Of a stretch of DNA of 64,000 nt, positions 1 through 64,000 are shown piece by piece. The DNA lies in NCBI RefSeq assembly GCF_900163715.1, contig NZ_FWFF01000017.1, positions 1-64,000 of the forward strand. Reading direction: 5' to 3'. Under the pieces are notes generated by a model. It had not been told where the DNA came from. It ran no database searches and worked only from the letters and a program-made list of their open reading frames with translations. The DNA comes from Brevibacterium yomogidense. GTDB taxonomy: Bacteria > Actinomycetota > Actinomycetes > Actinomycetales > Brevibacteriaceae. The translations under genes and the position numbers were made by a program. Within the stretch, counting starts at the first letter, position 1; each line of letters begins with the position of its first letter.

Positions 1-1
1 G

Positions 2-322
2 ATGGAGAACCTGCATGCGATGTGTAAGCACCATCATGAGTTGAAGACTCAGGGCGTCATCCGGTTGCAGCGTTTGGGGCGGAATGAGGTGGCGTGGGTG
101 CTGCCGATGGGGCAGACCGCGTCGACGTCTCCGCCGCCGTTGGCGGCGGGGTTGGATCCTCCTGATCCGGGGGTGTTGGTGGCGCGGGCGGAGTGGTTGG
201 ATCGGGCGCCGGTGGGGGAGGACTTCGAGGGCCCGGACTTGTTCACCACGGTTCAAGCACCGGAGGAATCTGAGACGTCCGGTGGGCCCGACGTGCCCGG
301 TGAGGTTCCACCCCCGTTCTGA
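2..322 (+). CDS. HNH endonuclease C-terminal fragment (DUF222/13E12 type), 5' end outside window
   Basis: Only the last ~106 codons lie in the window; the reading frame is already open at base 2, so the first Met shown is probably internal. The segment NLHAMCKHHHELKTQG matches the end of an HNH/McrA-like nuclease fold, where a Cys and His pair bind metal and DNA. Actinobacterial DUF222-HNH proteins end this way, with a variable Pro/Glu-rich tail such as the one here (about residues 40-106). These genes occur in many copies in actinobacterial genomes and their role is unknown. The DUF222 part would be upstream of the window, so the family call rests on the HNH end alone. Confidence 0.7.
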   Translation: MENLHAMCKHHHELKTQGVIRLQRLGRNEVAWVLPMGQTASTSPPPLAAGLDPPDPGVLVARAEWLDRAPVGEDFEGPDLFTTVQAPEESETSGGPDVPGEVPPPF

Positions 323-481
323 CGTCCAGGGCAGGGGTGGGCCCCGACGCCTGAGAACCGCAGAGAAATCAGGCTGGTCCCACACGCGACTGAGCCTCGA
401 GCGCACTTCCGCCGGTGAAGACGTTCGGGACATCCCGCGTGAACGGCGGATAGCCCCACTTCGCCACCGTCGCGAGCACCG

Positions 482-487
482 TAGAAT
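482..487 (+). promoter_or_regulatory. Candidate -10 box of the RND gene
   Basis: TAGAAT fits the actinobacterial sigma-A -10 pattern TANNNT. It lies 35 nt before the GTG start at 523, and AAGGA at 512-516 serves as ribosome binding site. No convincing -35 element is visible. The 200 bases between the HNH gene and this start hold nothing else I can name. Confidence 0.4.
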
Positions 488-522
488 CGAACCCGTCGCA
501 TCTTCTTCTGGCAAGGACCTCC

Positions 523-3500
523 GTGCTTTCTCTCACCCGCCTGAGCCTGCGCAATCGCGCCCTCATCGCACTCGTCACCATCTGCGCGGCCGTCTTCGGC
601 ATCATCGGCACCTCGGCGCTCAAGCAGGAGCTGTTCCCGCCAGTCGAACTGCCCCAGGCATTCGTCTCCGCCCAGTACGAAGGTGCGTCCCCGGAAGCCG
701 TTGAACGCGAGGTCACCGCGCCCCTCGAAGAAGCCCTCACCGGCGTCGAAGAAGTCGAGAGCATCCAGTCGACGTCGTCTTCCGGATCCTCCCAGGTCAT
801 CGTCGAGACCGACTACGGCACGGACTCCGATGACGTGGTCCGCTCCCTGCAGCGCGCCGTGTCTCAGGTCGAGGCGCAGATGCCGGACGGAGTCGAACCG
901 TCCGTCATGGCCGGCGGCCTCGCCGACTTCCCGATCGTCATGCTCTCCGTGAGCGGGCAGGAAGACGTCAACCAGCTCGCATCCGACCTCGAAGACATCG
1001 CGATCCCCGAGCTCAACGACATCGAAGGAGTGCGCAGCGCCACCGTCACCGGCGACAGGCCGCTGCAGGTCAACATCACGGTCCGTGAGGACGACCTCGA
1101 GGATGAGGGCGTGAGCGTCGACTCGCTCGCCGGTCTGCTGCAGGCCAACGGCGTCCCCTCCTCGCCCGGCCAGCTCGAGTCCGACGAGGGCGCCGCCCCC
1201 GTCGAGATCGGCAGCCGCCTCACCTCAGTCGACCAGATCAGAGACCTCGTCGTCGGCGGCTCGGACGGGCCCGTGCCCGTCAGCGACGTGGCAGACGTCG
1301 AACTCGTCGAGGCACCCGCCTCGTCGATCTCGCGCACCAACGGCGACGACTCGCTCATGCTCCAGGTCATGAAGACCCCGGACGGCAATACCGTCGAGGT
1401 CTCACACGGAGTGGAGGAGGCCCTCGGCGGCATTCAGGAGACGCTGGGCGACGACGTCGAGTTCGTCACCCTCTTCGACCAAGCCCCCTTCATTGAGCAG
1501 TCGATCGAGGACCTCCTCGTCGAAGGCCTTCTGGGTCTGGGCTTCGCCGTCCTCGTCATCCTCGTCTTCCTGCTGAGCGTGCGGGCGACGATCATCACGG
1601 CGATCTCGATCCCCGCCTCCCTCCTCATCACCCTCATCGGACTGTGGGTGTCCGGATACACCCTCAACATGTTGACGCTGGCCGCGCTCACGATCAGCAT
1701 CGGCCGCGTCGTCGACGACTCCATCGTCGTCGTCGAGGCCATCCGCCGACGGCACGCACTGGGCGGTGACAAGGCGGAGAACATCCGTGCTGCAGTCGGT
1801 GAGGTCGCCACAGCGATCACCGCCTCCACGCTCGTGACCGTGGCGGTGTTCCTGCCCGTCGCGTTCGTGGGCGGACAGACCGGCGAGCTGTTCCGGCCGT
1901 TCGCACTGACGGCGTCCCTCGCCCTGATCGCGTCCCTGTTCGTCGCCCTGACGATCGTGCCCGTCCTCGCCTACTGGTTCCTCTCCCGCCGAGGGAAGGA
2001 GGCGAAGCTGACACGCGACCAGAAGCGCGCGTGGAAGGCGGATCGCCGCCAGTTCGTCAAGCAGTGGCGGACGGAGCGCAAGGAGGCTGCGAAGCGTCCG
2101 ATCGACGCCTCGAACCCGTCCGGACGCCGCTCCACGTCGGAGCTTCCGATCGTCGGCAGCTACGGAGAGACCGAGCACACCGAACCCGTGGCGATCGACG
2201 AGATGGCCGCGATGCGCCAGCCCGTCACCCGGCTCCAGAAGACCTACGTGCCCGTCGTCAACTGGACGGTCCGCCACCCTGTCGCCGTCCTCCTCGTCGC
2301 GGTGCTCGTCTTCGCGGGAACCCTCGCGATGACGCCCCTGCTGAAGACCGAGCTCATGGGTGACACCGGTGAGCCGGTCGTCCAGATCTCCCAGGAGTTC
2401 GAAGCGGGCTCGGACCTCGACGAAGCATCCGAGCAGGCCCGCGAGGTCGAGGAGATCCTCGCCGACACCGACGAGGTCGCCTCGTCGCTCGTGAGCGTCA
2501 GCGGCGGCGGCGACGGGTTCTCGATGGGCTCGAGCGGCGGGATCTCCGGCCAGTACATCGTGAACCTGGAGGAGGGAGCAGACGCGGAAGCCGTCGGCTC
2601 CGCCCTCCAGTCCGAGATCGAGGAACTCGACGGGGTCGGCACGATCGAGGTGCTCTCCGCAGCCTCCATGGGCGGCAGCTCGACCATCGACGTCCGCCTC
2701 ACCGGAAACGACACCGGACAGCTGGAGGACGCGGCGACGGAGGTCAGCGATGTGTTGGCCGACGTTGACGGGATCCAGTCCACCACCGACGACACGGTCG
2801 CGGTCCAGCCGATCGTCGAGGTCGCGATCGACCACGAGGAAGCCGCAGAGTACGGCCTCACAGAGCAGAGCATCGGCCAGATCGTGTCGCGCGCCATGGG
2901 CGGTCAGCAGCTCGGCCAGCTCGTCATCGACGATGTGGGACGCAGTGTTCTGCTCTTCCAGGGCGACATCGAGACCGTCGACGAACTCCGCAGCTTCGAG
3001 TTCGAGGCCACTCCGATCTCCAGCGGCGCTGCGGACTCGGGTGGGGGCCAGGCTCCGGGCGCGGGCCAGACCCCCGGTGGGGAGCAGGCTCCCGGTGAAG
3101 GGGGAATGCCGGGCATGCCTGAGGGCGCGGCCCCGGCCCCAGCGGCCCCGGAGCCCGAGACGATCGAGCTCAGTGATGTCGCCGACGTGACGGAGGAGAC
3201 GACCGCGCCGACCATCAGCCGTGTCGACGGCCTGCGCTCGGTCACCGTGTCCGCGACGCCTGAGGGCGACGACCTGGGCACGGTGAGCGCGAACGTGCAG
3301 ACGGCTATCGACGAGCACACCTTCCCCGACGGCGTCCGCGCGGACATCGGCGGCGCATCGGCAGAGCAGGACGAGGCATTCGCACAGATGGGCCTCGCGA
3401 TGCTCGTCGCGATCCTGCTGGTGTTCGTCATCATGGTCGCGACGTTCCGATCGCTCATCCAGCCGTTCATCCTGCTGGTGTCGATCCCCTTCGCCGCGAC

Positions 3501-4089
3501 CGGTTCCATCGGTCTGCTGCTGCTCACGGACACCGCGCTGGGCCTCACCGCGCTCATCGGCATGCTCATGCTCATCGGCGTCGTCGTGACCAACGCGATC
3601 GTGCTCATCGACCTCATCAATCAGTTCCGTGAGCGCGGCGCGGACCTGCGCACCGCGATCGTGCAGGGTGCGCGTCTCCGCTACCGCCCGATCCTCATGA
3701 CGGCGGCCGCGACGATCTTCGCCCTCATCCCGATGGCTCTGGGCCTGACGGGCGGCGGGATCTTCGTGTCGAAGTCGCTCGCGATCGTGGTGATCGGCGG
3801 CCTGATCTCGTCCACGATCCTGACGCTCATCCTGGTCCCGGTCCTCTACTCCCTGGTCGAGGGCGCCAAGGAGCGTCGCCAGGAGAAGCAGAAGATCCGC
3901 GACCTCACCCGCGACCGGGCAGCGACTGCTGCGCCGGCGGACGCGGAGACTTCTGCTCCCGTGGCTGCGGGTGCAGAGACCACCGCTCCCGAGGCCGCGG
4001 GCACCGACGACGGCAGCGGAACAGACGCTGGTACCGGCACCGGAACGGGCGGGGTCTCAGATCCGGGCCGTGAAGGCGGAGAGCACTGA
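523..4089 (+). CDS. RND-family efflux permease (AcrB/SwrC-like)
   Basis: 1,188 residues with the RND layout: one N-terminal membrane helix (about 8-28), a large extracytoplasmic loop, a cluster of helices (about 330-490), a second loop and a final helix cluster (about 955-1120). The helix-4 proton-relay pair is present as VDD (D398, D399). The helix-10 Lys of AcrB (K940) is Thr (T1023) in VVTNAIVLID. A Gly/Pro/Gln-rich insertion (bases about 3019-3160) interrupts the second loop, and the C terminus has a Thr/Gly/Ala tail. GTG start with AAGGA 6 nt upstream. No adaptor or outer-membrane partner gene is nearby, as expected in a Gram-positive. Substrate unknown. Confidence 0.85.
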   Translation: MLSLTRLSLRNRALIALVTICAAVFGIIGTSALKQELFPPVELPQAFVSAQYEGASPEAVEREVTAPLEEALTGVEEVESIQSTSSSGSSQVIVETDYGTDSDDVVRSLQRAVSQVEAQMPDGVEPSVMAGGLADFPIVMLSVSGQEDVNQLASDLEDIAIPELNDIEGVRSATVTGDRPLQVNITVREDDLEDEGVSVDSLAGLLQANGVPSSPGQLESDEGAAPVEIGSRLTSVDQIRDLVVGGSDGPVPVSDVADVELVEAPASSISRTNGDDSLMLQVMKTPDGNTVEVSHGVEEALGGIQETLGDDVEFVTLFDQAPFIEQSIEDLLVEGLLGLGFAVLVILVFLLSVRATIITAISIPASLLITLIGLWVSGYTLNMLTLAALTISIGRVVDDSIVVVEAIRRRHALGGDKAENIRAAVGEVATAITASTLVTVAVFLPVAFVGGQTGELFRPFALTASLALIASLFVALTIVPVLAYWFLSRRGKEAKLTRDQKRAWKADRRQFVKQWRTERKEAAKRPIDASNPSGRRSTSELPIVGSYGETEHTEPVAIDEMAAMRQPVTRLQKTYVPVVNWTVRHPVAVLLVAVLVFAGTLAMTPLLKTELMGDTGEPVVQISQEFEAGSDLDEASEQAREVEEILADTDEVASSLVSVSGGGDGFSMGSSGGISGQYIVNLEEGADAEAVGSALQSEIEELDGVGTIEVLSAASMGGSSTIDVRLTGNDTGQLEDAATEVSDVLADVDGIQSTTDDTVAVQPIVEVAIDHEEAAEYGLTEQSIGQIVSRAMGGQQLGQLVIDDVGRSVLLFQGDIETVDELRSFEFEATPISSGAADSGGGQAPGAGQTPGGEQAPGEGGMPGMPEGAAPAPAAPEPETIELSDVADVTEETTAPTISRVDGLRSVTVSATPEGDDLGTVSANVQTAIDEHTFPDGVRADIGGASAEQDEAFAQMGLAMLVAILLVFVIMVATFRSLIQPFILLVSIPFAATGSIGLLLLTDTALGLTALIGMLMLIGVVVTNAIVLIDLINQFRERGADLRTAIVQGARLRYRPILMTAAATIFALIPMALGLTGGGIFVSKSLAIVVIGGLISSTILTLILVPVLYSLVEGAKERRQEKQKIRDLTRDRAATAAPADAETSAPVAAGAETTAPEAAGTDDGSGTDAGTGTGTGGVSDPGREGGEH

Positions 4090-4145
4090 CCGAGCAGAAC
4101 CTCACCGGCGCCTCGGCGAGCACCCCGTCCCTCACGAAGAGGCAG

Positions 4146-5033
4146 GTGGTCGCCGAGGCCCTCGTGGTCGCGGGCCTGAGCCTGGCGCAGTCGGGCGTCT
4201 ACGCCATCGTCCGGCTGCTCGACCTCCTGTCCCGCGCACCGTTGTCCGAGGCGCAGGCGAACCTCAACACGTCCACGAACGAGCGACCGTGGTTCGACCT
4301 CACCTACCAGCTGCTGGGGCTCGGATTCGCGCTCGTCCCCGTCGCGCTGGTGCTCCTGCTGCTGAGCCGCGACCGCGTGCTGAGCGGCGGCGCCAGTATT
4401 CCGCCGGTCCTGCGGCGGCTGGGAGTCGCCGGAGGACGTGCAGCCTGGCGGGACCTCGGGCGCGGGAGCCTGCTGTTCCTCGTGATCGGGGTGGGGACGC
4501 TCGGCATCTACGCGGCCGGCCGCGGGCTGGGGCTCACCGCTCAGATCAACACGGACAACCTCGCCGACCACTGGTGGACGGTGCCGGTGCTCGTCCTGGC
4601 TGCCGTGAAGAACGGGCTCCTCGAGGAAGTGCTCCTCATGGGGTACTTCCGGATCCGCCTGCACGCGCTGGGCTGGTCGCCGTGGACCGTGATCGTCGCC
4701 CTCGCGATCCTGCGCGGCAGCTACCACCTGTACCAGGGGGTGGGCCCCTTCATCGGGAACGTCGCGATGGGGCTGATCTTCGGATGGTGCGCGCTCCGCT
4801 GGGAGGGCACGCCTGTGTCGCGCCGCAGCGCTCAGAGTGCGCGCGGGTCGGCCCGGGTCCTCGTCTCAGGGTCTGTCACGCGTCGAGGGGCGGACTCCGG
4901 CGTGGATTCCTGCACGTCACGCGTCACGGGTCCCGGATCGGCGGTCATGCCGTTCGTGTGGGCGCACGTCATCATCGATGTGGTCGGGTTCCTGGCTCCC
5001 GGGATCCTCCACCTGGTCGATCCTCTGGCTTGA
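4146..5033 (+). CDS. CPBP family intramembrane metalloprotease
   Basis: About 295 residues with several hydrophobic helices. LLEEVLLMGYFRIRL carries the Glu-Glu and Arg of CPBP motif 1, RGSYHLYQG matches motif 2, and VWAHVIIDV supplies a later conserved His. Members cut or process membrane partners; the substrate here cannot be predicted. A hydrophilic stretch of about 45 residues (bases 4809-4944) separates the last two conserved blocks, which are normally close. Coding probably extends upstream to CTG at 4086, which overlaps the RND stop and follows AAGGCGGAG, because TKRQVVAEA is a typical beginning. GTG 4146 is the first conventional start. Confidence 0.7.
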   Translation: MVAEALVVAGLSLAQSGVYAIVRLLDLLSRAPLSEAQANLNTSTNERPWFDLTYQLLGLGFALVPVALVLLLLSRDRVLSGGASIPPVLRRLGVAGGRAAWRDLGRGSLLFLVIGVGTLGIYAAGRGLGLTAQINTDNLADHWWTVPVLVLAAVKNGLLEEVLLMGYFRIRLHALGWSPWTVIVALAILRGSYHLYQGVGPFIGNVAMGLIFGWCALRWEGTPVSRRSAQSARGSARVLVSGSVTRRGADSGVDSCTSRVTGPGSAVMPFVWAHVIIDVVGFLAPGILHLVDPLA

Positions 5034-5059
5034 GCAGACCTGAGCAGGTGAGTGCGCTG

Positions 5060-5713
5060 TCATCGGACGGCGTGGCGGCGCTTCCAGCTCACGAAGAAGA
5101 GCAGGGCCATGCCGACGAGCAGGAGCCCGGACGACACCCACGTGAGCCCCGCGGTGGCCGTGCCGGACCCCGGTGCGCCCAGAGCCACGGCCTGCAGGAC
5201 GACGCGCACGAGCGTGAGCACCACGGCCCCGCTCACTGCGACGATGTGCACCGACAGGGCCCGCCCCGCGACGATGTTCCAGGCTGTCAGCAGGAACGCC
5301 GCATGCGCGAACATGGTCGCCCCGGATGTCAGGAGCATCACCGCGGAGAACGCAGGACTCGGTGTCATCCCCAGAGCAGACGACAGGAATCCCTGGAGGG
5401 TGCTCAGCGCCAACGACAGGACCGGGGCCGCCACGATGACTCCCATGGCGATCAGTCGCCGTCCCATCGGTGCGGTGCGGTAGAGGAGGATCCCTGCGAC
5501 CATGAGGCCCGTCGTGATGAGGCGCTCGAGCGTGGAGACCAGGCCGACCTGGAGACCCGCGGTCTGCAGGGTCGAGGACGAGGCGGAGTAGAACGCGTCG
5601 ACGATGAGGACGAACACGAAGGTGAACGCGATCGAGAGCCCCACACCGCTGAAGAACAGGACGCGCGGGGCAACCGTCGCCTCGGTGGCAGACGACCGGG
5701 GCGGTGCTGTCAT
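5060..5713 (-). CDS. Hypothetical integral membrane protein
   Basis: 217 residues with about six predicted membrane helices (near residues 18-40, 55-75, 85-105, 120-145, 150-175 and 185-207) and a short basic C terminus (KRRHAVR). I recognise no motif or family. It converges with the CPBP gene (26-bp gap) and is the downstream neighbour of the VOC gene on the same strand, 37 bp away, so the two could share a transcript. Function unknown. Confidence 0.65.
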   Translation of the reverse strand: MTAPPRSSATEATVAPRVLFFSGVGLSIAFTFVFVLIVDAFYSASSSTLQTAGLQVGLVSTLERLITTGLMVAGILLYRTAPMGRRLIAMGVIVAAPVLSLALSTLQGFLSSALGMTPSPAFSAVMLLTSGATMFAHAAFLLTAWNIVAGRALSVHIVAVSGAVVLTLVRVVLQAVALGAPGSGTATAGLTWVSSGLLLVGMALLFFVSWKRRHAVR

Positions 5714-5750
5714 GGACGCGGGGGTGCCGTGCGGGTGCAGGGTCCGCCCC

Positions 5751-6392
5751 TCAGATCGTGACGAGGCCGTGCGGCGTGGTGAAGGTCACGGACTGGATGC
5801 CTGGCGCCCCGTGGGGTGCGACCCAGTCGATGCTGATCTCGGAGATCGGCTTCTTGTCGTCCGTGCCCAGCCAATCGCGGACCCGGTCGCGGTCGCCGGC
5901 GATCGACAGCTCCGCGATGGAGACGTCGTTGCGCGGCCCCAGCGCGGCGGGGTGCTGTGCGGCGGGGGAGTCCCAGCGGATGAAGTAGGGCAGCTGCGGA
6001 TCAGCGATGAGGCCCTTGATGCCGATCTGCTTCCACACGACCTCGTCGTGTCCCGGGGGCGTCCGATTGCCGTCGACCGCAGCGCGCTCCAGCCGAGCCT
6101 CCACGGGTGCCAGATCATCGACTCGGATGACCCAGCCCATCCATCCGCCGCCCATCTCGGAGCGTGCGCGGACGGCCTGACCGAACGGAGTGGAGAGGGT
6201 GGCAGGGTGCTCGAGAGGTTCGACGACCTCCAGATAGTGGCCGCTCTCCAGCGGGAAGACGAGGTTGCGAGTGCCGAAGCGGGGGTGGACCCCGCCGTTG
6301 TATGACTCGATGCCCAGTGCATCGGCGAGGCGCCCGGCGGTGGCCTCGAGACCGTCGGGTTCAGCGGCGAAGGAGACGTGGTCGAGATGCAT
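5751..6392 (-). CDS. VOC superfamily protein (glyoxalase-like)
   Basis: 213 residues beginning MHLDHVSFAAE, the first beta strand and metal-ligand His of a VOC (glyoxalase/dioxygenase) module. GTRNLVFPL and HYLEVVEP follow, which match the second metal-binding region of the Glyoxalase_3-like group. The second half (from GDRDRVRDWLG) looks like a second betaalphabetabetabeta module. Members bind a divalent metal, but substrates vary widely and none can be assigned here. Minus strand, 269 bp downstream of ppa and separated from it by a candidate terminator. Confidence 0.7.
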   Translation of the reverse strand: MHLDHVSFAAEPDGLEATAGRLADALGIESYNGGVHPRFGTRNLVFPLESGHYLEVVEPLEHPATLSTPFGQAVRARSEMGGGWMGWVIRVDDLAPVEARLERAAVDGNRTPPGHDEVVWKQIGIKGLIADPQLPYFIRWDSPAAQHPAALGPRNDVSIAELSIAGDRDRVRDWLGTDDKKPISEISIDWVAPHGAPGIQSVTFTTPHGLVTI

Positions 6393-6505
6393 ATGTGCAG
6401 AGTGTCACATTAGCCGCGACGTGGGCAGTGAGGTCACCCTAACTCTCACGAGAAGCGCTGGTGACGGCTGTGCCCCGTGCGGATCGGCCCCTCCACCACA
6501 CACAT

Positions 6506-6570
6506 CGGACCCCTCACGGGCTGACCGGACACGCTGCGGTGAGCGGTGCGATCGGCCCGTGAGAGGTCCG
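6506..6570. terminator. Inverted repeat, candidate terminator downstream of ppa
   Basis: Arms 6506-6521 and 6555-6570 pair over 16 bp with one mismatch, around a 33-nt loop. It lies about 90 nt past the ppa stop on the minus strand and before the VOC gene. There is no T tract, and the long loop weakens the call. Confidence 0.45.
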
Positions 6571-6619
6571 GTGTGAAGACAGGCGGTTCGGCACGGCTCT
6601 GAGCACCTTCGCGCTCGTA

Positions 6620-6682
6620 CTGCGTGTTCGAGTGGCGCTCTTACGTGTCCGAGTGACCCTCTTACGCGTCCGAGTGGCCCTC
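6620..6682. repeat. Three 21-bp tandem repeats across the ppa stop codon
   Basis: Units are 6662-6682 (last six sense codons plus stop of ppa, read on the minus strand), 6641-6661 and 6620-6640. Read in the ppa frame they give EGHSDA-stop, EGHSDT-stop and ERHSNTQ. The unit is exactly seven codons, so the coding end of the gene has been copied twice into its own 3' flank. Confidence 0.85.
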
Positions 6683-7159
6683 GGCCTTGAAGCGCTCGAT
6701 CGATTCGGTGACGATGCGCTCGGCCTCATCCTTGCCGGCCCATTCGGAGCCCTTCACGAACTTGCCCTTCTCGAGGTCCTTGTAGCGGGTGAAGAAGTGG
6801 GCGATCTCCTCGAGGCGGTACGCGGGGATGTCCTCGACGTCCTGGATGTGGTCGAAGCGGTGATCGCCGCCCAGGACCGCCAGCACCTTGTCATCGCCAC
6901 CGGCCTCGTCCTCCATCTTGAAGACGCCGATCGGGCGGGCGTCGACCAGGCACCCGGGGAACACAGACTCGTGGAGCAGCACGAGCACGTCCAGCGGATC
7001 GCCGTCCTCGCCCAGCGTGTCCTCGAAATACCCGTAGTCCGTGGGGTACTGCATCGACGTGTAGAGGTAGCGGTCCAGCTTCAGCCGACCGGTCTCGTGA
7101 TCGACCTCGTACTTGTTGCGGGAGCCCGCCGGGATTTCGATGGTGGCGAGAAGTTCCAT
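6662..7159 (-). CDS. ppa: Inorganic pyrophosphatase, family I
   Basis: 165 residues, the normal length for soluble family I PPase, which hydrolyses pyrophosphate to two phosphates in the cytoplasm and pulls biosynthetic reactions forward. The signature [12 protein letters not shown] holds the metal-binding Asp residues, and YPTDYGYF and the C-terminal FFTRYKDLE are also typical. ATG start preceded by AAGGAG at 5 nt. It is transcribed away from dacB across 160 bp. The last seven codons, including the stop, belong to the 21-bp repeat array. Confidence 0.95.
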
Positions 7160-7278
7160 GTGGTCTCCTTACAGATGACTGACTGTCAGTGGCCCAGCCC
7201 GCACCACAGCCGACTGACTGCGGAACGGCGCGCGGCCGTGCGGATGGGAGCGCTCCCCGCGCTCCGGGAAGTCTCACC

Positions 7279-7284
7279 TAGCAT
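7279..7284 (+). promoter_or_regulatory. Candidate -10 box of dacB
   Basis: TAGCAT lies 35 nt before the dacB GTG at 7320; the Shine-Dalgarno AGGAGG at 7310-7315 sits 4 nt before that start. The -10 match is by pattern only. Confidence 0.4.
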
Positions 7285-7319
7285 AGTGAGCGAATCCAGT
7301 CCCGCGCGCAGGAGGCCGA

Positions 7320-8855
7320 GTGTCCCACACCACTGATGGCCGTCGACCGCGCGCGGCCGGACGTCGTCGGCCGCGCACCGCGTGGTGGGTGTCGGGCGGC
7401 GCCGCGGTGCTGGTGGCGGCGTTCGTCGCGCTGGACGCGGCGGACATCGTGCCGGGGCCGTTCACGACTGCGCCGCAGATCGAGGTGGACGCGCTGCCGA
7501 GCCCCGGTGCGATCGATCCCGAAGCAGAGGCCGCCGCAGCACCCCTGCCCGCAGACGCGCCGATCCCGTCCGGTCTCGACGAGATCGTCGAGCCGATCTT
7601 CGAGGACGCCGAGCTCTCCGGCCGCTGGAGCTATGACATCCGGGACGCCCTCACCGGCGACGTCCTGCTCGCCCGCGACGAGCAGACCGCCCACACGCCC
7701 GCATCGGTGACCAAGGTCCTCACCGGCGCCGCGGCCCTCGGCGCACTCGGCGCGGACAGGCGCTTCACGACCCGTGCCCTGGTGGATGCACCGCCTGCGG
7801 AGGCAGTGGCCGGCGCAGATACTGGTGCAGATTCCGGTACTGGAGCAGATCCCGGCGCAGATTCCACCGGTCCGGCGACCGTCCACCTCGTGGGCGGCGG
7901 CGATGTCCTGCTCGGGCCCGGCGAGAACGACCCGGACGCCGTCATGGGGCGCGCCGGGCTGACGACGCTGGCCCAGGACACTGCGGCGGCGCTGACGGAA
8001 TCGGGCATCACGCAGGTGACGGTCTCCGCGGATCTCAGCAGGTACTCGGGTGACGGGTGGCACGCGGGGTGGGAGAGACCGGACATCGAGAGCGGTTACA
8101 TCACCCCCATCGTCCCGCTCATGCAGGAATCCGGCTACAGCGAGCCGAACGAGCGGTACTCGTCTCGTCACGAGGATGCCGCGGCGGTGGCGACCGACTC
8201 GTTCGCCTCGGCGCTGGCCGACGCGGGAGCCGACGCGGGCCTCGAGGTCGTGGTCGCGGAGCCGTCCGCCGCACCGTCCGGTGCGAGCGAGCTCGCAGCC
8301 GTCGAATCCGCTCCGGTGTCTCAGCTCGTGGAGTTCATGCTCGTCCACAGCGACAACGTCGTCGCTGAGGTGCTGGGTCGCGAGGTCGCCCTCGCGACCG
8401 ATCGGGAGGCCTCCGCCGCCGAGGCCCCGTCCGCCGTCATCGACGCCCTCGCTTCCCAGGACCTGGACACCGGCTCGATCGCACTGCAGGACACGTCGGG
8501 CCTGGACTACGGGAATCGGATCTCCGCGGGCGACCTCACGACGATAATCGAGGCATCCGCCCAGGCGGAGGGGGACCTGTCGATGCTCGTCCCGGCGATG
8601 CCGGTGGCCGCGTTCTCCGGCACGCTCGCACCGCGCTACACGAGCGACGAGACCGAGTCCGGCGCGGGCGTCGTCCACGCGAAGACCGGATCGCTGGCCA
8701 CCGTGAGCTCGCTGTCCGGGACCGTGGTGACGGCGGACGACCGACTGCTCGTGTTCTCGATGATGGCCGACGAGATGGATCGGGGCACCTCCGACGAGGC
8801 CCGCCTCGCCTTCGACACGGCACTCGCACGCATCGCGGAGTGCGGCTGCGGGTGA
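7320..8855 (+). CDS. dacB: D-alanyl-D-alanine carboxypeptidase/endopeptidase (PBP4 type)
   Basis: 511 residues. An N-terminal membrane anchor or signal (about 22-42) exports it to the wall, where PBP4-type enzymes trim D-Ala or cut peptide crosslinks. All three penicillin-binding motifs are present: SVTK at 129-132 with the catalytic Ser, SDN at 344-346 and KTG at 455-457. A repeat of Gly-Ala-Asp-rich codons (bases 7811-7869) adds about 20 residues in the region after the first motif and is probably a surface loop. GTG start with AGGAGG. The next gene follows after 85 bp on the same strand. Confidence 0.93.
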   Translation: MSHTTDGRRPRAAGRRRPRTAWWVSGGAAVLVAAFVALDAADIVPGPFTTAPQIEVDALPSPGAIDPEAEAAAAPLPADAPIPSGLDEIVEPIFEDAELSGRWSYDIRDALTGDVLLARDEQTAHTPASVTKVLTGAAALGALGADRRFTTRALVDAPPAEAVAGADTGADSGTGADPGADSTGPATVHLVGGGDVLLGPGENDPDAVMGRAGLTTLAQDTAAALTESGITQVTVSADLSRYSGDGWHAGWERPDIESGYITPIVPLMQESGYSEPNERYSSRHEDAAAVATDSFASALADAGADAGLEVVVAEPSAAPSGASELAAVESAPVSQLVEFMLVHSDNVVAEVLGREVALATDREASAAEAPSAVIDALASQDLDTGSIALQDTSGLDYGNRISAGDLTTIIEASAQAEGDLSMLVPAMPVAAFSGTLAPRYTSDETESGAGVVHAKTGSLATVSSLSGTVVTADDRLLVFSMMADEMDRGTSDEARLAFDTALARIAECGCG

Positions 8856-8940
8856 GCGGGACGTCGGTCTCGCGTGTGCGGTTGCAGTGAACCTGTGTGT
8901 CCGTCCGCGGCGCAGTCCGTGCATGGGGCAGGATGGTTGC

Positions 8941-10137
8941 ATGGACGGACACGGCACGGACCAACACAGCTCAGGCGGATCCAGCCCAGACGGATCCGGC
9001 CCAGACAGATCCAGCGCGAACATCCTGGACCTCACCCTTCTGGAGCGTTCGGTGCGGGAGCTGGTCCCCGGCGGTCCGCGCCTCCCGCAGAAGGAGACCG
9101 CAGAGGTCGTCGACCAGCTGCGGGACGCAGCGGACACGTCGATCGATCTCGTCCTGAACGTCATGCGGCTGGAGGCCGGGGAGGCAGACGCGGTCCGCGC
9201 ACGGGCCGCCGCCGGCAGTGTCCTGATCGTCGACCGACTGGGCTGGGCGAAGGCGACGGGGCAGTCGCTCACCGCGATGGTGGGCACGGCGTTGCCGGAC
9301 GACGTCCGCGCCGCGATGGAGGCCGGACGGGTCCCGAACACACTCGAGATGGCGGCAGTCCTCTCCGTCCTCTCGACACGGGTGCTGGGGCAGTTCGATC
9401 CCTTCGGCGGCGGGCCGCACCCCGCCGGAGCGGGGCGGCTCCTGCTCGTTGCACCCTCGATCGCGCAGATCGAGGCGACGATGAGCGTCACCCCGCGTGA
9501 TTTCCGGCTCTGGGTCGCGCTGCACGAATCCACCCACCGCGTCCAGTTCGCCGCAGCGCCCTGGCTCCGCGACCACCTCAGCTCACTGGTCTCCGAGCTG
9601 CTGGGCGACGACCCCGCCCTCTCCGGGCTCACCGGCCTGAAGCCGCTCATTCGCAGCATTCCGGAGATCGTGCGCGGTGAGACCCAGCTCGTCGACGTCG
9701 TGACAGGACCGGAGAAGAAGGCGGTCCTCGACCAGGTCATGGCACTGATGAGCCTCCTCGAAGGGCACGCGGACGTCGTGATGGACGCCGTCGGCCCGTC
9801 GGTGATCCCCGACCTGGCCCGGATCCGGCAGCGCTTCGAAGCACGTCGGGAAGACGGGATCGGGCCCGGCGGCTCCATCGGCCGACTGCTCGGGATGGAC
9901 TCGAAGCTGCAGCAGTACCGCGAAGGCGCCGTGTTCGTCCGCTCAGTCGTGCGCAGGGTCGGACACGAGGGCCTCGCCGCGGTCTTCACCTCACCCGACA
10001 TGCTGCCGACCGTCGCAGAGATCGCCCGTCCTGACGACTGGGTCGCACGTGTGCACGGCGCACAGGAGTCTGCCGACCCGGATGAGGCAGCGGACGATGA
10101 GGCAGCGGCCGCCCCCGTGGAGGCGGCCTGCCCATGA
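8941..10137 (+). CDS. Zinc-dependent metalloprotease-like protein (Zincin_2, DUF2342)
   Basis: 398 residues. WVALHESTHRVQFAA carries the HExxH zinc motif (HESTH), and the length and motif setting match the actinobacterial DUF2342/Zincin_2 family often found between dacB and tilS. Activity and substrate are not established. ATG 8941 is chosen because AGGA at 8930-8933 lies 7 nt upstream; in-frame starts at 8887 and 8923 lack one. The first ~20 residues are Ser/Gly/Asp-rich low complexity. It overlaps tilS by 4 bp (ATGA), which indicates coupled translation. Confidence 0.8.
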   Translation: MDGHGTDQHSSGGSSPDGSGPDRSSANILDLTLLERSVRELVPGGPRLPQKETAEVVDQLRDAADTSIDLVLNVMRLEAGEADAVRARAAAGSVLIVDRLGWAKATGQSLTAMVGTALPDDVRAAMEAGRVPNTLEMAAVLSVLSTRVLGQFDPFGGGPHPAGAGRLLLVAPSIAQIEATMSVTPRDFRLWVALHESTHRVQFAAAPWLRDHLSSLVSELLGDDPALSGLTGLKPLIRSIPEIVRGETQLVDVVTGPEKKAVLDQVMALMSLLEGHADVVMDAVGPSVIPDLARIRQRFEARREDGIGPGGSIGRLLGMDSKLQQYREGAVFVRSVVRRVGHEGLAAVFTSPDMLPTVAEIARPDDWVARVHGAQESADPDEAADDEAAAAPVEAACP

Positions 10138-11273
10138 CGGGCCGGCGGCCGCGGCTCGATCCTGCGACCGCTCGGATCCGGAACGCACTGCGCGCTCACT
10201 GCAGGCCACAGGACACCACCCCTGTCATCGTCGCCGTGTCCGGCGGTGCCGATTCGCTGGCGCTCGCCGCAGCCGCCGCATTCCTGCACAGGCGGGGTGA
10301 GGGGCGCTTCCTCGCGTGCACGGTCGACCACGGGCTGCAGCCGGGATCCGCGCAGGTGGCGGCGCAGGTGGTCGATCGGGTGGAGGCGCTGGGACTGCCG
10401 GTCACCAGCGTGACGACGGAGGTCGATCCGCACCACTCCGGCGGACTCGAGGCGGCGGCTCGCAGCGGCCGGTACGCGGCTCTGGCCGCGATCGCGCACA
10501 GCGCTCCGCCTCATGGTGCGATCCCGCAGATCCTCACGGGCCACACGCGCGACGATCAGGCGGAGACGGTCCTCCTGGGACTGCTGCGGGGATCGGGCGC
10601 GAGGTCCCTGTCCGGGATGGCCCCCCGCACACGGTTCGACACCGCGAACGGGCCGATCAAGATCGGGCGTCCACTGCTCGGCGTGACGCGAGACGAGACC
10701 CGGCAGAGCTGCGCGGCGCAGGACCTTGAGGTGTGGGACGACCCGATGAATGACGACACGCGCTTCACCCGGGTGCGCGCCCGCCGGACTCTCGAGTTGC
10801 TGCGCGATTCGCTGGGGCAGGACCCGCGCGCCGGGCTCGCGCGCACAGCCGACCTCCTGCGGGAGGACGCCGACCACCTGGACGCCGAGGCCGCGGCCGC
10901 CTGGGCAGACCTCCTCACCTCCGCACAGGAGAACGCGTCAGTGCAGGGGAGGGCCCCGCAAGACGGAGACGTCTCACTGCAGGGCAACGTTCCCGTGCAC
11001 GACGACACAGCTGCTCCGGCCTCGCTGGCGGTCCGGGACCTCGCCGCCTTCGGCCCGGCGGTGACCAGCCGGATCCTGCGCCTCTGGCTGGTGGACCGCG
11101 GCGTGGCCGCGGGCGAGCTCACCGCAGACCACGTGCGGGACGTGCGGGAGGTGGCGGCGGCCTCGGGCGCGGTCAAGCGGGAGGCATCCGTTCCGGGAGG
11201 CGGCGTGGTGCGCCGGACCGGCGACCGGATCCTCCACGTGGGATCCGGTCGCGAAGATCAGGGCCGGCCCTGA
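10134..11273 (+). CDS. tilS: tRNA(Ile)-lysidine synthetase
   Basis: 379 residues. VSGGADSLALA (SGGADS at 36-41) is the ATP-pyrophosphatase P-loop of TilS, which attaches lysine to C34 of tRNA-Ile(CAU) so that it reads AUA. TGHTRDDQAETVLLGLLRGSG is the expected second conserved block (quoted here in part). A Gln/Asp/Ala-rich insertion (bases about 10922-11020) lies in the C-terminal half, before the final DUF-like domain. Starts within the stop of the zincin gene, and its 3' end overlaps the convergent DUF368 gene by 16 bp. Confidence 0.92.
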   Translation: MTGRRPRLDPATARIRNALRAHCRPQDTTPVIVAVSGGADSLALAAAAAFLHRRGEGRFLACTVDHGLQPGSAQVAAQVVDRVEALGLPVTSVTTEVDPHHSGGLEAAARSGRYAALAAIAHSAPPHGAIPQILTGHTRDDQAETVLLGLLRGSGARSLSGMAPRTRFDTANGPIKIGRPLLGVTRDETRQSCAAQDLEVWDDPMNDDTRFTRVRARRTLELLRDSLGQDPRAGLARTADLLREDADHLDAEAAAAWADLLTSAQENASVQGRAPQDGDVSLQGNVPVHDDTAAPASLAVRDLAAFGPAVTSRILRLWLVDRGVAAGELTADHVRDVREVAAASGAVKREASVPGGGVVRRTGDRILHVGSGREDQGRP

Positions 11274-12181
11274 GCCAGCGGTGCTTCGGAGGCTCGGCGA
11301 TCGAGCAGCATGAGCACGAGGACGAACACCGCGCCCGCCACCATGAAGAGGATGGGGGCGACGACATCGCCCGACGAGAACGGCCCGTCGGCCGGCTTCC
11401 AGGGCCACAGCGCCCGCAGGGATCCCGCCATGAGACCGGCCATGAGCACCACGGTGAGGTGCGGGAACTTCTCCAGCGCGGTGAGGAGCCCCTGCACGAT
11501 GCTCGCCAGCCCGACCACCGCGCCCAGTCCGAAGACGCCGATGTACATGAGGTCCAGATCGCTCACCGCCTGCAGCGTGGGGGCGTAGAGGCCCATCGCC
11601 AGCAGGAGGAACGACCCGGAGACGCCCGGGACGACGAGCGCGCAGATCGCGACGGCGGCGGCGAGGAAGACGATGATCATGGACGGCGATTCCTGGTCTC
11701 CGTCGGCGACCAGCCCCGTCAGGAGGAACGCCGCGACGAAGCCCGCGAGGAACAGCGCGTAGTGGACGAGGCGCGGTCGGGAGGTCCAGTGCACCATCCG
11801 CAGCGGTGCCGCGATGCCCACGACGACGATGCCGAAGAAGAGCCCCAGGGAGCTCAGCGGGAACGATTCGACGAGGTGGTTGATCGGCCCGGCCAGGAGC
11901 AGCACGGCCGCGGCCATGCCGACGAGCACGGGGATGATGATGCGCCAGTCGACCTGCCCGAGCTCGCTCCGCGCAGAGCTCCAGCCGCGGCCGCGCACCA
12001 GGTGCTTGGCGGCGCCGACCACGTGGCCGGCCGAGCGGATGAGCGCCGTGTAGATGCCGACGATCAGGGCGATCGTCGAACCGGAGACGCCCGGCACGAG
12101 TTCGGTGAGGCCGATGAGGAAGCCTCTGCCGAGATCGAGTGGCAGCTGCGCCAGTGAGCGGCGGTCTGTGGGGGTGGTCAC
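11258..12181 (-). CDS. DUF368 membrane protein (PopT-like undecaprenyl-phosphate translocase)
   Basis: 307 residues, about eight to nine helices. GLTELVPGVSGSTIALIVG near the N terminus and VVPGVSGSFLLLAMGLY in the second half form the internal duplication typical of DUF368. This family (PopT) is reported to return undecaprenyl phosphate to the cytoplasmic face during envelope synthesis; that role is carried over by family. GTG 12181 is preferred because GAGGA lies 7 nt upstream; the frame stays open to an ATG at 12250, but with a proline-rich, unlikely N terminus. Divergent from hpt. Confidence 0.82.
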   Translation of the reverse strand: MTTPTDRRSLAQLPLDLGRGFLIGLTELVPGVSGSTIALIVGIYTALIRSAGHVVGAAKHLVRGRGWSSARSELGQVDWRIIIPVLVGMAAAVLLLAGPINHLVESFPLSSLGLFFGIVVVGIAAPLRMVHWTSRPRLVHYALFLAGFVAAFLLTGLVADGDQESPSMIIVFLAAAVAICALVVPGVSGSFLLLAMGLYAPTLQAVSDLDLMYIGVFGLGAVVGLASIVQGLLTALEKFPHLTVVLMAGLMAGSLRALWPWKPADGPFSSGDVVAPILFMVAGAVFVLVLMLLDRRASEAPLAQGRP

Positions 12182-12279
12182 ACTCGTGTCCTCGTTCGGG
12201 GGCGCGGGGTTCGGACCGAACGATAGTCGATGCCGGACACGGGAGTTCACGCCGGACGATCAGCCTCCGCGCCGACCGC

Positions 12280-12285
12280 TAGAGT
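12280..12285 (+). promoter_or_regulatory. Candidate -10 box of hpt
   Basis: TAGAGT, 70 nt before the hpt start, has the same form as the -10 candidates before clpC (23959) and bS22 (45913). Pattern match only. Confidence 0.4.
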
Positions 12286-12355
12286 GGTTGGCACATACGA
12301 CGACTGTGCAGGCCGACCCGGCCTGAGTCTCACGACTGCGAACGAGGAGCTACAG

Positions 12356-12907
12356 GTGGACGAGCAGGACCTTGGCGACGACATCACGACGATCCACGCG
12401 ACGGAAGCACAGATCCAGCACCGCCTGACGGAGATGGCGGCGGAGATCGATCGTGATTACAAGGACCGTGAGCTGCTCCTCGTGGGTGTGCTCAAGGGCG
12501 CCGTCATGGTGATGGCGGACCTCGCACGCGCGCTGCACTCACCCGTGCGGATGGACTGGATGGCCGTCTCCTCGTACGGCTCCGGCACGAAGTCATCCGG
12601 CGTGGTGCGCATCCTCAAGGACCTCGACACGGACCTCAAGGACCAGCACGTCCTCATCGTCGAGGACATCATCGACTCCGGTCTCACACTGTCGTGGCTG
12701 CTCACCAACCTGAAGTCGCGCGGTGCCGCATCGGTGGAGATCTGCACGATGCTGCGCAAGCCGGAAGCTGCCAAGGTCGACATCGACGTGAAGTACGTGG
12801 GCTTCGACGTGCCCAACGAGTTCGTGATCGGATACGGCCTCGACTTCGCGGAGAAGTACCGCAACGTCCCGTTCGTCGCGACGCTGGCCCCGCACGTGTA
12901 CAGCTGA
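12356..12907 (+). CDS. hpt: Hypoxanthine phosphoribosyltransferase
   Basis: 183 residues. VLIVEDIIDSGLTL is the PRPP-binding loop of type I phosphoribosyltransferases, with the acidic pair E103-D104. Its length and the tilS-hpt-ftsH setting are standard for purine salvage Hpt, which makes IMP or GMP from hypoxanthine or guanine plus PRPP. GTG 12356 is preceded by GAGGAG at 6 nt; upstream in-frame codons lack a ribosome binding site. In most bacteria tilS, hpt and ftsH are adjacent and co-directional; here the DUF368 gene is inserted between tilS and hpt on the other strand. Confidence 0.93.
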   Translation: MDEQDLGDDITTIHATEAQIQHRLTEMAAEIDRDYKDRELLLVGVLKGAVMVMADLARALHSPVRMDWMAVSSYGSGTKSSGVVRILKDLDTDLKDQHVLIVEDIIDSGLTLSWLLTNLKSRGAASVEICTMLRKPEAAKVDIDVKYVGFDVPNEFVIGYGLDFAEKYRNVPFVATLAPHVYS

Positions 12908-12933
12908 CGCAGTCTCCCTGCAGACGGAGGCGG

Positions 12934-12939
12934 TACCCT
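12934..12939 (+). promoter_or_regulatory. Candidate -10 box of the ftsH-fol operon
   Basis: TACCCT lies 51 nt before the ftsH ATG at 12991, which has GAGAGGA as ribosome binding site. The intervening leader contains complementary AGGCGG/CCGCCT segments that could fold. Confidence 0.4.
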
Positions 12940-12990
12940 GACCGGGCCGCATCCGCCGCCTGGCCGCCGTAGACGCTCCTGAGAGGACCC

Positions 12991-15129
12991 ATGGCAGAAA
13001 CCCCCGATCGCAGCACCCCCGTCAAGAAGGCCCGCCGAGGTCCCTTCATCTGGGTGCTGCTGGTCCTCGCCTTCATCACCGTCGGCCTCCTGCTGTCAGG
13101 CGGCACGGGCTTCCAGCGCGTGGACACCGAACAGGGCCTCACGCTCCTCGACGAGGGGAAGGTCGAGCAGGCGAAGATCGTCGACAACGATCAGCGGGTC
13201 GACCTGGTGCTCGCCGACGAATACGAGTTCGCGGGCAAGGACTACGGCAACAAGGTCCAGTTCTTCTACATCGAGCCGCGCGGCGAAGAGATCATCGAGG
13301 CCGTGACGAGCGCGGCCCCCGACGGCGGATACACCGACGAGGTGCCGCAGCAGTCGTGGATCAGCACACTGCTGCTGAACCTCCTGCCGTTCGTCATCAT
13401 CTTCATCGTCTTCTGGTTCCTCCTGTCGCAGCTGGGAGGCGGCGGCAGCCGCTTCATGAACTTCGGCAAGTCGAAGGCGAAGCTGGTCAACAAGGAGAAC
13501 CCGGACGTCACGTTCGAGAACGTCGCGGGTGTCGACGAGGCCCTCGAAGAGCTCGAGGAGATCAAGGAGTTCCTCGCGGAGCCGGACAAGTTCCAGGCCG
13601 TGGGGGCGAAGATCCCCAAGGGCGTGCTCCTCTACGGACCGCCCGGCACGGGCAAGACCCTGCTGGCCCGCGCAGTCGCCGGCGAGGCCGGGGTGCCGTT
13701 CTACTCGATCTCCGGTTCGGACTTCGTCGAGATGTACGTGGGCGTCGGCGCATCGCGCGTCCGCGACCTGTTCACGCAGGCGAAGGAGAACTCGCCCTGC
13801 ATCATCTTCGTCGACGAGATCGACGCGGTCGGCCGTCAGCGCGGCGCCGGCATGGGCGGCGGGAACGACGAGCGCGAGCAGACGCTCAACCAGATGCTCG
13901 TCGAGATGGACGGGTTCGAAGCCTCGACCAACGTCATCCTCATCGCCGCGACGAACCGCCCGGACGTCCTCGACCCGGCCCTGCTCCGCCCGGGACGCTT
14001 CGACCGCCAGATCCAGGTCGAGGCCCCGGACATGAAGGGCCGCAAGCAGATCCTCGGCGTCCACGCGAAGGACAAGCCCCTGGCCCCCGACGTCGATCTG
14101 GGCATGGTCGCGAAGCGCACCCCCGGCTTCAGCGGTGCCGACCTCGCGAACGTCCTCAACGAAGCCGCACTGCTCACGGCGCGCGAGAAGAAGTCCGTCA
14201 TCGACAACACGATCGTCGACGAGGCGATCGACCGCGTGATCGCCGGACCGCAGAAGCGCACCCGCCTCATGAATGACAAGGAGCGTCGCGTCACCGCCTA
14301 CCACGAGGGCGGACACGCACTCGTCGCCGCCGCGATGAACGACACGGACCCCGTCACGAAGGTGACGATCCTGCCGCGCGGACGGGCGCTGGGCTACACG
14401 ATGGTGATGCCCAGCGAGGACAAGTACTCGACGACCCGCAACGAGCTGCTCGACCAGCTGGCATATGCGATGGGCGGCCGCGTCGCGGAGGAGATCGTCT
14501 TCCACGACCCGACCACCGGTGCGGCGAACGACATCGAGAAGGCCACGGACATCGCCCGCAAGATGGTGACCGAGTACGGCATGAGCGATCGTGCCGGCAT
14601 GGTGAAGCTGGGCGACGGATCGTCGGAGCCGTTCGCGGGACGCAGCATGGGGGGTTCGGACAAGTCGTTCTCAGACGCCACCCTCGCGACGATCGATGCC
14701 GAGGTGCGCGCACTCGTCGACGCGGCCCATGCGGACGCGTACTGGGCGCTCAACGAGAACCGCGACGTCCTCGACCGCCTCGCATACGACCTGCTCGAGA
14801 AGGAGACGCTCGACGAGCACCAGCTCGCAGAGCTCTTCCATGACGTCGTGAAGCGGGACCGCCGCACCGTCTGGCTCGCCAGCCGCGACCGCCCGGTCTC
14901 CGACCGTCCCCCGATCGACCCGCCCGCACCCCGCGTGGAGAACGGCGATGGGGATGGAGACGGTGGAGACGCCGGAGGAGCCGGGCCGACTGGACAGATC
15001 GGACCGATCGGAGAGGTCGGAGAGGTCGGGCCGACTGGAGACACCGGGCCCGCGGGAGGCGCTGTACCGGGTGGAGAGACGGGCCCGACCGGATTCCCGG
15101 GTGCAGACGGACAGGAGCCCCCGCGATGA
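12991..15129 (+). CDS. ftsH: ATP-dependent zinc metalloprotease FtsH with collagen-like tail
   Basis: 712 residues. Two membrane helices (about 20-40 and 125-145) flank an extracytoplasmic domain. The AAA module has Walker A GPPGTGKT at 216-223 and Walker B IIFVDEID, followed by the M41 protease with zinc motif HEGGH at 438-442. It degrades misfolded membrane proteins and regulatory proteins as a hexamer. Residues from about 651 onward are unusual: Gly occurs at every third position for about ten triplets ([12 protein letters not shown] and so on), a break follows, then about five more triplets. This collagen-like extension is not part of normal FtsH. The stop overlaps folE by 4 bp. Confidence 0.95.
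14965..15108 (+). repeat. Gly-X-Y-coding repeat in the ftsH 3' end
   Basis: A degenerate 9-bp-periodic stretch (variants of gga-gag-gtc, ggg-ccg-act) encodes the collagen-like Gly-X-Y tail of FtsH. Short imperfect repeats of this kind expand and contract by slippage. Confidence 0.7.
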
Positions 15130-15692
15130 CCGTGGATCATGCACGCATCGAGGCCGCAGTCCGGGAGATCCTCCTGGCCGTGGGCGAGGATCCCGACCGT
15201 GACGGGCTCGTCGACACCCCGGCCCGTGTCGCGCGGGCCTACGAGGAGTCCTTCGCAGGGCTCTCCCAGGACGCCGCGGACATCCTGGGAGTCCAGTTCG
15301 ACATCGGGTTCGACGAGATGGTCCTCGTGCGGGACATCGCTCTGTACTCGACGTGCGAGCATCACCTGGTGCCGTTCCACGGAGCGGCGCACATCGGCTA
15401 CATCCCCGGCCCCGAGGGTCGGGTGACGGGCCTGTCGAAGCTCGCACGCCTCGTCGAAGTCTTCGCGCGCCGTCCCCAGGTGCAGGAGCGACTCACCACG
15501 CAGATCGCGGACGCGCTCGTCACTCACCTGCAGCCGCGCGGCGCGATCGTCGTCGTCGAGGCGGAGCACCTGTGCATGTCGATGCGCGGCGTGAAGAAGC
15601 CGGGCTCCTCGACGATCACGTCGGCGGTGCGCGGCCAGCTGCGCAATGCAGCATCCCGTTCCGAGGCGATGAGCCTCATCCTCAGGAGGTGA
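15126..15692 (+). CDS. folE: GTP cyclohydrolase I
   Basis: 188 residues, the usual size. It converts GTP to 7,8-dihydroneopterin triphosphate, the first step of folate synthesis. [10 protein letters not shown] and [11 protein letters not shown] supply the zinc ligands Cys-His-Cys and catalytic residues, and [20 protein letters not shown] is the conserved oligomer segment. ATG lies within the ftsH stop (ATGA). The next gene, folP, begins 5 bp after the stop. Confidence 0.97.
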
Positions 15693-15697
15693 CGGTC

Positions 15698-16531
15698 GTG
15701 GACCTGACGCGCACGCAGATCATGGGGGTCCTCAACATCACCCCGGACTCCTTCTCCGATGGCGGTCGCTGGTTCACGCACGCGGACGCAGTCGCCCATG
15801 GCATCGAGCTGCTGGACGGGGGCGCGGACATCATCGACGTGGGCGGGGAATCGACCCGACCCGGATCGGCGCGCGTCTCCGAGGAGGAGGAGCTCGCCCG
15901 CGTCCTGCCCGTCATCCGCGAACTGGCCCGTGACGGCGCCGTCATCAGCGTGGACACGATGCGGGAATCAGTGGCGCGCGCCTCGCTGGACGCAGGCGCC
16001 GCCATCATCAACGACGTGTCAGCCGGGCAGAGCGAGCCCGGAATGCTCCGCCTGGCCGCGGAATCCGGTGCACCCCTCGTCCTCATGCACTGGCGCGGCC
16101 TGCTGTCCGACACCGCTGCCCCGGTGCACTACGACGACACCGTCCGCGAGGTCGCCGACGAACTCACAGCCCGGATCGAGGCCGCCGAGGCCGCCGGCGT
16201 GTCCCGCGACGCCCTCATCCTGGATCCGGGGCTGGGGTTCTCGAAGAACGCCCAGCACAACTGGGACCTGCTCGCCCGCCTCGACGTGTTCGTCGACATG
16301 GGCCTGCCGCTGCTCGTCGCCGCGTCCCGCAAACGGTTCCTCGCGTCGCTGGCCTCACCCGAGGACCCGGCATCGGCCTCGCAGGAGGACCGCGATGCGG
16401 GCACCGCCGCGATCACCGTGATGGCCGCCCAGGCAGGTGCCTGGGCGGTGCGGGTCCACGAACCGCGCGCCTCGCGCATCGCAGCCGATGCTGTTGCGGC
16501 CGTCAACGCAGCGAGCAGCCCGAGTAGCTGA
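15698..16531 (+). CDS. folP: Dihydropteroate synthase
   Basis: 277 residues. It joins p-aminobenzoate to dihydropterin pyrophosphate and is the sulfonamide target. IMGVLNITPDSFSDGG is the N-terminal signature and IIDVGGESTRPGS the second; DPGLGFSKN and ASRKRFL complete the pterin site. GTG 15698 sits 7 nt after a full AGGAGGT. An in-frame GTG at 15689, overlapping the folE stop, is a weaker alternative. folB-folK follows after 15 bp. Confidence 0.96.
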   Translation: MDLTRTQIMGVLNITPDSFSDGGRWFTHADAVAHGIELLDGGADIIDVGGESTRPGSARVSEEEELARVLPVIRELARDGAVISVDTMRESVARASLDAGAAIINDVSAGQSEPGMLRLAAESGAPLVLMHWRGLLSDTAAPVHYDDTVREVADELTARIEAAEAAGVSRDALILDPGLGFSKNAQHNWDLLARLDVFVDMGLPLLVAASRKRFLASLASPEDPASASQEDRDAGTAAITVMAAQAGAWAVRVHEPRASRIAADAVAAVNAASSPSS

Positions 16532-16546
16532 CATGGAGGACCTGAC

Positions 16547-17614
16547 GTGACCGATGAGATCCGCCTGACCGGCCTCACCATCCGCGGCTTCCACGGCGTC
16601 TTCGACTTCGAGAAGCGAGACGGCCAGGACTTCGTCGTCGACGTGGTCCTGCGGGGCGACCTGTCGCTTCCCGCCGCGACCGACGACCTCGCCGACACCA
16701 TCGACTACGGGACACTCGCCGACGACCTCGCGGGGATCGTCGCGGGGGAGCCCTACGACCTCATCGAGGCACTGGCCGGGGCGCTGGCGGACCGATGCCT
16801 CGCATCCTGCGCGGAGGTGGAGGTGACGGTCCGCAAGCCGCAGGCGCCGATCGCCCACGCGTTCACCGATGTCGCCGTCACCGTGCGGCGAACACGGGCG
16901 CATACCCGAACGCGGGCAGCGACACAGGCACCGGCACAGATTCCGGCCGGCGGGATGCTGTCCCCGCGCTGGCGCGCGGTCATCGCGCTCGGGGCGAACC
17001 TGGGGGATGCACTCGCGACCCTGCAGGACGCGGCGCATGCCCTGGATCTCCACCCGCGCATCGACGTGGTCGCCGGATCCCCCGTGTATGTGACGGTCCC
17101 CGTCGGCGGCATCGACCAGCCGGACTTCCACAACGCCGCGGTCATCGTCGACACGACTCTGCCGCCCCACCAGCTGCTCGCCGTCTGCCAGGGGATCGAA
17201 GTGGGTGCCGGGCGGACCCGTGAGGTGCGATGGGGCCCGCGGACGCTCGACCTGGATGTCGTGCACGTGCGCACGAGCCTCGACGCAGGGAATGTGCCGG
17301 GAACCGAGGCCGGGGATGTGCCGGGAACCGAAGCAGAGGACATGCCGGGACCCGATCCGTCGGCTGCCGAGGTGCGTCTCGACGACCACGTGCTGACCCT
17401 CCCGCATCCGCGCGCGGGGGAGCGGGCATTCGTGCTCGCTCCGTGGGCCGATCTCCAGGCGGACGCGCTCGTCGACACACCGCGCGGACCCGAGCCGATC
17501 GCGACCGCGCTCGCGCTCTCAGAGGACGCGGAGGGAGTGCGGCGCACCGACGCGGTCGTCTGGACCGCAGACCACGGGGGCCCGGCCTCGGCGAGTGAGG
17601 GTGACGGAGGATGA
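16547..17614 (+). CDS. Dihydroneopterin aldolase / HPPK bifunctional fusion
   Basis: 355 residues. FolB (about 1-118; GFHGVFDFEKRDGQDF, DTIDYG, KPQAPI) makes hydroxymethyl-dihydropterin. FolK (about 140-335; VIALGANLGD, GPRTLDLDVV, LPHPRAGERAFVL) pyrophosphorylates it. A Thr/Ala-rich linker of about 20 residues joins them. This fusion order is known in some actinobacteria. The oddity is a tandem repeat of eight codons (NVPGTEAG, DVPGTEAE, DMPGPDPS) between the FolK segments DLDVV and LPHPR, where orthologues have a short loop. GTG start; overlaps the DUF3180 gene by 4 bp. Confidence 0.93.
   Translation: MTDEIRLTGLTIRGFHGVFDFEKRDGQDFVVDVVLRGDLSLPAATDDLADTIDYGTLADDLAGIVAGEPYDLIEALAGALADRCLASCAEVEVTVRKPQAPIAHAFTDVAVTVRRTRAHTRTRAATQAPAQIPAGGMLSPRWRAVIALGANLGDALATLQDAAHALDLHPRIDVVAGSPVYVTVPVGGIDQPDFHNAAVIVDTTLPPHQLLAVCQGIEVGAGRTREVRWGPRTLDLDVVHVRTSLDAGNVPGTEAGDVPGTEAEDMPGPDPSAAEVRLDDHVLTLPHPRAGERAFVLAPWADLQADALVDTPRGPEPIATALALSEDAEGVRRTDAVVWTADHGGPASASEGDGG
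17290..17361 (+). repeat. 24-bp tandem repeat (x3) inside the folK domain
   Basis: Units 17290-17313, 17314-17337 and 17338-17361. The first two differ at only a few bases; the third is more diverged. The period is eight codons, so the reading frame is preserved whatever the copy number. Confidence 0.85.
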
Positions 17615-18117
17615 ACCGCACCAGGCCCACGCAGCTCCTCCTCTGGGGGGTCGTGGGACTCGTCGCGTCCATCGCGTTCCACACGCTGTGGGAGCGCGGC
17701 GGGAATGCACTGCCGCTGGTGCCGTGGCCCGCGATCGTCGGGATGCTCGTCCTGTCCGGGGTCCTGCTCGCGCTGGGATGGCCGGTGCGCGCCTGGCGCG
17801 ACGGGGACAGGACGACGGAGATCGACCTGGTGAAGGCGGCGCGGATCGCGATGCTCGCGAAGGCCGCGGCCCTGGCGGGTGCGGTGCTCACCGCCTGGTA
17901 CCTTGGTGGCGCCCTCTACCTCTTCGCCTCCGCGTTCGGCCTGCGCGCGGAAGCGGGCCTGGGCATGCTCGCCGCTGCGATCTCCGCAGCGATCCTCATG
18001 GCCGTCGGACTGATCGTGGAGTCCTTCTGCTCGCTGCCGCCCGACGACCCACGAGCCTCGGACGGTCCCGGGGACGGACGACGTGAACGACGTGACCCAC
18101 CGGAGGCTCCCGCATGA
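17611..18117 (+). CDS. DUF3180 membrane protein
   Basis: 168 residues with four hydrophobic helices (about 10-28, 42-60, 82-105, 115-142) and a polar Arg/Pro-rich tail. DUF3180 proteins are found next to folK in actinobacteria; no function is known. It overlaps its neighbours by 4 bp on both sides (ATGA), so it is translated with the folate genes. Confidence 0.82.
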   Translation: MNRTRPTQLLLWGVVGLVASIAFHTLWERGGNALPLVPWPAIVGMLVLSGVLLALGWPVRAWRDGDRTTEIDLVKAARIAMLAKAAALAGAVLTAWYLGGALYLFASAFGLRAEAGLGMLAAAISAAILMAVGLIVESFCSLPPDDPRASDGPGDGRRERRDPPEAPA

Positions 18118-18596
18118 GACAGCTCAACCCCGTCAGCCCGAAGTTCATCGGCGTCCAGCTCATCGGATCCGCGATCGTGTGGGCGATCTTCGTCGTCATC
18201 CTCCTCGTCGCCGCGGTCTGCGGACTGATCTTCGACATCACCTGGCTCATGGTCCTGGGCTTCGCCCTCGCGGCCGGATGCATCATCCTCGCGGTCATCG
18301 AGGCGATCATCGTCGTGCGTCAGGTGAAGGCCCTGGGCTACCTCGAGCGCGAGCACGATCTCCTGGTCCAGCGCGGCATCATGTTCCGGTCGACCACGGT
18401 CGTCCCCTACGGACGGCTGCAGTACGTCGAGGTCTCCGCCGGTCCGCTGCTGCGCATGGCGGGACTCGCGACGATCACACTCCACACCGCGTCAGCGGCG
18501 ACCGACGCATCCCTGCCGGGCCTGCCGCGGCCGGAGGCAGAGGCGCTCCGGGATTCCATCGCGTCGCGCGGCGGCGCCCGTCTGGCGGGACTGTGA
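18114..18596 (+). CDS. Bacterial PH-domain membrane protein (YdbS-like, DUF304)
   Basis: 160 residues. Two helices (about 15-35 and 42-65) precede one bPH2 domain. ERGIMFRSTTVVPYGRLQYVEV-type sequence (here QRGIMFRSTTVVPYGRLQ) is the family hallmark, and GLATITLHTAS is the next strand. It pairs with the larger gene that follows, as ydbS pairs with ydbT in Bacillus. Envelope-related function is suspected in the family but not defined. Its last four bases (GTGA) contain the start of the next gene. Confidence 0.85.
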   Translation: MRQLNPVSPKFIGVQLIGSAIVWAIFVVILLVAAVCGLIFDITWLMVLGFALAAGCIILAVIEAIIVVRQVKALGYLEREHDLLVQRGIMFRSTTVVPYGRLQYVEVSAGPLLRMAGLATITLHTASAATDASLPGLPRPEAEALRDSIASRGGARLAGL

Positions 18597-20665
18597 CCGC
18601 GCCGCAGGGGCCCGGGCGGTTTCCTCCACCGCAGGACCAGCCGCCTCAGAATCACCCACCACAGAATCAGCCACAGGCGCCGCAGAGCCCGCGTCCGGAT
18701 GCTCGGCCGGCCGCGGATGATCCTGCACGGTGGCGGCACGTCCACCGGCTGACTCCGGTGCTCAAGGGCGGCGCCGGGCTGATCGCTGCGCTGGGTGTCA
18801 TCGTCGTGATCGTGTTCCAGAATCTCCAGGCCGTCCTGGAGGACCTGGTCGTCGAGGGCCTGGGCGGTGAGGGCCGCGACGCCGGGGGGTTCGGCGTGAT
18901 CCGGCTGCTGCCGACCCTCATCCGGGAGCACCCGCTCATCACCGCTGCGGTGATCGGCGTGATCGTCCTCATCCTGGTCATCACCATGGTCCTCCTGTGG
19001 CTGAGCTGGCGGTACACACGGTTCCGCGTCGATGGAGCAGGCGTGTCCCTGCGCACCGGCGTCATCGCGAGGAAGGAGCGATCCGCCTCGCACGACCGCG
19101 TCCAGTCCGTCGACATCTCCCTGCCGTTCATCCCGCGTCTGCTGGGCCTCGCCTCGCTCGTCTTCGACGTCGCGGGCGGGTCGGATTCGGACATCACGAT
19201 CTCCTATCTCAAGCGGGCCCAGGCGGAGGCGCTGCGGGACGAGATCCTCAGCTACCTGCGCTCCGGCCGGCAGGGGCGGACGACGCACGCTCCGGAAGCC
19301 CGCCCCGCCGCCGAGGCCACGGGCACCGGAGCGGCGACCGGCACCTCGGCGGCGGGCCGGGTTCCGACGCACGGGCCCGCAGGCCCGGAGTCCGTCCCGT
19401 CCCGGCAGATGCCCACGGCCAGTCCGGCCGCACCGACGGCGCCGCTCGGACAGCGGCTGCTGAGCAGGACGACCCAGCAGCTCCAGACGCACGCATCCGT
19501 CACGGTCGACGACCTGAGCAGCAGCCTCCGAGCGCTGCTTCGCCCGTATCGGCTGTCGCCGACGGCAGGTGCGGAGGGCCGCCTGCTGCGCGTGCCGCTC
19601 CACCGCCTGGTCTTCTCCGCACTGCTGTCGACGACGGTGCTGGTGACAGCGGTGTTCATGGTGGGGATGATCGTGGCGATCATCATCGTCGCTGTCCTGG
19701 CGACCCCGGCTGCACTGGTGACCACGGTGTTCGCGATGATCCCCGGCATCTTCGCGCTCATCGGCGTGCTGAGGTCGGAACTGGGCCTCGCGAACTTCAC
19801 CGTGGCGATCACCGAGGACGGCCTGCGCGTCAGCCATGGACTGGCGTCGACGACGAACCGCATCATTCCGCTCGACCGCATCCAGGCCGTGAAGCTCCAC
19901 CAGCCGCTGCTGTGGCGCGGACCGGGCTGGTGGCGCGCCGAGTTCACCATGGCCTCCGTGGGCAGCGACGACGACACCACCCAGAACGTGCTGCTGCCCG
20001 TCGGCACGCGCGACGACGTCATGCTCATGCTGGGCCTGTGCCTGCCCGACCCGCGTCCGCCGCAGGGGACGGATGCGCGCTCGCTCGTCCTCGCGGGGAT
20101 GGCCGGTCCCATGACGCGCGACGCGGAGACCCTGGCCGCGGAGCACGTCTACCGGGGTCGCCCCCGCGCATCGGCATGGATGGATCCGGTCACGTGGAAG
20201 CGCAATGCGCATGCGCTGACTGGAACTCTCACCCTCATCCGGTCGGGTCGACTGTCCCGCACGCTCGAGTTCGTCCCACACGCCCGCGTGCAGTCGCTGC
20301 GGTTGAAGCAGGGCCCGCTGCAGAGGGCACTTCGGCTCTCCACGATCGCTCTCCACATCTCACCCGGTCCCATCGCACCGCACTTCGTGCACCTGCCGGC
20401 GGCTGAGGCGACACAGCTGTTCGATCACCACGCGACTGTCACCCGGATGGCCCGGGAGGAACTGGACGCGTACCAGGGTGGCCCCGCAGTGCCTCCGGTC
20501 CCACCTGCTCCAGCGGTTCCGTCGGCCCCACCGGTTTCGCATGCTCGGCTGGTCCCACAGGTTCCGCCGGTTCCGCCCGCGCCGCCGACTCAGCCTCCAC
20601 CTGCGCAGTCTCCGCCTGCGCAGTCACCGCCCGCACCGTCCGAAAGGCCGCCCCATGAACATTGA
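18593..20665 (+). CDS. Multi-PH-domain membrane protein (YdbT-like, three DUF304 units)
   Basis: 690 residues. The N terminus is Pro/Gln-rich (about 1-45). Two helices precede a first bPH2 unit (RKERSASHDRVQSVDI), an Ala/Thr/Pro-rich linker follows, then a second helix pair and bPH2 unit (TTNRIIPLDRIQAVKL). A third unit (RTLEFVPHARVQSLRL) precedes a C-terminal tail of about 45 residues, nearly half of them Pro. GTG start overlaps the previous stop; the same frame stays open upstream but that part is antisense-like shadow. The 3' end overlaps the DUF2520 gene by 11 bp. Function unknown. Confidence 0.82.
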   Translation: MTAPQGPGRFPPPQDQPPQNHPPQNQPQAPQSPRPDARPAADDPARWRHVHRLTPVLKGGAGLIAALGVIVVIVFQNLQAVLEDLVVEGLGGEGRDAGGFGVIRLLPTLIREHPLITAAVIGVIVLILVITMVLLWLSWRYTRFRVDGAGVSLRTGVIARKERSASHDRVQSVDISLPFIPRLLGLASLVFDVAGGSDSDITISYLKRAQAEALRDEILSYLRSGRQGRTTHAPEARPAAEATGTGAATGTSAAGRVPTHGPAGPESVPSRQMPTASPAAPTAPLGQRLLSRTTQQLQTHASVTVDDLSSSLRALLRPYRLSPTAGAEGRLLRVPLHRLVFSALLSTTVLVTAVFMVGMIVAIIIVAVLATPAALVTTVFAMIPGIFALIGVLRSELGLANFTVAITEDGLRVSHGLASTTNRIIPLDRIQAVKLHQPLLWRGPGWWRAEFTMASVGSDDDTTQNVLLPVGTRDDVMLMLGLCLPDPRPPQGTDARSLVLAGMAGPMTRDAETLAAEHVYRGRPRASAWMDPVTWKRNAHALTGTLTLIRSGRLSRTLEFVPHARVQSLRLKQGPLQRALRLSTIALHISPGPIAPHFVHLPAAEATQLFDHHATVTRMAREELDAYQGGPAVPPVPPAPAVPSAPPVSHARLVPQVPPVPPAPPTQPPPAQSPPAQSPPAPSERPPHEH

Positions 20666-21575
20666 CGATCAGACCCGACTGGGCGTGGGCATCATCGGCG
20701 TCGGCAAGGTCGGAGCCGTCATGGGAGCCGCGCTGCGCGATGCGGGGCACGCGATAGTGGGCGTGACCGCCGGGTCCGAGGCGAGCCGCGACCGCGTCGA
20801 CGCGATGCTCCCGGGCGTCCCGGTGCTCGACGTGGAGACCCTCGTCGAACGCGCGGAGCTCATCCTCTTCACGGTGCCGGACGACACGATCGAAGAGCTC
20901 GTCGCCGGGCTGGCGAAGCTCGGCCTCTTCAGCGGCGGGCAGATCGTGGTGCACTGTGCGGGCCGCCACGGCCTCGGTGTCCTCCAGCCGGCGACCGACG
21001 CGGGTGCGATCCCCATCGCACTGCACCCCTCACTCTCCTTCACCGGCACGAGCATGGACCTCCCGCGTCTCCGCCAGACCACCATCGGGGTGACAGCGCC
21101 CAAGCCGGTCCTGCCGATCGGCCAGGCACTCGTCGTCGAGATCGGCTCCGAGCCGATCGTGCTCGCGGAGGCGGACCGAGCGCTCTACCACTCCGCGATC
21201 GCCCACGCGTCGAACCACACCGTCGCGATCCTCGCGCAGGCGATGGAGGTCCTGTCCTCGCTGGGCGTGGAGGATCCTTCGCGCGTCCTCGCCTCGCTCG
21301 TCGATGCGAGCGTGTCGAATGTGCTGCGAGCGGGGCCGCGGGCGCTCACCGGTCCCGTGAGCCGCGGTGATGTGGCGACCGTCGGCGCCCATGTCGAGGC
21401 GCTGTCCGAGTTCGCCCTGACCCGGGGGACCGCCGAGGTCGTCGATGCCTACCGGGCGATGGCCCGCGCGACCACTGCGCGGGCTCTGGAGAACGGGAGC
21501 ATCGACGAGCCCACTGCGGCGCGACTGCTCGACACCCTGAACGCACCGGACCCGCTGGACGCAGAGGACGACTGA
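20655..21575 (+). CDS. Rossmann-fold protein, DUF2520
   Basis: 306 residues. [18 protein letters not shown] is a GxGxxG dinucleotide-binding turn. HPSLSFTGT and the helical C-terminal half ([17 protein letters not shown]) match the DUF2520 group, which resembles pyrroline-5-carboxylate or 6-phosphogluconate dehydrogenases but has no assigned substrate. In related genomes it precedes panC and lysS; panC is absent here. ATG 20655 lies inside the end of the PH-domain gene, with GAAAGG about 8 nt upstream. Last gene of the folate operon. Confidence 0.85.
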
Positions 21576-21613
21576 GGGTGCGGACTGGCTGAGAACGCTG
21601 AACGGCTCGTTTT

Positions 21614-21635
21614 CCGCGCGGCAGGAGCCGCGCGG
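21614..21635 (+). terminator. Hairpin ending the fol operon, abutting the lysS promoter
   Basis: A perfect 9-bp GC stem (21614-21622 with 21627-21635) closes on the loop AGGA, 38 nt after the DUF2520 stop. No T run follows; the next base begins the lysS -10 box. Confidence 0.65.
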
Positions 21636-21641
21636 TAGCCT
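21636..21641 (+). promoter_or_regulatory. -10 box TAGCCT, leaderless lysS promoter
   Basis: Seven bases separate this box from the lysS ATG at 21649 and there is no ribosome binding site in between, so transcription should begin at or next to the start codon. Confidence 0.6.
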
Positions 21642-21648
21642 TGGGCCC

Positions 21649-23160
21649 ATGCCGCAGACCCAGCCCCAGCCCCATGACCACGACGATCCGGAGCAGTTGC
21701 GCATCCGCAAGGAGAAGCGTGAGCAGATGCTCGGCGAGGGGCGCTCGCCGTATCCCGTCGCGGTGGACCGCACCCACACCCTCGCCCAGGTGCGCGCAGC
21801 CCACCCGGACCTCGAGGCCGGGCAGGAGACGGACGACATCGTCGGCGTCGCGGGTCGGGTCGTGTTCCAGCGGAACACCGGCAAGCTCTGCTTCGTGACT
21901 CTGCAGGCCGGTGACGGGACCCGCCTCCAGGGGATGCTGTCCCTCGCAGAGGTCGGCCAGGAGAACCTCGATCGGTGGAAGCGCGACGTCGACCTGGGAG
22001 ACCACGTGCACCTGCACGGACGCGTCATCATGTCGAAGCGCGGCGAGCTGTCCATCATGGCCGACGACTGGGCGCTCGCCTCGAAGGCCCTGCGCCCGCT
22101 GCCCACGCTGCACACCGAGCTCACGGACGAGACCCGGATGCGGCAGCGCTACATCGACCTCATCACACGCGATCAGGCGCGCGAGAACGTGCGCGTGCGT
22201 GCGGACGTCATGAAGTCGCTGCGTCGGACGTTCGACGAGCGCGGCTACATGGAGATCGAGACGCCGATGCTCCAGACCATCCACGGCGGTGCCGCGGCCA
22301 GGCCCTTCAGCACTCACATCAATGCGTATGACATGGAGCTGTATCTGCGCATTGCCCCGGAGCTGTTCCTCAAGCGGGCACTCGTGGGCGGACTGGACAA
22401 TGTCTTCGAAATCAATAAGAACTTCCGGAATGAAGGTGCTGATTCCACGCACTCGCCGGAATTCGCCATGCTCGAGGCATATGAGGCATACGGCGACTTC
22501 CGATCAATCGGGGAACTGACGAAGACCCTCGTGCAGAACGCAGCGCTTGATGCATATGGTTCTCATATAGTCACTCTCGCAGACGGCACGGAATACGATC
22601 TCGGCGGTGAATGGCGGACCATTCCGATGTATGAATCGCTCTCCGAGAAGCTCGGCGTCGATGTGACATCCGATACATCCGTGGATGAGCTGGAAGCACT
22701 TGCGCGCCAGCACGATATCGACCTTGCAGGTGTGTTCCGGCTGCACGGAAAGTACGTCGAGGAGATGTGGGAGCATTTCCACGCGGACGAACTCCACGAG
22801 CCCACATTCGTCACCGGTTTCCCCGTGGACACCTCGCCCCTGACGAAGAGCGACCGGCACAACCCCGGCGTCGTGGAGAAGTGGGACCTCTACGTGCGCG
22901 GGTTCGAGCTGGCGACCGGGTACTCCGAGCTCAACGACCCCGTCATCCAGCGGGAGCGCTTCGAGGCGCAGGCGCGCGATGCGGCTGCGGGCGACGCGGA
23001 GGCGATGCGCGTCGACGAGGATTTCCTCACCGCGATGGAATACGGAATGCCTCCGGCGGGCGGAATGGGAATGGGAATCGACCGCCTCCTCATGGCACTC
23101 ACGGGTCTGGGTATCCGCGAGACGATTCTCTTTCCTCTCGTGAAGCCGCTGTCCGATTGA
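21649..23160 (+). CDS. lysS: Lysyl-tRNA synthetase, class II
   Basis: 503 residues. An OB-fold anticodon-binding domain (about 60-170) is followed by the class II core with motif 2 around [14 protein letters not shown] and motif 3 [15 protein letters not shown]. It charges tRNA-Lys. The DNA is a mosaic: in about 22,310-22,760 and from about 23,037 to the end, roughly a third of codons end in A or T by my count, against about one in twelve just upstream. The protein stays conserved through both patches, so this is a synonymous-level difference. The start fits a leaderless mRNA. Confidence 0.97.
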
Positions 23161-23234
23161 TATGAATCACGTGCGTGCCGTTGTGAATGATCCGGCGAGG
23201 GTGCGCACTCCTCTGAAGAAAAGGTAGTGTGTTC

Positions 23235-23456
23235 ATGGAGTACATCAAGGTCCTCCTTCCCTCGATCGGTGTCGGACTGCTGTTCTGGTACGTAATGCGA
23301 GGGATTCTCCGTTCGGATTCGATCGAGCGCGAGGAGATGGAGCGGTACTACCGACGAATGGACAGTGAAGATGCGGCGGAGGATCACGAATCCTCCACCG
23401 GTGTCACAGAGGAGAATCACCCGCATGGCACGCGAAATGAAGGTCGTCCTGACTGA
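23235..23456 (+). CDS. Small membrane protein overlapping lsr2
   Basis: 73 residues. One N-terminal helix (about 6-24, PSIGVGLLFWYVMRGIL) is followed by an acidic, Arg-rich cytoplasmic part (REEMERYYRRMD). I recognise no family. The last 32 bp overlap the start of lsr2 in another frame, so it may be translationally linked to lsr2. ATG 23235 is used; GTG 23229 (two codons earlier) is closer to AAGG. Codon use is less GC-rich than the surroundings, like the end of lysS. Confidence 0.6.
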   Translation: MEYIKVLLPSIGVGLLFWYVMRGILRSDSIEREEMERYYRRMDSEDAAEDHESSTGVTEENHPHGTRNEGRPD

Positions 23457-23757
23457 CGACATCGACGGGACTGAAGCGACGGAGACCGTCCGTTTCGGGC
23501 TCGACCAGGGAACCTACGAGATCGAGCTGTCCGATGAGAATGCGGAGAGGCTGCGTGCGGCCTTCGCCCCGTACATCGCGAAGGCCCGCCGGGTCGCCGC
23601 GACCCAGCGAGCGGCGCGTCCGCGTCGTTCCTCGGGCGGACAGGACAGCAACCTGAACGCGAAGATCCGCGAATGGGCGAAGAGCGAGGGCAAGCAGGTC
23701 TCCGAGCGCGGTCGCATCTCCCAGGCGATCATCGACGAGTACCACGCAGCGCACTGA
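23425..23757 (+). CDS. lsr2: Lsr2 nucleoid-associated protein
   Basis: 110 residues. The N-terminal dimerisation domain (MKVVLTDDIDG, TVRFGLDQGTYEIELS) and the C-terminal DNA-binding domain (IREWAKSEGKQVSERGRI) are both intact. The RGR motif inserts in the minor groove of AT-rich DNA. Lsr2 bridges DNA and silences AT-rich, often acquired, genes, the actinobacterial counterpart of H-NS. AGAGGAGA lies upstream of ATG 23425. An 18-bp hairpin terminates the transcript just after the stop. Confidence 0.96.
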   Translation: MAREMKVVLTDDIDGTEATETVRFGLDQGTYEIELSDENAERLRAAFAPYIAKARRVAATQRAARPRRSSGGQDSNLNAKIREWAKSEGKQVSERGRISQAIIDEYHAAH

Positions 23758-23761
23758 CCCC

Positions 23762-23815
23762 ACGGAAGCGCCCCGACCACTGCTGCGAAACGCACTCTGG
23801 TCGGGGCGCTTCCGT
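23762..23815 (+). terminator. Terminator after lsr2
   Basis: Perfect 18-bp arms 23762-23779 and 23798-23815 with an 18-nt loop, starting 5 bases after the lsr2 stop. No T tract, which is common for actinobacterial terminators. Confidence 0.85.
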
Positions 23816-23904
23816 CTGCCCGCACGCGGCGGCGGCGCGGCTCCGGACGCGCGCTGCGGATGCGCGCTGCGGATCGCTGTCCGCGATCAATCTTCGGCTG
23901 ACGG

Positions 23905-23930
23905 CGAACACCGTTCGGCTCAGGGCGAAC
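23905..23930 (+). promoter_or_regulatory. ClgR-like operator cluster upstream of clpC
   Basis: CGAAC (23905), GTTCG (23913) and CGAAC (23926) alternate, forming two overlapping dyads. The 18-bp element 23913-23930 matches the right half of the ClgR consensus I know from Corynebacterium (CGCY-N-A-N-R-GCG core) and partly the left. It lies 28 bp upstream of the probable clpC -10 box (23959-23964, TAGAGT), a sensible place for an activator. ClgR control of clp genes is established in other actinobacteria; here it is inferred. Confidence 0.4.
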
Positions 23931-23993
23931 ACCGCAATAGAACGACCCTCCGCGTGGTTAGAGTGCTAGGAATCAGACACGAGGAGGACCATC

Positions 23994-26603
23994 ATGTTCG
24001 AACGGTTCACCGACCGGGCCAGGCGCGTCGTCGTGCTCGCGCAAGAAGAGGCGAAGCTCCTCAAGCACAACTACATCGGTACCGAGCACATCCTGCTCGG
24101 TCTCATCCACGAGGGTGAGGGCGTTGCCGCGAAGGCGCTCGAAGGGATGGGGATCTCCCTCGAGCAGGTCCGCGAGCAGGTCACGGAGATCATCGGCGAG
24201 GGCCAGCAGGCGCCCTCGGGGCACATCCCCTTCACCCCGCGCGCCAAGAAGGTCCTCGAGCTGAGCCTGCGCGAAGCGCTGCAGCTCGGCCACAGCTACA
24301 TCGGCACGGAGCACATCCTGCTGGGCCTCATCCGTGAGGGCGAAGGCGTGGCCGCGCAGGTCCTCGTCAAGCTCGGAGCCGACCTGGCGCGCGTGCGCCA
24401 GGAGGTCATCAAGCTCCTCTCGGGCTACCAGGGCAAGGAACCTGCCTCGACCGGTGCGCGCGAAGAGGGGACCCCCTCCGGATCGCTCGTGCTGGACCAG
24501 TTCGGCACCAACCTCACCGCCGCCGCGCGGGAAGGCAAGCTCGACCCCGTCGTCGGGCGCGAGCTGCAGATGCAGCGCGTCATGCAGGTGCTGTCCCGCC
24601 GGACGAAGAACAACCCGGTGCTCATCGGCGAACCCGGCGTCGGCAAGACGAGCGTCGTCGAGGGGCTCGCGCAGTCCATCGTGAACGGCGAAGTGCCGGA
24701 GCCGCTCGAGGACAAGCAGCTCTACACGCTCGACCTCGGTTCGCTGGTCGCGGGCTCCCGCTACCGCGGTGACTTCGAGGAGCGGCTGAAGAAGGTCCTC
24801 AAGGAGATCCGCACGCGCGGGGACATCATCCTCTTCATCGATGAGATCCACACGCTGGTCGGTGCGGGTGCCGCAGAGGGCGCGATCGATGCTGCGAGCA
24901 TCCTCAAGCCCATGCTCGCCCGCGGCGAGCTGCAGACGATCGGCGCGACGACGCTCGACGAGTACCGGAAGAACATCGAGAAGGATGCGGCACTCGAGCG
25001 CCGCTTCCAGCCGATCCAGGTGCCCGAGCCGACGCTCGCCGATTCGGTGCTCATCATGAAGGGCCTGCGCGACAAGTACGAGGCGCACCACAAGGTGACG
25101 ATCACGGACGGCGCGCTGGCCGCATCGGTCAACCTCTCCGACCGCTACATCAACGACCGCTTCCTGCCGGACAAGGCGATCGACCTGATCGATGAGGCCG
25201 GTGCCAAACTGCGGATCTCGCGCATGTCGTCGCCTCCTGAGGTCAAGGAGATCGAGGAGCAGATCGTCGAGGCGCGCCGCCGCAAGGAGGCCGCGATCGA
25301 CGCGCAGGACTTCAACCTCGCGCAGTCCGAGCGAGACGCGGAGATGGCGCTCACGAAGCAGAAGGAAGAGCGCGAGAAGACCTGGAAGGCCGGCGACAAG
25401 GGCGCGGCCGTCGTCGATGAGGAGCTCATCGCAGAGGTGCTGGCGCAGTCCACGGGCATCCCGGTCTTCAAGCTCACAGAGGAGGAGTCCTCGCGTCTGC
25501 TGCGGATGGAGGACGAGCTGCACAAGCGGGTCATCGGCCAGAACGAGGCCATCAAGTCCGTGTCGCGTGCGATCCGTCGTACGCGTGCGGGCCTCAAGGA
25601 CCCCAAGCGTCCCTCCGGGTCGTTCATCTTCGCTGGCCCCACGGGCGTCGGCAAGACGGAGCTCGCGAAGGCACTGGCGGAGTTCCTGTTCGGTGACGAG
25701 GACTCCCTCATCACGCTGGACATGTCGGAGTACGCGGAGAAGCACACGGTGTCCCGCCTCTTCGGCTCTCCCCCCGGCTACGTGGGCTACGAAGAAGGCG
25801 GACAGCTGACTGAGAAGGTCCGCCGGAAGCCGTTCTCCGTCGTGCTGTTCGACGAGGTGGAGAAGGCCCACCAGGACATCTTCAACTCGCTGCTGCAGAT
25901 CCTCGAGGACGGACGTCTGACGGATTCGCAGGGTCGTGAGGTGGACTTCAAGAACACCATCATCATCATGACCACGAACCTCGGGACGAAGGACATCGCG
26001 AAGACCCAGCAGATGGGCTTCCAGGTCGAGGGCGATCCGTCGATCGACTACACGCGGATGAAGCAGCGGGTGAACGAAGAGCTGAAGCAGCACTTCCGTC
26101 CGGAGTTCCTCAACCGCGTCGATGACACGATCGTCTTCCCGCAGCTGTCGCAGGCGGAGATCCTGACCATCGTCGATCTGTTCGTCGAGCGGCTCGACAC
26201 GCGTCTGGCAGCCCAGGGCATGTCAGTCGACCTCACCGATGCGGCCAAGGAGCTGCTCTCCGAGCGCGGGTACGACCCGGTGCTGGGCGCGCGACCGCTG
26301 CGTCGCACGATCCAGCAGGAGATCGAGGACCAGCTCTCTGAGCGCATCCTGTTCGATGAGCTGCGCTCGGGCCAGCGCGTGTACGTCGATGTCGAGGGCA
26401 CGGGCATCGATGCGATCTTCACCTTCAGGGGCGAAGAGGACTCGCGCGTCCTCGAGCGGGTCGGTGCGGTCTACGGCACCGACGAAGACGGCTCCGGGGC
26501 GATCCCGGAAGCCGGCGTGGCGAACAGCTCCGGACCCACCGGTGACGGCGGGGGAGCGGAAGCGGAGGCGCAGGCCACCGCAGAGGTTCCGCCGGAGCGC
26601 TGA
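23994..26603 (+). CDS. clpC: Clp protease ATP-binding subunit ClpC
   Basis: 869 residues. Two Clp-N repeats (about 1-150; [13 protein letters not shown] and [13 protein letters not shown]), NBD1 with Walker A GEPGVGKT (212-219), a UVR-containing middle region, and NBD2 with Walker A GPTGVGKT (548-555) define ClpC. It unfolds substrates for ClpP. The C-terminal ~40 residues (from about 830) are Gly/Glu/Ala-rich low complexity. GAGGAGG precedes the ATG. No clpP is in the window. A strong hairpin follows the gene. Confidence 0.97.
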
Positions 26604-26630
26604 CGGAGTGCGCAGGCGCCTGCTCGGTGG

Positions 26631-26667
26631 AAGCGGCGGGTCGGACGAGGAGTCCGGCCCGCCGCTT
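26631..26667 (+). terminator. Terminator after clpC
   Basis: 16-bp arms 26631-26646 and 26652-26667 pair with one G-U, around a 5-nt loop GAGGA, 28 nt beyond the clpC stop. Confidence 0.85.
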
Positions 26668-26724
26668 CGTCGTGCCGGGGCGGATGGTTCGTCGCAGCAC
26701 TCGTCCACGGTGTTGAATGGTGGG

Positions 26725-27291
26725 ATGACGACTGCAGCAGAGCGCGCGAGCGACCAGTACCGTCCCTACCCCCTCGGCGATGGCCTGATCCTGCGGCGGG
26801 CGAGGGCGGCGGACGTCCCCGCCATCGTGGAGCTCGTCGCCCCGATGGTCGATGCGCGCATCCTCGTGCCCAAGGAGCGCGTCGACTACTTCGAGGGCAT
26901 CCATGAGTTCTGGCTCGTGCTCGAGCTGCAGGACGACGGGAGCGAGGTCCTGGCGGGCTGTGCCGCCTGCCACCTCATCTGGTCGGACGTCGCCGAGGTC
27001 CGGACCATCGCGACCAGCCCCGCCTACCGCGGGCGCGGGATCGGGAGGACGCTCGTCGAGCAGGTGCTCGCGGACGCGCGCGTGCTGGGCGCGAAGCGGG
27101 TCTTCTGCCTCACGTTCGAGACCGACTTCTTCTCCTCGCTGGGCTTCGAGGTGATCGAGGGCACACCGGTGGCGCCCGAGGTCTACGTCGAGCTCCTCCA
27201 CTCGCGGGACGAGGGCACCGCAGAGTTCCTGGACCTCGCGCGGGTCAAGCCGAACACGCTCGGGAACTCGAGGATGCTCCGCACGCTGTGA
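26725..27291 (+). CDS. argA: Amino-acid N-acetyltransferase, GNAT type (Rv2747-like ArgA)
   Basis: 188 residues. A GNAT fold with the acetyl-CoA loop YRGRGIGRTLVEQVL. LIWSDVAEVRTIA, FCLTFETDFF, GFEVIEGTPV and FLDLARVKPNTLGNSRM closely follow the mycobacterial single-domain N-acetylglutamate synthase. It would acetylate glutamate (or glutamine) at the entry of arginine synthesis. No other arg gene is in the window. ATG 26725 has only a weak GGTGGG before it. It stands alone between the clpC terminator and a divergent-looking promoter region. Confidence 0.82.
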   Translation: MTTAAERASDQYRPYPLGDGLILRRARAADVPAIVELVAPMVDARILVPKERVDYFEGIHEFWLVLELQDDGSEVLAGCAACHLIWSDVAEVRTIATSPAYRGRGIGRTLVEQVLADARVLGAKRVFCLTFETDFFSSLGFEVIEGTPVAPEVYVELLHSRDEGTAEFLDLARVKPNTLGNSRMLRTL

Positions 27292-27367
27292 ACTGGATGC
27301 CGTGAACCGGATGCTGTGGACCGCACGCTTCGCACGCGAGGCGCATCCGCGACTGCCTTCCAGCAAG

Positions 27368-27397
27368 AAAGTACTTGCCAGGCTGGAAAGTGCATGC
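27368..27397. promoter_or_regulatory. Paired operator-like repeats before the membrane protein/winged-helix pair
   Basis: AAAGTACTTGC (27368-27378) recurs as AAAGTGCATGC (27387-27397), 19 bp apart, and both are near-palindromic. They sit about 100 bp before the first gene, in the least GC-rich spot of the intergenic region. A site for the winged-helix protein encoded downstream is a reasonable guess. Confidence 0.35.
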
Positions 27398-27497
27398 TTC
27401 ACTGGACACATCGACGTTCTGCAGGAACCGGTCGATCGATGAAGCCGCAGCCCTCCTCACGGGGCTCGGGACGACAGTGATGCGAAGGAGCAGTCCG

Positions 27498-28028
27498 ATG
27501 GACACCCACAGCGACAGCCTGCCGACGGGGGACCGCGGCGGCGACCGGGGACCCACACCCGAGGAGGCGCGGCGGATGCTCGCCGACGCCGCTCGGATCG
27601 GTCACCGGACGCCCGACGCGGTGCCGCCCGTCCTCATCTCGTTCGCGATCCTCTGCGCGATCGGCACCATGGCGACCCTGGGCGTGCACCTCGCGGCGCG
27701 CGTGCTCCCCGACTCCTCGTTCGATGCGCCGCTCGCGGTCACCGTCATGGCAATGGCCTGGGTCTTCGTCGCGATCATCGTCCCGTTCCTCTTCCGCCGA
27801 CCTCTGCGCCGGGGGCTGGCCGTGCGCTGGTACATCTACATGGGGTCCTGGGGCGTCCTCTGGGCGGCGTCCATGCTGCTGGGGGAGACGTTCGCAGCCC
27901 TGGTGCTCGCGCCGCTCTTCCTCGGGCTGTTCATGATCGCCGCGGCGACGGAGGCGAAGCGCGCGCGGACCGCACGGGCCGAGGAGGAGGCGGCGCAGAG
28001 CGCGGTCGTGGACGGGGACGCGCCGTGA
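27498..28028 (+). CDS. Hypothetical membrane protein paired with a winged-helix regulator
   Basis: 176 residues. A hydrophilic N terminus with TPEEARRMLADAARIG precedes four helices (about 48-68, 80-102, 112-132, 136-155); the C terminus is Ala/Arg/Glu-rich. No enzymatic motif. ATG 27498 follows AAGGAG by 7 nt. It overlaps the regulator gene by 4 bp (GTGA). Such small membrane protein/wHTH pairs are common in actinobacteria; the membrane partner may sense a signal or sequester the regulator. That is inference. Confidence 0.65.
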   Translation: MDTHSDSLPTGDRGGDRGPTPEEARRMLADAARIGHRTPDAVPPVLISFAILCAIGTMATLGVHLAARVLPDSSFDAPLAVTVMAMAWVFVAIIVPFLFRRPLRRGLAVRWYIYMGSWGVLWAASMLLGETFAALVLAPLFLGLFMIAAATEAKRARTARAEEEAAQSAVVDGDAP

Positions 28029-28336
28029 GCGCACCCCAGCACCCCCGGTTCGCGCTCGACTCCTCCCTCGCCCACCCCGTCCGATTCTCGCTCGTCGCGG
28101 CACTCGCGACGGTGGAGAAGATGGCGTTCGGCGACCTCCGCGACGAGCTCCAGGTGAGCGACTCCGTGCTGTCGAAGCAGATCGCGGAACTGGAGAAGGC
28201 GGGATTCGTCAGGGCGGCGAAGTCGTTCGTCGGCAAGCGCCCCCGCACGACCCTCTCGCTGACCTCAGACGGGCTGGTCCGCTGGCGCGGGCACCTCGAT
28301 GCCCTCCGACGGATCGCGGACCCGCAGGATTCCTGA
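28025..28336 (+). CDS. Winged-helix transcriptional regulator (HTH_27/ArsR-MarR-like)
   Basis: 103 residues. RFALDSSLAHPVRFSLVAAL is followed by MAFGDLRDELQVSDSVLSKQ (recognition region) and GKRPRTTLSLTSDGLVRW (wing), matching the small single-domain PF13601-type regulators. No metal-binding cysteines. GTG start within the stop of the membrane protein. A hairpin shared with the convergent udk gene ends the unit. Confidence 0.8.
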   Translation: MSAPQHPRFALDSSLAHPVRFSLVAALATVEKMAFGDLRDELQVSDSVLSKQIAELEKAGFVRAAKSFVGKRPRTTLSLTSDGLVRWRGHLDALRRIADPQDS

Positions 28337-28368
28337 CAGGTGGAACCCGTGACGTGAACGGCCGCACG

Positions 28369-28406
28369 CAGCGCGCCCGCAGCCGATGAGGCCGCGGGTC
28401 GCGCTG
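28369..28406. terminator. Bidirectional terminator between the winged-helix gene and udk
   Basis: CAGCGCGCCCGC (28369-28380) pairs with 28394-28406, with one bulged base. It sits about midway between two convergent genes. Confidence 0.6.
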
Positions 28407-28437
28407 GATGGGACGTCCGGCCGGGCGCGAACTCCCG

Positions 28438-29052
28438 TCAGGCCGCGAACTCCCGGCTGATCCGGTGGATGATCATGTCGAGCGCGACGAGGTTGTGCCC
28501 GCCGTCAGGGATGATCAGGTCAGCCTTCCGCTTCGACGGCTCGACGTAGAGCTCGTGCATCGGCTTCACCGTCTCGAGGTACTGGGCCTCGACGGACTCC
28601 AGGGAGCGTCCTCGTTCGACGACGTCGCGGCGGATCCGGCGCAGGATCCTCACATCCGCGTCCGTGTCCACGAAGAGGCGGATGTCCAGCAGGTCGCACA
28701 GCTTGGGCTCTGCGAAGAGGAGGATCCCCTCGACGATGAGGACCGGGGTCGGATCGACGGCGAGGGTGTCGACAGACCTGTTGTGGTCCGTGAAGTCGTA
28801 GAGCGGGCTCTCGATCGGCGCGCCGGCCTTGAGGGCGCGGATGTGCTCGTACATCAGATCGATGTCGAACGCCTCCGGTGCGTCGAAGTTCGTGGCCGCA
28901 CGCTCGTCCCACGTCTTGCCGGTGTGCGCGCGGTAGTAGTTGTCCATGAAGAGGACCGTCGACTTGCTGCCGAAGCGATCCAGCAGCGACCGGGTCAGCG
29001 TCGTCTTGCCGCTCCCGGTGCCGCCGGCGACACCCACCGCGATAGCTCCCAC
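28438..29052 (-). CDS. udk: Uridine kinase
   Basis: 204 residues. GVAGGTGSGKTTL is the Walker A loop; NFDAPEAFD and YDFTDHNRS are the uridine-site segments of the phosphoribulokinase/uridine kinase family, and VLIVEGILLF is the Walker B region. It makes UMP from uridine with ATP or GTP. GTG start with GGAAGG about 7 nt upstream. It lies downstream of mutY on the same strand with 139 bp between them. Confidence 0.92.
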   Translation of the reverse strand: MGAIAVGVAGGTGSGKTTLTRSLLDRFGSKSTVLFMDNYYRAHTGKTWDERAATNFDAPEAFDIDLMYEHIRALKAGAPIESPLYDFTDHNRSVDTLAVDPTPVLIVEGILLFAEPKLCDLLDIRLFVDTDADVRILRRIRRDVVERGRSLESVEAQYLETVKPMHELYVEPSKRKADLIIPDGGHNLVALDMIIHRISREFAA

Positions 29053-29191
29053 GTCCGACCCTTCCGTCGCGCTGCCACTGTGCGACGCCCCGGGAGGGGC
29101 TCGCGTTGACTCAGCGCACCATCCTAGAGGAACCGGGAGCGTGCGGAGGCGGTCTCTGCGTGTCTCCTCAGTCGGTTGTGTCCCCGGCTGG

Positions 29192-30244
29192 TCAGGGCAG
29201 TCGGATCCCGGTTGAGCTGCGGGATGCGAGACCGTCCCGGACGAGGTCGTCGATGAGCCGGGCGGTCCTGGTCCCGTCGGCGTCGAGGTCGCGCACCGCG
29301 GCGATGGCCTTCCTGATGGGCTCGCTCAGGCGCGCGAGGGCCTCGGCGTCGTCAGCAGTGAGCTCAGCGGTCGGTGCCGTGAGCAGGTGCGTGCTGATGC
29401 TCACGGCCTGCTCCTCGTCGGACGTTGCCAGCTCGTCGTGCGCCGTGCGCAGCACCTTCATGATCGCGCCGCGCAGCTGCCGGTCGGTGCCCGCCCACGC
29501 CTGGGTGCGACGGACGACAGTCGGATCGGAGGGCTTCCCCGCGGCGACCCAGGCGCACGCATCCGCCAACGGGCACGAATCGCAGTCGGGATTCCGTGCA
29601 GTGCAGATGAGCGCGCCCAGCTCCATCGCTCCGGCGTTCCACTCCACGTGCTCGCGTGCGGGCACGAGCGCGCCGGCCCACCGCTTCTCCGCCGCGGTCA
29701 GTGAGGCGGGCCGGTGCTCCACGGCCGCGAAGACGCGTCCCAGCACCCGGCGGACATTCACGTCGAGGACGACTGCCCTGCGGCCGTAGGCGAAACTTGC
29801 GACGGCAGCGGCCGTGTAGGCGCCCACACCGGGAAGCGCCAGCAGTCGGTCCTCCTCGTGGGGGACCTGGTTGCCGTGCCGGTCCGCGATCGCGGCGGCC
29901 GTCTCCTGGAGCCTGAGCGCACGTCGCGGATAGCCCAGGGAATCCCACGCGATGAGCACGTCCGACGGGGGAGCGGCGGCGAGGTCTGCAGGGCTCGGCC
30001 ACCGTCGCATCCACTCGCGCCACCGGGGGAGGACTCGGGCGACCGGCGTCTGCTGGCTCATCACCTCGCACACCAGGATCGACCACGCGGATGCGTCGGG
30101 TTCGCGCCACGGCAGCGGTCGGGCATTGCGGCTGAACCAGTCGATGACGAGCCGCTGGACGTCGGCGACGCGGGCCTGAGGCACCGGTGGGAGGCCCGGC
30201 GTCTGGGGTGCGCGTGTGACCTGTGTCGTCCGGCGGTGTGTCAT
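29192..30244 (-). CDS. mutY: A/G-specific adenine glycosylase
   Basis: 350 residues. It removes adenine paired with 8-oxoguanine. CEVMSQQTPVARVLPRW carries the catalytic Glu, LPGVGAYTAAAVASF is the helix-hairpin-helix, and DVNVRRVLGR supplies the Asp. CTARNPDCDSCPLADAC gives the C-x6-C-x2-C-x5-C ligands of the [4Fe-4S] cluster. The C-terminal ~90 residues do not look like the NUDIX-type oxoG-recognition domain of the E. coli enzyme. ATG with GGAAGGA at 6 nt. Divergent from the next gene with only 37 bp between starts. Confidence 0.93.
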   Translation of the reverse strand: MTHRRTTQVTRAPQTPGLPPVPQARVADVQRLVIDWFSRNARPLPWREPDASAWSILVCEVMSQQTPVARVLPRWREWMRRWPSPADLAAAPPSDVLIAWDSLGYPRRALRLQETAAAIADRHGNQVPHEEDRLLALPGVGAYTAAAVASFAYGRRAVVLDVNVRRVLGRVFAAVEHRPASLTAAEKRWAGALVPAREHVEWNAGAMELGALICTARNPDCDSCPLADACAWVAAGKPSDPTVVRRTQAWAGTDRQLRGAIMKVLRTAHDELATSDEEQAVSISTHLLTAPTAELTADDAEALARLSEPIRKAIAAVRDLDADGTRTARLIDDLVRDGLASRSSTGIRLP

Positions 30245-30268
30245 CGGGTCCTTCCTGCGTGCTCGCCT

Positions 30269-30274
30269 TAGGCT
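30269..30274 (+). promoter_or_regulatory. -10 box TAGGCT, near-leaderless promoter
   Basis: Seven bases before the ATG at 30282, within the 37-bp gap shared with mutY. A GAGGGG lies between the box and the start, but it would not be in the mRNA if transcription begins about 7 nt after the box. Confidence 0.45.
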
Positions 30275-30281
30275 CGAGGGG

Positions 30282-31208
30282 ATGAGCAGCTCCGGTCGTG
30301 GTCCGCGTCAGGGTCGTCCCAGCCGTCCGTCCGGGAAGTCTACGGGTTCCCGCGGAGCGGCCCGTCCGCCTGCGCGGGGGCGCGGTGACAGGGGGCGCGG
30401 GGACACCCGCGGCCGGGCGCCAGGGCCGGACGATGCCCGGCGCCAGATGTTCCGGCGGCGCCGCATCATCGTGGCAGTCCTGGCGATCATCGTCGCCGCC
30501 GTACTCACCCTGGGTGTCGTGCTTGCAGTGCAGGCGATCCAGAGCGTCCGCGAGGGTGTGGGCAGCCCTCCGCCCGTCGCGGAATCACCGGAGCCGAGCG
30601 CACCCGGACCGGTGGGCGACGCCGGTTCCGGAGGCTGCCCGCCGGACACCACGCGCGTGGCCGCGTCGACGGATGAGGACGAGTACGAGGACGACGAGGA
30701 GCCCGTCCTCACGATCGAGGTGAAGAACACCCACTCCGCCGACTGCCTGATCGACGTGGGCACGGAGCGCCAGGAGTTCGTCATCGAGCACGAGGGCGAC
30801 ACCGTCTGGTCGTCGCGGTACTGCGAGAGCACCGATGAGGACGCCGAAGGCGGGTCGAACCCGTTGGTGTTCCCTGCGCAGTCGGGGAAGAAGACGTCTC
30901 TCGACTGGCCGCGAGTCCCCGTCGACGAGTCGTGCAGGCAGACCGCGGAAGCGTTCCCCGCGGGCCAGTACGAGCTCATCGTGAAGTTGGGTGACGAGGA
31001 GAGCGAGCCCGCCCCCTTCACGCTCAAGGGCGACCCCGCGGATGACGCGACGGATGACCCCGGCGACGATGCCGGTGCTGACGCCGGAGCAGGCGAGGCT
31101 GTGGGTGATGCCGCCGGTGAGGGCGACGGCGCCGGTGAGGGCGACGCTGCCGCGGGTGAGGATGCAGCCGAAGCCGAAGCCGAAGCCGAGGAAGAGGCAG
31201 CGAACTAG
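30282..31208 (+). CDS. Hypothetical membrane-anchored protein with acidic repeat tail
   Basis: 308 residues. An Arg/Gly/Pro-rich cytoplasmic N terminus (1-60) leads to one helix (about 63-86), then an extracytoplasmic domain of about 150 residues with four Cys (GGCPPDTT, SADCLIDVG, SRYCESTD, DESCRQTA) that could form two disulfides. The domain looks like a beta sandwich (LTIEVKNTHSADCLIDVGT, FPAGQYELIVKLGD) of DUF4232-like type. The last 60 residues are Ala/Asp/Gly/Glu repeats (GAGEGD). No function recognised. It ends 8 bp before convergent radA. Confidence 0.6.
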   Translation: MSSSGRGPRQGRPSRPSGKSTGSRGAARPPARGRGDRGRGDTRGRAPGPDDARRQMFRRRRIIVAVLAIIVAAVLTLGVVLAVQAIQSVREGVGSPPPVAESPEPSAPGPVGDAGSGGCPPDTTRVAASTDEDEYEDDEEPVLTIEVKNTHSADCLIDVGTERQEFVIEHEGDTVWSSRYCESTDEDAEGGSNPLVFPAQSGKKTSLDWPRVPVDESCRQTAEAFPAGQYELIVKLGDEESEPAPFTLKGDPADDATDDPGDDAGADAGAGEAVGDAAGEGDGAGEGDAAAGEDAAEAEAEAEEEAAN

Positions 31209-31216
31209 CCTCCGCG

Positions 31217-32596
31217 TCAAGCGTCTCTGGGAGGCAGAGTGGTCTCCGGCAGGGCAGTGGCGATGGCTTCTGCGAGGTTCTCGCATTCTGCGACGCGCAT
31301 GCCGTCCGGCACGGGCACGTTGTCGAGCGATCCGCCTGCGACGATCGCATTCGTGATGCCCTGGCGAGCCGCTTCGGACAGCCGCTGACCCAGACCGGGC
31401 ACCTGGCGGATCTCCCCGGACAGGCTGATCTCACCGATCGCGACGAGCCGGGAGTACAGGGCGTCGCCCGTGCGCGCTGAGGCGAGGGAGAGCGCCAGGG
31501 CCAGATCGCAGGCGGGCTCCGACACCCGCATGCCGCCGACCGTCGCAGAGAACACGTCCTTGTCCGCCGTCTTCGTGAGGCGGCCCAGCACCGCGAGGAT
31601 CATGGCGATGCGGTTGGAATCGAGCCCGCTGACCGTCCGTCGGGGATGACTGTGCGCGTCGTCGATGAGCGACTGGACCTCGATGAGCATGGGACGCCGG
31701 CCCTCGAGCGCGACCGTGAGGCACGACCCCGGCGCCCGCGTCGCGGACCGGGTCAGGAACAGGCCCGACGGATCGGGGAGGCTCTCGATGCCCGACTCCG
31801 TCATATCGAAGCAGCCCACCTCGTCCGTCGGACCGTAGCGGTTCTTCACGGCGCGGAGCATCCGCAGGCGCGAGTGGCGCTCGCCCTCGAACGAGCAGAC
31901 GACGTCGACGAGGTGCTCCAGCGTCCGCGGACCGGCCACGCTGCCGTCCTTCGTCACGTGACCGACCAGGACCGTGGGGATCGCATGGTCCTTCGCGGCG
32001 CGGATCACCGCCGCGGCGACCTCCCGCACCTGAGCCACCCCGCCCGGCGCGCCATCGACGTCCGCGGACGCCAGCGTCTGGACGGAGTCGATGATGATGA
32101 GGTCCGGCTGGAGCTGGTCGATGGTGCCGAGCACGATCCCCAGGTCCGTCTCCGCGGAGAGGTAGAGGGTCTCCGACAGGGCGTCGACGCGTTCGGCCCG
32201 GAGCCGGACCTGGGCGGCGGACTCCTCGCCCGTCACGTAGAGGACCCGAGTTCCCTGGCGAGCGGTCCACGACCCGACCTCCAGCAGCAGGGTCGACTTG
32301 CCGACGCCCGGTTCACCGGCGAGCAGCACGACCGCCCCCGGCACCAGGCCGCCGCCCAGCACACGGTCGAATTCGGGGATGTGGGTCGAACGGGCCTCCG
32401 CCAGCCTGCGATCGACCTCTGTGATGGGGGTGGCTCCGACGCTGTCCGGTGCCGGCTTCGCCTGCGTGCGCACAGTCCTGCGCGCGGGGACCGTCTCCTC
32501 GATCGTCCCCCACTCGCGGCACTGCGGGCACCGGCCCAGCCACTTCGCAGTCGTGTGACCGCACGCATTGCACAGGTACTGCATCGTCGACGCCAT
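31217..32596 (-). CDS. radA: DNA repair protein RadA
   Basis: 459 residues. An N-terminal C4 zinc finger (CNACGH, RCPQCREWG), a RecA-like core with Walker A GEPGVGKST, the RadA-specific KNRYG motif, and a C-terminal Lon-like domain (ATVGGMRVSEPACDLALALS). RadA/Sms drives branch migration in recombination and helps resolve repair intermediates. No clear ribosome binding site or -10 is visible upstream of ATG 32596; it is divergent from the 32,643 gene across 46 bp. Confidence 0.96.
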   Translation of the reverse strand: MASTMQYLCNACGHTTAKWLGRCPQCREWGTIEETVPARRTVRTQAKPAPDSVGATPITEVDRRLAEARSTHIPEFDRVLGGGLVPGAVVLLAGEPGVGKSTLLLEVGSWTARQGTRVLYVTGEESAAQVRLRAERVDALSETLYLSAETDLGIVLGTIDQLQPDLIIIDSVQTLASADVDGAPGGVAQVREVAAAVIRAAKDHAIPTVLVGHVTKDGSVAGPRTLEHLVDVVCSFEGERHSRLRMLRAVKNRYGPTDEVGCFDMTESGIESLPDPSGLFLTRSATRAPGSCLTVALEGRRPMLIEVQSLIDDAHSHPRRTVSGLDSNRIAMILAVLGRLTKTADKDVFSATVGGMRVSEPACDLALALSLASARTGDALYSRLVAIGEISLSGEIRQVPGLGQRLSEAARQGITNAIVAGGSLDNVPVPDGMRVAECENLAEAIATALPETTLPPRDA

Positions 32597-32630
32597 GGTC
32601 GAAGTCTTCCACGAGGCACGGACACGGTCC

Positions 32631-32636
32631 TACGAT
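32631..32636 (+). promoter_or_regulatory. -10 box TACGAT, leaderless promoter
   Basis: Six bases before the ATG at 32643 with no ribosome binding site between. Confidence 0.55.
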
Positions 32637-32642
32637 CAGTGC

Positions 32643-33254
32643 ATGAGCGACGCACAGGCACCCCGATCGTCAGATGCAGCCCCACCCGCCACAGCCCCAC
32701 CCGCCACAGGCTCTCCCGACGGTGCAGCGCCGATCGAGCGCGCGACTGGACTCGACTGGCCCACGATCGCGGCTGCCTTCAACGACGCGGGCGGAGCGGC
32801 ACTCACGCACGCGGAGCTCGCGCGAACGGTGGAGCCGCTGTTCACCGATCGCGTGGACAACGCCGGCTGGTGGGCACAGGGGGCGACCGTCGTGTACGAG
32901 CAGTCGATCGGCCGCCGCGTCGCAGGGCAGTCGAGCGCGGGCGACTTCCAGGTGGCCGCCTCCCGTACCCTGCCAGGGGCAGGAGGGGAGCTGCGCGCCC
33001 GTGCCGTCGCCGAGGTCCTGGCCGCTGAGCATCTCGCGGGCCTGTCCGTGGGCTCAGGAGGGCGGGAGTCCGATACGCCCAAGCGGCTCTACTGGCGCAC
33101 CGGCCTGGGCGGGGGAGCGAAGCTCGCGGTCTCCGTGGAGCCGAAGGCGGATGACCGGTGCCTGGTCACGCTCACGGCGACCGGGCTCGACTCCCAGGAG
33201 CAGCGCGAAGAGGTCCGCACCGCACTCAGGGCCGTGGTGGGGGCCCTGGGCTGA
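32643..33254 (+). CDS. Hypothetical protein, weak similarity to DUF4287/AHSA1-type region
   Basis: 203 residues. A Pro/Ala-rich start with a doubled ATAPPATG segment precedes a soluble domain. GWWAQGATVVYEQSIG and RVAGQSSAGDFQVAASRTL resemble the phrase pattern seen in DUF4287/SRPBCC-associated proteins (WWAQ...YEQ...G..V..S.T), which is my only family clue. The C-terminal half (KLAVSVEPKADDRCLVTLT) looks like an SRPBCC beta sheet. Convergent with the DUF4916 gene, 6 bp apart. Function unknown. Confidence 0.6.
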   Translation: MSDAQAPRSSDAAPPATAPPATGSPDGAAPIERATGLDWPTIAAAFNDAGGAALTHAELARTVEPLFTDRVDNAGWWAQGATVVYEQSIGRRVAGQSSAGDFQVAASRTLPGAGGELRARAVAEVLAAEHLAGLSVGSGGRESDTPKRLYWRTGLGGGAKLAVSVEPKADDRCLVTLTATGLDSQEQREEVRTALRAVVGALG

Positions 33255-33260
33255 GCCCGC

Positions 33261-33800
33261 TCAGGGGAGGATGCCGAGGTGGGCCAGCCCCGCTCGCACG
33301 ATGTGCTGCTGCCCGTGGCGCATCTCCGAGAGGATCTCGTCGCTGACGGCCTCCCGCGGCGTGAGCCAGTCGAGGCTCAGTGCGGCACCGCGCGGTTCGC
33401 AGTCGCCGATCACGGGCAGGATGTAGCACAGCGCGACGGCGTGCTGGCGCGGGTCGTGGTACTGCGAGACCGCTTCCGCCGGGAAGTACTCGGCGACGTG
33501 GTACGGGGTCAGCGACAGGGGCACCGTCGGCAGGGCGAGGTGGCCCAGATCGCTCTCCGCATGTCGCAGGAGCGCGGCGCGGATCGACTCGTGGTACCGC
33601 ACGCGGCCGCCGACGATCTCCCGTCCCAGTGTGCTGTCCTCGAGAGTGCGGAGGAGCAGTCCGATGCTCTCGACCTCCCCGTCGTCCCCGCGTCTGACGG
33701 GGAGCCCGTGCACGTAGGTGATCGGGATGCGACGGCGGATGTGCTCGAGTTCCTCCGGATCCAGCCAGTTCTCGTCGAAGTCCAGGGCTGTGCGCGTCAT
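33261..33800 (-). CDS. DUF4916 NUDIX-like protein
   Basis: 179 residues. The actinobacterial DUF4916 family is NUDIX-related, but the canonical GX5EX7REUXEEXGU box is not intact here: the nearest segment is STLGREIVGGRVRYHESIRA, where the second half of the box is missing. PRGAALSLDWLTPREAVSDE is the family-typical C terminus. Catalytic activity is therefore doubtful. ATG 33800 has GGAGG directly upstream and also a -10-like box 6 nt away. The frame remains open far upstream, but that part is antisense to prpD. Confidence 0.75.
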   Translation of the reverse strand: MTRTALDFDENWLDPEELEHIRRRIPITYVHGLPVRRGDDGEVESIGLLLRTLEDSTLGREIVGGRVRYHESIRAALLRHAESDLGHLALPTVPLSLTPYHVAEYFPAEAVSQYHDPRQHAVALCYILPVIGDCEPRGAALSLDWLTPREAVSDEILSEMRHGQQHIVRAGLAHLGILP

Positions 33801-33806
33801 GCCTCC

Positions 33807-33812
33807 AATGTA
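33807..33812 (-). promoter_or_regulatory. -10 box TACATT of the DUF4916 gene
   Basis: On the minus strand the box lies six bases before the ATG at 33800, so the mRNA could be leaderless even though GGAGG is present between them. Confidence 0.4.
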
Positions 33813-33881
33813 GCGGCGATCACCGGTTCGTAGGCCGCCCGGGACGGCACGAAAAACTTGAGAACCTCCCTCGAACTGAAG

Positions 33882-33899
33882 TATCTTGATGTCGAGATA
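33882..33899. promoter_or_regulatory. 18-bp palindrome in the DUF4916-prpD divergent region
   Basis: TATCTTGATGTCGAGATA is a near-perfect dyad of the TATCTYGA type bound by MarR-like regulators in actinobacteria. It lies about 57 bp upstream of the probable prpD -10 box (33956-33961, TAGGCT). No regulator gene adjoins the operon, so the binding protein would be encoded elsewhere. Confidence 0.45.
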
Positions 33900-34014
33900 T
33901 GTGGTGTGATGCGGCCCACCGGACATCCCCGCTGGGCCGACGACACCCCGCCGAATAGGCTTGGGACCATCCAGGTCACTCGAGCGGTCAGCGCTCAAGA
34001 CGAAGGAGAGCCAG

Positions 34015-35511
34015 TTGATCAACCACGAAGTCCGCACGTACAAGAGCTCCGAACCCCTCGCCCGTGAGGACCAGCTCGCCTGGAAGATCGCAGAGGTCGC
34101 CGCGGATGACGTCGCGGTCGAGGCGGATGTCCAGGACATGGTCATCAACCGCATCATCGACAACGCGTCCGTCGCCGCCGCCTCCGTGCGCCGCGGGGCG
34201 CCCATGCACGCCCGCGAGCAGGCGCAGGGCCACCCCATGAAGCCGGGTGCCGCCGTCTTCGGGCTCTCCCTCGAGGAGACGATCTCGCCGGAGTGGGCCG
34301 CCTGGGCCAACGGCGTGGCCGTCCGCGAACTCGACTTCCACGACACCTTCCTCGCGAAGGAGTACTCGCACCCCGGCGACAACATCCCGGCCATCCTCGC
34401 CGTCGCCCAGCACAAGGGCATCAGCGGTGCGGACGTCATCCGCGGCATCGCCACCGGGTACGAGATCCAGGTCGACCTCGTGAAGGGCATCTGCCTCCAT
34501 GAGCACAAGATCGACCACGTCGCCCACCTGGGCCCCTCGGCTGCGGCGGGCATCGGCACGCTCCTGCACCTGCCCACGGAGGTCATCTACCAGGCCGTCC
34601 AGCAGGCGCTGCACGTCACCACCGCCACCCGCCAGTCGCGCAAGGGCGAGATCTCCACCTGGAAGGCCCACGCACCCGCCTTCGCCGGCAAGATGGCCGT
34701 CGAGTCGGTCGACCGTGCGATGCGCGGCGAGGGCGCTCCGTCGCCCATCTACGAGGGCGAGGACGGCTTCATCGCCTGGATCCTGTCCGGTCCGGAAGCC
34801 CGCTACACGGTCCCGCTGCCCAGCAGGGGAGAGGCCAAGCGCGGCATCATGGACACGTACACGAAGGAGCACTCCGCGGAATACCAGGCTCAGGCCCTCA
34901 TCGACCTGGCCCGCCGCATGGGCGCGCAGATCGAGGACTTCTCGAAGATCCGCAAGGTGACGATCCACACCTCGCACCACACGCACTTCGTCATCGGCAC
35001 GGGCGCGAACGACCCGCAGAAGATGGATCCGAAGGCATCGCGCGAGACGCTGGACCACTCGATCATGTACATGTTCACCGTCGCGCTCGAGGACCAGGCG
35101 TGGCACCACGAGAAGTCCTACGCGCCGGAGCGCGCGGGGCGTCCGGAGACGGTCGAGCTGTGGCACAAGGTCGAGACCCGCGAGGACCCGGAGTGGACCC
35201 GTCGCTACCACTCGACCGATCCGAACGAGATGGCCTTCGGCGGCCGCGTCGAGATCGAATTCGAGGACGGCTCCACACTGGTCGACGAGATCGCCGTGGC
35301 AGACGCACACCCCAACGGCGCGCGCCCGTTCGTCCGCGAGAACTACGTCAACAAGTTCCGCACCCTGTCCGACGGCATCCTGTCCGAGCAGGAGCAGAAC
35401 CGCTTCCTGGGACTCGCGGAGAACCTCGCGGACCTCGGTGCCGCTGACCTGCGCGCCCTGAGCTTCACGGTGGACGGCCTGGAGCACTCCGGCTCGAAGG
35501 GCGTCTTCTGA
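34015..35511 (+). CDS. prpD: 2-methylcitrate dehydratase
   Basis: 498 residues, MmgE/PrpD fold. It dehydrates 2-methylcitrate to 2-methylaconitate (or rehydrates to methylisocitrate) in propionyl-CoA breakdown. [34 protein letters not shown] and [19 protein letters not shown] are conserved PrpD segments. The start is TTG 34015, 6 nt after AAGGAG; no ATG or GTG fits. The stop overlaps prpB by one base. Confidence 0.95.
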
Positions 35512-36416
35512 TGCTGGGCGCTGAGAAGACCGCAGCTGCCAGGCGCGCGGATTTCCGCGCACTGCTGAACGGCAGCGAGATCGTCCAGTTCCCCGGGGCC
35601 ATCAACCCGCTGACTGCCATGCTCATCGAGCAGGCCGGGTTCGAGGGCGTCTACATCTCCGGCGGCGCGTTCTCCGCGGCGCAGGGGCTGCCGGACATCG
35701 GCCTCACGACGCTCACGGAGGTCGTGGACCACGGACGGAACATCGCGCGGGTCACGAACCTGCCGACGTTCATCGATGCGGACACCGGGTGGGGCGAGGC
35801 GATGAACGTCGCCCGCACCGTCCAGGAGTTCGAGGACGCGGGACTCTCCGGCATCCACCTCGAGGACCAGGTCAACCCCAAGCGGTGCGGCCACCTCGAC
35901 GGCAAGGAGGTCGTGACGACGGCGGAGATGGTCAAGCGAATCTCCGCCGCCGCCAAGGGCCGCCGCGATGAGAACTTCGTCCTCACTGCTCGCACGGATG
36001 CCCGCGCGGGAGAGGGTCTTGACGCGGCGATCGATCGGGCCAAGGCCTACGTCGATGCCGGCGCGGACATGATCTTCCCGGAGGCGATGCGTGATCTGGG
36101 CGAGTTCGAGAAATTCGCGAACGCCGTAGGCACACCGATCCTCGCCAACATGACCGAATTCGGCAAGAGCGAGCTGTTCACGACGTCTCAGCTGGCCGAT
36201 GCGGGTGTCCGTGTCGTCATCTACCCTGTCACCACACTGCGGTTGGCGATGGGCGCGATCACCGACGGACTCAGGGCGATCCGCTCGGAGGGCACCCAGG
36301 CCTCGGTGGTGGATCGCATGCAGACGCGTGCGGACCTCTACGAGGCAATCGACTACGAGGCGTACAACTCGTTCGACTCAGCCGTCTTCAACTTCTCTCA
36401 GGAGGGACACCAGTGA
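35511..36416 (+). CDS. prpB: 2-methylisocitrate lyase
   Basis: 301 residues, the isocitrate lyase/PEP mutase superfamily. It splits methylisocitrate into pyruvate and succinate. PKRCGHLDGKEVV contains the catalytic KRCGH, and YISGGAFSAAQGLPDIG and DADTGWGEA form the Mg site. The start shares one base with the prpD stop (TGATG), and the stop overlaps prpC (GTGA). Confidence 0.96.
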   Translation: MLGAEKTAAARRADFRALLNGSEIVQFPGAINPLTAMLIEQAGFEGVYISGGAFSAAQGLPDIGLTTLTEVVDHGRNIARVTNLPTFIDADTGWGEAMNVARTVQEFEDAGLSGIHLEDQVNPKRCGHLDGKEVVTTAEMVKRISAAAKGRRDENFVLTARTDARAGEGLDAAIDRAKAYVDAGADMIFPEAMRDLGEFEKFANAVGTPILANMTEFGKSELFTTSQLADAGVRVVIYPVTTLRLAMGAITDGLRAIRSEGTQASVVDRMQTRADLYEAIDYEAYNSFDSAVFNFSQEGHQ

Positions 36417-37534
36417 CGGATCAGGAGATCAAGAAGGGCCTGGCGGGGGTCGTCGTCGACACCACCGCCGTGTCCAAAGTGGTGCAGGAGACGAACTCCC
36501 TGACCTACCGGGGCTACCCGGTGCAGGAGCTCGCCGCGAACTGCACGTTCGAAGAGGTCGCGTACCTCATCTGGAACAGCGAACTGCCCGATAAGGAGCA
36601 GCTGGCCGAGTTCACGGCCCGCGAACGCGGTCAGCGCGCGATCTCGCAGGAGCTCGTCGACATCATCCTCGGTCTGCCGAAGGACACGCACCCCATGCAC
36701 GTCGTGCAGACGGCGGTCGCGTACCTGGGCGCAGTGGACCCTGAGGCCGAGGAGGAGGGAGAGGAGGCCAACCGCCGCAAGGCGGAGCGCCTCTACGCCC
36801 AGCTGCCGACCATCGTGGCGATCGATCACCGTCGTCGCCACGGGCTCGACCCGGTCGCCCCGTCGTCGGAGCTGAGCTACGCGGAGAACTTCTTCAAGAT
36901 GGTCTTCGACGAGGTACCGGACGCGGCGGTCGTCCGCTGCTTCGACGTGTCGATGATCCTCTACGCGGAGCACTCGTTCAATGCTTCGACCTTCACGGGT
37001 CGCGTCATCACGTCGACGACGTCGGACATGTACTCCGCCGTCGCCGGTGCGATCGGTGCGCTCAAGGGCGCCCTGCACGGCGGTGCGAACGAAGCCGTCA
37101 TGGCGATGCTCGAAGAGGTCGGGACCGCGGACAACGCGAGCGCGTGGATCGACAAGGCACTCGCGAACAAAGAGAAGATCATGGGCTTCGGCCACCGCGT
37201 GTACAAGAACGGCGATTCGCGCGTTCCCACCATGCGGAAGGCGTTCGAGGACATGGTCGAGGCGAAGGGCGCGGACGATCTGCTCGCGCTCTACAACGCA
37301 TTCGAAGAGGACTTCGTGGGACGGAAGGGGATCTACCCCAACCTCGACTACCCGTCGGGCCCGGCCTACCACCTCATGGGCTTCGACACACCGCAGTTCA
37401 CGCCGATCTTCGTCATGTCGCGGATCACCGGCTGGTCCGCGCACATCATGGAGCAGCAGGCGTCGAACGCGCTCATCCGCCCGCTGAGCGCATACAGCGG
37501 CTCCGAGCAGCGGTCAGTCCCGACCGACCGCTGA
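36413..37534 (+). CDS. prpC: 2-methylcitrate synthase
   Basis: 373 residues, the short citrate synthase type used for propionyl-CoA. It condenses propionyl-CoA with oxaloacetate. GALHGGANEAVMAML and GFGHRVYKNGDSRVP hold the catalytic His residues, and the final Asp is in the LDYPSGPAYHLMG region. GTG start inside the prpB stop. A near-perfect terminator follows after about 60 bp. Confidence 0.95.
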   Translation: MTDQEIKKGLAGVVVDTTAVSKVVQETNSLTYRGYPVQELAANCTFEEVAYLIWNSELPDKEQLAEFTARERGQRAISQELVDIILGLPKDTHPMHVVQTAVAYLGAVDPEAEEEGEEANRRKAERLYAQLPTIVAIDHRRRHGLDPVAPSSELSYAENFFKMVFDEVPDAAVVRCFDVSMILYAEHSFNASTFTGRVITSTTSDMYSAVAGAIGALKGALHGGANEAVMAMLEEVGTADNASAWIDKALANKEKIMGFGHRVYKNGDSRVPTMRKAFEDMVEAKGADDLLALYNAFEEDFVGRKGIYPNLDYPSGPAYHLMGFDTPQFTPIFVMSRITGWSAHIMEQQASNALIRPLSAYSGSEQRSVPTDR

Positions 37535-37595
37535 GCGACCGTCACTGCGGGAGAACCGCGCCCGAGGTCCGGGCCGGCTCCCGCTGCTGAGCCAC

Positions 37596-37636
37596 CCGCA
37601 CGGCCGGGGCACCTCCTCGGTGCCCCGGCCGTGCGG
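37596..37636 (+). terminator. Terminator of the prpDBC operon
   Basis: Perfect 18-bp arms (37596-37613, 37619-37636) around the loop TCCTC, 62 nt after the prpC stop. Confidence 0.9.
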
Positions 37637-37639
37637 CAT

Positions 37640-37779
37640 TCACCGTGGGCCCTGGTCGTCCCCCGTGAGCCGTCCACAGCACCCGTGAGACCGCTGCATC
37701 ACCCATGAAACCCCCGCAGTACCCATCAGACCCCCACAGCACCCGTGTGACCCAGTCATCCCCGTGAGGAGACCCCTGT
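37640..37779 (+). repeat. Seven 20-bp tandem repeats ending on a start codon
   Basis: Units begin at 37640, 37660, 37680, 37700, 37720, 37740 and 37760; the consensus is close to CACCCGTGAGACCCCCNCAG. Period is exact, identity varies (outer units most diverged). The seventh unit supplies both the Shine-Dalgarno TGAGGAGA and the first two bases of the GTG start (37778) of the hydratase gene. It begins 4 bases after the prp terminator, so it fills the whole intergenic space. Confidence 0.85.
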
Positions 37780-38560
37780 GACCACTGAGTCGTCCATCCC
37801 CGCCATCCCGCTCGTCGACGGGTTCCGCTTCGACCTCGAGGGCTCCGTCGGAACCCTCACGATCGACCGGCCGGAGAAGCTGGGCGCACTCTCCCGCGAG
37901 ATGTGGTTCGCGCTCCCTGACATCGTGGCGGCCATCGACGCCTCGCCGGATGTCTCCGTGCTCATCCTGCGCGGCACGGACGGCAACTTCTCCGCCGGTT
38001 CCGACATCAATGACCTGAACGTGCCGCTGGCGGACTTCTGGGCGATGAACTCTGCGGCGGAGGACGCCCTGGCTCAGGCGGACATCCCCACGATCGCCGC
38101 GATCGAGGGCGTCTGCGTGGGCGGCGGCACCGAACTGGCGGCCGCGGCAGACATCCGCATCGCCGCCCCGGGCGCACGCTTCGGGATCACGGCCGCGAAG
38201 CTGGGCCTCGTGTACCCGCCCGGACCCACTCGCCGGTTCGCCGCAGCAGTGGGCGAGTCGTGGGCGCGCTACCTGCTGCTGACGGGGAACCTCATCGACA
38301 CCGGTCGCGCGGACTCGCTCGGATTCCTCCACGAGGTCAACGATGATCCGTTCGCCGCCGCGCAGCGGACTGCCGAGCGCATCGCAGGGCGCTCCGCCTT
38401 CACCCAGACGGGTCTCCTGCGGATCATGCGGGGCGAGGACCTCGACCCCGCAGGGTGGCTGGGTGACGTCTACCCCGTCGAGCTGGGGGAAGGGCAGCGG
38501 GCCTTCTTCGCGAAGGAGAAGCCAGACTTCGGGTTCCGTCGGCAGGACTGGCAGGGCTGA
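37778..38560 (+). CDS. Enoyl-CoA hydratase/isomerase family protein
   Basis: 260 residues, crotonase fold. GNFSAGSDINDLN is the first oxyanion-hole region and [21 protein letters not shown] the second; the catalytic Glu position appears as LGLVYPPGPTRRFA, without an obvious Glu, so isomerase, hydratase or another crotonase reaction cannot be chosen. GTG start is supplied by the 20-bp array. The position after prpDBC hints at short-chain acyl-CoA metabolism, but a strong terminator separates them. Confidence 0.85.
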   Translation: MTTESSIPAIPLVDGFRFDLEGSVGTLTIDRPEKLGALSREMWFALPDIVAAIDASPDVSVLILRGTDGNFSAGSDINDLNVPLADFWAMNSAAEDALAQADIPTIAAIEGVCVGGGTELAAAADIRIAAPGARFGITAAKLGLVYPPGPTRRFAAAVGESWARYLLLTGNLIDTGRADSLGFLHEVNDDPFAAAQRTAERIAGRSAFTQTGLLRIMRGEDLDPAGWLGDVYPVELGEGQRAFFAKEKPDFGFRRQDWQG

Positions 38561-38594
38561 CGAGTCTGACGGGGCTGACAGGGACCATCCCCGC

Positions 38595-39260
38595 TCATCT
38601 GCGCGGCAGGGCGATCGCGGTCGCGACGATCCCGTCCGCGATCGCCCACCGGCCGGTGAGCGTCTGGATCCGCCGCCCGTCGACAGTGGGCCCCTCCACG
38701 AGCAGGCGGGCGGTGAACCCGCCGTCGGAGGCGACCCGGACCTCGGCGTCCTCGAAGTCCAGCCAGCGCAGGGTGAGCGGGAACCACGTCTTGTACAGCG
38801 CCTCCTTCGCGCTGAAGAGCACCCTCCCGCACAGCGGATCGAGCCTGCGCAGGCAGTCCTTCTCCTGCGGCAGCGCGATCACGTCGAGGACGCCGTCGGG
38901 CAGCGGCGCCGCCGCCTCCACGTCGATGCCGAGCGAGGCGATGTCCCCGTCGCGTGCGACCGCGGCCGCCCGCAGACCGGCGGCGTGCGTGAGCGAACCG
39001 ACGACTCCCGTCGGCCAGACCGGTGCGCCCTGCCTGCCCGGCACCATCGGCCCGCGCTCGATCCCGAGTTCCGCGAGGGCGACCCGCGCGCAGTGCCGCA
39101 CGGCGGCGAAGTCCGCGCGACGAGAGTCCACGGCACGGGCGATGTGGGCGGCCTCGGCGGGAAGCAGCTCGTGTGCGGGTGCATCGCCGCGGGTGGCGGC
39201 GACGCGGACGGTCGCAGGCAGAAGGTCCCGCAGCAGGTCCTCCAGCAGGGGCTGACCCAT
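38595..39260 (-). CDS. 4'-phosphopantetheinyl transferase (Sfp/EntD superfamily)
   Basis: 221 residues. It moves phosphopantetheine from CoA to carrier-protein serines. GVVGSLTHAAG, SLGIDVEAAAP and FSAKEALYKTWFP are the three family motifs with the Mg-binding Asp/Glu. EntD/PptT-like length. No carrier-protein or polyketide gene is in the window, so the target is unknown. GGAGG precedes ATG 39260. Convergent with the hydratase gene, 34 bp. Confidence 0.9.
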   Translation of the reverse strand: MGQPLLEDLLRDLLPATVRVAATRGDAPAHELLPAEAAHIARAVDSRRADFAAVRHCARVALAELGIERGPMVPGRQGAPVWPTGVVGSLTHAAGLRAAAVARDGDIASLGIDVEAAAPLPDGVLDVIALPQEKDCLRRLDPLCGRVLFSAKEALYKTWFPLTLRWLDFEDAEVRVASDGGFTARLLVEGPTVDGRRIQTLTGRWAIADGIVATAIALPRR

Positions 39261-39334
39261 GCGCCTCCGTTCCGTGCGTCACTGTCCGCAGCGAGTCCAC
39301 GGTACGCCAACCGCCGGGCGGCAGGAGTGCGCGC

Positions 39335-39340
39335 TACCAT
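39335..39340 (+). promoter_or_regulatory. -10 box TACCAT, leaderless promoter of the Ppx/GppA gene
   Basis: Six bases separate it from GTG 39347; there is no ribosome binding site at usual distance. Confidence 0.6.
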
Positions 39341-39346
39341 GGCGAG

Positions 39347-40543
39347 GTGCGATTAGCCGTCCTTGACATCGGGTCCAACAGCGTCCACCTCCTCGTGGTG
39401 GATGCGCACGTCGGTGCGCCGCCTCTGCCGGCGACCTCACACAAGGAGGTGCTCCGGCTCGCCGAATACCTGAAGGACGACGGGTCGATCTCCACGTACG
39501 GGCAGAACCGCCTGGTCGACTTCGTGCGCGATTCCATCGACATCGCGGAGGACCAGGGGTCCGAGCAGATCCTCGCCTTCGCGACGTCTGCGATCCGCTC
39601 CGCGCCCAACGGCGATGAGACGATCGACCGGATCCGCCAGGAGACGGGCGTCGAACTCAATGTCATGAGCGGGGAGGACGAAGCGCGCGTCACCTTCCTC
39701 GCCGTCCGCCGCTGGTTCGGCTGGTCGGCCGGGAGCATCCTCCTCATGGACATCGGCGGCGGGTCGCTGGAGCTCGCATCGGGTCGCGATGAGTATCCGG
39801 ACGCCGCACTGTCGCTCCCGCTGGGAGCGGGACGCATGCATCGCGACTTCCTCCATTCGGACGTCCCATCCGCCGATGAGGTCGACGGGCTGCGGAAGTA
39901 CGCGCGGCACACGATCGGTCGCGTCGCGGGCGACCTGAACCGCGTCGGGAAGCCCGACCGCATGGTGGGGTCGTCCAAGACGTTCCGGTCCCTGGCCCGG
40001 ATCGCGGGAGCGGCACCCAGCGGTGCGGGGATCTTCGTCCCCCGCGAACTCAAGCGGAAGGACATGCCGGGCATCATCGATGAGCTCGTGCACCGGACGC
40101 CCAGCCAGCGCGCGGCACTGCCCGGCGTGTCCGAGGCCCGCTCCGGTCAGGTGCTGGCGGGAGCGATCGTCGCGGAGGCCGCCATGACGATCTTCGACGT
40201 CCCCATCCTCCAGATCTCTCCCTGGGCTCTGCGCGAGGGCATCATCATGCGCCAGCTCGACCTGCTCGACTCCTCCGAGGTCCTCTCACCCACCCGCCGC
40301 GGGATCGGGGCCCTGCCCCCTCCCGCACTCACGATGCCCTCGAACGGCACGTCGACGGGAGAGACCCCAGACCTCACGCCCAGTGACGATGCAGGCGCGG
40401 CCGTCCGTCCGCCCGCGCCGACTGCCACAGCAGTCCCGGCTGTCCCGACGGTGCCGGCGGGAGGAGCACGTCCATCCGGTTCTGCCAGTGGGGCCGGGTC
40501 TGCCGAAGCATCCGGTTCGGCCGGATCGAAGCGCAGGAGGTGA
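39347..40543 (+). CDS. Ppx/GppA family phosphatase (exopolyphosphatase/pppGpp phosphatase)
   Basis: 398 residues. The ASKHA-type fold begins LAVLDIGSNSVHLLVVDA; ILAFATSAIRSAPNGD and LLMDIGGGSLELASG are phosphate-binding motifs. Short actinobacterial members (about 310 residues) hydrolyse polyphosphate or pppGpp. The final ~75 residues (bases 40,310 onward) are an Ala/Pro/Ser/Thr tail beyond the fold. Followed after 3 bp by the TIM-barrel gene. Confidence 0.9.
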   Translation: MRLAVLDIGSNSVHLLVVDAHVGAPPLPATSHKEVLRLAEYLKDDGSISTYGQNRLVDFVRDSIDIAEDQGSEQILAFATSAIRSAPNGDETIDRIRQETGVELNVMSGEDEARVTFLAVRRWFGWSAGSILLMDIGGGSLELASGRDEYPDAALSLPLGAGRMHRDFLHSDVPSADEVDGLRKYARHTIGRVAGDLNRVGKPDRMVGSSKTFRSLARIAGAAPSGAGIFVPRELKRKDMPGIIDELVHRTPSQRAALPGVSEARSGQVLAGAIVAEAAMTIFDVPILQISPWALREGIIMRQLDLLDSSEVLSPTRRGIGALPPPALTMPSNGTSTGETPDLTPSDDAGAAVRPPAPTATAVPAVPTVPAGGARPSGSASGAGSAEASGSAGSKRRR

Positions 40544-40546
40544 CCC

Positions 40547-41458
40547 GTGGCTGATGCGTCTCGACCACCTCTGACCAGCCGCAACGCCGCACGCTCGAAG
40601 GCGAAGCGGCAGCGGGAGGAGCTCGCCAGGAATCCCGTCTACGACTCGGATGCGACGCATCGCTCGGAGAACGAGATCCGGATCGGGCTCTCCACCTCGT
40701 CCGTCTATCCGATGACGGTGCGCGAATGCTTCGAGACGGCGGCCCGTCTGGGCTACGACGGTGTCGAGGTCATGATCACGAACAACGAGGAGACGCAGGA
40801 CCCGTCGCTCATGAACCTGCTGTCGCGGTCCACCGGTCTGCCGGTGCTGTCCGTGCACGCGCCGACGCTCCTGCTGCTCCCGCGCGTCATGCACCACGAC
40901 CACTGGGAGAAGCTGCGCCGCACCGCCGAACTGGCGAAGGACGCGGGCGCGCGCACAGTCGTCCTCCACCCGCCGTTCCGCTGGCAGGGGAGCTACGCCC
41001 GTCACTTCGTCGAGGGCGTGCGCGAGATGGCCCGGGAGACCGGGGTGACGCTGGCGGTGGAGAACATGTACCCGTGGCGCGCCGGCCTGCGGGAGGTGAT
41101 CGTCTACTCCCCGCACTGGGACCTCGCGGGGCAGGACTACGACGCGGTGACGTTCGACTTCTCGCACGCCTCCACAGCGGGCACGGACGCACTCGAAGCG
41201 GTCGGCGCCCTGTTCCCGAAGCTCCGGCACGTCCACCTGACGGACGGTGCGGGCACACTGACGGATGAGCACCTGGTCCCCGGCCGCGGGCGGATGCCGG
41301 TCGCGGAGACGCTCCAGTACCTCGCGAAGAACGACTGGTCCGGCGATGTCGTGGTCGAGGTGAACACCCGCTTCACCGCGCGCCGGTCGACCCGGGACGC
41401 GATGCTCACGGAATCGCTCGCCTTCGCGCGTCGGCACCTGGGGCTCGACGCGCAATAG
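40547..41458 (+). CDS. Sugar phosphate isomerase/epimerase-like TIM-barrel protein
   Basis: 303 residues, AP endonuclease family 2/xylose isomerase-like barrel. RIGLSTSSVYPMTVRECFETA opens the barrel (quoted within limits), with VLHPPFRWQG, LAVENMYPW, TFDFSHAST and HVHLTDG supplying metal ligands. A basic N-terminal extension of about 40 residues (SRNAARSKAKRQREE) precedes it. GTG start after GGAGG. In related genomes it sits between ppx and proC, as here. Substrate unknown. Confidence 0.85.
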   Translation: MADASRPPLTSRNAARSKAKRQREELARNPVYDSDATHRSENEIRIGLSTSSVYPMTVRECFETAARLGYDGVEVMITNNEETQDPSLMNLLSRSTGLPVLSVHAPTLLLLPRVMHHDHWEKLRRTAELAKDAGARTVVLHPPFRWQGSYARHFVEGVREMARETGVTLAVENMYPWRAGLREVIVYSPHWDLAGQDYDAVTFDFSHASTAGTDALEAVGALFPKLRHVHLTDGAGTLTDEHLVPGRGRMPVAETLQYLAKNDWSGDVVVEVNTRFTARRSTRDAMLTESLAFARRHLGLDAQ

Positions 41459-41513
41459 GAATGGACGTCCACGAGGACTGTTCGCGCACTAGGACAGGCG
41501 GTCGGGCCGGTAG

Positions 41514-41519
41514 TAGCCT
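41514..41519 (+). promoter_or_regulatory. -10 box TAGCCT, leaderless proC promoter
   Basis: Six bases before ATG 41526, no ribosome binding site. The same hexamer precedes lysS. Confidence 0.6.
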
Positions 41520-41525
41520 CATCTC

Positions 41526-42350
41526 ATGCTGATCGCTTTCGTGGGTACAGGGAACATGGGCAGTGCACTGCTGGCGGGCATCCTCGCCGCGGGACAGGAC
41601 GCGGGTCAGGTGCGTGCGACGACTCGCTCCGCGGAGTCGGCCGCCGCGCTCGGATCCCGCCTGGGGGTGCCGACGACCGCGGTCGCGGACGACCCTCAGG
41701 CCAATCGCAGCGCCGTCGACGGGGCGGACCTGGTCTTCCTCGGGGTGAAGCCCTGGATGCTGGCGGAGACCGCGTCCGAACTGGACGGCGCACTGAAGGA
41801 CACGGCTACTGTCGTGTCGATGGCCGCCGGTGTGGACCTCGCCACGCTCACCGCGCACTTCCCGCACCGTCCCGTCGTGCGGATCATGCCGAACACGCCG
41901 TCGTCCGTGGGCCACGGCGTCATCTCGCTGGCCGCCGCTGACGAGGTCCCATCCGCCACGCTGGACGAGCTCACCTCTCTGCTGGGCGGTGCGGGCCAGG
42001 TCATCCCGATCAGCGAGGAGGACATGCCGACGATGATCGGAACATCCGCCTCGGGCGTCGCCTTCTTCTTCCTGCTCGCAGAGCACATGGTCGCGGCGGC
42101 AGTGTCCCAGGGACTCGACGAGGAGACTGCGAAGCGAGCCGTCGCGGCAACTGCGGAGGGCGCCGGCCGCCTGCTCACGGATTCGCCCGATCCTGCCGCC
42201 CTGCGCGCGGCCGTGAGCAGTGCGGGCGGGACGACGGCGGCCGGCATCGCGTCGTTCGCCGAGGACGGAATGGACGAGATCGTCGCACGCGCGGTCCGCG
42301 CCGCGGGGGACCGGTCGCTGGAGATGGAGGCGGAGAACCGTGAGGGGTGA
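41526..42350 (+). CDS. proC: Pyrroline-5-carboxylate reductase
   Basis: 274 residues. The last step of proline synthesis, using NAD(P)H. IAFVGTGNMGSALLAGIL is the nucleotide-binding turn; VVRIMPNTPSSVGHGV and TASGVAF-like GTSASGVAFFFLLAEHM are the substrate-site blocks, ending in SSAGGTTAAGI. It overlaps trkA by 11 bp. Confidence 0.95.
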   Translation: MLIAFVGTGNMGSALLAGILAAGQDAGQVRATTRSAESAAALGSRLGVPTTAVADDPQANRSAVDGADLVFLGVKPWMLAETASELDGALKDTATVVSMAAGVDLATLTAHFPHRPVVRIMPNTPSSVGHGVISLAAADEVPSATLDELTSLLGGAGQVIPISEEDMPTMIGTSASGVAFFFLLAEHMVAAAVSQGLDEETAKRAVAATAEGAGRLLTDSPDPAALRAAVSSAGGTTAAGIASFAEDGMDEIVARAVRAAGDRSLEMEAENREG

Positions 42351-43026
42351 GCGCCGCCGCCGCGCGGTGACGTCCTCGTCCGGGGTCCTGATCGTCGGCC
42401 TGGGCCGCTTCGGGTCCGCGACCGCCCGTTCGCTCATGCAGATGGGTCGCGAGGTGATGGCGATCGAGACGAATCCGGAACTCGTGCAGGAGTGGTCGCC
42501 CAAGCTCACGCACGTCGTGGAGGCGGATGCGACCCACCTCGATGTGCTGCGTCAGCTGGGAGCGGGAGAGTTCTCGACCGCGGTCGTCGGGATCGGATCG
42601 TCGATCGAGGCGAGTGTGCTCACGACCGCGAACCTCACGGACCTCGGCGTCGAGAAGATCTGGGCGAAGGCGATCTCCGAGGCGCACGGGAAGATCCTCC
42701 GCCGCATCGGGGCGGAGCACGTCCTCTACCCGGAGACGGAGGCCGGCGATCGGGTCGCCCACCTCATGAACTCCCGGATGCTCGACTACATCGACTTCGA
42801 CGACGGGCACTTCGCAGTCGTGAAGATGCGGCCGCCCGAGGAGGCCAAGGGCCTCACCCTCGCGGAAGCGCGGATCCGGGACACCTACGGGGTCACCGTC
42901 GTCGGCATCAAGGCGCCCGGGAAGGACTTCACCTACGCGGACATGGACACGCGGATGGGCAGCCAGGACGTGCTCATCGTCGCGGGGCACGTCGACAAGC
43001 TGAGGAGGTTCGCGGGCCGACCCTGA
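42340..43026 (+). CDS. TrkA-type potassium channel regulatory subunit (RCK protein)
   Basis: 228 residues. A short basic N terminus, then RCK_N with VLIVGLGRFGSATARSL (NAD/ATP-binding turn) and a C-terminal RCK_C domain (about 145-225). It gates TrkH/KtrB-type K+ transport. GTG 42340 is chosen because GGAGGCGGAG is directly upstream. The presumed pore subunit, trkH, is the next gene but on the opposite strand, so the pair is convergent rather than an operon. Confidence 0.9.
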   Translation: MRGERRRRAVTSSSGVLIVGLGRFGSATARSLMQMGREVMAIETNPELVQEWSPKLTHVVEADATHLDVLRQLGAGEFSTAVVGIGSSIEASVLTTANLTDLGVEKIWAKAISEAHGKILRRIGAEHVLYPETEAGDRVAHLMNSRMLDYIDFDDGHFAVVKMRPPEEAKGLTLAEARIRDTYGVTVVGIKAPGKDFTYADMDTRMGSQDVLIVAGHVDKLRRFAGRP

Positions 43027-43063
43027 GCGTGCGCGGCCTGCACCCGGCTGCGCCGTCGATTGA

Positions 43064-43119
43064 CCGCCTCCGTGCTCCACGCGCCGGTGCACGCGGCGGT
43101 CCCCGGAGCACGCAGGCGG
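43064..43119. terminator. Hairpin between convergent trkA and trkH
   Basis: Arms 43064-43078 and 43105-43119 pair at 14 of 15 positions; the loop is 26 nt and GC-rich. It can serve both genes. Confidence 0.55.
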
Positions 43120-43176
43120 CGAATGGCGCCCCGAACCCACCGGTCCGCGGCGAGCAACCGATGACGACCGGAGCCC

Positions 43177-44580
43177 TCAGCCGATGATCGGGCGCTCCTC
43201 CGCGTACCGGTAGCGGCGGCTCTGCGAGCGCTGCGCGAGCGCGGAGGCCAGCGTGATGGTCCCCAGCCGGCCGACGAGCATGAGAGCGCTCAGGACGTAG
43301 AGCCCCTCATCCGGTGAGCGCTCCGTCACCCCGACGGACAGTCCGCACGTGGCGAACGCGCTCACGACCTCGAAGAGGACCAGGTCCAGCGGCTCGTCCG
43401 TGACTCCGAGCATCGCGATCGTGCCCAGGAGGACGATCGTGCCGCCCGCCAGCAGCACCGACACCGCGAGTCGGATGCTGCCCGGGCTGATGCGGCGATG
43501 GAACGCGGTGGTGTCCGTGAAGCCGCGGGCCTCTGCAGTCGCCGCCAGGACGAGCACGGCCAGGGTGGTCACCTTGATCCCGCCCGCAGTCGACCCGGAG
43601 CCCCCGCCGATGAACATCAGCAGGTCCAGCACGACATGGCTCATCTGCGACATCGCTTCGATGTCCATGGTCGCGAAGCCGCCGGACCGGGAGACGACGG
43701 ACAGGAAGAGCGCCTCTCCCGCCGTGCCGAACCACCCGGTGCCGCCCAGTGTGCGGGGGTTCGCGTTCTCGAAGGCCAGCAGCAGCACCCAGCCGACCGC
43801 GACGAGGATCGCGGACGTCGCGAGGGTGAGCTTCGTGTGGAGGTCCCAGGCCCGGGGCGTCCGCCACAGGATGCTCATCACGAAGACGACGGGGAAGCCG
43901 AGCGAGCCCACGAACACCGCAGCGCCGATCACGCTCAGCACCCACGGGTCGTCGGCGAAGTGGGCCATCCCGTCGGCGTGCACGGTGAAGCCCGCGTTGT
44001 TGAACGAGGACACGGAGTAGAAGACCGAGTGCCACAGCGCCTCCCACACGCCCTCGCCGCGCAGCAGGAAGCGGGGCAGCAGCAGGGAGGCGACGACGAC
44101 CTCGGCGGCGATCATCGTGAGCAGCACGACCCGCAGCAGGGACCCCACCTGCCCCAGCTGGGAGGCGCTGGTCGCCTGCGCGGCCAGGAGCCGCTGGCGG
44201 ATGCCCAGCCGCTTCGACATGGCCATGCCCAGGAGCGACGCGGCGGTGAGGATGCCGATGCCGCCCACCTGCACGGCCACGGTGATGACGCCGATGCCGA
44301 ACGATGACCAGTGCACCTCCGTCACGACAGGAGTGAGCCCGGTGACGCAGACGGCGGACACTGCGACCAGCAGCGCGTCGGCGAATGATGCGGACCCCGG
44401 GCTGCGCACGGCGACCGGCAGGCAGAGCAGGGCGGTGACGACGGCTGCGACGAGGACGAACGCCACCATGGCCGTGCGGGCCGGGGACGCGAGCACCGCG
44501 TCGTCGACCGCGTCACGCAGCCGACGGCGCGATGACTGCGCCTCCCCGTCCGATGAGCCGGAACCCGCGGTGCTCTCCAT
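43177..44580 (-). CDS. TrkH/KtrB family potassium uptake pore protein
   Basis: 467 residues with at least eight helices arranged in repeated helix-loop-helix units; pore-loop glycine regions include CVTGLTPV, SSFNNAGFTVHADG, SRSGGFATMD and FATCGLSVG. It moves K+ (possibly with Na+) through the membrane under control of the RCK partner. ATG 44580 is chosen over ATG 44589 because TACCAT lies 7 nt upstream of it, giving a leaderless start; the upstream ATG would lie within the promoter. Confidence 0.92.
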   Translation of the reverse strand: MESTAGSGSSDGEAQSSRRRLRDAVDDAVLASPARTAMVAFVLVAAVVTALLCLPVAVRSPGSASFADALLVAVSAVCVTGLTPVVTEVHWSSFGIGVITVAVQVGGIGILTAASLLGMAMSKRLGIRQRLLAAQATSASQLGQVGSLLRVVLLTMIAAEVVVASLLLPRFLLRGEGVWEALWHSVFYSVSSFNNAGFTVHADGMAHFADDPWVLSVIGAAVFVGSLGFPVVFVMSILWRTPRAWDLHTKLTLATSAILVAVGWVLLLAFENANPRTLGGTGWFGTAGEALFLSVVSRSGGFATMDIEAMSQMSHVVLDLLMFIGGGSGSTAGGIKVTTLAVLVLAATAEARGFTDTTAFHRRISPGSIRLAVSVLLAGGTIVLLGTIAMLGVTDEPLDLVLFEVVSAFATCGLSVGVTERSPDEGLYVLSALMLVGRLGTITLASALAQRSQSRRYRYAEERPIIG

Positions 44581-44587
44581 TCCACAC

Positions 44588-44593
44588 ATGGTA
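44588..44593 (-). promoter_or_regulatory. -10 box TACCAT, leaderless trkH promoter
   Basis: Read on the minus strand, seven bases before ATG 44580. It faces away from the acuC -10 box 38 bp distant, so the two -35 regions must share the space between. Confidence 0.5.
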
Positions 44594-44630
44594 CGGCCGG
44601 GGCAGGGCGTCAGGACCGCATCGGGACGGA

Positions 44631-44636
44631 TACAGT
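44631..44636 (+). promoter_or_regulatory. -10 box TACAGT, leaderless acuC promoter
   Basis: Six bases before ATG 44643 with no ribosome binding site. Confidence 0.55.
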
Positions 44637-44642
44637 GTGGGC

Positions 44643-45845
44643 ATGGAAAGCAGTGATCTCGATCTCTTCGTCACGTGGGACGAGACCTTCACCGACTATG
44701 ACTTCGGGCCCAGCCACCCCATGCATCCGCTCAGGCTGGACCTCACCGCGAAGCTCGCGACCGATTTCGGCCTCTTCGACCATCCGCGCATCACGGTGTC
44801 CGCGGTCGGCGGGGTGGATGAGGCAGAGCTCGCGAAGGTCCACACGCGCGGTTACGTGGATGCGGTGAAGGAAGCGGGGGAGACGACCTCGCTCGACGAA
44901 GCGTTCCAGCAGGAGTGGGGGATCGGCACGGAGGACGTGCCGCGCTTCGAGAAGATCCACGAGGCCTCCGGCCGGATCTTCCAGGCCGGTGTCGAGGCCG
45001 CGCGCGCCGTGGCGGGCGGCGGGTACGACCGCGCCGTGAACTTCTGCGGCGGCATGCACCACGCGATGAGCGATCGGGCATCGGGCTTCTGCATCTACAA
45101 CGACATCGCCGCGACGATCACCACGCTCCTGGAGAACGGGTACCGCCGCGTCGCGTACATCGACTTCGACGCCCACCACGGGGACGGAGTCGAACGGATC
45201 TTCTGGGACGACCCCCGCGTCCTCACGCTGTCCGTCCACGAGAACGGCCGCTTCCTCTTCCCCGGCACCGGCTTCGCGAACGACATCGGCGGGATGCAGG
45301 CGGCCGCCTCCGCCGTCAACGTCGCACTGCCGCCCCGCGCGGACGACGCGGACTGGCTGCGCGCGGTCGATGCCGTCGTGCCCCACGTGCTGCGCGAGTT
45401 CGACCCGCAGATCCTCGTGACCCAGCACGGGTGCGACGGGCATCGGGCCGATCCGCTCACCCACCTGCGCTTCAGCGTCGACGGCATGCGGGAGACCGCA
45501 CTGCTGGCGCGCTCGCTGTCGGAGGAGCTGACAGGCGGGAAGTGGATCGCGACCGGTGGCGGCGGCTACTCGATCCTCGACGTGGTCCCGCGCGCCTGGA
45601 CCCAGCTCGTCGCGATCGCCGCCGGAGCGCAGATCGCGCCGAGCACGGAGACGCCCGATCGGTGGAGGCGCTACGCGGAGTCGATCGTGGGGCGCGATGC
45701 ACCGCTGGTCATGACGGACGGCTACGACGGCTCCTTCGTCCCGTGGTCGAACGGGTACGACCCCCAGGCGGACCTGGACCGCGCCGTCATGGCGACCCGG
45801 AAATCGGTCTTCCCGTTCTTCGGACTCGACGCCTACTACGACTGA
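44643..45845 (+). CDS. AcuC-like histone deacetylase family protein
   Basis: 400 residues. FGPSHPMHPLR, NFCGGMHHA and AYIDFDAHHGDGVERIF are class I/II deacetylase motifs with the catalytic His pair and zinc ligands; GGGGYSI closes the site. AcuC removes acetyl groups from proteins such as acetyl-CoA synthetase in Bacillus. No acetyltransferase or acs gene is adjacent, so the target is unknown. A hairpin followed by a T run ends the gene. Confidence 0.88.
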   Translation: MESSDLDLFVTWDETFTDYDFGPSHPMHPLRLDLTAKLATDFGLFDHPRITVSAVGGVDEAELAKVHTRGYVDAVKEAGETTSLDEAFQQEWGIGTEDVPRFEKIHEASGRIFQAGVEAARAVAGGGYDRAVNFCGGMHHAMSDRASGFCIYNDIAATITTLLENGYRRVAYIDFDAHHGDGVERIFWDDPRVLTLSVHENGRFLFPGTGFANDIGGMQAAASAVNVALPPRADDADWLRAVDAVVPHVLREFDPQILVTQHGCDGHRADPLTHLRFSVDGMRETALLARSLSEELTGGKWIATGGGGYSILDVVPRAWTQLVAIAAGAQIAPSTETPDRWRRYAESIVGRDAPLVMTDGYDGSFVPWSNGYDPQADLDRAVMATRKSVFPFFGLDAYYD

Positions 45846-45853
45846 GCGCCCGC

Positions 45854-45882
45854 CCGGCTGAGGCCGGGATCACGTCCGGCGG
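45854..45882 (+). terminator. Terminator after acuC
   Basis: A 6-bp GC stem CCCGGC/GCCGGG (45854-45869, loop TGAG) is followed 9 bases later by CCTTTT. Confidence 0.55.
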
Positions 45883-45912
45883 ACTCCTTTTGCCCTGACC
45901 CGAGCGCGGGGA

Positions 45913-45918
45913 TAGACT
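45913..45918 (+). promoter_or_regulatory. Candidate -10 box of the bS22 gene
   Basis: TAGACT, 67 nt before the ATG at 45986; GTGAGGTG provides the ribosome binding site. Confidence 0.4.
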
Positions 45919-45985
45919 TGAGCGGCTATGTTCCGGCGGTGGGCATCCCCTGTTCACCGTGATGTCAACCCGGTGAGGTGTGCCC

Positions 45986-46084
45986 ATGGGCTCAGTGATC
46001 AAGAAGCGCCGCAAGCGTATGTCGAAGAAGAAGCACCGCAAGCTGCTTCGCAAGACGCGCCACCAGCGCCGCAACAAGAAGTAA
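45986..46084 (+). CDS. Small ribosomal subunit protein bS22 (AURKAIP1/COX24-like)
   Basis: 32 residues, about two-thirds Lys/Arg: [17 protein letters not shown], then a tail with RHQRRNKK. It is almost identical over its length to the 33-residue actinobacterial bS22 seen in mycobacterial ribosomes, where it sits in the 30S subunit near the decoding region. It is easily missed because of its size. GTGAGGTG lies about 8 nt upstream of the ATG, and a hairpin with a T-rich tail follows. Confidence 0.92.
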
Positions 46085-46100
46085 TACTTCTCGCGCAGAC

Positions 46101-46139
46101 CCCGTCCGGCACGCATGTGCAGGCCGGGGGTTTGTTGTG
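46101..46139 (+). terminator. Terminator after the bS22 gene
   Basis: CCCGTCCGGC (46101-46110) pairs with GCCGGGGG (46123-46130) with a 2-nt bulge, followed by TTTGTTGTG. Confidence 0.5.
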
Positions 46140-46158
46140 AAGGGGTGAAGGGAGACCG

Positions 46159-46416
46159 GTGGTCGTTCGGGTCACCGTCCTCACGAGGACGGACTGCGGA
46201 CTGTGCTCCGCTGCGGAGCAGGTCGTGGCGCAGGTGTCCGAGGGCCGTGACGTCGATGTGACGTTCACGGACATCGACACAGACCCTGAACTGAAGGACC
46301 GGTACGACTGGGATGTCCCCGTCGTGCTGGTCGATGGCCGGCAGGTGGGCTTCCACCGGATCGACCCCGATCGCTTGGCGCGCGCCATCGACGCGCGCCA
46401 AGCGGCCAAAGCCTGA
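46159..46416 (+). CDS. Glutaredoxin-like small thioredoxin-fold protein (DUF836)
   Basis: 85 residues. VTVLTRTDCGLCSAAEQVV carries a CxxC active site (CGLC), and DVPVVLVDGRQVGFHRID has the cis-Pro region. The DUF836 group lies next to rex or hemA in many actinobacteria. A disulfide or redox role is likely; the partner is unknown. GTG 46159 with GGGAGA upstream. Its stop codon overlaps the candidate Rex site. Confidence 0.85.
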   Translation: MVVRVTVLTRTDCGLCSAAEQVVAQVSEGRDVDVTFTDIDTDPELKDRYDWDVPVVLVDGRQVGFHRIDPDRLARAIDARQAAKA

Positions 46417-46425
46417 ACGCGCTCA
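46414..46425. promoter_or_regulatory. Candidate Rex operator upstream of rex
   Basis: TGAACGCGCTCA matches 11 of the 12 core bases of the Streptomyces Rex operator (TGAACGCGTTCA within TGTGAACGCGTTCACA); the outer TGTG/CACA bases are not conserved. It lies 52 bp upstream of the rex GTG, where autoregulation would be expected. Confidence 0.4.
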
Positions 46426-46450
46426 ATCGGACGAGCATCTGATTGAGCGC
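46419..46450. terminator. Perfect inverted repeat before rex
   Basis: GCGCTCAATC (46419-46428) and its exact complement (46441-46450) flank a 12-nt loop. It overlaps the Rex-site candidate and could terminate or attenuate transcripts from the thioredoxin-fold gene. Confidence 0.5.
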
Positions 46451-46477
46451 ACAGCGCAGAGAGGAGAGCGAGACGCG

Positions 46478-47227
46478 GTGGCACAGACCTTGTCGGCTGC
46501 GACGGCGCCCGGTGGCGCACAACGGTCGGCTCCCATGCCAGCCGTGACCCGCATGCCGGTTTACCTCGGCGCACTGACCGCTCTCATCGCCTCCGGCCGG
46601 ACGACAGCCTCCAGCGAGGACCTCGCCCGCACCTGCGGTGTCGGCGCAGCGATCGTCCGCCGCGACCTCTCCCTCCTCAGCTTCACCGGACGCCGCGGGG
46701 TCGGCTACGACGCCCTCGACCTCGCCGACGCGATCCGCTCCTTCCTCGGCATCGACCGGCTGCGCCCCGTGGGCGTGGTGGGTGCGGGCCGTCTGGGCAC
46801 CGCACTGGCGCACTACCTGTCGGACCCCGAGCACGGCTTCTCCGTGCAGGCCGTCTTCGACGCCGCCCCCGCACGCATCGGCGAGCCGGTCGGCGACCTC
46901 GTCGTCACGGACATCTCCGATCTGCCGCGCGCAGTCGAAGCGCTGGCACTCGAACTCCTCGTCATCGCGGTCCCCGCGGGCGCGGCCCAGTCCGTCGTCG
47001 ACGCCGTGGCGGGCACCCCCATCAGGGGCCTCCTGAACTTCGCGCCCGTGCCCGTGCGCACGCCCGCAGGCGTCGAAGTCCGCCACGTCGACCTCGCGAC
47101 CGAACTGCAGGTCCTCTCACACTTCGCTCCCAGCAGCGCGGAGGCCGCCGGTGGCGCGCAGCCCGTGCCGGGAGCCGCCGCACACAGTCCCCATCCGTCG
47201 CCCGGCCCCCTGGAGGCAGAGACGTGA
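46478..47227 (+). CDS. rex: Redox-sensing transcriptional repressor Rex
   Basis: 249 residues. An N-terminal winged helix (about 20-85; TRMPVYLGALTALIASG, AAIVRRDLSLL) is followed by a Rossmann domain with GVVGAGRLGTALAHY (NAD(H) site), and the C-terminal domain-swap helix. Rex leaves DNA when NADH/NAD+ rises. The extra ~18 residues before TRMPV and the Ala/Pro tail are low complexity. GTG 46478 with GAGGAG 11 nt upstream; ATG at 46534 is an alternative. It overlaps the hemA-hemC gene by 4 bp, as rex leads hemACD in Streptomyces. Confidence 0.95.
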   Translation: MAQTLSAATAPGGAQRSAPMPAVTRMPVYLGALTALIASGRTTASSEDLARTCGVGAAIVRRDLSLLSFTGRRGVGYDALDLADAIRSFLGIDRLRPVGVVGAGRLGTALAHYLSDPEHGFSVQAVFDAAPARIGEPVGDLVVTDISDLPRAVEALALELLVIAVPAGAAQSVVDAVAGTPIRGLLNFAPVPVRTPAGVEVRHVDLATELQVLSHFAPSSAEAAGGAQPVPGAAAHSPHPSPGPLEAET

Positions 47228-50115
47228 CCACGCTCGTACTCGGAGTCTCACACCGTTCCGCACCCATGTCGGTGCTCGACGCCGTCGCGCTGTCGGGCAG
47301 GAACGTCGACCTCCTCACCGACCGCGTGCTCGGCGGTGAGTACGTCGACGGTGCGCTCGTGCTGGCGACGTGCAACCGCCTCGAGATCGTGGCCGACGTC
47401 CGCGCCTTCCACGGCGGACTCGCCGACGTGGGCTCGGCACTCGTGAGCGTCACGGGGATCGAGTGGGCGGAACTCGCGCACCACGTCTACGTCCGTTTCG
47501 ACGACAAGGCCGTGGAGCACCTCCTGACGGTGGCCGCCGGACTGGATTCGATGGCGGTGGGCGAATCCCAGATCCTCGGCCAGCTCCGCCAGTCGTACAG
47601 TGCCGCGCAGGAAGAGGGACACCTCACGGGTGAGCTCAGCCGCACGGTGCAGGAATCGCTCCGTGTGGGCAAGCGCGCGCACGCGGAGACGGAGCTCGAC
47701 TCCGTCGCCCGCTCACTGCTCGACACCGCCCTGACGGAGGCCGTGCCCCACATCGGTCCGCTGGCAGACGCGGATGTGCTCGTCGTGGGCGCAGGCGCCA
47801 TGTCCGGACTGTCGGTCGCCACCCTCGCGCGCCAGGGCGTCGCCTCCGTGACCGTGCTCAACCGGACGCTCGACAAGGCGCAGCGGCTCGCGGACTCCGT
47901 CGGAGGGCGGGCCCGGGAACTGACGCCCGCCGTGCTCGCAGAGGAGTTCGCCCGGGCGGATCTCGTCATCTCCGTGACGGGCGCCCGCGGGACGGTCATC
48001 GATGCGGGGACCGTCACGGCATCGCTCGATCATCTGGCCCCCGGTGAAGAGCCCACCAGCACGTTCGTCGTCGACCTCGCACTGCCGTTCGACGTGGATC
48101 CGGACGTGGAGACGCACGAGCACGTGCGGACGATCGGCCTCGAGGGCCTCTCATCGCTCTTCGCCGACTCCGCCTACACGCAGACCTCCGGTGTCGTGGA
48201 GATCGTCACGCAGGTGCGCTCGATCATCCACGAGGAGATCGCCGCGCTGTCAGCGAGCCGTCGCGCACGCCAGATCGCGCCGACCGTCACGGCGCTGCGC
48301 CGCCAGGCCCGCGACACGGTGGACCGTGAGTTCGAACGGCTGTCGCGCCGTCTGGGCGACCGCGTGTCCGACAAGGACCTCGACGACATCCGGAAGTCCC
48401 TGCGCCGTGTCGCGACCAACCTCATCCACACTCCGACGGTCCGGGTGAAGGAGCTCATGGGCGCGGACGACGAATCGGTCGACTACGCCGCGGCGCTCTC
48501 GATGCTCTTCGATCTGCAGCGCACGCCGCCCGCCGCGGTCGAATCCGCGTCCGCTCCCGGCCCGGACTCCACAGCCACCGCCGCCGAGGCCATGGCCGCG
48601 AATCCGTTCGTGCTCGCCTCCGCATCCGCTCCGGAGGGCGCTGGGTCCATCTCTGAGTCCGGCTTCGCGTCCGGGACTGGTTTCGTGTCCGGGTCGGTGA
48701 CTGGGTCTGTGACTGGGTCTGGGTCCGTGACCGCGCTGGCGACTGCGCCCACCGCGGTGCTGAATCCGGCGGCGGCCGTGTCGACGCCGGAGACCGGTCC
48801 CGTCACAAGTGCCGGTCCGGTCGCGGGCACGAGTCCTGTCGCAGGCGCGGCCTCCTCGGCCGTCACCTCGGCCTCGGCCTCGTCATCAGCCGGCTCGTCG
48901 CAAGCCACCCCGTCGCAAGCCTCCTCGTCAGCAGACGACCACTACGTGGTGGCCGATGGCCAGCGCCCCGTGGCGGACCACACGCTGGACGTCGTCGAAC
49001 CGGACGAGCCCACCGGCCGCACCGTGCGGCTCGGCACCCGCAGGTCGCAGCTGGCCCGGTCGCAGTCGACGGCGATCGCGCAGCAGCTCGCCGCGCAGAC
49101 GGGATGGCGGGTCGAGATCGTCGAGGTCGTCACAGAGGGCGACGTGAACATGAGGCCGCTCGCCTCGTTCGGCGGAACCGGTGTGTTCGTCTCCGCAGTC
49201 CGCAGCGCACTGCTGAGCGGCACGATCGACATCGCCGTCCACTCGCTGAAGGACCTCCCCACCGCACCGGCACCGGGCATCCACCTGGGTGCCGTGCCCC
49301 CGCGCGTCGACCCGTCCGATGTCCTGATCGCCCGCGACGGCATGCGCCTCACCGATCTGCCCGCAGGCTCCGTCATCGGCACCGGCTCCCCGCGTCGCGC
49401 CGCACAGCTGCGCGACGCGCGCCCCGACATCGAGGTGACCGGAGTGCGCGGCAACGTCGAGACCCGCATCCGCCACGTGACGGAGGGGCGCCTGGACGGC
49501 GTCGTGCTCGCCGCCGCCGGCGTGCGGAGGCTCGGCCGGATCGACGAGGCCACCGACGTGCTCGTCGGACCGATCATGCTCCCGGCCCCGGGCCAGGGCG
49601 CACTCGGGATCGAATGCCGCGACGCGACCGCCGATCTGAACGCGGACGACGCGTCGCTGCGCGATGCGCTGCACGGACTGCACGACCACACGACGGCACT
49701 GGCCGTCGACTGCGAGCGGGCGATCCTGTCCCGCGCGGAGGCCGGCTGCTCCGCCCCCATCGGCGCGCTCGCGACGCTGGACGGCCGGACCCTCGAGGTC
49801 TCCGGAGTCCTCGCGGACGACGAGGGGACACTGCTGCGCGTCACGAAGGCGACGCAGCTCCCCACCGCAGGGGATTCCGACCGGGCCTCGGCAGATTCAG
49901 CCACGGCCTCGGCGGACTCCGCCACCGCTTCTTCGGAAGCGGCCCATGCCGCCCGCTTGGATGCGGCGAAGGACCTCGGCGCGCGAGTGGCCGAAGAGCT
50001 CCTCGACGGACTCGGCATCGACCCTCGGAAGTCGGTCGGAGCGAATGCTCCGCAGACCCACCTTCCGACCACCCACCACGCAGCAGGAGGTGACGAGGGT
50101 GGCGAATCCAGCTGA
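47224..50115 (+). CDS. Fused glutamyl-tRNA reductase and hydroxymethylbilane synthase
   Basis: 963 residues. HemA occupies about 1-432: LGVSHRSAP, catalytic C50 in LATCNRLEIV, GLDSMAVGESQILGQ, NADPH-site VVGAGAMSGLS and the C-terminal dimerisation helices. A Ser/Ala/Thr/Gly-rich linker (about 433-598) with 12-bp repeats follows. HemC occupies about 599-963: RLGTRRSQLARSQS, HSLKDLPT, GTGSPRRAAQL and the dipyrromethane-cofactor Cys in AEAGCSAPIGAL (C842). The product would perform the first committed C5-pathway step and the tetrapyrrole assembly step, with HemL and HemB in between. Ser/Ala repeats also interrupt HemC domain 3. No stop, ribosome binding site or start lies at the join. Overlaps rex (4 bp) and the next gene (17 bp). 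Confidence 0.93.
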   Translation: MTTLVLGVSHRSAPMSVLDAVALSGRNVDLLTDRVLGGEYVDGALVLATCNRLEIVADVRAFHGGLADVGSALVSVTGIEWAELAHHVYVRFDDKAVEHLLTVAAGLDSMAVGESQILGQLRQSYSAAQEEGHLTGELSRTVQESLRVGKRAHAETELDSVARSLLDTALTEAVPHIGPLADADVLVVGAGAMSGLSVATLARQGVASVTVLNRTLDKAQRLADSVGGRARELTPAVLAEEFARADLVISVTGARGTVIDAGTVTASLDHLAPGEEPTSTFVVDLALPFDVDPDVETHEHVRTIGLEGLSSLFADSAYTQTSGVVEIVTQVRSIIHEEIAALSASRRARQIAPTVTALRRQARDTVDREFERLSRRLGDRVSDKDLDDIRKSLRRVATNLIHTPTVRVKELMGADDESVDYAAALSMLFDLQRTPPAAVESASAPGPDSTATAAEAMAANPFVLASASAPEGAGSISESGFASGTGFVSGSVTGSVTGSGSVTALATAPTAVLNPAAAVSTPETGPVTSAGPVAGTSPVAGAASSAVTSASASSSAGSSQATPSQASSSADDHYVVADGQRPVADHTLDVVEPDEPTGRTVRLGTRRSQLARSQSTAIAQQLAAQTGWRVEIVEVVTEGDVNMRPLASFGGTGVFVSAVRSALLSGTIDIAVHSLKDLPTAPAPGIHLGAVPPRVDPSDVLIARDGMRLTDLPAGSVIGTGSPRRAAQLRDARPDIEVTGVRGNVETRIRHVTEGRLDGVVLAAAGVRRLGRIDEATDVLVGPIMLPAPGQGALGIECRDATADLNADDASLRDALHGLHDHTTALAVDCERAILSRAEAGCSAPIGALATLDGRTLEVSGVLADDEGTLLRVTKATQLPTAGDSDRASADSATASADSATASSEAAHAARLDAAKDLGARVAEELLDGLGIDPRKSVGANAPQTHLPTTHHAAGGDEGGESS
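48661..48735 (+). repeat. Short repeats in the hemA-hemC linker
   Basis: GTGACTGGGTCT occurs twice in direct succession (48697-48708, 48709-48720), flanked by diverged copies such as GTGTCCGGGTCG. They encode Gly-Ser-Val-Thr units of the linker. Confidence 0.8.
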
Positions 50116-51697
50116 TGAGGCGTTCGGTGCGCTCGCCGTGCCCACCGTCTACTTCCTCGGCGCGGGCCCCGGCGATCCGTCGCTCATGACCCGCCGCGGG
50201 ACGGATCTGCTGGCCGGCGCACCGCTCGTCGTCTCCGATCCCACGGTGCACGACGGCATCCTCGACGCCTACGCCGGAGCAGACGTCCAGCGCATGGACT
50301 CGACGGAGCTCGGCCAGGCCGCGACGACCCGGGGACGGAAGCTCGCGGGCCTCGCGCGCGAGCACGGAAGCGTCGTGCGGCTCGTGCCCCATGACGGCGT
50401 CCTCTTCTCCGCGACGACGGACGAGGCCGCAGCGGTACGGCGTCAGGGCGTCGACTTCGAGATCGTTCCCGGTGTGGGAGTCGCAGCCTCCGCAGCGGCC
50501 TACGCGGGTGCCCCCGTGACCACGAACCGCGTCCGCTCCGTCCGCCTCGTCGAGGCCGGAGAGCAGTCGCACATCGACGTCTCGAAGCATCGGAACACCG
50601 GACACGTCATCAACGGCGAGCGCGACGACGTCATCGACGCGCTCACGGCTCTGCTGAGCGACGGCTGGGATGAGGGCACTCCGGTCCTCCTCACGACAGA
50701 GGTCTCGACAATCGCCCAGCTGACGCTGGAGACGACGTTCGGGCAGGCACCGAGCCGTCTGCGCGACGAGGTCCCCGAGCGCACCCGCGTGACGATGTTC
50801 TTCGGTCAGGGCGTGGAGCAGCACGCAGAGCTCGACTGGTTCGAATCGCGTCCGCTCTTCGGCTGGCGCGTCCTCATCCCGCGCACCAAGGAGCAGGGTC
50901 GCTCGACCGCCCGCGAACTGTCCGAGCTGGGCGCGATCGGCACGATCGTGCCGACGATCGCGATCCAGCCGCCCCGCACGCCCACCCAGATGGAGCGGGC
51001 GATCCAGGGCCTGGTGAACGGCGACTACCAGTGGGTCGGCCTCACGAGCGTCAATGCGGTCCGCGCGGTCCGCGAGTGGTTCGAGGAGTTCGGACTCGAC
51101 GCGCGCGCACTCGCCGGAGTGCGGGTCGCCGCGGTCGGCGGGCCCACAGCAGACGCGCTCGAGGACTGGGGCGTCACGCCGGACCTGGTCCCGTCGGGAG
51201 AGCACTCCGCTCGGGGCCTCGTCGAGGACTGGCCCGATCGGGACCCGCTCATCGACCCGGGCGGCCGCGTCCTGCTGCCGCGGGCGGACATCGCGACCGA
51301 GGTCCTCTACGAGGGGCTCCAGGAGCGCGGCTGGGAGGTCCACGACGTGACCGCCTACCGCACGGTCCGGGCTGCTCCGCCGCCGGCGCCGGTGCGCGAT
51401 TCGATCAAATCCGGTGACTTCGACGCCGTGCTCTTCACGTCCTCGTCCACGGTCCGCAACCTCGTGGGGATCGCGGGCAAGCCGCCGTCCAGCACGGTGG
51501 TGTGCGCCATCGGTCCCGCCACCGCGCAGACCGCGCAGGAGCACGGGCTGGAGGTCGACGTGCTCGCGGACGAGGCGAACCTCGGGTCCCTCATCAGCGG
51601 CCTCGTCGATTTCGCGGTGAAGAAGCGCACGCAGGACCTGGCCGACGGCCGGGCGCCTCTGCGGCCCTCCCAGATGCGCCCGCTCAAGAAGAGGTGA
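50099..51697 (+). CDS. hemD: CobA-like domain fused to uroporphyrinogen-III synthase
   Basis: 532 residues. The N-terminal half (about 10-255) is a tetrapyrrole-methylase fold with [18 protein letters not shown] intact, but the second SAM motif, normally GGDPxxFGRGxEE, is [17 protein letters not shown], so methyl transfer is doubtful. The C-terminal half (about 260-520) is HemD ([40 protein letters not shown]), which closes hydroxymethylbilane to uroporphyrinogen III. GTG 50099 follows AGGAGGTGA. The gap to hemB is 2 bp. Confidence 0.88.
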
Positions 51698-51699
51698 CG

Positions 51700-52767
51700 A
51701 TGATGGACAGCAGACCGGTCTACCAGCTGGCGGACGGCGCACCGCGCCCCCGCAGACTCCGCACGACACCGGCGCTGCGGCGTCTGGTGAGCGAGAACCG
51801 CCTCCATGCGGCGGACCTCATCCTCCCGATGTTCGTGAAGGAGAGCCTCGAGGAGCCGCTCGAGCTCACCTCGATGCCCGGGGTGAAGCAGCACACGCTC
51901 GACTCGCTGCTGTCCGATGCGCGCGCCGCGGTCGCCGCGGGAGTCGGCGGACTCATGCTCTTCGGCATCCCCACCCTGCGCGACGAGCAGGGCTCCCAGG
52001 GCGACGACCCGGACGGGATCCTGAACCGCGCCCTGCGGCTCCTGCGCGATGAGCTGGGCGATGACACCGTCATCATGGCCGACCTGTGCCTCGACGAATT
52101 CACCTCGCACGGCCACTGCGGCGTCCTGGCGGCGGACGGCACCGTCGACAACGACGCGACGCTGGACCGCTACGCCTCGCTGGCCGTCGCGCAGGCCGAT
52201 GCCGGAGCCCACGTGCTGGGCCTGTCCGGGATGATGGACGGCCAGGTCGCCGCGGTCCGACACGCGCTGGACGCGACGGGCCATCAGGACGTGGTGGTGC
52301 TCGCGTACGCGGCGAAGTTCGCCTCCGCGTTCTACGGCCCGTTCCGCGAAGCGGTCGACTCGCAGCTGACCGGCGACCGCCGGACGTACCAGCAGGACGC
52401 GGCGAACGGCCGCGAGGCCCTGCGCGAACTCGAGCTCGACATCACCGAGGGCGCGGACATCGTCATGGTGAAGCCCGGGACGCCCTATCTGGACGTCCTC
52501 GCAGACGCGGCCGCAGCCAGCTCCGTCCCGGTCTGGGCCTATCAGATCTCCGGTGAGTACGCGATGATCGAGTTCGCTGCGCGCGCCGGCGCGATCGAGC
52601 GCATGCCCGCGATCCTCGAGAGCCTGGTCGGCTTCAAGCGCGCAGGGGCGGACGCCGTCCTCACCTACTGGGCGGCCGAGGTGGCCGCACTGCTGAACGG
52701 CCAGGCGGATCCCGCCGCGACACAGACGGCGACACAGACGACGACACAGACGACGGAGGACCGCTGA
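51700..52767 (+). CDS. hemB: Delta-aminolevulinic acid dehydratase (porphobilinogen synthase)
   Basis: 355 residues. Two ALA molecules condense to porphobilinogen. Schiff-base lysines are K206 ([14 protein letters not shown]) and K258 ([10 protein letters not shown]). The metal-site segment is [14 protein letters not shown]: the first and third Cys of the zinc site are kept, the second is Asp. The C terminus ends in a Thr/Gln repeat ([14 protein letters not shown]) from three 12-bp units. Two consecutive ATG codons (51700, 51703) follow GAGGTG; the second has better spacing. The stop overlaps the MarR gene by one base. Confidence 0.96.
52717..52752 (+). repeat. 12-bp tandem repeat (x3) at the hemB 3' end
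   Basis: GCGACACAGACG at 52717 and 52729, and ACGACACAGACG at 52741. Four codons per unit, so frame is kept. Confidence 0.85.
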
Positions 52768-53258
52768 TGCGCTGGCTCACCTCGGAGCAGCTGGTCGCAT
52801 GGCGATCGTTCCTGGACTCCCACATGCTGCTCATGACCCGTCTGGACCGGGAGCTGCGGGCCGAATCCACGCTGGGGCTCACGGAGTACACCATCCTGGT
52901 GCGGCTGTCGGAGTCCGATGACCACACGCTGCGGATGGCCACCCTCGCCGCGGACACCGGGGTGTCGCGCTCGCGGCTGACCCACATCGTCGCGCGCCTC
53001 GAGGACCGGGGGATCGTCGAGCGCGAGAAGACTGCCGAGGACCGCCGCGGTGTGCGCTGCAAGCTCACCGAGGACGGCTTCCGCCTGCTCGAGAACACCG
53101 CACCCGTGCACGTGACCGGTGTGAGGACGCATCTCATCGACCTGCTCGACGACACGGAGATCGAAGTCATGGCGGGGATCTTCACGAAGGTGCTCGCGCA
53201 CATGCGCGAACTGCCCGCCGACGCCCGCATCATGCCCGACGGAGAGGACGTCTCATGA
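52767..53258 (+). CDS. MarR family transcriptional regulator in the heme operon
   Basis: 163 residues. Classic MarR layout: dimerisation helix ([20 protein letters not shown]), winged helix ([33 protein letters not shown]), wing ([18 protein letters not shown]) and C-terminal dimerisation helices. No Cys, so not a thiol sensor. It overlaps hemB by 1 bp and hemL by 4 bp, so it is made together with the heme enzymes. Ligand and targets unknown; control of its own operon or response to a tetrapyrrole intermediate is possible. Confidence 0.9.
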
Positions 53259-54592
53259 CACACCCGGCACCCGCATCCGCCGCACTGTTCGACCGCGCCA
53301 GGGCCGTCATCCCCGGCGGCGTGAACTCGCCCGTCCGCGCCTTCGGTGCGGTGGGCGGCACCCCCCGCTTCATCGACCGCGCCGACGGCGCCGTCCTCAC
53401 CGACGTCGACGGCCGGGAGTACGTCGATCTCATCGGCTCGTGGGGCCCCATGATCCTGGGCCACTCGCATCCCGAGGTCGTCGCCGCCGTCCGCGAGGCC
53501 GCCGGCCGCGGCTTCAGCTTCGGCACCCCCGGCGAGGCCGAGGTCCTGCTCAGCGAAGAGCTCGTCTCCCGCGTCGAGCCGGTCGAGCAGGTCCGCCTGG
53601 TCAACTCCGGCACGGAGGCGACGATGTCCGCGATCCGTCTGGCGCGCGGGTTCACCGGGCGCTCGAAGATCGTGAAGTTCGCAGGCTGCTACCACGGGCA
53701 CGTCGACGCCCTGCTGGCTGCCGCAGGCTCGGGCCTCGCGACCTTCTCGCTGCCGGACACTCCCGGCGTGACGGGTGCGTCCGCGGCGGACACCCTCGTG
53801 CTGCCGTACAACGACCAGGATGCCCTTGCCCGGGCCTTCGAGCAGCACGGTGCCGACATCGCGTGCGTCATCACGGAGGCGAGCCCCGGCAACATGGGCG
53901 TCGTCCCGCCCCGCGACGGCTTCACCCAGGCGATCCGACGGGTCACCCAGGAGCACGGCGCACTCATGGTCTCCGATGAGGTCATGACGGGCTTCCGCGT
54001 GTCCGCATCGGGCTGGTACGGATACGAGTCCGCGCGCGACGGCTATCCGGATGGTCCCGCCGATCTCTTCACCTTCGGCAAGGTCATGGGCGGCGGCTTC
54101 CCCGCTGCGGCGTTCGGCGGTCGCCGGGACGTCATGGAGCACCTGGCGCCGGCGGGCCCCGTCTACCAGGCGGGGACGCTCTCCGGAAACCCAGTCGCCT
54201 CTGCGGCCGGCCTCGCGACGCTGCGCCTCACCCGCGAACTGGACGTGTACCCCCGTCTCGAAGCAGCGGCGGACACACTGCGGGCCGCCGTGGGCGACGC
54301 CCTGAGCGCAGCCGGCGTGGCACACCGCATCCAGAGTGCGAACTCGATGTTCTCCGTGTTCTTCACGGAGCGCGAGGTGCGGAACTTCGAGGATGCGGGA
54401 ACACAGGACACCGCGGCCCACGCCGCGTTCTTCCAGTCGATGCTGGAGTCCGGCATCCACCTGCCGCCGTCGGCGTTCGAAGCGTGGTTCCTGTCCTACG
54501 CCCACACGGACGAGGTCCTGGACCGCATCGTCTCCGCCCTGCCGGCCGCAGCGCGGGCGGCAGCGGCGACCGGCTCCTCGGCGGTCTCCTGA
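53255..54592 (+). CDS. hemL: Glutamate-1-semialdehyde 2,1-aminomutase
   Basis: 445 residues, PLP fold type I aminotransferase. It turns glutamate-1-semialdehyde, the HemA product, into 5-aminolevulinate. [25 protein letters not shown] and [16 protein letters not shown] with the PLP Lys (K276) identify it. ATG inside the MarR stop; the stop shares one base with the next start. Completes the C5 pathway with the fused HemA in the same operon. Confidence 0.97.
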
Positions 54593-55257
54593 TGCCGCAG
54601 CTGCGCATCCACCTCGTCCGCCACGGCGAAGTCTTCAATCCGGAGGGGATCCTCTACGGGCGCCTCCCCGGGTACGGGCTGTCCGAGCGGGGCTTCGAGA
54701 TGGCGCAGCGGGTCGCCGCTGCGCTGCCTGCGAAGGACCCCCACCTGCGGGCGCTGGTCGCCTCGCCGCTCCAGCGCGCGCAGGAGACGATCGCGCCGCT
54801 CGCGGAGCGACTCGCACTGCCGGTGGTGACGGACGAGCGCGTGATCGAAGCGGAGAACGACTTCGAGGGCACCCGTGTGACGAAGGACTCACTGGTCCGG
54901 GATCCGCGGTCGCTGTTCCTCGTCCGCAACCCCCTGCGCCCGTCGTGGGGTGAGCGCTACATCGACCAGGCCCTGCGGATGCGCGCGGCGATGATGTCGC
55001 TGCGTTCGCGCCTGGCCGCGATCGCCGCGCGCGACGGGCTCGACGAGGCCTCCGGAGTCATCGTGTCCCACCAGCTGCCGATCTGGTCGACGCGCCTCTG
55101 GACGGAGGGCCGGCCGCTCGCGCACGACCCGCGGAAGCGGGAGTGCGCGCTCGCCTCGGTCACGAGTTTCTCAGACGGCTCCGGCACACTTGACGTCGTG
55201 GAATACGAGGACATCGCCGGGGATCTGCAGCTCACTCAGCCGGGGACGGGAGCATGA
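54592..55257 (+). CDS. Histidine phosphatase family protein
   Basis: 221 residues. LRIHLVRHGEVFNPEG is the RHG phospho-His motif; SPLQRAQETIAPLA and VIVSHQLPIW give the other catalytic residues. Members range from phosphoglycerate mutases to various phosphatases, and the substrate is not evident. Its fixed place between hemL and the resA-like gene is seen in other actinobacteria. One base overlap with hemL, 4 bp with the next gene. Confidence 0.88.
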   Translation: MPQLRIHLVRHGEVFNPEGILYGRLPGYGLSERGFEMAQRVAAALPAKDPHLRALVASPLQRAQETIAPLAERLALPVVTDERVIEAENDFEGTRVTKDSLVRDPRSLFLVRNPLRPSWGERYIDQALRMRAAMMSLRSRLAAIAARDGLDEASGVIVSHQLPIWSTRLWTEGRPLAHDPRKRECALASVTSFSDGSGTLDVVEYEDIAGDLQLTQPGTGA

Positions 55258-55913
55258 CGCGCCCCTTCAGCACCGACGGACGCGGGGGACTGGGACGGCT
55301 CGACCGACTGGCGGGCCTCGACCGGATCCCGACGCGCCGGGGCGCTCTGGGACTGCTCGGACTCTCCGGCCTCGCGCTGGCAGGATGCGGCAGCTCCGGT
55401 TCCGAGGACCTCGCGCAGCAGGCGCAGTCCGGCGAGGACAAGGGCTACGTGTCCGGCAGCGGCGTCATCACGCAGCTGAGCGGCGACGAGCGCGGAGAAC
55501 CGCTCGACCTCGACTTCGAGACGCTCACCGGTGAGAGCACGAGCCTCGCCTCATGGCGTCCCAGGGTCGTCGCGATCAACCTCTGGTACGCCGCGTGCCC
55601 ACCCTGCCGCGTCGAGGCACCGGATCTGAACGCGACGTACGAGCACTTCGGCGACCAGGTCGAATTCCTGGGCGTGAATGTGCGCGATCAGGCGGCGACG
55701 GCGGAGTCGTTCGTCCGCACCTTCGAGGTGCCCTACCCCATCATGATCGACGGGGACGGCTCCATGGTCTCGCTGCTGTCGAGCGTCCTGCCCCCGCAGG
55801 CGACCCCGTCGACGGTGATCCTCGATGCGTCCGGCCGCGCCGCGGCCCGTGTGGTCGGTGCCGTCACACAGTCGACGCTCACGGGGCTCATCGAAGACGT
55901 CCTGGCGCAGTGA
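55254..55913 (+). CDS. TlpA/ResA-like thiol-disulfide oxidoreductase lipoprotein
   Basis: 219 residues. A twin-Arg-like segment (TRRGALGLLGLSG) leads to lipobox LALAGC with the acylated C45, so the protein is membrane anchored outside the cell. The thioredoxin domain has CPPC at 115-118 (NLWYAACPPCRVEAP) and the cis-Pro loop QATPSTVI. It would reduce apocytochrome c thiols before heme attachment, with CcdA feeding electrons. Overlaps both neighbours by 4 bp. Confidence 0.92.
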   Translation: MTRPFSTDGRGGLGRLDRLAGLDRIPTRRGALGLLGLSGLALAGCGSSGSEDLAQQAQSGEDKGYVSGSGVITQLSGDERGEPLDLDFETLTGESTSLASWRPRVVAINLWYAACPPCRVEAPDLNATYEHFGDQVEFLGVNVRDQAATAESFVRTFEVPYPIMIDGDGSMVSLLSSVLPPQATPSTVILDASGRAAARVVGAVTQSTLTGLIEDVLAQ

Positions 55914-56689
55914 CTGACGTCCTGGCCGGCGGCCTGGGCGAGTCGTTCGCGCAGACTGTCCTGAACGGCCCGCTCCTGCTGGCGGTGCTCGTCGCCGCCC
56001 TGGCCGGAATGGTCTCGTTCGTCTCTCCGTGCGTGCTCCCGCTGGTGCCCGGCTACATCGGCTACGTGACAGGTCTGTCCGGGACGTCGCTCGAGGACCG
56101 GAAGACGTCCCGCGTCGTGATCGGCGTCAGCCTGTTCGTCCTCGGCTTCGCCGCGGTCTTCGTCGCGATGGGCGCGGCGTTCTCCACGGTCGGCATGTTC
56201 CTCGCGGAATGGATGGGCGTCGTCAACCGCGTCCTGGGCGTCGTCGTGATCCTGGCCGGCGTGATCTTCCTCGGGGGCATCCCGTTCCTCCAGCGGACGT
56301 CGCAGCCGACGCCGAGGCCCCGTGCGGGTCTGGCCGGGGCCCCCGCCCTGGGTGCCGTGTTCGCGCTCAGCTGGGCACCCTGCATGGGTCCCACCCTCGC
56401 CGCCGTGCTCGCACTGTCGACCGGATTCGGGGCGCAGGGAGCCATCGCACGCGGAACCCTGCTGACGTTCATCTACTGCCTGGGGCTGGGCATCCCGTTC
56501 ATCATCGTCGCGGTACTCATCCACAAGGGTCTGGGCCGGCTGGAGTGGGTGCGCAGGCACCAGCGGGGGATCATGCGGGCCGGAGGGATCATGCTGATCA
56601 TTCTGGGACTGCTCCTGCTGAGCGGAGTGTGGACGATGTGGATCAACAGCCTGCAGGGCACGATCGCAGGATTCGAGGTAGTCATCTAG
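55910..56689 (+). CDS. ccdA: Cytochrome c biogenesis protein CcdA
   Basis: 259 residues, about six helices. VSFVSPCVLPLVPGYIGY and ALSWAPCMGPTLAAVLAL carry the two essential membrane Cys. It passes electrons from cytoplasmic thioredoxin to the ResA-like protein. GTG overlaps the previous stop (GTGA); its TAG stop shares one base with the resB start. Confidence 0.95.
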   Translation: MTDVLAGGLGESFAQTVLNGPLLLAVLVAALAGMVSFVSPCVLPLVPGYIGYVTGLSGTSLEDRKTSRVVIGVSLFVLGFAAVFVAMGAAFSTVGMFLAEWMGVVNRVLGVVVILAGVIFLGGIPFLQRTSQPTPRPRAGLAGAPALGAVFALSWAPCMGPTLAAVLALSTGFGAQGAIARGTLLTFIYCLGLGIPFIIVAVLIHKGLGRLEWVRRHQRGIMRAGGIMLIILGLLLLSGVWTMWINSLQGTIAGFEVVI

Positions 56690-58377
56690 TGAACGCGCGA
56701 AGGAACGACGTGGAGAAGCCGTCGCAGGCGTCGCAGCCACCGACGACGTCGAAGGCGACGAAGGGCGCGAAGGGTGCGAAGGGTGCGAAGGGCCGGGCGC
56801 CCGCAGCGGACATCGGATTCGTCGGCATGCTGCGCTGGGCGTGGCGCCAGCTGACGACGATGCGCGCGGCGCTCATCCTGCTGCTCGTGCTGGCACTCGC
56901 AGCGATCCCCGGGTCGCTGCTGCCGCAGCGCAACCAGGACCCCGGCGCCGTGTCGACGTTCATCGAGGAGAACGGTTCGTGGGGAGAGTTCCTCGACACC
57001 GTGCAGCTGTTCGACGTCTACACGTCCGTCTGGTTCTCCGCGGTCTACATCCTCCTCATGGTGTCCCTCGTGGGCTGCATCATCCCGCGCACCAAGCACC
57101 ACTTCCAGGCGATGCGGCAGGCCCCGCCCAAGGCGCCGCGCAGGCTCACCCGCATGTCCGCATACCGCACGACGCCGCTTGCGACCGGCGCCCAGCAGCG
57201 CACCGCGGAAGAACTGCTGGAGACGGCCCATGAGCAGCTGAAGAAGTCCGGCTACCGGACCGTCCGCAACGAGGACCACATCGCCGCCGAACGCGGCTAC
57301 CTCAAGGAGACGGGCAATCTCGTCTTCCACGTGTCGATCCTCGCGACCGTGATCATCATGGCGATGGGCGGGCTGTTCGGATACTCCGGCCAGCGGGTGC
57401 TGGTGGAGGGCGACACGTTCTCCCATTCGCTGGTCTCGTACGATTCGTTCGAACCCGGCACGTTCTTCGACGCGAACTCCCTGCCTGAGTTCCGGCTCAC
57501 CCTCGATGACCTCGAGACCCGCTTCGACGATGAGGCGACCGGCGCACAGTTCGGTCAGCCGCGCCAGTTCGATGCGGACGTGACCCTCAATACTCCGGAG
57601 GAGGAGACGAGCTTCGTCCTCCGTCCCAACGAGCCGGTGCGCGTCGAAGGCTCGAACATCTACCTCATCGGCAACGGCTACGCCCCGGTCATCACGGCCC
57701 GCAACGCGAATGGGGATGTCACGTACTCGGGGCCCGTCGTCTTCCTGCCGCAGGACGGCGTGTACACCTCGACCGGCGTCGTGAAGGTCCCCGATGCCAG
57801 TCCGGACCAGCTGGGCTTCGGGGGAGTGCTCCTGCCGACGACGGGGCGCAATGACTCAGGCGAGCTCATCTCGACGTTCGCGGAGCTGCGCAACCCGCTG
57901 CTCGTCATGGACGCCTACCGCGGTGACCTGGGGCTGGACTCCGGCGCGCCCCAATCGGTCTACCAGCTGGAATCGGACTCGATGGAGCAGCTGGTCGGCG
58001 ACGACGGACAGCCCTTCCAGATGGTCATGCAGCCCGGAGACACCGCAGAGCTGCCCGACGGGCACGGCAGCGTGACATTCGAGGAGATCCGCAAGTACGC
58101 GGCGCTCGACGTCCACCACGATCCCGTGCAGGTGTGGATGCTGCCGTTCATGGCCCTCCTGTTCGGCGGGCTGTCCCTGACGCTGTTCGTGGCGCGGCGA
58201 CGCGTGTGGGTGCGCGTGAGCGGCGATCAGGTGGAGATTGCAGGGCTGGCTCGCGGAGAGGATCCGCGCGTCGATGAGGCCGTCGAAGAACTCACACAGG
58301 TTCTGTCACTAGAATCGCTCGAGCCGGAATCCGCTGACCCAGATGCGGACTCCGCACCGAATCGTTCCGGGAAGTAG
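56689..58377 (+). CDS. resB: Cytochrome c biogenesis protein ResB (Ccs1)
   Basis: 562 residues. A Lys/Ala/Gly-rich cytoplasmic start with tandem KGAKGAKGAKG, three helices (near 60, 115 and 215), a large extracytoplasmic domain (about 235-475) and a final helix. With CcsB it exports and attaches heme to apocytochrome c. LLPQRNQDPGAVSTF, WFSAVYILLMVSLVGCIIPR and YLKETGNLVFHVSI are conserved. GTG start on the ccdA stop. Confidence 0.94.
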   Translation: MNARRNDVEKPSQASQPPTTSKATKGAKGAKGAKGRAPAADIGFVGMLRWAWRQLTTMRAALILLLVLALAAIPGSLLPQRNQDPGAVSTFIEENGSWGEFLDTVQLFDVYTSVWFSAVYILLMVSLVGCIIPRTKHHFQAMRQAPPKAPRRLTRMSAYRTTPLATGAQQRTAEELLETAHEQLKKSGYRTVRNEDHIAAERGYLKETGNLVFHVSILATVIIMAMGGLFGYSGQRVLVEGDTFSHSLVSYDSFEPGTFFDANSLPEFRLTLDDLETRFDDEATGAQFGQPRQFDADVTLNTPEEETSFVLRPNEPVRVEGSNIYLIGNGYAPVITARNANGDVTYSGPVVFLPQDGVYTSTGVVKVPDASPDQLGFGGVLLPTTGRNDSGELISTFAELRNPLLVMDAYRGDLGLDSGAPQSVYQLESDSMEQLVGDDGQPFQMVMQPGDTAELPDGHGSVTFEEIRKYAALDVHHDPVQVWMLPFMALLFGGLSLTLFVARRRVWVRVSGDQVEIAGLARGEDPRVDEAVEELTQVLSLESLEPESADPDADSAPNRSGK

Positions 58378-58382
58378 AGGTC

Positions 58383-59456
58383 ATGGACGTCAACGTCGCT
58401 CTCGCACAGTGGTCGAACCTGCTGATCTATTCAGCGATGGCGGTGTACGCGATCGCGTTCATCATCTACGCGTTCGACCTGTTCGGTCCTGCCTTCGCCG
58501 GGGACACGCAGAAGGTCGAGGAGAAGGCCGGGCGCAGGTCCGGTCGGTCCACGCGTCCTGAGACCGGGAAGGCAGCCTCGACCGCAGCGCAGCGCGGCGG
58601 TGCGGCCGGGAGCGGGACGACCGCGGTGCTGGACGACGCGGAGGCGACCGGGACCTCGGGCGCGGGGGATTCCGCCGACGGCGGCGACGCCGGGAAGACG
58701 CTCGACGTCCGTCGCTGGGCGCGTGCGGGGACGGCCCTGACCGTGCTGGCCGCGGCCTTCCACGTGGGGGCCATCGTGACCCGGACGCTGGCCGTCATGC
58801 GCGTGCCGTGGTCGAACATGATGGAGTACGCGCTCATCGCGTCCGCGGTCGTCTCGGTCGCATACCTCGTGCTGCTGCGGTTCCGCGACTTCCGCTACCT
58901 GGGGACGTTCGTGACGTTCTCCGTCCTGCTGGTGCTGGGCCTGTGCATCACGGTGTTCCACACGCCGGCCGCGCAGATCATCCCCGCGCTGGACAACTAC
59001 TGGATCTGGATCCACGTGCCGATCGCGATCCTGTCGACGGTGCTGCTCTTCCTGTCCGCGATCTTCGCCCTCGTCCAGATCGTGCGCAGCCGCAGCGAAT
59101 CCAAGCCGTGGCGGGGGCCGCTGCGCTTCATCAACGCGCTGCCGGGGTCGAAGGACCTGGAGAAGACGTCCTACCGCTTCGCGGCGGTGGGCTTCGTGAC
59201 GTGGACGTTCACGCTGGTCGCAGGTGCGTTCTGGGCGGAGATCGCCTGGGGCCGCTACTGGGGATGGGACTCCAAGGAGATCTGGACGTTCGTGGTGTGG
59301 GTCGTCTACGCGGCGTACCTCCACGCCCGTGCCACCCGCGGCTGGACGCCCACGCGCGTGGCCGTGCTCAACCTGGTCGGCATCGCGACGGTGATCTTCA
59401 ACTTCTCCATCGTGAACCTCTACTTCAACGGACTGCACGCCTACTCGGGCGTCTGA
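58383..59456 (+). CDS. ccsB: Cytochrome c biogenesis protein CcsB (heme-handling CcsA type)
   Basis: 357 residues, about eight helices. WGRYWGWDSKEIWTFVVW is the tryptophan-rich heme-binding (WWD-like) domain, and flanking conserved His lie in AAFHVG, TVFHTP and YLHARA. A polar Ala/Gly/Ser-rich loop of about 75 residues (40-115) follows the first helix and is low complexity. Starts 5 bp after resB. It is the last gene of the rex-heme-ccs block; hairpins follow. Confidence 0.94.
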   Translation: MDVNVALAQWSNLLIYSAMAVYAIAFIIYAFDLFGPAFAGDTQKVEEKAGRRSGRSTRPETGKAASTAAQRGGAAGSGTTAVLDDAEATGTSGAGDSADGGDAGKTLDVRRWARAGTALTVLAAAFHVGAIVTRTLAVMRVPWSNMMEYALIASAVVSVAYLVLLRFRDFRYLGTFVTFSVLLVLGLCITVFHTPAAQIIPALDNYWIWIHVPIAILSTVLLFLSAIFALVQIVRSRSESKPWRGPLRFINALPGSKDLEKTSYRFAAVGFVTWTFTLVAGAFWAEIAWGRYWGWDSKEIWTFVVWVVYAAYLHARATRGWTPTRVAVLNLVGIATVIFNFSIVNLYFNGLHAYSGV

Positions 59457-59508
59457 GTCCGAGGCGACAGCGACGGCGTCCACAGCCGTGGGCGCCCAAC
59501 CACCGAAC

Positions 59509-59569
59509 AGCAGCCCCACATCTAGCAGCCCCACATCTAGCAGCCCCACATCCAGCAGCCCAGCATCCG
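59509..59569 (+). repeat. 15-bp tandem repeat array
   Basis: AGCAGCCCCACATCT at 59509 and 59524, then 59539 with a final C, then a shortened diverged copy from 59554. It begins about 50 bp after the ccsB stop. Confidence 0.85.
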
Positions 59570-59570
59570 C

Positions 59571-59628
59571 CGAGTGAGTGCAATCCGGCCCCAGAAGCGT
59601 GATCCGGGGGCCGGATTGCACTCACTCG
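59571..59628. terminator. Perfect 22-bp hairpin after ccsB
   Basis: Arms 59571-59592 and 59607-59628 are exact complements around a 14-nt loop. It can end transcripts from either side. No T tract. Confidence 0.75.
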
Positions 59629-59788
59629 ATCCCGCGTGGGCAGAATCGTTCGGGCTGGATCGCCGGGGGCCAGATCGTGCGGGCCAGATCGTTCGGGCCG
59701 CATCGCCGGGGCCGGATGTGGGCCTCGCCCTCGATGACTGCTGGGCGCAACTCGGGATAGATACGGACCCCACTCGCGATCGAGTGCG

Positions 59789-59830
59789 CAACATCCGCAC
59801 GATTCGCCGCCCGAATCTGTGCGGATTGTG
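59789..59830. terminator. Second hairpin before the PLDc_N gene end
   Basis: Around ATCCGCACGATTCG (5' arm) and CGAATCTGTGCGGAT (3' arm) the pairing is near complete with one bulge and a 4-nt loop. It lies 55 bp past the PLDc_N stop (minus strand). Confidence 0.5.
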
Positions 59831-59884
59831 AGCATTCGGCCCCGCGGCGCTTCTCAGGCGGCGATGCTCGTCTTCAGATCTTCG

Positions 59885-60205
59885 TCAGTCGAACTCGCCG
59901 CGTTCGCGGCGTTCGCGACGCTGCTGCTGCTCGACGTCGTCTGCAATGCGCTGGAGGAAGTCCGGATCGTCGTCCGGTGCCGGGGGCCCGGCCGTCTTGC
60001 GTCCGCCGAAGCCGCCGTCCGCGCGCTTGCGGCCGATGAGGAACCACAGCGCCGCTCCGATGACCGGGAGCAGGAGGATCACCAGGATCCAGCCCCACTT
60101 CGGCAGCGCGGCGATCCTGTCCCGTGGGCGCGCAGCGCAGTCGAACACGCTGTAGAGCATGATGGCCACGACCAACACGATTCCGACGACGATTCCCCTT
60201 GCCAT
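59885..60205 (-). CDS. PLDc_N-domain membrane protein
   Basis: 106 residues. Two helices (about 4-22 and 37-58) around LPKWGWILVILLLPVIGAAL, the PLDc_N (PF13396) signature, are followed by a polar tail (GGRKTAGPPAPDDDPDFLQ, RRERRERG). Small stand-alone PLDc_N proteins lack the phospholipase core and have no known activity. ATG 60205 preceded by GGGGAAT-like sequence; the start MARGIVVGI is echoed in the 12-bp repeat upstream. Confidence 0.8.
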   Translation of the reverse strand: MARGIVVGIVLVVAIMLYSVFDCAARPRDRIAALPKWGWILVILLLPVIGAALWFLIGRKRADGGFGGRKTAGPPAPDDDPDFLQRIADDVEQQQRRERRERGEFD

Positions 60206-60288
60206 GGCGTCAATCTTAGTCGACTCAGGACCTCTTGGTGCGGAGGGTTCGCACAGTTCGATCCGCAATCCGGAGCACACTTCCCAGC

Positions 60289-60360
60289 GCAGTCCGCACT
60301 GCGATCCCCAGTGCGATCCCCAGTGCGATTCCCCGTGCCATCCCCACTGCAGTACCCATC
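60289..60360. repeat. 12-bp tandem repeat array upstream of the PLDc_N gene
   Basis: Six units at 60289, 60301, 60313, 60325, 60337 and 60349; GCGATCCCCAGT is exact twice. Read on the minus strand the array encodes repeats of Gly-Ile-Ala-Leu, with one copy reading ATG-GCA-CGG-GGA-ATC (MARGI), the same first five residues as the neighbouring gene. Confidence 0.8.
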
Positions 60361-60471
60361 GCCGCCTCTGTCCCAGTTCCGGCGAACGTCCGCCTCCGCG
60401 CGGCACCGCTGTTCGAGAGCCTGAGACGACCTGAGAGGAGGGGGACGACGCGATCACTACACTGGAGCATC

Positions 60472-60738
60472 ATGCGTTCCTTCCTCGTGTACAACCTCGC
60501 CCGCCTCGCCATGCTCGTGGGCTGCGTCCTCGTCGTCTGGACGATCTGGGGTCGAACCCTCGTGGGCACGGTCGTGGGGATCGTGATCTCCGCGCTGCTG
60601 AGCTTCCTCGTGCTGGCGCCGCTGCGCAACAGGTCCGCGGAGGAGCTCATCGACGGCATGCAGCGCCGCCGCGAGGAGAAGGCTCAGAAGAAGGGCCGCG
60701 ACGAGACGGACGAGGACCGCAGCATCGACGACGCGTGA
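60472..60738 (+). CDS. DUF4229 small membrane protein
   Basis: 88 residues. Two helices (about 5-25 and 31-52) and a charged C terminus rich in Arg/Glu/Lys (QRRREEKAQKKGRDE). DUF4229 proteins stand next to menA in actinobacteria; function unknown. GGAG precedes ATG 60472, and TACACT 12 bases upstream could be its -10 box. Converges on menA with 34 bp between. Confidence 0.82.
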   Translation: MRSFLVYNLARLAMLVGCVLVVWTIWGRTLVGTVVGIVISALLSFLVLAPLRNRSAEELIDGMQRRREEKAQKKGRDETDEDRSIDDA

Positions 60739-60772
60739 GGCTCGTGCAGCCCGCGCGTCCGTGATCGCCGGT

Positions 60773-61708
60773 TCAGAGGGCGATGCCCAGGGCAAGCAGG
60801 AATGAGAAGGCCAGAGCGGTCAGCGACGTGGCCTTGATCGTGGGGATCAGGTCGGCACCCGTGGCTCCCGACAGGACCAGCTTCACCGGCTGCACCACGA
60901 GCACCAGCGAGAGCACCGCGATGACGCTCGCAGGATGCCCGTCGACGATGGGCCCCATGAGCATCACGAACGGCGCGGCCACGAACACGGTGTAGACCGC
61001 CCGCGACATGGAATCGCCCAGGAGGACGGCGAGCGTCGTCTTCCCGACCTCGCGGTCCGTGGGGATGTCCCTGATGTTGTTGGCCATGAGCACGCCGCAC
61101 GCGAAGAGGCCGATCGCGATCGCACCGCTCACCGCCGACAGGGTCACGCCGCCGGCGATCGATGCGGCAGTGCCCAGTGTGGCGACCAGGCCGAAGAAGG
61201 TGAAGACGAAGAGCTCGCCCATCGCCATGTAGCCGTAGGGGCGCTTGCCGCCGGTGTAGTACCAGGCAGCCAGGACCGCCGCGGCTCCGACAGGGATGAG
61301 CCACCACTGGCTGGAGACGAGCACGAGCACAAGGCCCGCGACCCCCGCCACACCGAAGCAGATGAATGCCGCGCGCTTCACCGTCTCCGGTTCCGCCGCT
61401 CCGGTCGCTGTGAGCCGCATGGGGCCCACGCGCACGTCGTCGGTGCCGCGGATGCCGTCGGAGTAGTCGTTCGCATAGTTCGACCCGATCTGCAGGCCGA
61501 GCGACACGATGAGTGCCAGCAGGGTGCGCAGGAGGACGGCGGTGATGTTGACGGTCTGCTGCTCGCCCGGCCCCGTCGAGCCGAGGATGATCGTCGCGAA
61601 GCCTCCCAGCGCACCCAGGCCGGCGCCGGCCCCGATGAGGACGGGAGCGATCGCCAGTGGGAGCGTACGCATTCGCGCGCCCTCGACCCACTCGCCGAAC
61701 GTCGCCAT
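60773..61708 (-). CDS. menA: 1,4-dihydroxy-2-naphthoate polyprenyltransferase
   Basis: 311 residues, UbiA superfamily with about nine helices. It attaches the polyprenyl chain to DHNA to form demethylmenaquinone. NYANDYSDGIRGTDD is the first Asp-rich Mg site and NNIRDIPTDREVGKTT the second. ATG 61708 follows GGGGAGGTG; an upstream extension to 61828 has no signal. Downstream of menE on the same strand, 34 bp. Confidence 0.95.
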   Translation of the reverse strand: MATFGEWVEGARMRTLPLAIAPVLIGAGAGLGALGGFATIILGSTGPGEQQTVNITAVLLRTLLALIVSLGLQIGSNYANDYSDGIRGTDDVRVGPMRLTATGAAEPETVKRAAFICFGVAGVAGLVLVLVSSQWWLIPVGAAAVLAAWYYTGGKRPYGYMAMGELFVFTFFGLVATLGTAASIAGGVTLSAVSGAIAIGLFACGVLMANNIRDIPTDREVGKTTLAVLLGDSMSRAVYTVFVAAPFVMLMGPIVDGHPASVIAVLSLVLVVQPVKLVLSGATGADLIPTIKATSLTALAFSFLLALGIAL

Positions 61709-61742
61709 CCGCACCTCCCCTTCCTCTCGAACCTTCCGTATC

Positions 61743-63278
61743 CTACCCATCCACGGGCGGAGCGGCCTCGCCGAGGGTCCGTGCCGCCGCACGATCCGGT
61801 TTTCCGATCGACTTGACCGGCAGCGCATCCACCTCGACCGCGAATCGGGGGACCCTCGGCCCGGCGATCCCCCGCGAGCGCAGTCCCGTCTTCAGAGTCT
61901 CCAGCACCGCATCCGGTACGGGAACGGGACGCTGAGCACGGCCCCCTGCAGCGTCCGAACCGTGCGATCCCCCTGAACCGTCCGAACCGACCGAACCGAC
62001 CGAACCGACCGAACCCCCAGACCCAGCAGATCCCTCCGAGCCCGTCGAAACCGACGAACCCGTCGCCCGCGCGATGTCGGGCACGAGTAGCGCGACGAGC
62101 ACCTCGCCCCATTCCTCGTCTGCCCGGGCGGTCACGAGGACCTCCGCATACCCCAGCGGCTCCGCCAGGGGGAGCAGCGCGGTCTCGACCTCGTGGGGCG
62201 AGACGTTCTCGCCACCGGTGACGATCACATCGTCGGCGCGTCCCAGCACGTCGATGCGGGGACGCTCGCCCGCACCTTCGGCGGGCTGCCGGGAACCGTC
62301 GCCGAGGCGCCCATCGGTCGCACTGTCATCCCACCGGCCGAGGTCGCTCGTCACGAGCACTCGCTGCGGACCCTCGCCGTGGAATCCGCCGGCGAGAGGA
62401 AGGTCCGCGGCACGGTCCAGGTCGGCTGGACCGTCGACTCGACAGTCTGTGCGGCAGTCAGTCCGACCGTCGGCCGGACTGTCAGCCTGACCCTCCAGCG
62501 GGGCCGGCGGGTGGGGGATCGCAGTCAGGGAGATCGGATCCTCGTCGACTCGCACGTAGCCGTCTGCGAGGACGGGGCCCGCCAGCACGATGCGGCCGTC
62601 GCCGGCGATCCGGACATCGACCTCGGGGAAGGGGAGGCCGTCGTAGACGCATCCGCCGGCCGTCTCGCTCATGCCGTACGTGCGCACGATCGGCACACCG
62701 GCATCCGCCGCGCGCTCGAGCAGGCGCGGTGAGATCGACGCGCCGCCCAGCAGCACGGCGGAGGTGCGGGCGAGCACCTGGGCGGATTTCGGCGACTGCA
62801 GGACCCGGGTGAGCTGGGTGGGGACGAGCGAGGTGTAGACGGGAGCGTCTCCCGCGGCTCGCAGCGTCTGCGCGAGGTCGTCGGCGAACCGCTGCGGGTC
62901 GAACGCGGGGGCTCCCGCCGGCGCGGGCGATGCCACGGTGGGCGGCGCCCCCGCGAGCAGCGCGCGCAGCACCACCTGGAGTCCCGCGATGTGGTTGACG
63001 GGAAGGCACAGGTGCCAGCGGCCCGGCCCGGACAGCAGGTCCTCGGTCGCACGGGCCGATGCCACGAGCGCGTCGCGACCCAGTGCGACGCCCTTGGGCG
63101 TCCCGGTGGATCCCGAGGTGAACAGGACCAGCGACGGCGCCGGACGCGGCGTGCCCGCCAGATCGTACGCCGCGGGTCCGAACGTGCGGAGCGCTCCGCT
63201 GCGTTCGCGGGGCAGCAGGATCCCGGGCCCGCCGGCCAGCATCTCCGCGACTGCAGAGACAGTGCTGTGCGTGGTCAT
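61743..63278 (-). CDS. menE: o-Succinylbenzoate--CoA ligase with low-complexity insertions
   Basis: 511 residues, adenylate-forming fold. LVLFTSGSTGTPKG is the ATP loop, RTYGMSETAGGCVYDG the A5 region, VLGRADDVIVTGGENVSPHE the hinge region, and KSIGKPDR holds the catalytic Lys. It makes OSB-CoA for menaquinone. Two insertions are unusual: an Asp/Arg/Thr/Cys-rich stretch (bases about 62,395-62,500) before TSDLGRW and a Gly-Ser repeat (about 61,960-62,060) in the C-terminal domain. Typical MenE proteins are about 400-450 residues. 22 bp from menB. Confidence 0.9.
   Translation of the reverse strand: MTTHSTVSAVAEMLAGGPGILLPRERSGALRTFGPAAYDLAGTPRPAPSLVLFTSGSTGTPKGVALGRDALVASARATEDLLSGPGRWHLCLPVNHIAGLQVVLRALLAGAPPTVASPAPAGAPAFDPQRFADDLAQTLRAAGDAPVYTSLVPTQLTRVLQSPKSAQVLARTSAVLLGGASISPRLLERAADAGVPIVRTYGMSETAGGCVYDGLPFPEVDVRIAGDGRIVLAGPVLADGYVRVDEDPISLTAIPHPPAPLEGQADSPADGRTDCRTDCRVDGPADLDRAADLPLAGGFHGEGPQRVLVTSDLGRWDDSATDGRLGDGSRQPAEGAGERPRIDVLGRADDVIVTGGENVSPHEVETALLPLAEPLGYAEVLVTARADEEWGEVLVALLVPDIARATGSSVSTGSEGSAGSGGSVGSVGSVGSDGSGGSHGSDAAGGRAQRPVPVPDAVLETLKTGLRSRGIAGPRVPRFAVEVDALPVKSIGKPDRAAARTLGEAAPPVDG
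61975..62013 (-). repeat. 9-bp tandem repeat in menE
   Basis: GAACCGACC-type units at 61975, 61984, 61993 and 62002, with a diverged copy after. On the coding strand each unit is Gly-Ser-Val. Confidence 0.85.
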
Positions 63279-63300
63279 CGGCTCAGCAGCACCGATCGGC

Positions 63301-64000
63301 TCAGTAGTACCAGGGGAAGGGCGACCAGTCGGGGTCCCGCTTCTGGAGGAAGGCGTCGCGGCCCTCGACCGCTTCGTCCGTCATGTATCCCAGCCGGGTC
63401 GCCTCGCCCGCGAACACCTGCTGGCCCACCAGCCCGTCGTCGACCAGGTTGAAGGCGAACTTCAGCATGCGCTGCGCGTTGGGGGACTTGCTCAGGATCT
63501 CGCGGGCGACGTCCAGTGCGGTCGACTCGAGCTCTGCGTGGTCGGCGACGATGTTCACCGCACCCATGCGCTCCATGTCCTCTGCGGAGTACTCGCGGCC
63601 CAGGAAGAAGATCTCCCGCGCCTTCTTCTGCCCGACCATCTTCGCGAGGTAGGCGGAGCCGTAGCCGGCGTCGTACGACCCGACGTCGGAGTCCGTCTGC
63701 TTGAAGCGCGCGTGCTCGCGGGACGCGATCGTCAAGTCGCAGACCACGTGCAGCGAGTGGCCGCCGCCCGCCGCCCAGCCGGGCACGACCGCGACGACGA
63801 CCTTGGGCATCGTGCGGATGAGGCGCTGCACTTCGAGGATGTGGAGTCGCCCGGCGCGAGCGGGATCGATCGTCTCCGCGGTCTCGCCGTCTGCGTACTG
63901 GTAGCCGGACCGGCCGCGGATCCGCTGATCGCCGCCGGAGCAGAACGCCCAGCCGCCGTCCTTCGCGCTGGGACCGTTGCCGGTCAGCAGCACGGCACCC
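63301..64000 (-). CDS. menB: 1,4-dihydroxy-2-naphthoyl-CoA synthase, N terminus outside window
   Basis: About 233 codons are visible; MenB is usually near 300 residues, so roughly the first 60-70 lie beyond base 64000 and the frame is still open there. Crotonase fold with FCSGGDQRIRG, PGWAAGGGHSLHVVCDL and DSDVGSYDAGYGSAYLA (active-site Asp/Tyr), ending in DPDWSPFPWYY, the MenB hallmark. It closes OSB-CoA to DHNA-CoA. First gene seen of the minus-strand menB-menE-menA operon. Confidence 0.95.
   Translation of the reverse strand, partial: GAVLLTGNGPSAKDGGWAFCSGGDQRIRGRSGYQYADGETAETIDPARAGRLHILEVQRLIRTMPKVVVAVVPGWAAGGGHSLHVVCDLTIASREHARFKQTDSDVGSYDAGYGSAYLAKMVGQKKAREIFFLGREYSAEDMERMGAVNIVADHAELESTALDVAREILSKSPNAQRMLKFAFNLVDDGLVGQQVFAGEATRLGYMTDEAVEGRDAFLQKRDPDWSPFPWYY

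Follow-up and report, generated by a model that had tools for sequence, protein, structure and literature searches.

A genus-wide natural fusion of the hemA and hemC genes in Brevibacterium

Introduction

Glutamyl-tRNA reductase (HemA) and hydroxymethylbilane synthase (HemC) act in the synthesis of tetrapyrroles, and HemA is a reported control point of heme synthesis. In a stretch of 64,000 nucleotides of Brevibacterium yomogidense (contig NZ_FWFF01000017.1, positions 1 to 64,000; the window from here on) the two enzymes appear in one open reading frame. Is this a genuine fusion, how could it have arisen and what would it do for the cell? The two steps that it brings together are not consecutive and the pathway is essential, so that the merger allows a direct test of why enzyme fusions persist: for channelling, for stoichiometry and a common turnover, or simply because a lost start and stop were never regained.

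Results

The fused gene and its neighbourhood

We have analyzed an uninterrupted gene of 963 codons on the forward strand (Table 1), running from a GTG at 47224 to a TGA at 50113-50115. Its product, with a calculated mass of about 98.7 kDa, contains a complete HemA, then a linker and then a complete HemC. A previous sequence-only reading had described such a frame with both enzymes complete and carrying C50 and C842, and the Pfam and TIGR models and the motifs confirmed it. The HemA half has the three-domain architecture of glutamyl-tRNA reductases (GlutR_N 6-156, Shikimate_DH 177-310 and GlutR_dimer 330-431) and passes the hemA model TIGR01035 (316.9 bits, cut-off 209.55), while a second HemA model, NF000744, falls just below its cut-off (414.3 vs. 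429). The HemC half contains Porphobil_deam (601-805) and Porphobil_deamC (826-871), passes the hemC model TIGR00212 (286.9 bits, cut-off 164) and matches the solved structures 4mlq, 1ah5 and others; its predicted structure had a mean pLDDT of 87.8.

C50 sits in the motif ATCNRLE and C842 in EAGCSAPIGA. We take Cys50 to be the catalytic residue of the HemA half and Arg52 and His99 to be associated with its role. C50 and R52 were kept in all the 52 genomes aligned there (in 4 of the 56 the loci were cut and did not align) and H99 in 56/56; T49, C50 and R52 were invariant across the 33 rows of alignment A3. In the HemC half, Cys842 is presumably the attachment site of the dipyrromethane cofactor, Asp677 the catalytic aspartate, and Arg724, 725, 742 and 748 the substrate/cofactor arginines. 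They were kept in 54/54 (two unaligned), 56/56 and 55/55 (one unaligned) genomes, respectively.

The operon is of the rex-hemACD type, and the genes for hemA-hemC, HemD, hemB and HemL form one run (47224-54592). The gene that follows hemA-hemC is itself a fusion, of the CobA-HemD kind. A Rex operator with up to 2 mismatches was not found near rex in the window, the one hit being far away and at chance level.

Table 1. Features of the hemA-hemC locus (positions in the window).
Feature	Position	Strand	Remarks
rex-like redox repressor	46313..47227	+	upstream, overlapping; frame as listed, its start probably too early (model matches begin at about residue 63)
hemA-hemC fusion gene	47224..50115	+	963 aa; GTG start overlaps rex stop by 4 bp (GTGA)
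HemA half, residues 1-431	47224..48516	+	GlutR_N, NADPH-binding domain, dimerisation domain; presumed catalytic C50
Linker, residues 432-602	48517..49029	+	171 aa, Ala/Ser/Thr/Val/Gly/Pro-rich
Conserved linker end, residues 570-602	48931..49029	+	contains PVADHTLDVVEP; partly left over from an N-terminal extension that HemC once had
Inferred former hemC start codon, now Val583	48970..48972	+	GTG here; inferred by comparison with L113
HemC half, residues 603-963	49030..50112	+	contains Cys842
Tetrapyrrole methylase-HemD fusion gene	50099..51697	+	likely GTG start 50099 (or 50090), within the end of hemA-hemC
hemB (ALAD)	51502..52767	+	frame as listed, its start probably too early (match begins at residue 82)
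Class-III aminotransferase (HemL from its family and location)	53255..54592	+	HemL name rests on operon context

Conservation of the fusion and coding of the linker

An open frame alone is weak proof here, since the stretch is GC-rich (about 0.68-0.76 over the gene) and long HemC frames are also found in relatives that have no in-frame HemA. At least 29 relatives from the same order have HemC frames of 700 residues or more, so that long chance frames are common. We have compared 57 Brevibacterium genomes (the relatives sampled were the best 80 of 224). Each had one HemA match and HemC at a single place, although in two pieces in G037, with an assembly gap inside HemC, and in G049, a one-contig genome in which a frameshift breaks HemC downstream of the junction. 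No extra copies of hemA or hemC were seen at E 0.001 in these 57 genomes, the first-look HemA candidates being incompletely scored in 7 of them. The junction was open in all 56 genomes in which one contig spans it; in G038 each half sits at the end of a different contig.

The linker was delimited as the residues after LFDL (428-431) and before LGTRRS (603), and its length in the window is close to the approximately 165 residues first estimated. It is of low complexity and varies between 52 and 171 residues among 56 genomes. In the 38 genomes with ungapped linkers the pN/pS was 0.255 in frame, and the two shifted frames gave 1.34 and 4.14. No in-frame stops were found (0/38), against 15/38 and 13/38 in the other two frames. 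The GC3 of the linker (0.861) was like those of HemA (0.862) and HemC (0.869) over 56 genomes. The linker evolves as translated protein. A sequencing error that removed a linker stop is ruled out by the 56 open junctions, and a chance frame in GC-rich DNA by the GC3, the frame-specific substitutions and the absence of in-frame stops. Besides, where hemA was found in the relatives with long HemC frames, it was in a different open frame (20/29 loci of the order, 12/12 of the phylum). The probability left to an artefact or a chance frame is close to nil. With both domains in one frame, a linker under coding constraint and conservation across the genus, this is a genuine and natural HemA-HemC gene fusion, as had been claimed, and the question of whether it is clade-wide is answered at the level of the genus.

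Origin of the fusion

The genomes from three other genera of the family (3/3) have separate hemA and hemC overlapping by 4 bp. The supposed normal state, two separate adjacent genes, was what we found in the 35 separate pairs measured, all of them also overlapping (33 by 4 bp and two by 1 bp). Two partial, drawn samples were searched outside the genus. In that of the order, none of the 29 loci among the matches listed had HemA in frame with a HemC frame of at least 700 residues; hemA was in another open frame in 20, and at the other 9 no hemA match was found within the retrieved stretch. In that of the phylum, with frames of at least 600 residues, the fusion appeared in none of the 12 new loci among the matches listed, hemA being in another frame (one further entry, G075, was a locus already covered as L158). 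As these were drawn samples and the figures cover the matches listed, fusions beyond Brevibacterium could exist.

In a quick HemC tree the 54 fused rows form one clade, on one side of a branch with SH-aLRT 99, and the relative L113 adjoins them with support 85. An alignment that put the fused rows together with rows of HemA or HemC alone (A1) was misaligned and gave way to A2 and A3. The HemC of L113 has an extension, VSDHTFDIVEP, that matches the conserved segment of the fused proteins. The codon at the former hemC start was GTC in 32 genomes, GTG in 14, GTT in 6 and GTA in 4.

A single merger of two coupled genes in the ancestor of Brevibacterium is the most likely origin. The ancestral hemA and hemC would have overlapped by 4 bp (GTGA) and been translationally coupled, and would have been joined, once, by a short indel that shifted the frame ahead of the hemA stop. 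Afterwards, the old hemC start would have decayed to a codon for valine, and the junction would have turned by drift into a flexible linker. The case is a clean natural example of how two neighbours in an operon, which overlap by 4 bp in relatives, became one protein, with the unfused state surviving in sister genera.

One protein or two

A fused gene could still provide separate HemC. Translation might start inside the linker and yield HemC beside the fusion: the window has a GTG at the former start and another one, with GGTGA, 107 codons upstream of LGTRRS, and in-frame linker starts with a Shine-Dalgarno-like match of at least 4 bases appear in 23/56 genomes, the window included. However, there is no start site common to all. 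The former start is gone in 42/56, six of the 56 genomes have no in-frame ATG, GTG or TTG between LFDL and LGTRRS, and no Shine-Dalgarno-like match was found at the window's GTG in the former position. Internal initiation is very unlikely, although those 23 genomes make an internally started HemC possible in some species.

The protein could also be cut in the linker, so that the cell uses separate HemA and HemC and the fusion is just a neutral way of expressing two genes. The low complexity of the window's linker and the variable length of the linker among genomes are what would be expected of a protease-sensitive tether. In a full-length model of a relative with a short linker (L006), residues 428-488 had pLDDT below 50, i.e., were predicted disordered, and the first part of the linker evolves faster than the later part (pN/pS 0.36 vs. 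0.18). On the other hand, the conserved part continues into HemC, its residues 586-595 being fairly ordered in the HemC model, and it partly predates the fusion. This accounts for its conservation with no need of a protease site. We consider cleavage unlikely. The predicted product is with good probability a genuine bifunctional HemA-HemC protein, and most likely a flexibly tethered enzyme made strictly 1:1.

Discussion

What the tether may do

In the bifunctional protein that we favour, the HemA half would dimerise and make glutamate semialdehyde for HemL and then HemB, and the tethered HemC half would later assemble porphobilinogen into hydroxymethylbilane for HemD. With the covalent link, synthesis would be strictly 1:1 and HemC would be turned over along with HemA. 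The sequence-only reading had the link fixing this ratio; near-1:1 synthesis probably preceded the fusion, given the overlaps in 35/35 separate pairs. Gating of flux through the link finds no support: the length varies and the first part evolves faster, so that no fixed geometry is conserved. With non-consecutive steps and a variable tether, channelling between the halves is not expected.

The same reading had the link organising a complex of HemA, HemL, HemB, HemC and HemD. The genes for all five activities lie in one run, HemA-HemL complexes are reported in E. coli, Chlamydomonas and Acinetobacter in the part of the source available (PMC6399207), and the conserved linker segment could serve as a docking site. 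Against this, the HemA and HemC steps do not follow each other, the linker differs about threefold in length among species, and the conserved segment is modelled in part with HemC. The arrangement of the halves was not confidently predicted (pTM 0.52), a weak test, as just five rows covered HemC and its half was poor; for that reason we do not read the domain arrangement from this model. A larger complex is unsupported and seems highly improbable.

A more novel but rather improbable idea is that selection maintains the tether as a means of control. When heme triggers the breakdown or inhibition of HemA, HemC would then be removed or held too, with the ADG-PVADHTLDVVEP segment as the transmitting or docking contact. 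If so, the entry to and the assembly of tetrapyrroles would be switched together, and Brevibacterium would show an undescribed mode of regulation of heme synthesis.

Comparison with known systems

In the sequence-only reading the fusion was not known to have been characterised. Among the literature matches listed, judged by title and the opening of the abstract, we found no paper describing it, subscription papers being mostly uncovered; automatic annotation of a HemA-HemC fusion elsewhere is likely. Bifunctional tetrapyrrole enzymes such as the HemC/HemD of Leptospira and the clostridial HemA-sirohaem synthase have pairs other than HemA-HemC. The CobA-HemD fusion likewise joins enzymes of the same pathway, but different ones.

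The closest operon is the rex-hemACD(B) of Streptomyces, with the gene order rex-hemA-hemC-hemD-hemB common to both; the available part of its description gives hemA and hemC as two genes (PMC5355995), whereas in the window they are fused. The HemA-HemL complex resembles the fusion in keeping HemA beside another enzyme of the pathway but, as far as the accessible text goes, it is non-covalent and concerns consecutive steps with an unstable intermediate (PMC6399207). In archaea, the portion available of one survey reports a HemA-HemB fusion in one Sulfolobus assembly, and also HemC-CobA-HemD fusions (PMC11237513). Like in Brevibacterium, early tetrapyrrole enzymes are fused, HemA or HemC included, but with different partners, and the Sulfolobus case is a single assembly while HemA-HemC runs throughout the genomes examined of a genus. 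The domain pair thus differs from HemA-HemB, HemC-CobA-HemD and CobA-HemD as given there (PMC11237513), and HemA-HemC is a new pairing among the known tetrapyrrole-enzyme fusions.

Conservation of the HemA-HemC fusion in Brevibacterium

We have found glutamyl-tRNA reductase (GluTR, HemA) and the start of hydroxymethylbilane synthase (HMBS, HemC) in the same frame in all 56 Brevibacterium genomes in which one contig spans the junction (56/57), which confirms the natural fusion proposed in the sequence-only reading, where a sequencing error in the linker had been one alternative. The openness of the frame by itself is weak evidence, because long open frames are cheap in DNA as GC-rich as this. 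In the 57th genome (G038) the two halves lie at the ends of two contigs. HemA gave a single match and HemC one place in each of the 57 genomes, HemC being split in two pieces in G037, by an assembly gap (239 N), and in G049, a one-contig genome (locus L115) with a frameshifted hemC, both downstream of the junction. The broken hemC of G049, with no second HemC match in that genome, may be either an error or a true pseudogene. Both halves were also in one frame in the named contigs L001, L002, L003, L005 and L006, which partly duplicate the genus set.

The window protein has the GluTR domains at residues 6-431 and both HMBS domains at 601-871, and scores above the curated TIGR cut-offs of both hemA and hemC. 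The residues that we take to be catalytic were kept wherever aligned in the 56 genomes: Cys50 and Arg52 in 52/52, His99 and Asp677 in 56/56, Arg724, Arg725, Arg742 and Arg748 in 55/55 and Cys842 in 54/54. We attribute the missing alignment cells to loci that were cut, to the N gap and to the gene with the frameshift. Although the two halves (window 47224-48516 and 49030-50112) form one protein, divergence across the genus is much greater in HemA than in HemC: identity to short-linker species was about 50-55% in the HemA half and about 70-75% in the HemC half.

Among the best 80 of 224 relatives, the nearest named ones were Brevibacterium (B. yomogidense, B. senegalense, B. celere and others), and only this genus gave fused loci. 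In the order sample (198 genomes drawn; HemC in 164, of which 15 belong to the genus) HemA was absent in frame from the 29 non-genus HemC frames of at least 700 aa, and in the phylum sample (198 drawn, 150 with HemC) no fusion appeared in HemC frames of at least 600 aa (12 new and one fetched before), in both cases among the matches listed. Fusions may also exist outside the genus, as these counts cover drawn samples and the matches listed from them.

The linker

In the window protein 171 residues (among them Ala 36, Ser 30, Thr 18, Val 18, Gly 17 and Pro 16) separate LFDL (428-431), the end of the HemA half, from LGTRRS (603), the start of the HemC half; across the genus the linker has 52-171 residues. 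It behaves as coding sequence and is constrained as protein in frame. Over 56 genomes its third-position GC was 0.861, vs 0.862 in the HemA half and 0.869 in the HemC half. The 38 genomes whose 52-codon linker is ungapped gave a pN/pS of 0.255 in frame vs 1.34 and 4.14 for the two shifted frames, with stops in 0/38 in frame and in 15/38 and 13/38 in the other two.

Internal starts in the linker could possibly make additional HemC in some species: in 23/56 genomes, the window included, the linker holds a start codon in frame that is accompanied by a Shine-Dalgarno-like match of 4 or more bases. However, no such site is common to all 56, and six lack any in-frame start codon ahead of LGTRRS. The fusion protein might also be cut in the linker.

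In predicted structures the HemC half with its extension had a mean pLDDT of 87.8; the end of this conserved extension (model residues 21-30, HTLDVVEPDE) averaged 85, and the blocks ahead of it 62 and 42. For the short-linker protein L006 (pTM 0.52) the HemA half was well predicted, the linker (428-488) fell below 50 and the HemC half was poor, because only five rows cover HemC.

Origin of the fusion

The three genomes from other genera in our family sample (60 genomes in all) have separate hemA and hemC with a 4-bp overlap. Adding 20 pairs from the order sample and 12 from the phylum sample, which were picked for long HemC frames and are not a random sample, the overlap was 4 bp in 33/35 separate pairs and 1 bp in 2/35. 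At one family locus, L113 (genome G058), HemC starts at the overlapping GTG with VSDHTFDIVEP, and a segment matching this start, PVADHTLDVVEP or near it, is found in 56/56 fused genes. The codon at the start position is GTC in 32, GTG in 14, GTT in 6 and GTA in 4, so that a usable hemC start has been lost there in 42/56; the window retains GTG, without a Shine-Dalgarno-like match. In a quick HemC tree (100 rows) a single branch (SH-aLRT 99) set the 54 fused rows apart from the rest, and L113 adjoined them (SH-aLRT 85). The simplest explanation is that the genes merged once, in the genus's ancestor, by a mutation whose exact form we infer.

Operon context and proposed function

The fusion gene starts in a 4-bp overlap with the stop of a rex-like gene, and within its 3' end starts a tetrapyrrole methylase-HemD gene. 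Next come hemB, a gene for a MarR-like regulator and one for a class-III aminotransferase, which from its context is probably HemL.

Features of the hem operon in the window
Feature	Position	Strand	Remarks
hemA-hemC fusion gene	47224-50115	+	963 codons, GTG start, TGA stop, one frame
tetrapyrrole methylase-HemD fusion	50099-51697	+	methylase half keeps GAGPGDP
MarR-family regulator gene	52767-53258	+	between hemB and hemL-like gene

The MarR-family frame touches or overlaps both its neighbors. The methylase half scored far under the SUMT model cut-off (TIGR01469, 89.9 vs 185), and its central stretch, shared with B. yomogidense L003, is unlike the GDP-bearing one of the actinobacterial loci L143 and L158. 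This half may be non-catalytic.

The fusion is one gene, falling in a single clade, with the catalytic residues of both halves kept and no second copy matched. Its product would be a flexibly tethered bifunctional enzyme, the HemA half of which would yield glutamate semialdehyde. The pathway runs from HemA through HemL and HemB to HemC, and direct transfer between the halves is unexpected because HemL and HemB act before HemC. Translational coupling probably gave near-equal synthesis of HemA and HemC already before the fusion, so that the fusion would add a strictly fixed stoichiometry and a turnover common to both halves. Degradation of HemA upon heme accumulation is reported (PMC6399207); were the same to apply in Brevibacterium, HemC would, speculatively, be lost along with it.

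Comparison with known systems

The gene order matches that of the Streptomyces rex-hemACD operon, as described in PMC5355995. The Streptomyces operon has a Rex operator near rex, whereas none was found there in the window (about 46300, upstream) at up to 2 mismatches; the sole match in the window, at 6394, is at chance level.

Fusions of early tetrapyrrole enzymes are of a known kind. In Archaea, PMC11237513 describes a HemA-HemB fusion from one Sulfolobus assembly and fusions that join HemC to CobA-HemD. Among the papers listed from the open-licence literature searched, we found no account of a HemA-HemC fusion, and we expect that it is probably already in automatic annotation, unremarked. 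This one is therefore an addition to the known tetrapyrrole-enzyme fusions, in a pairing apparently new to the literature searched.
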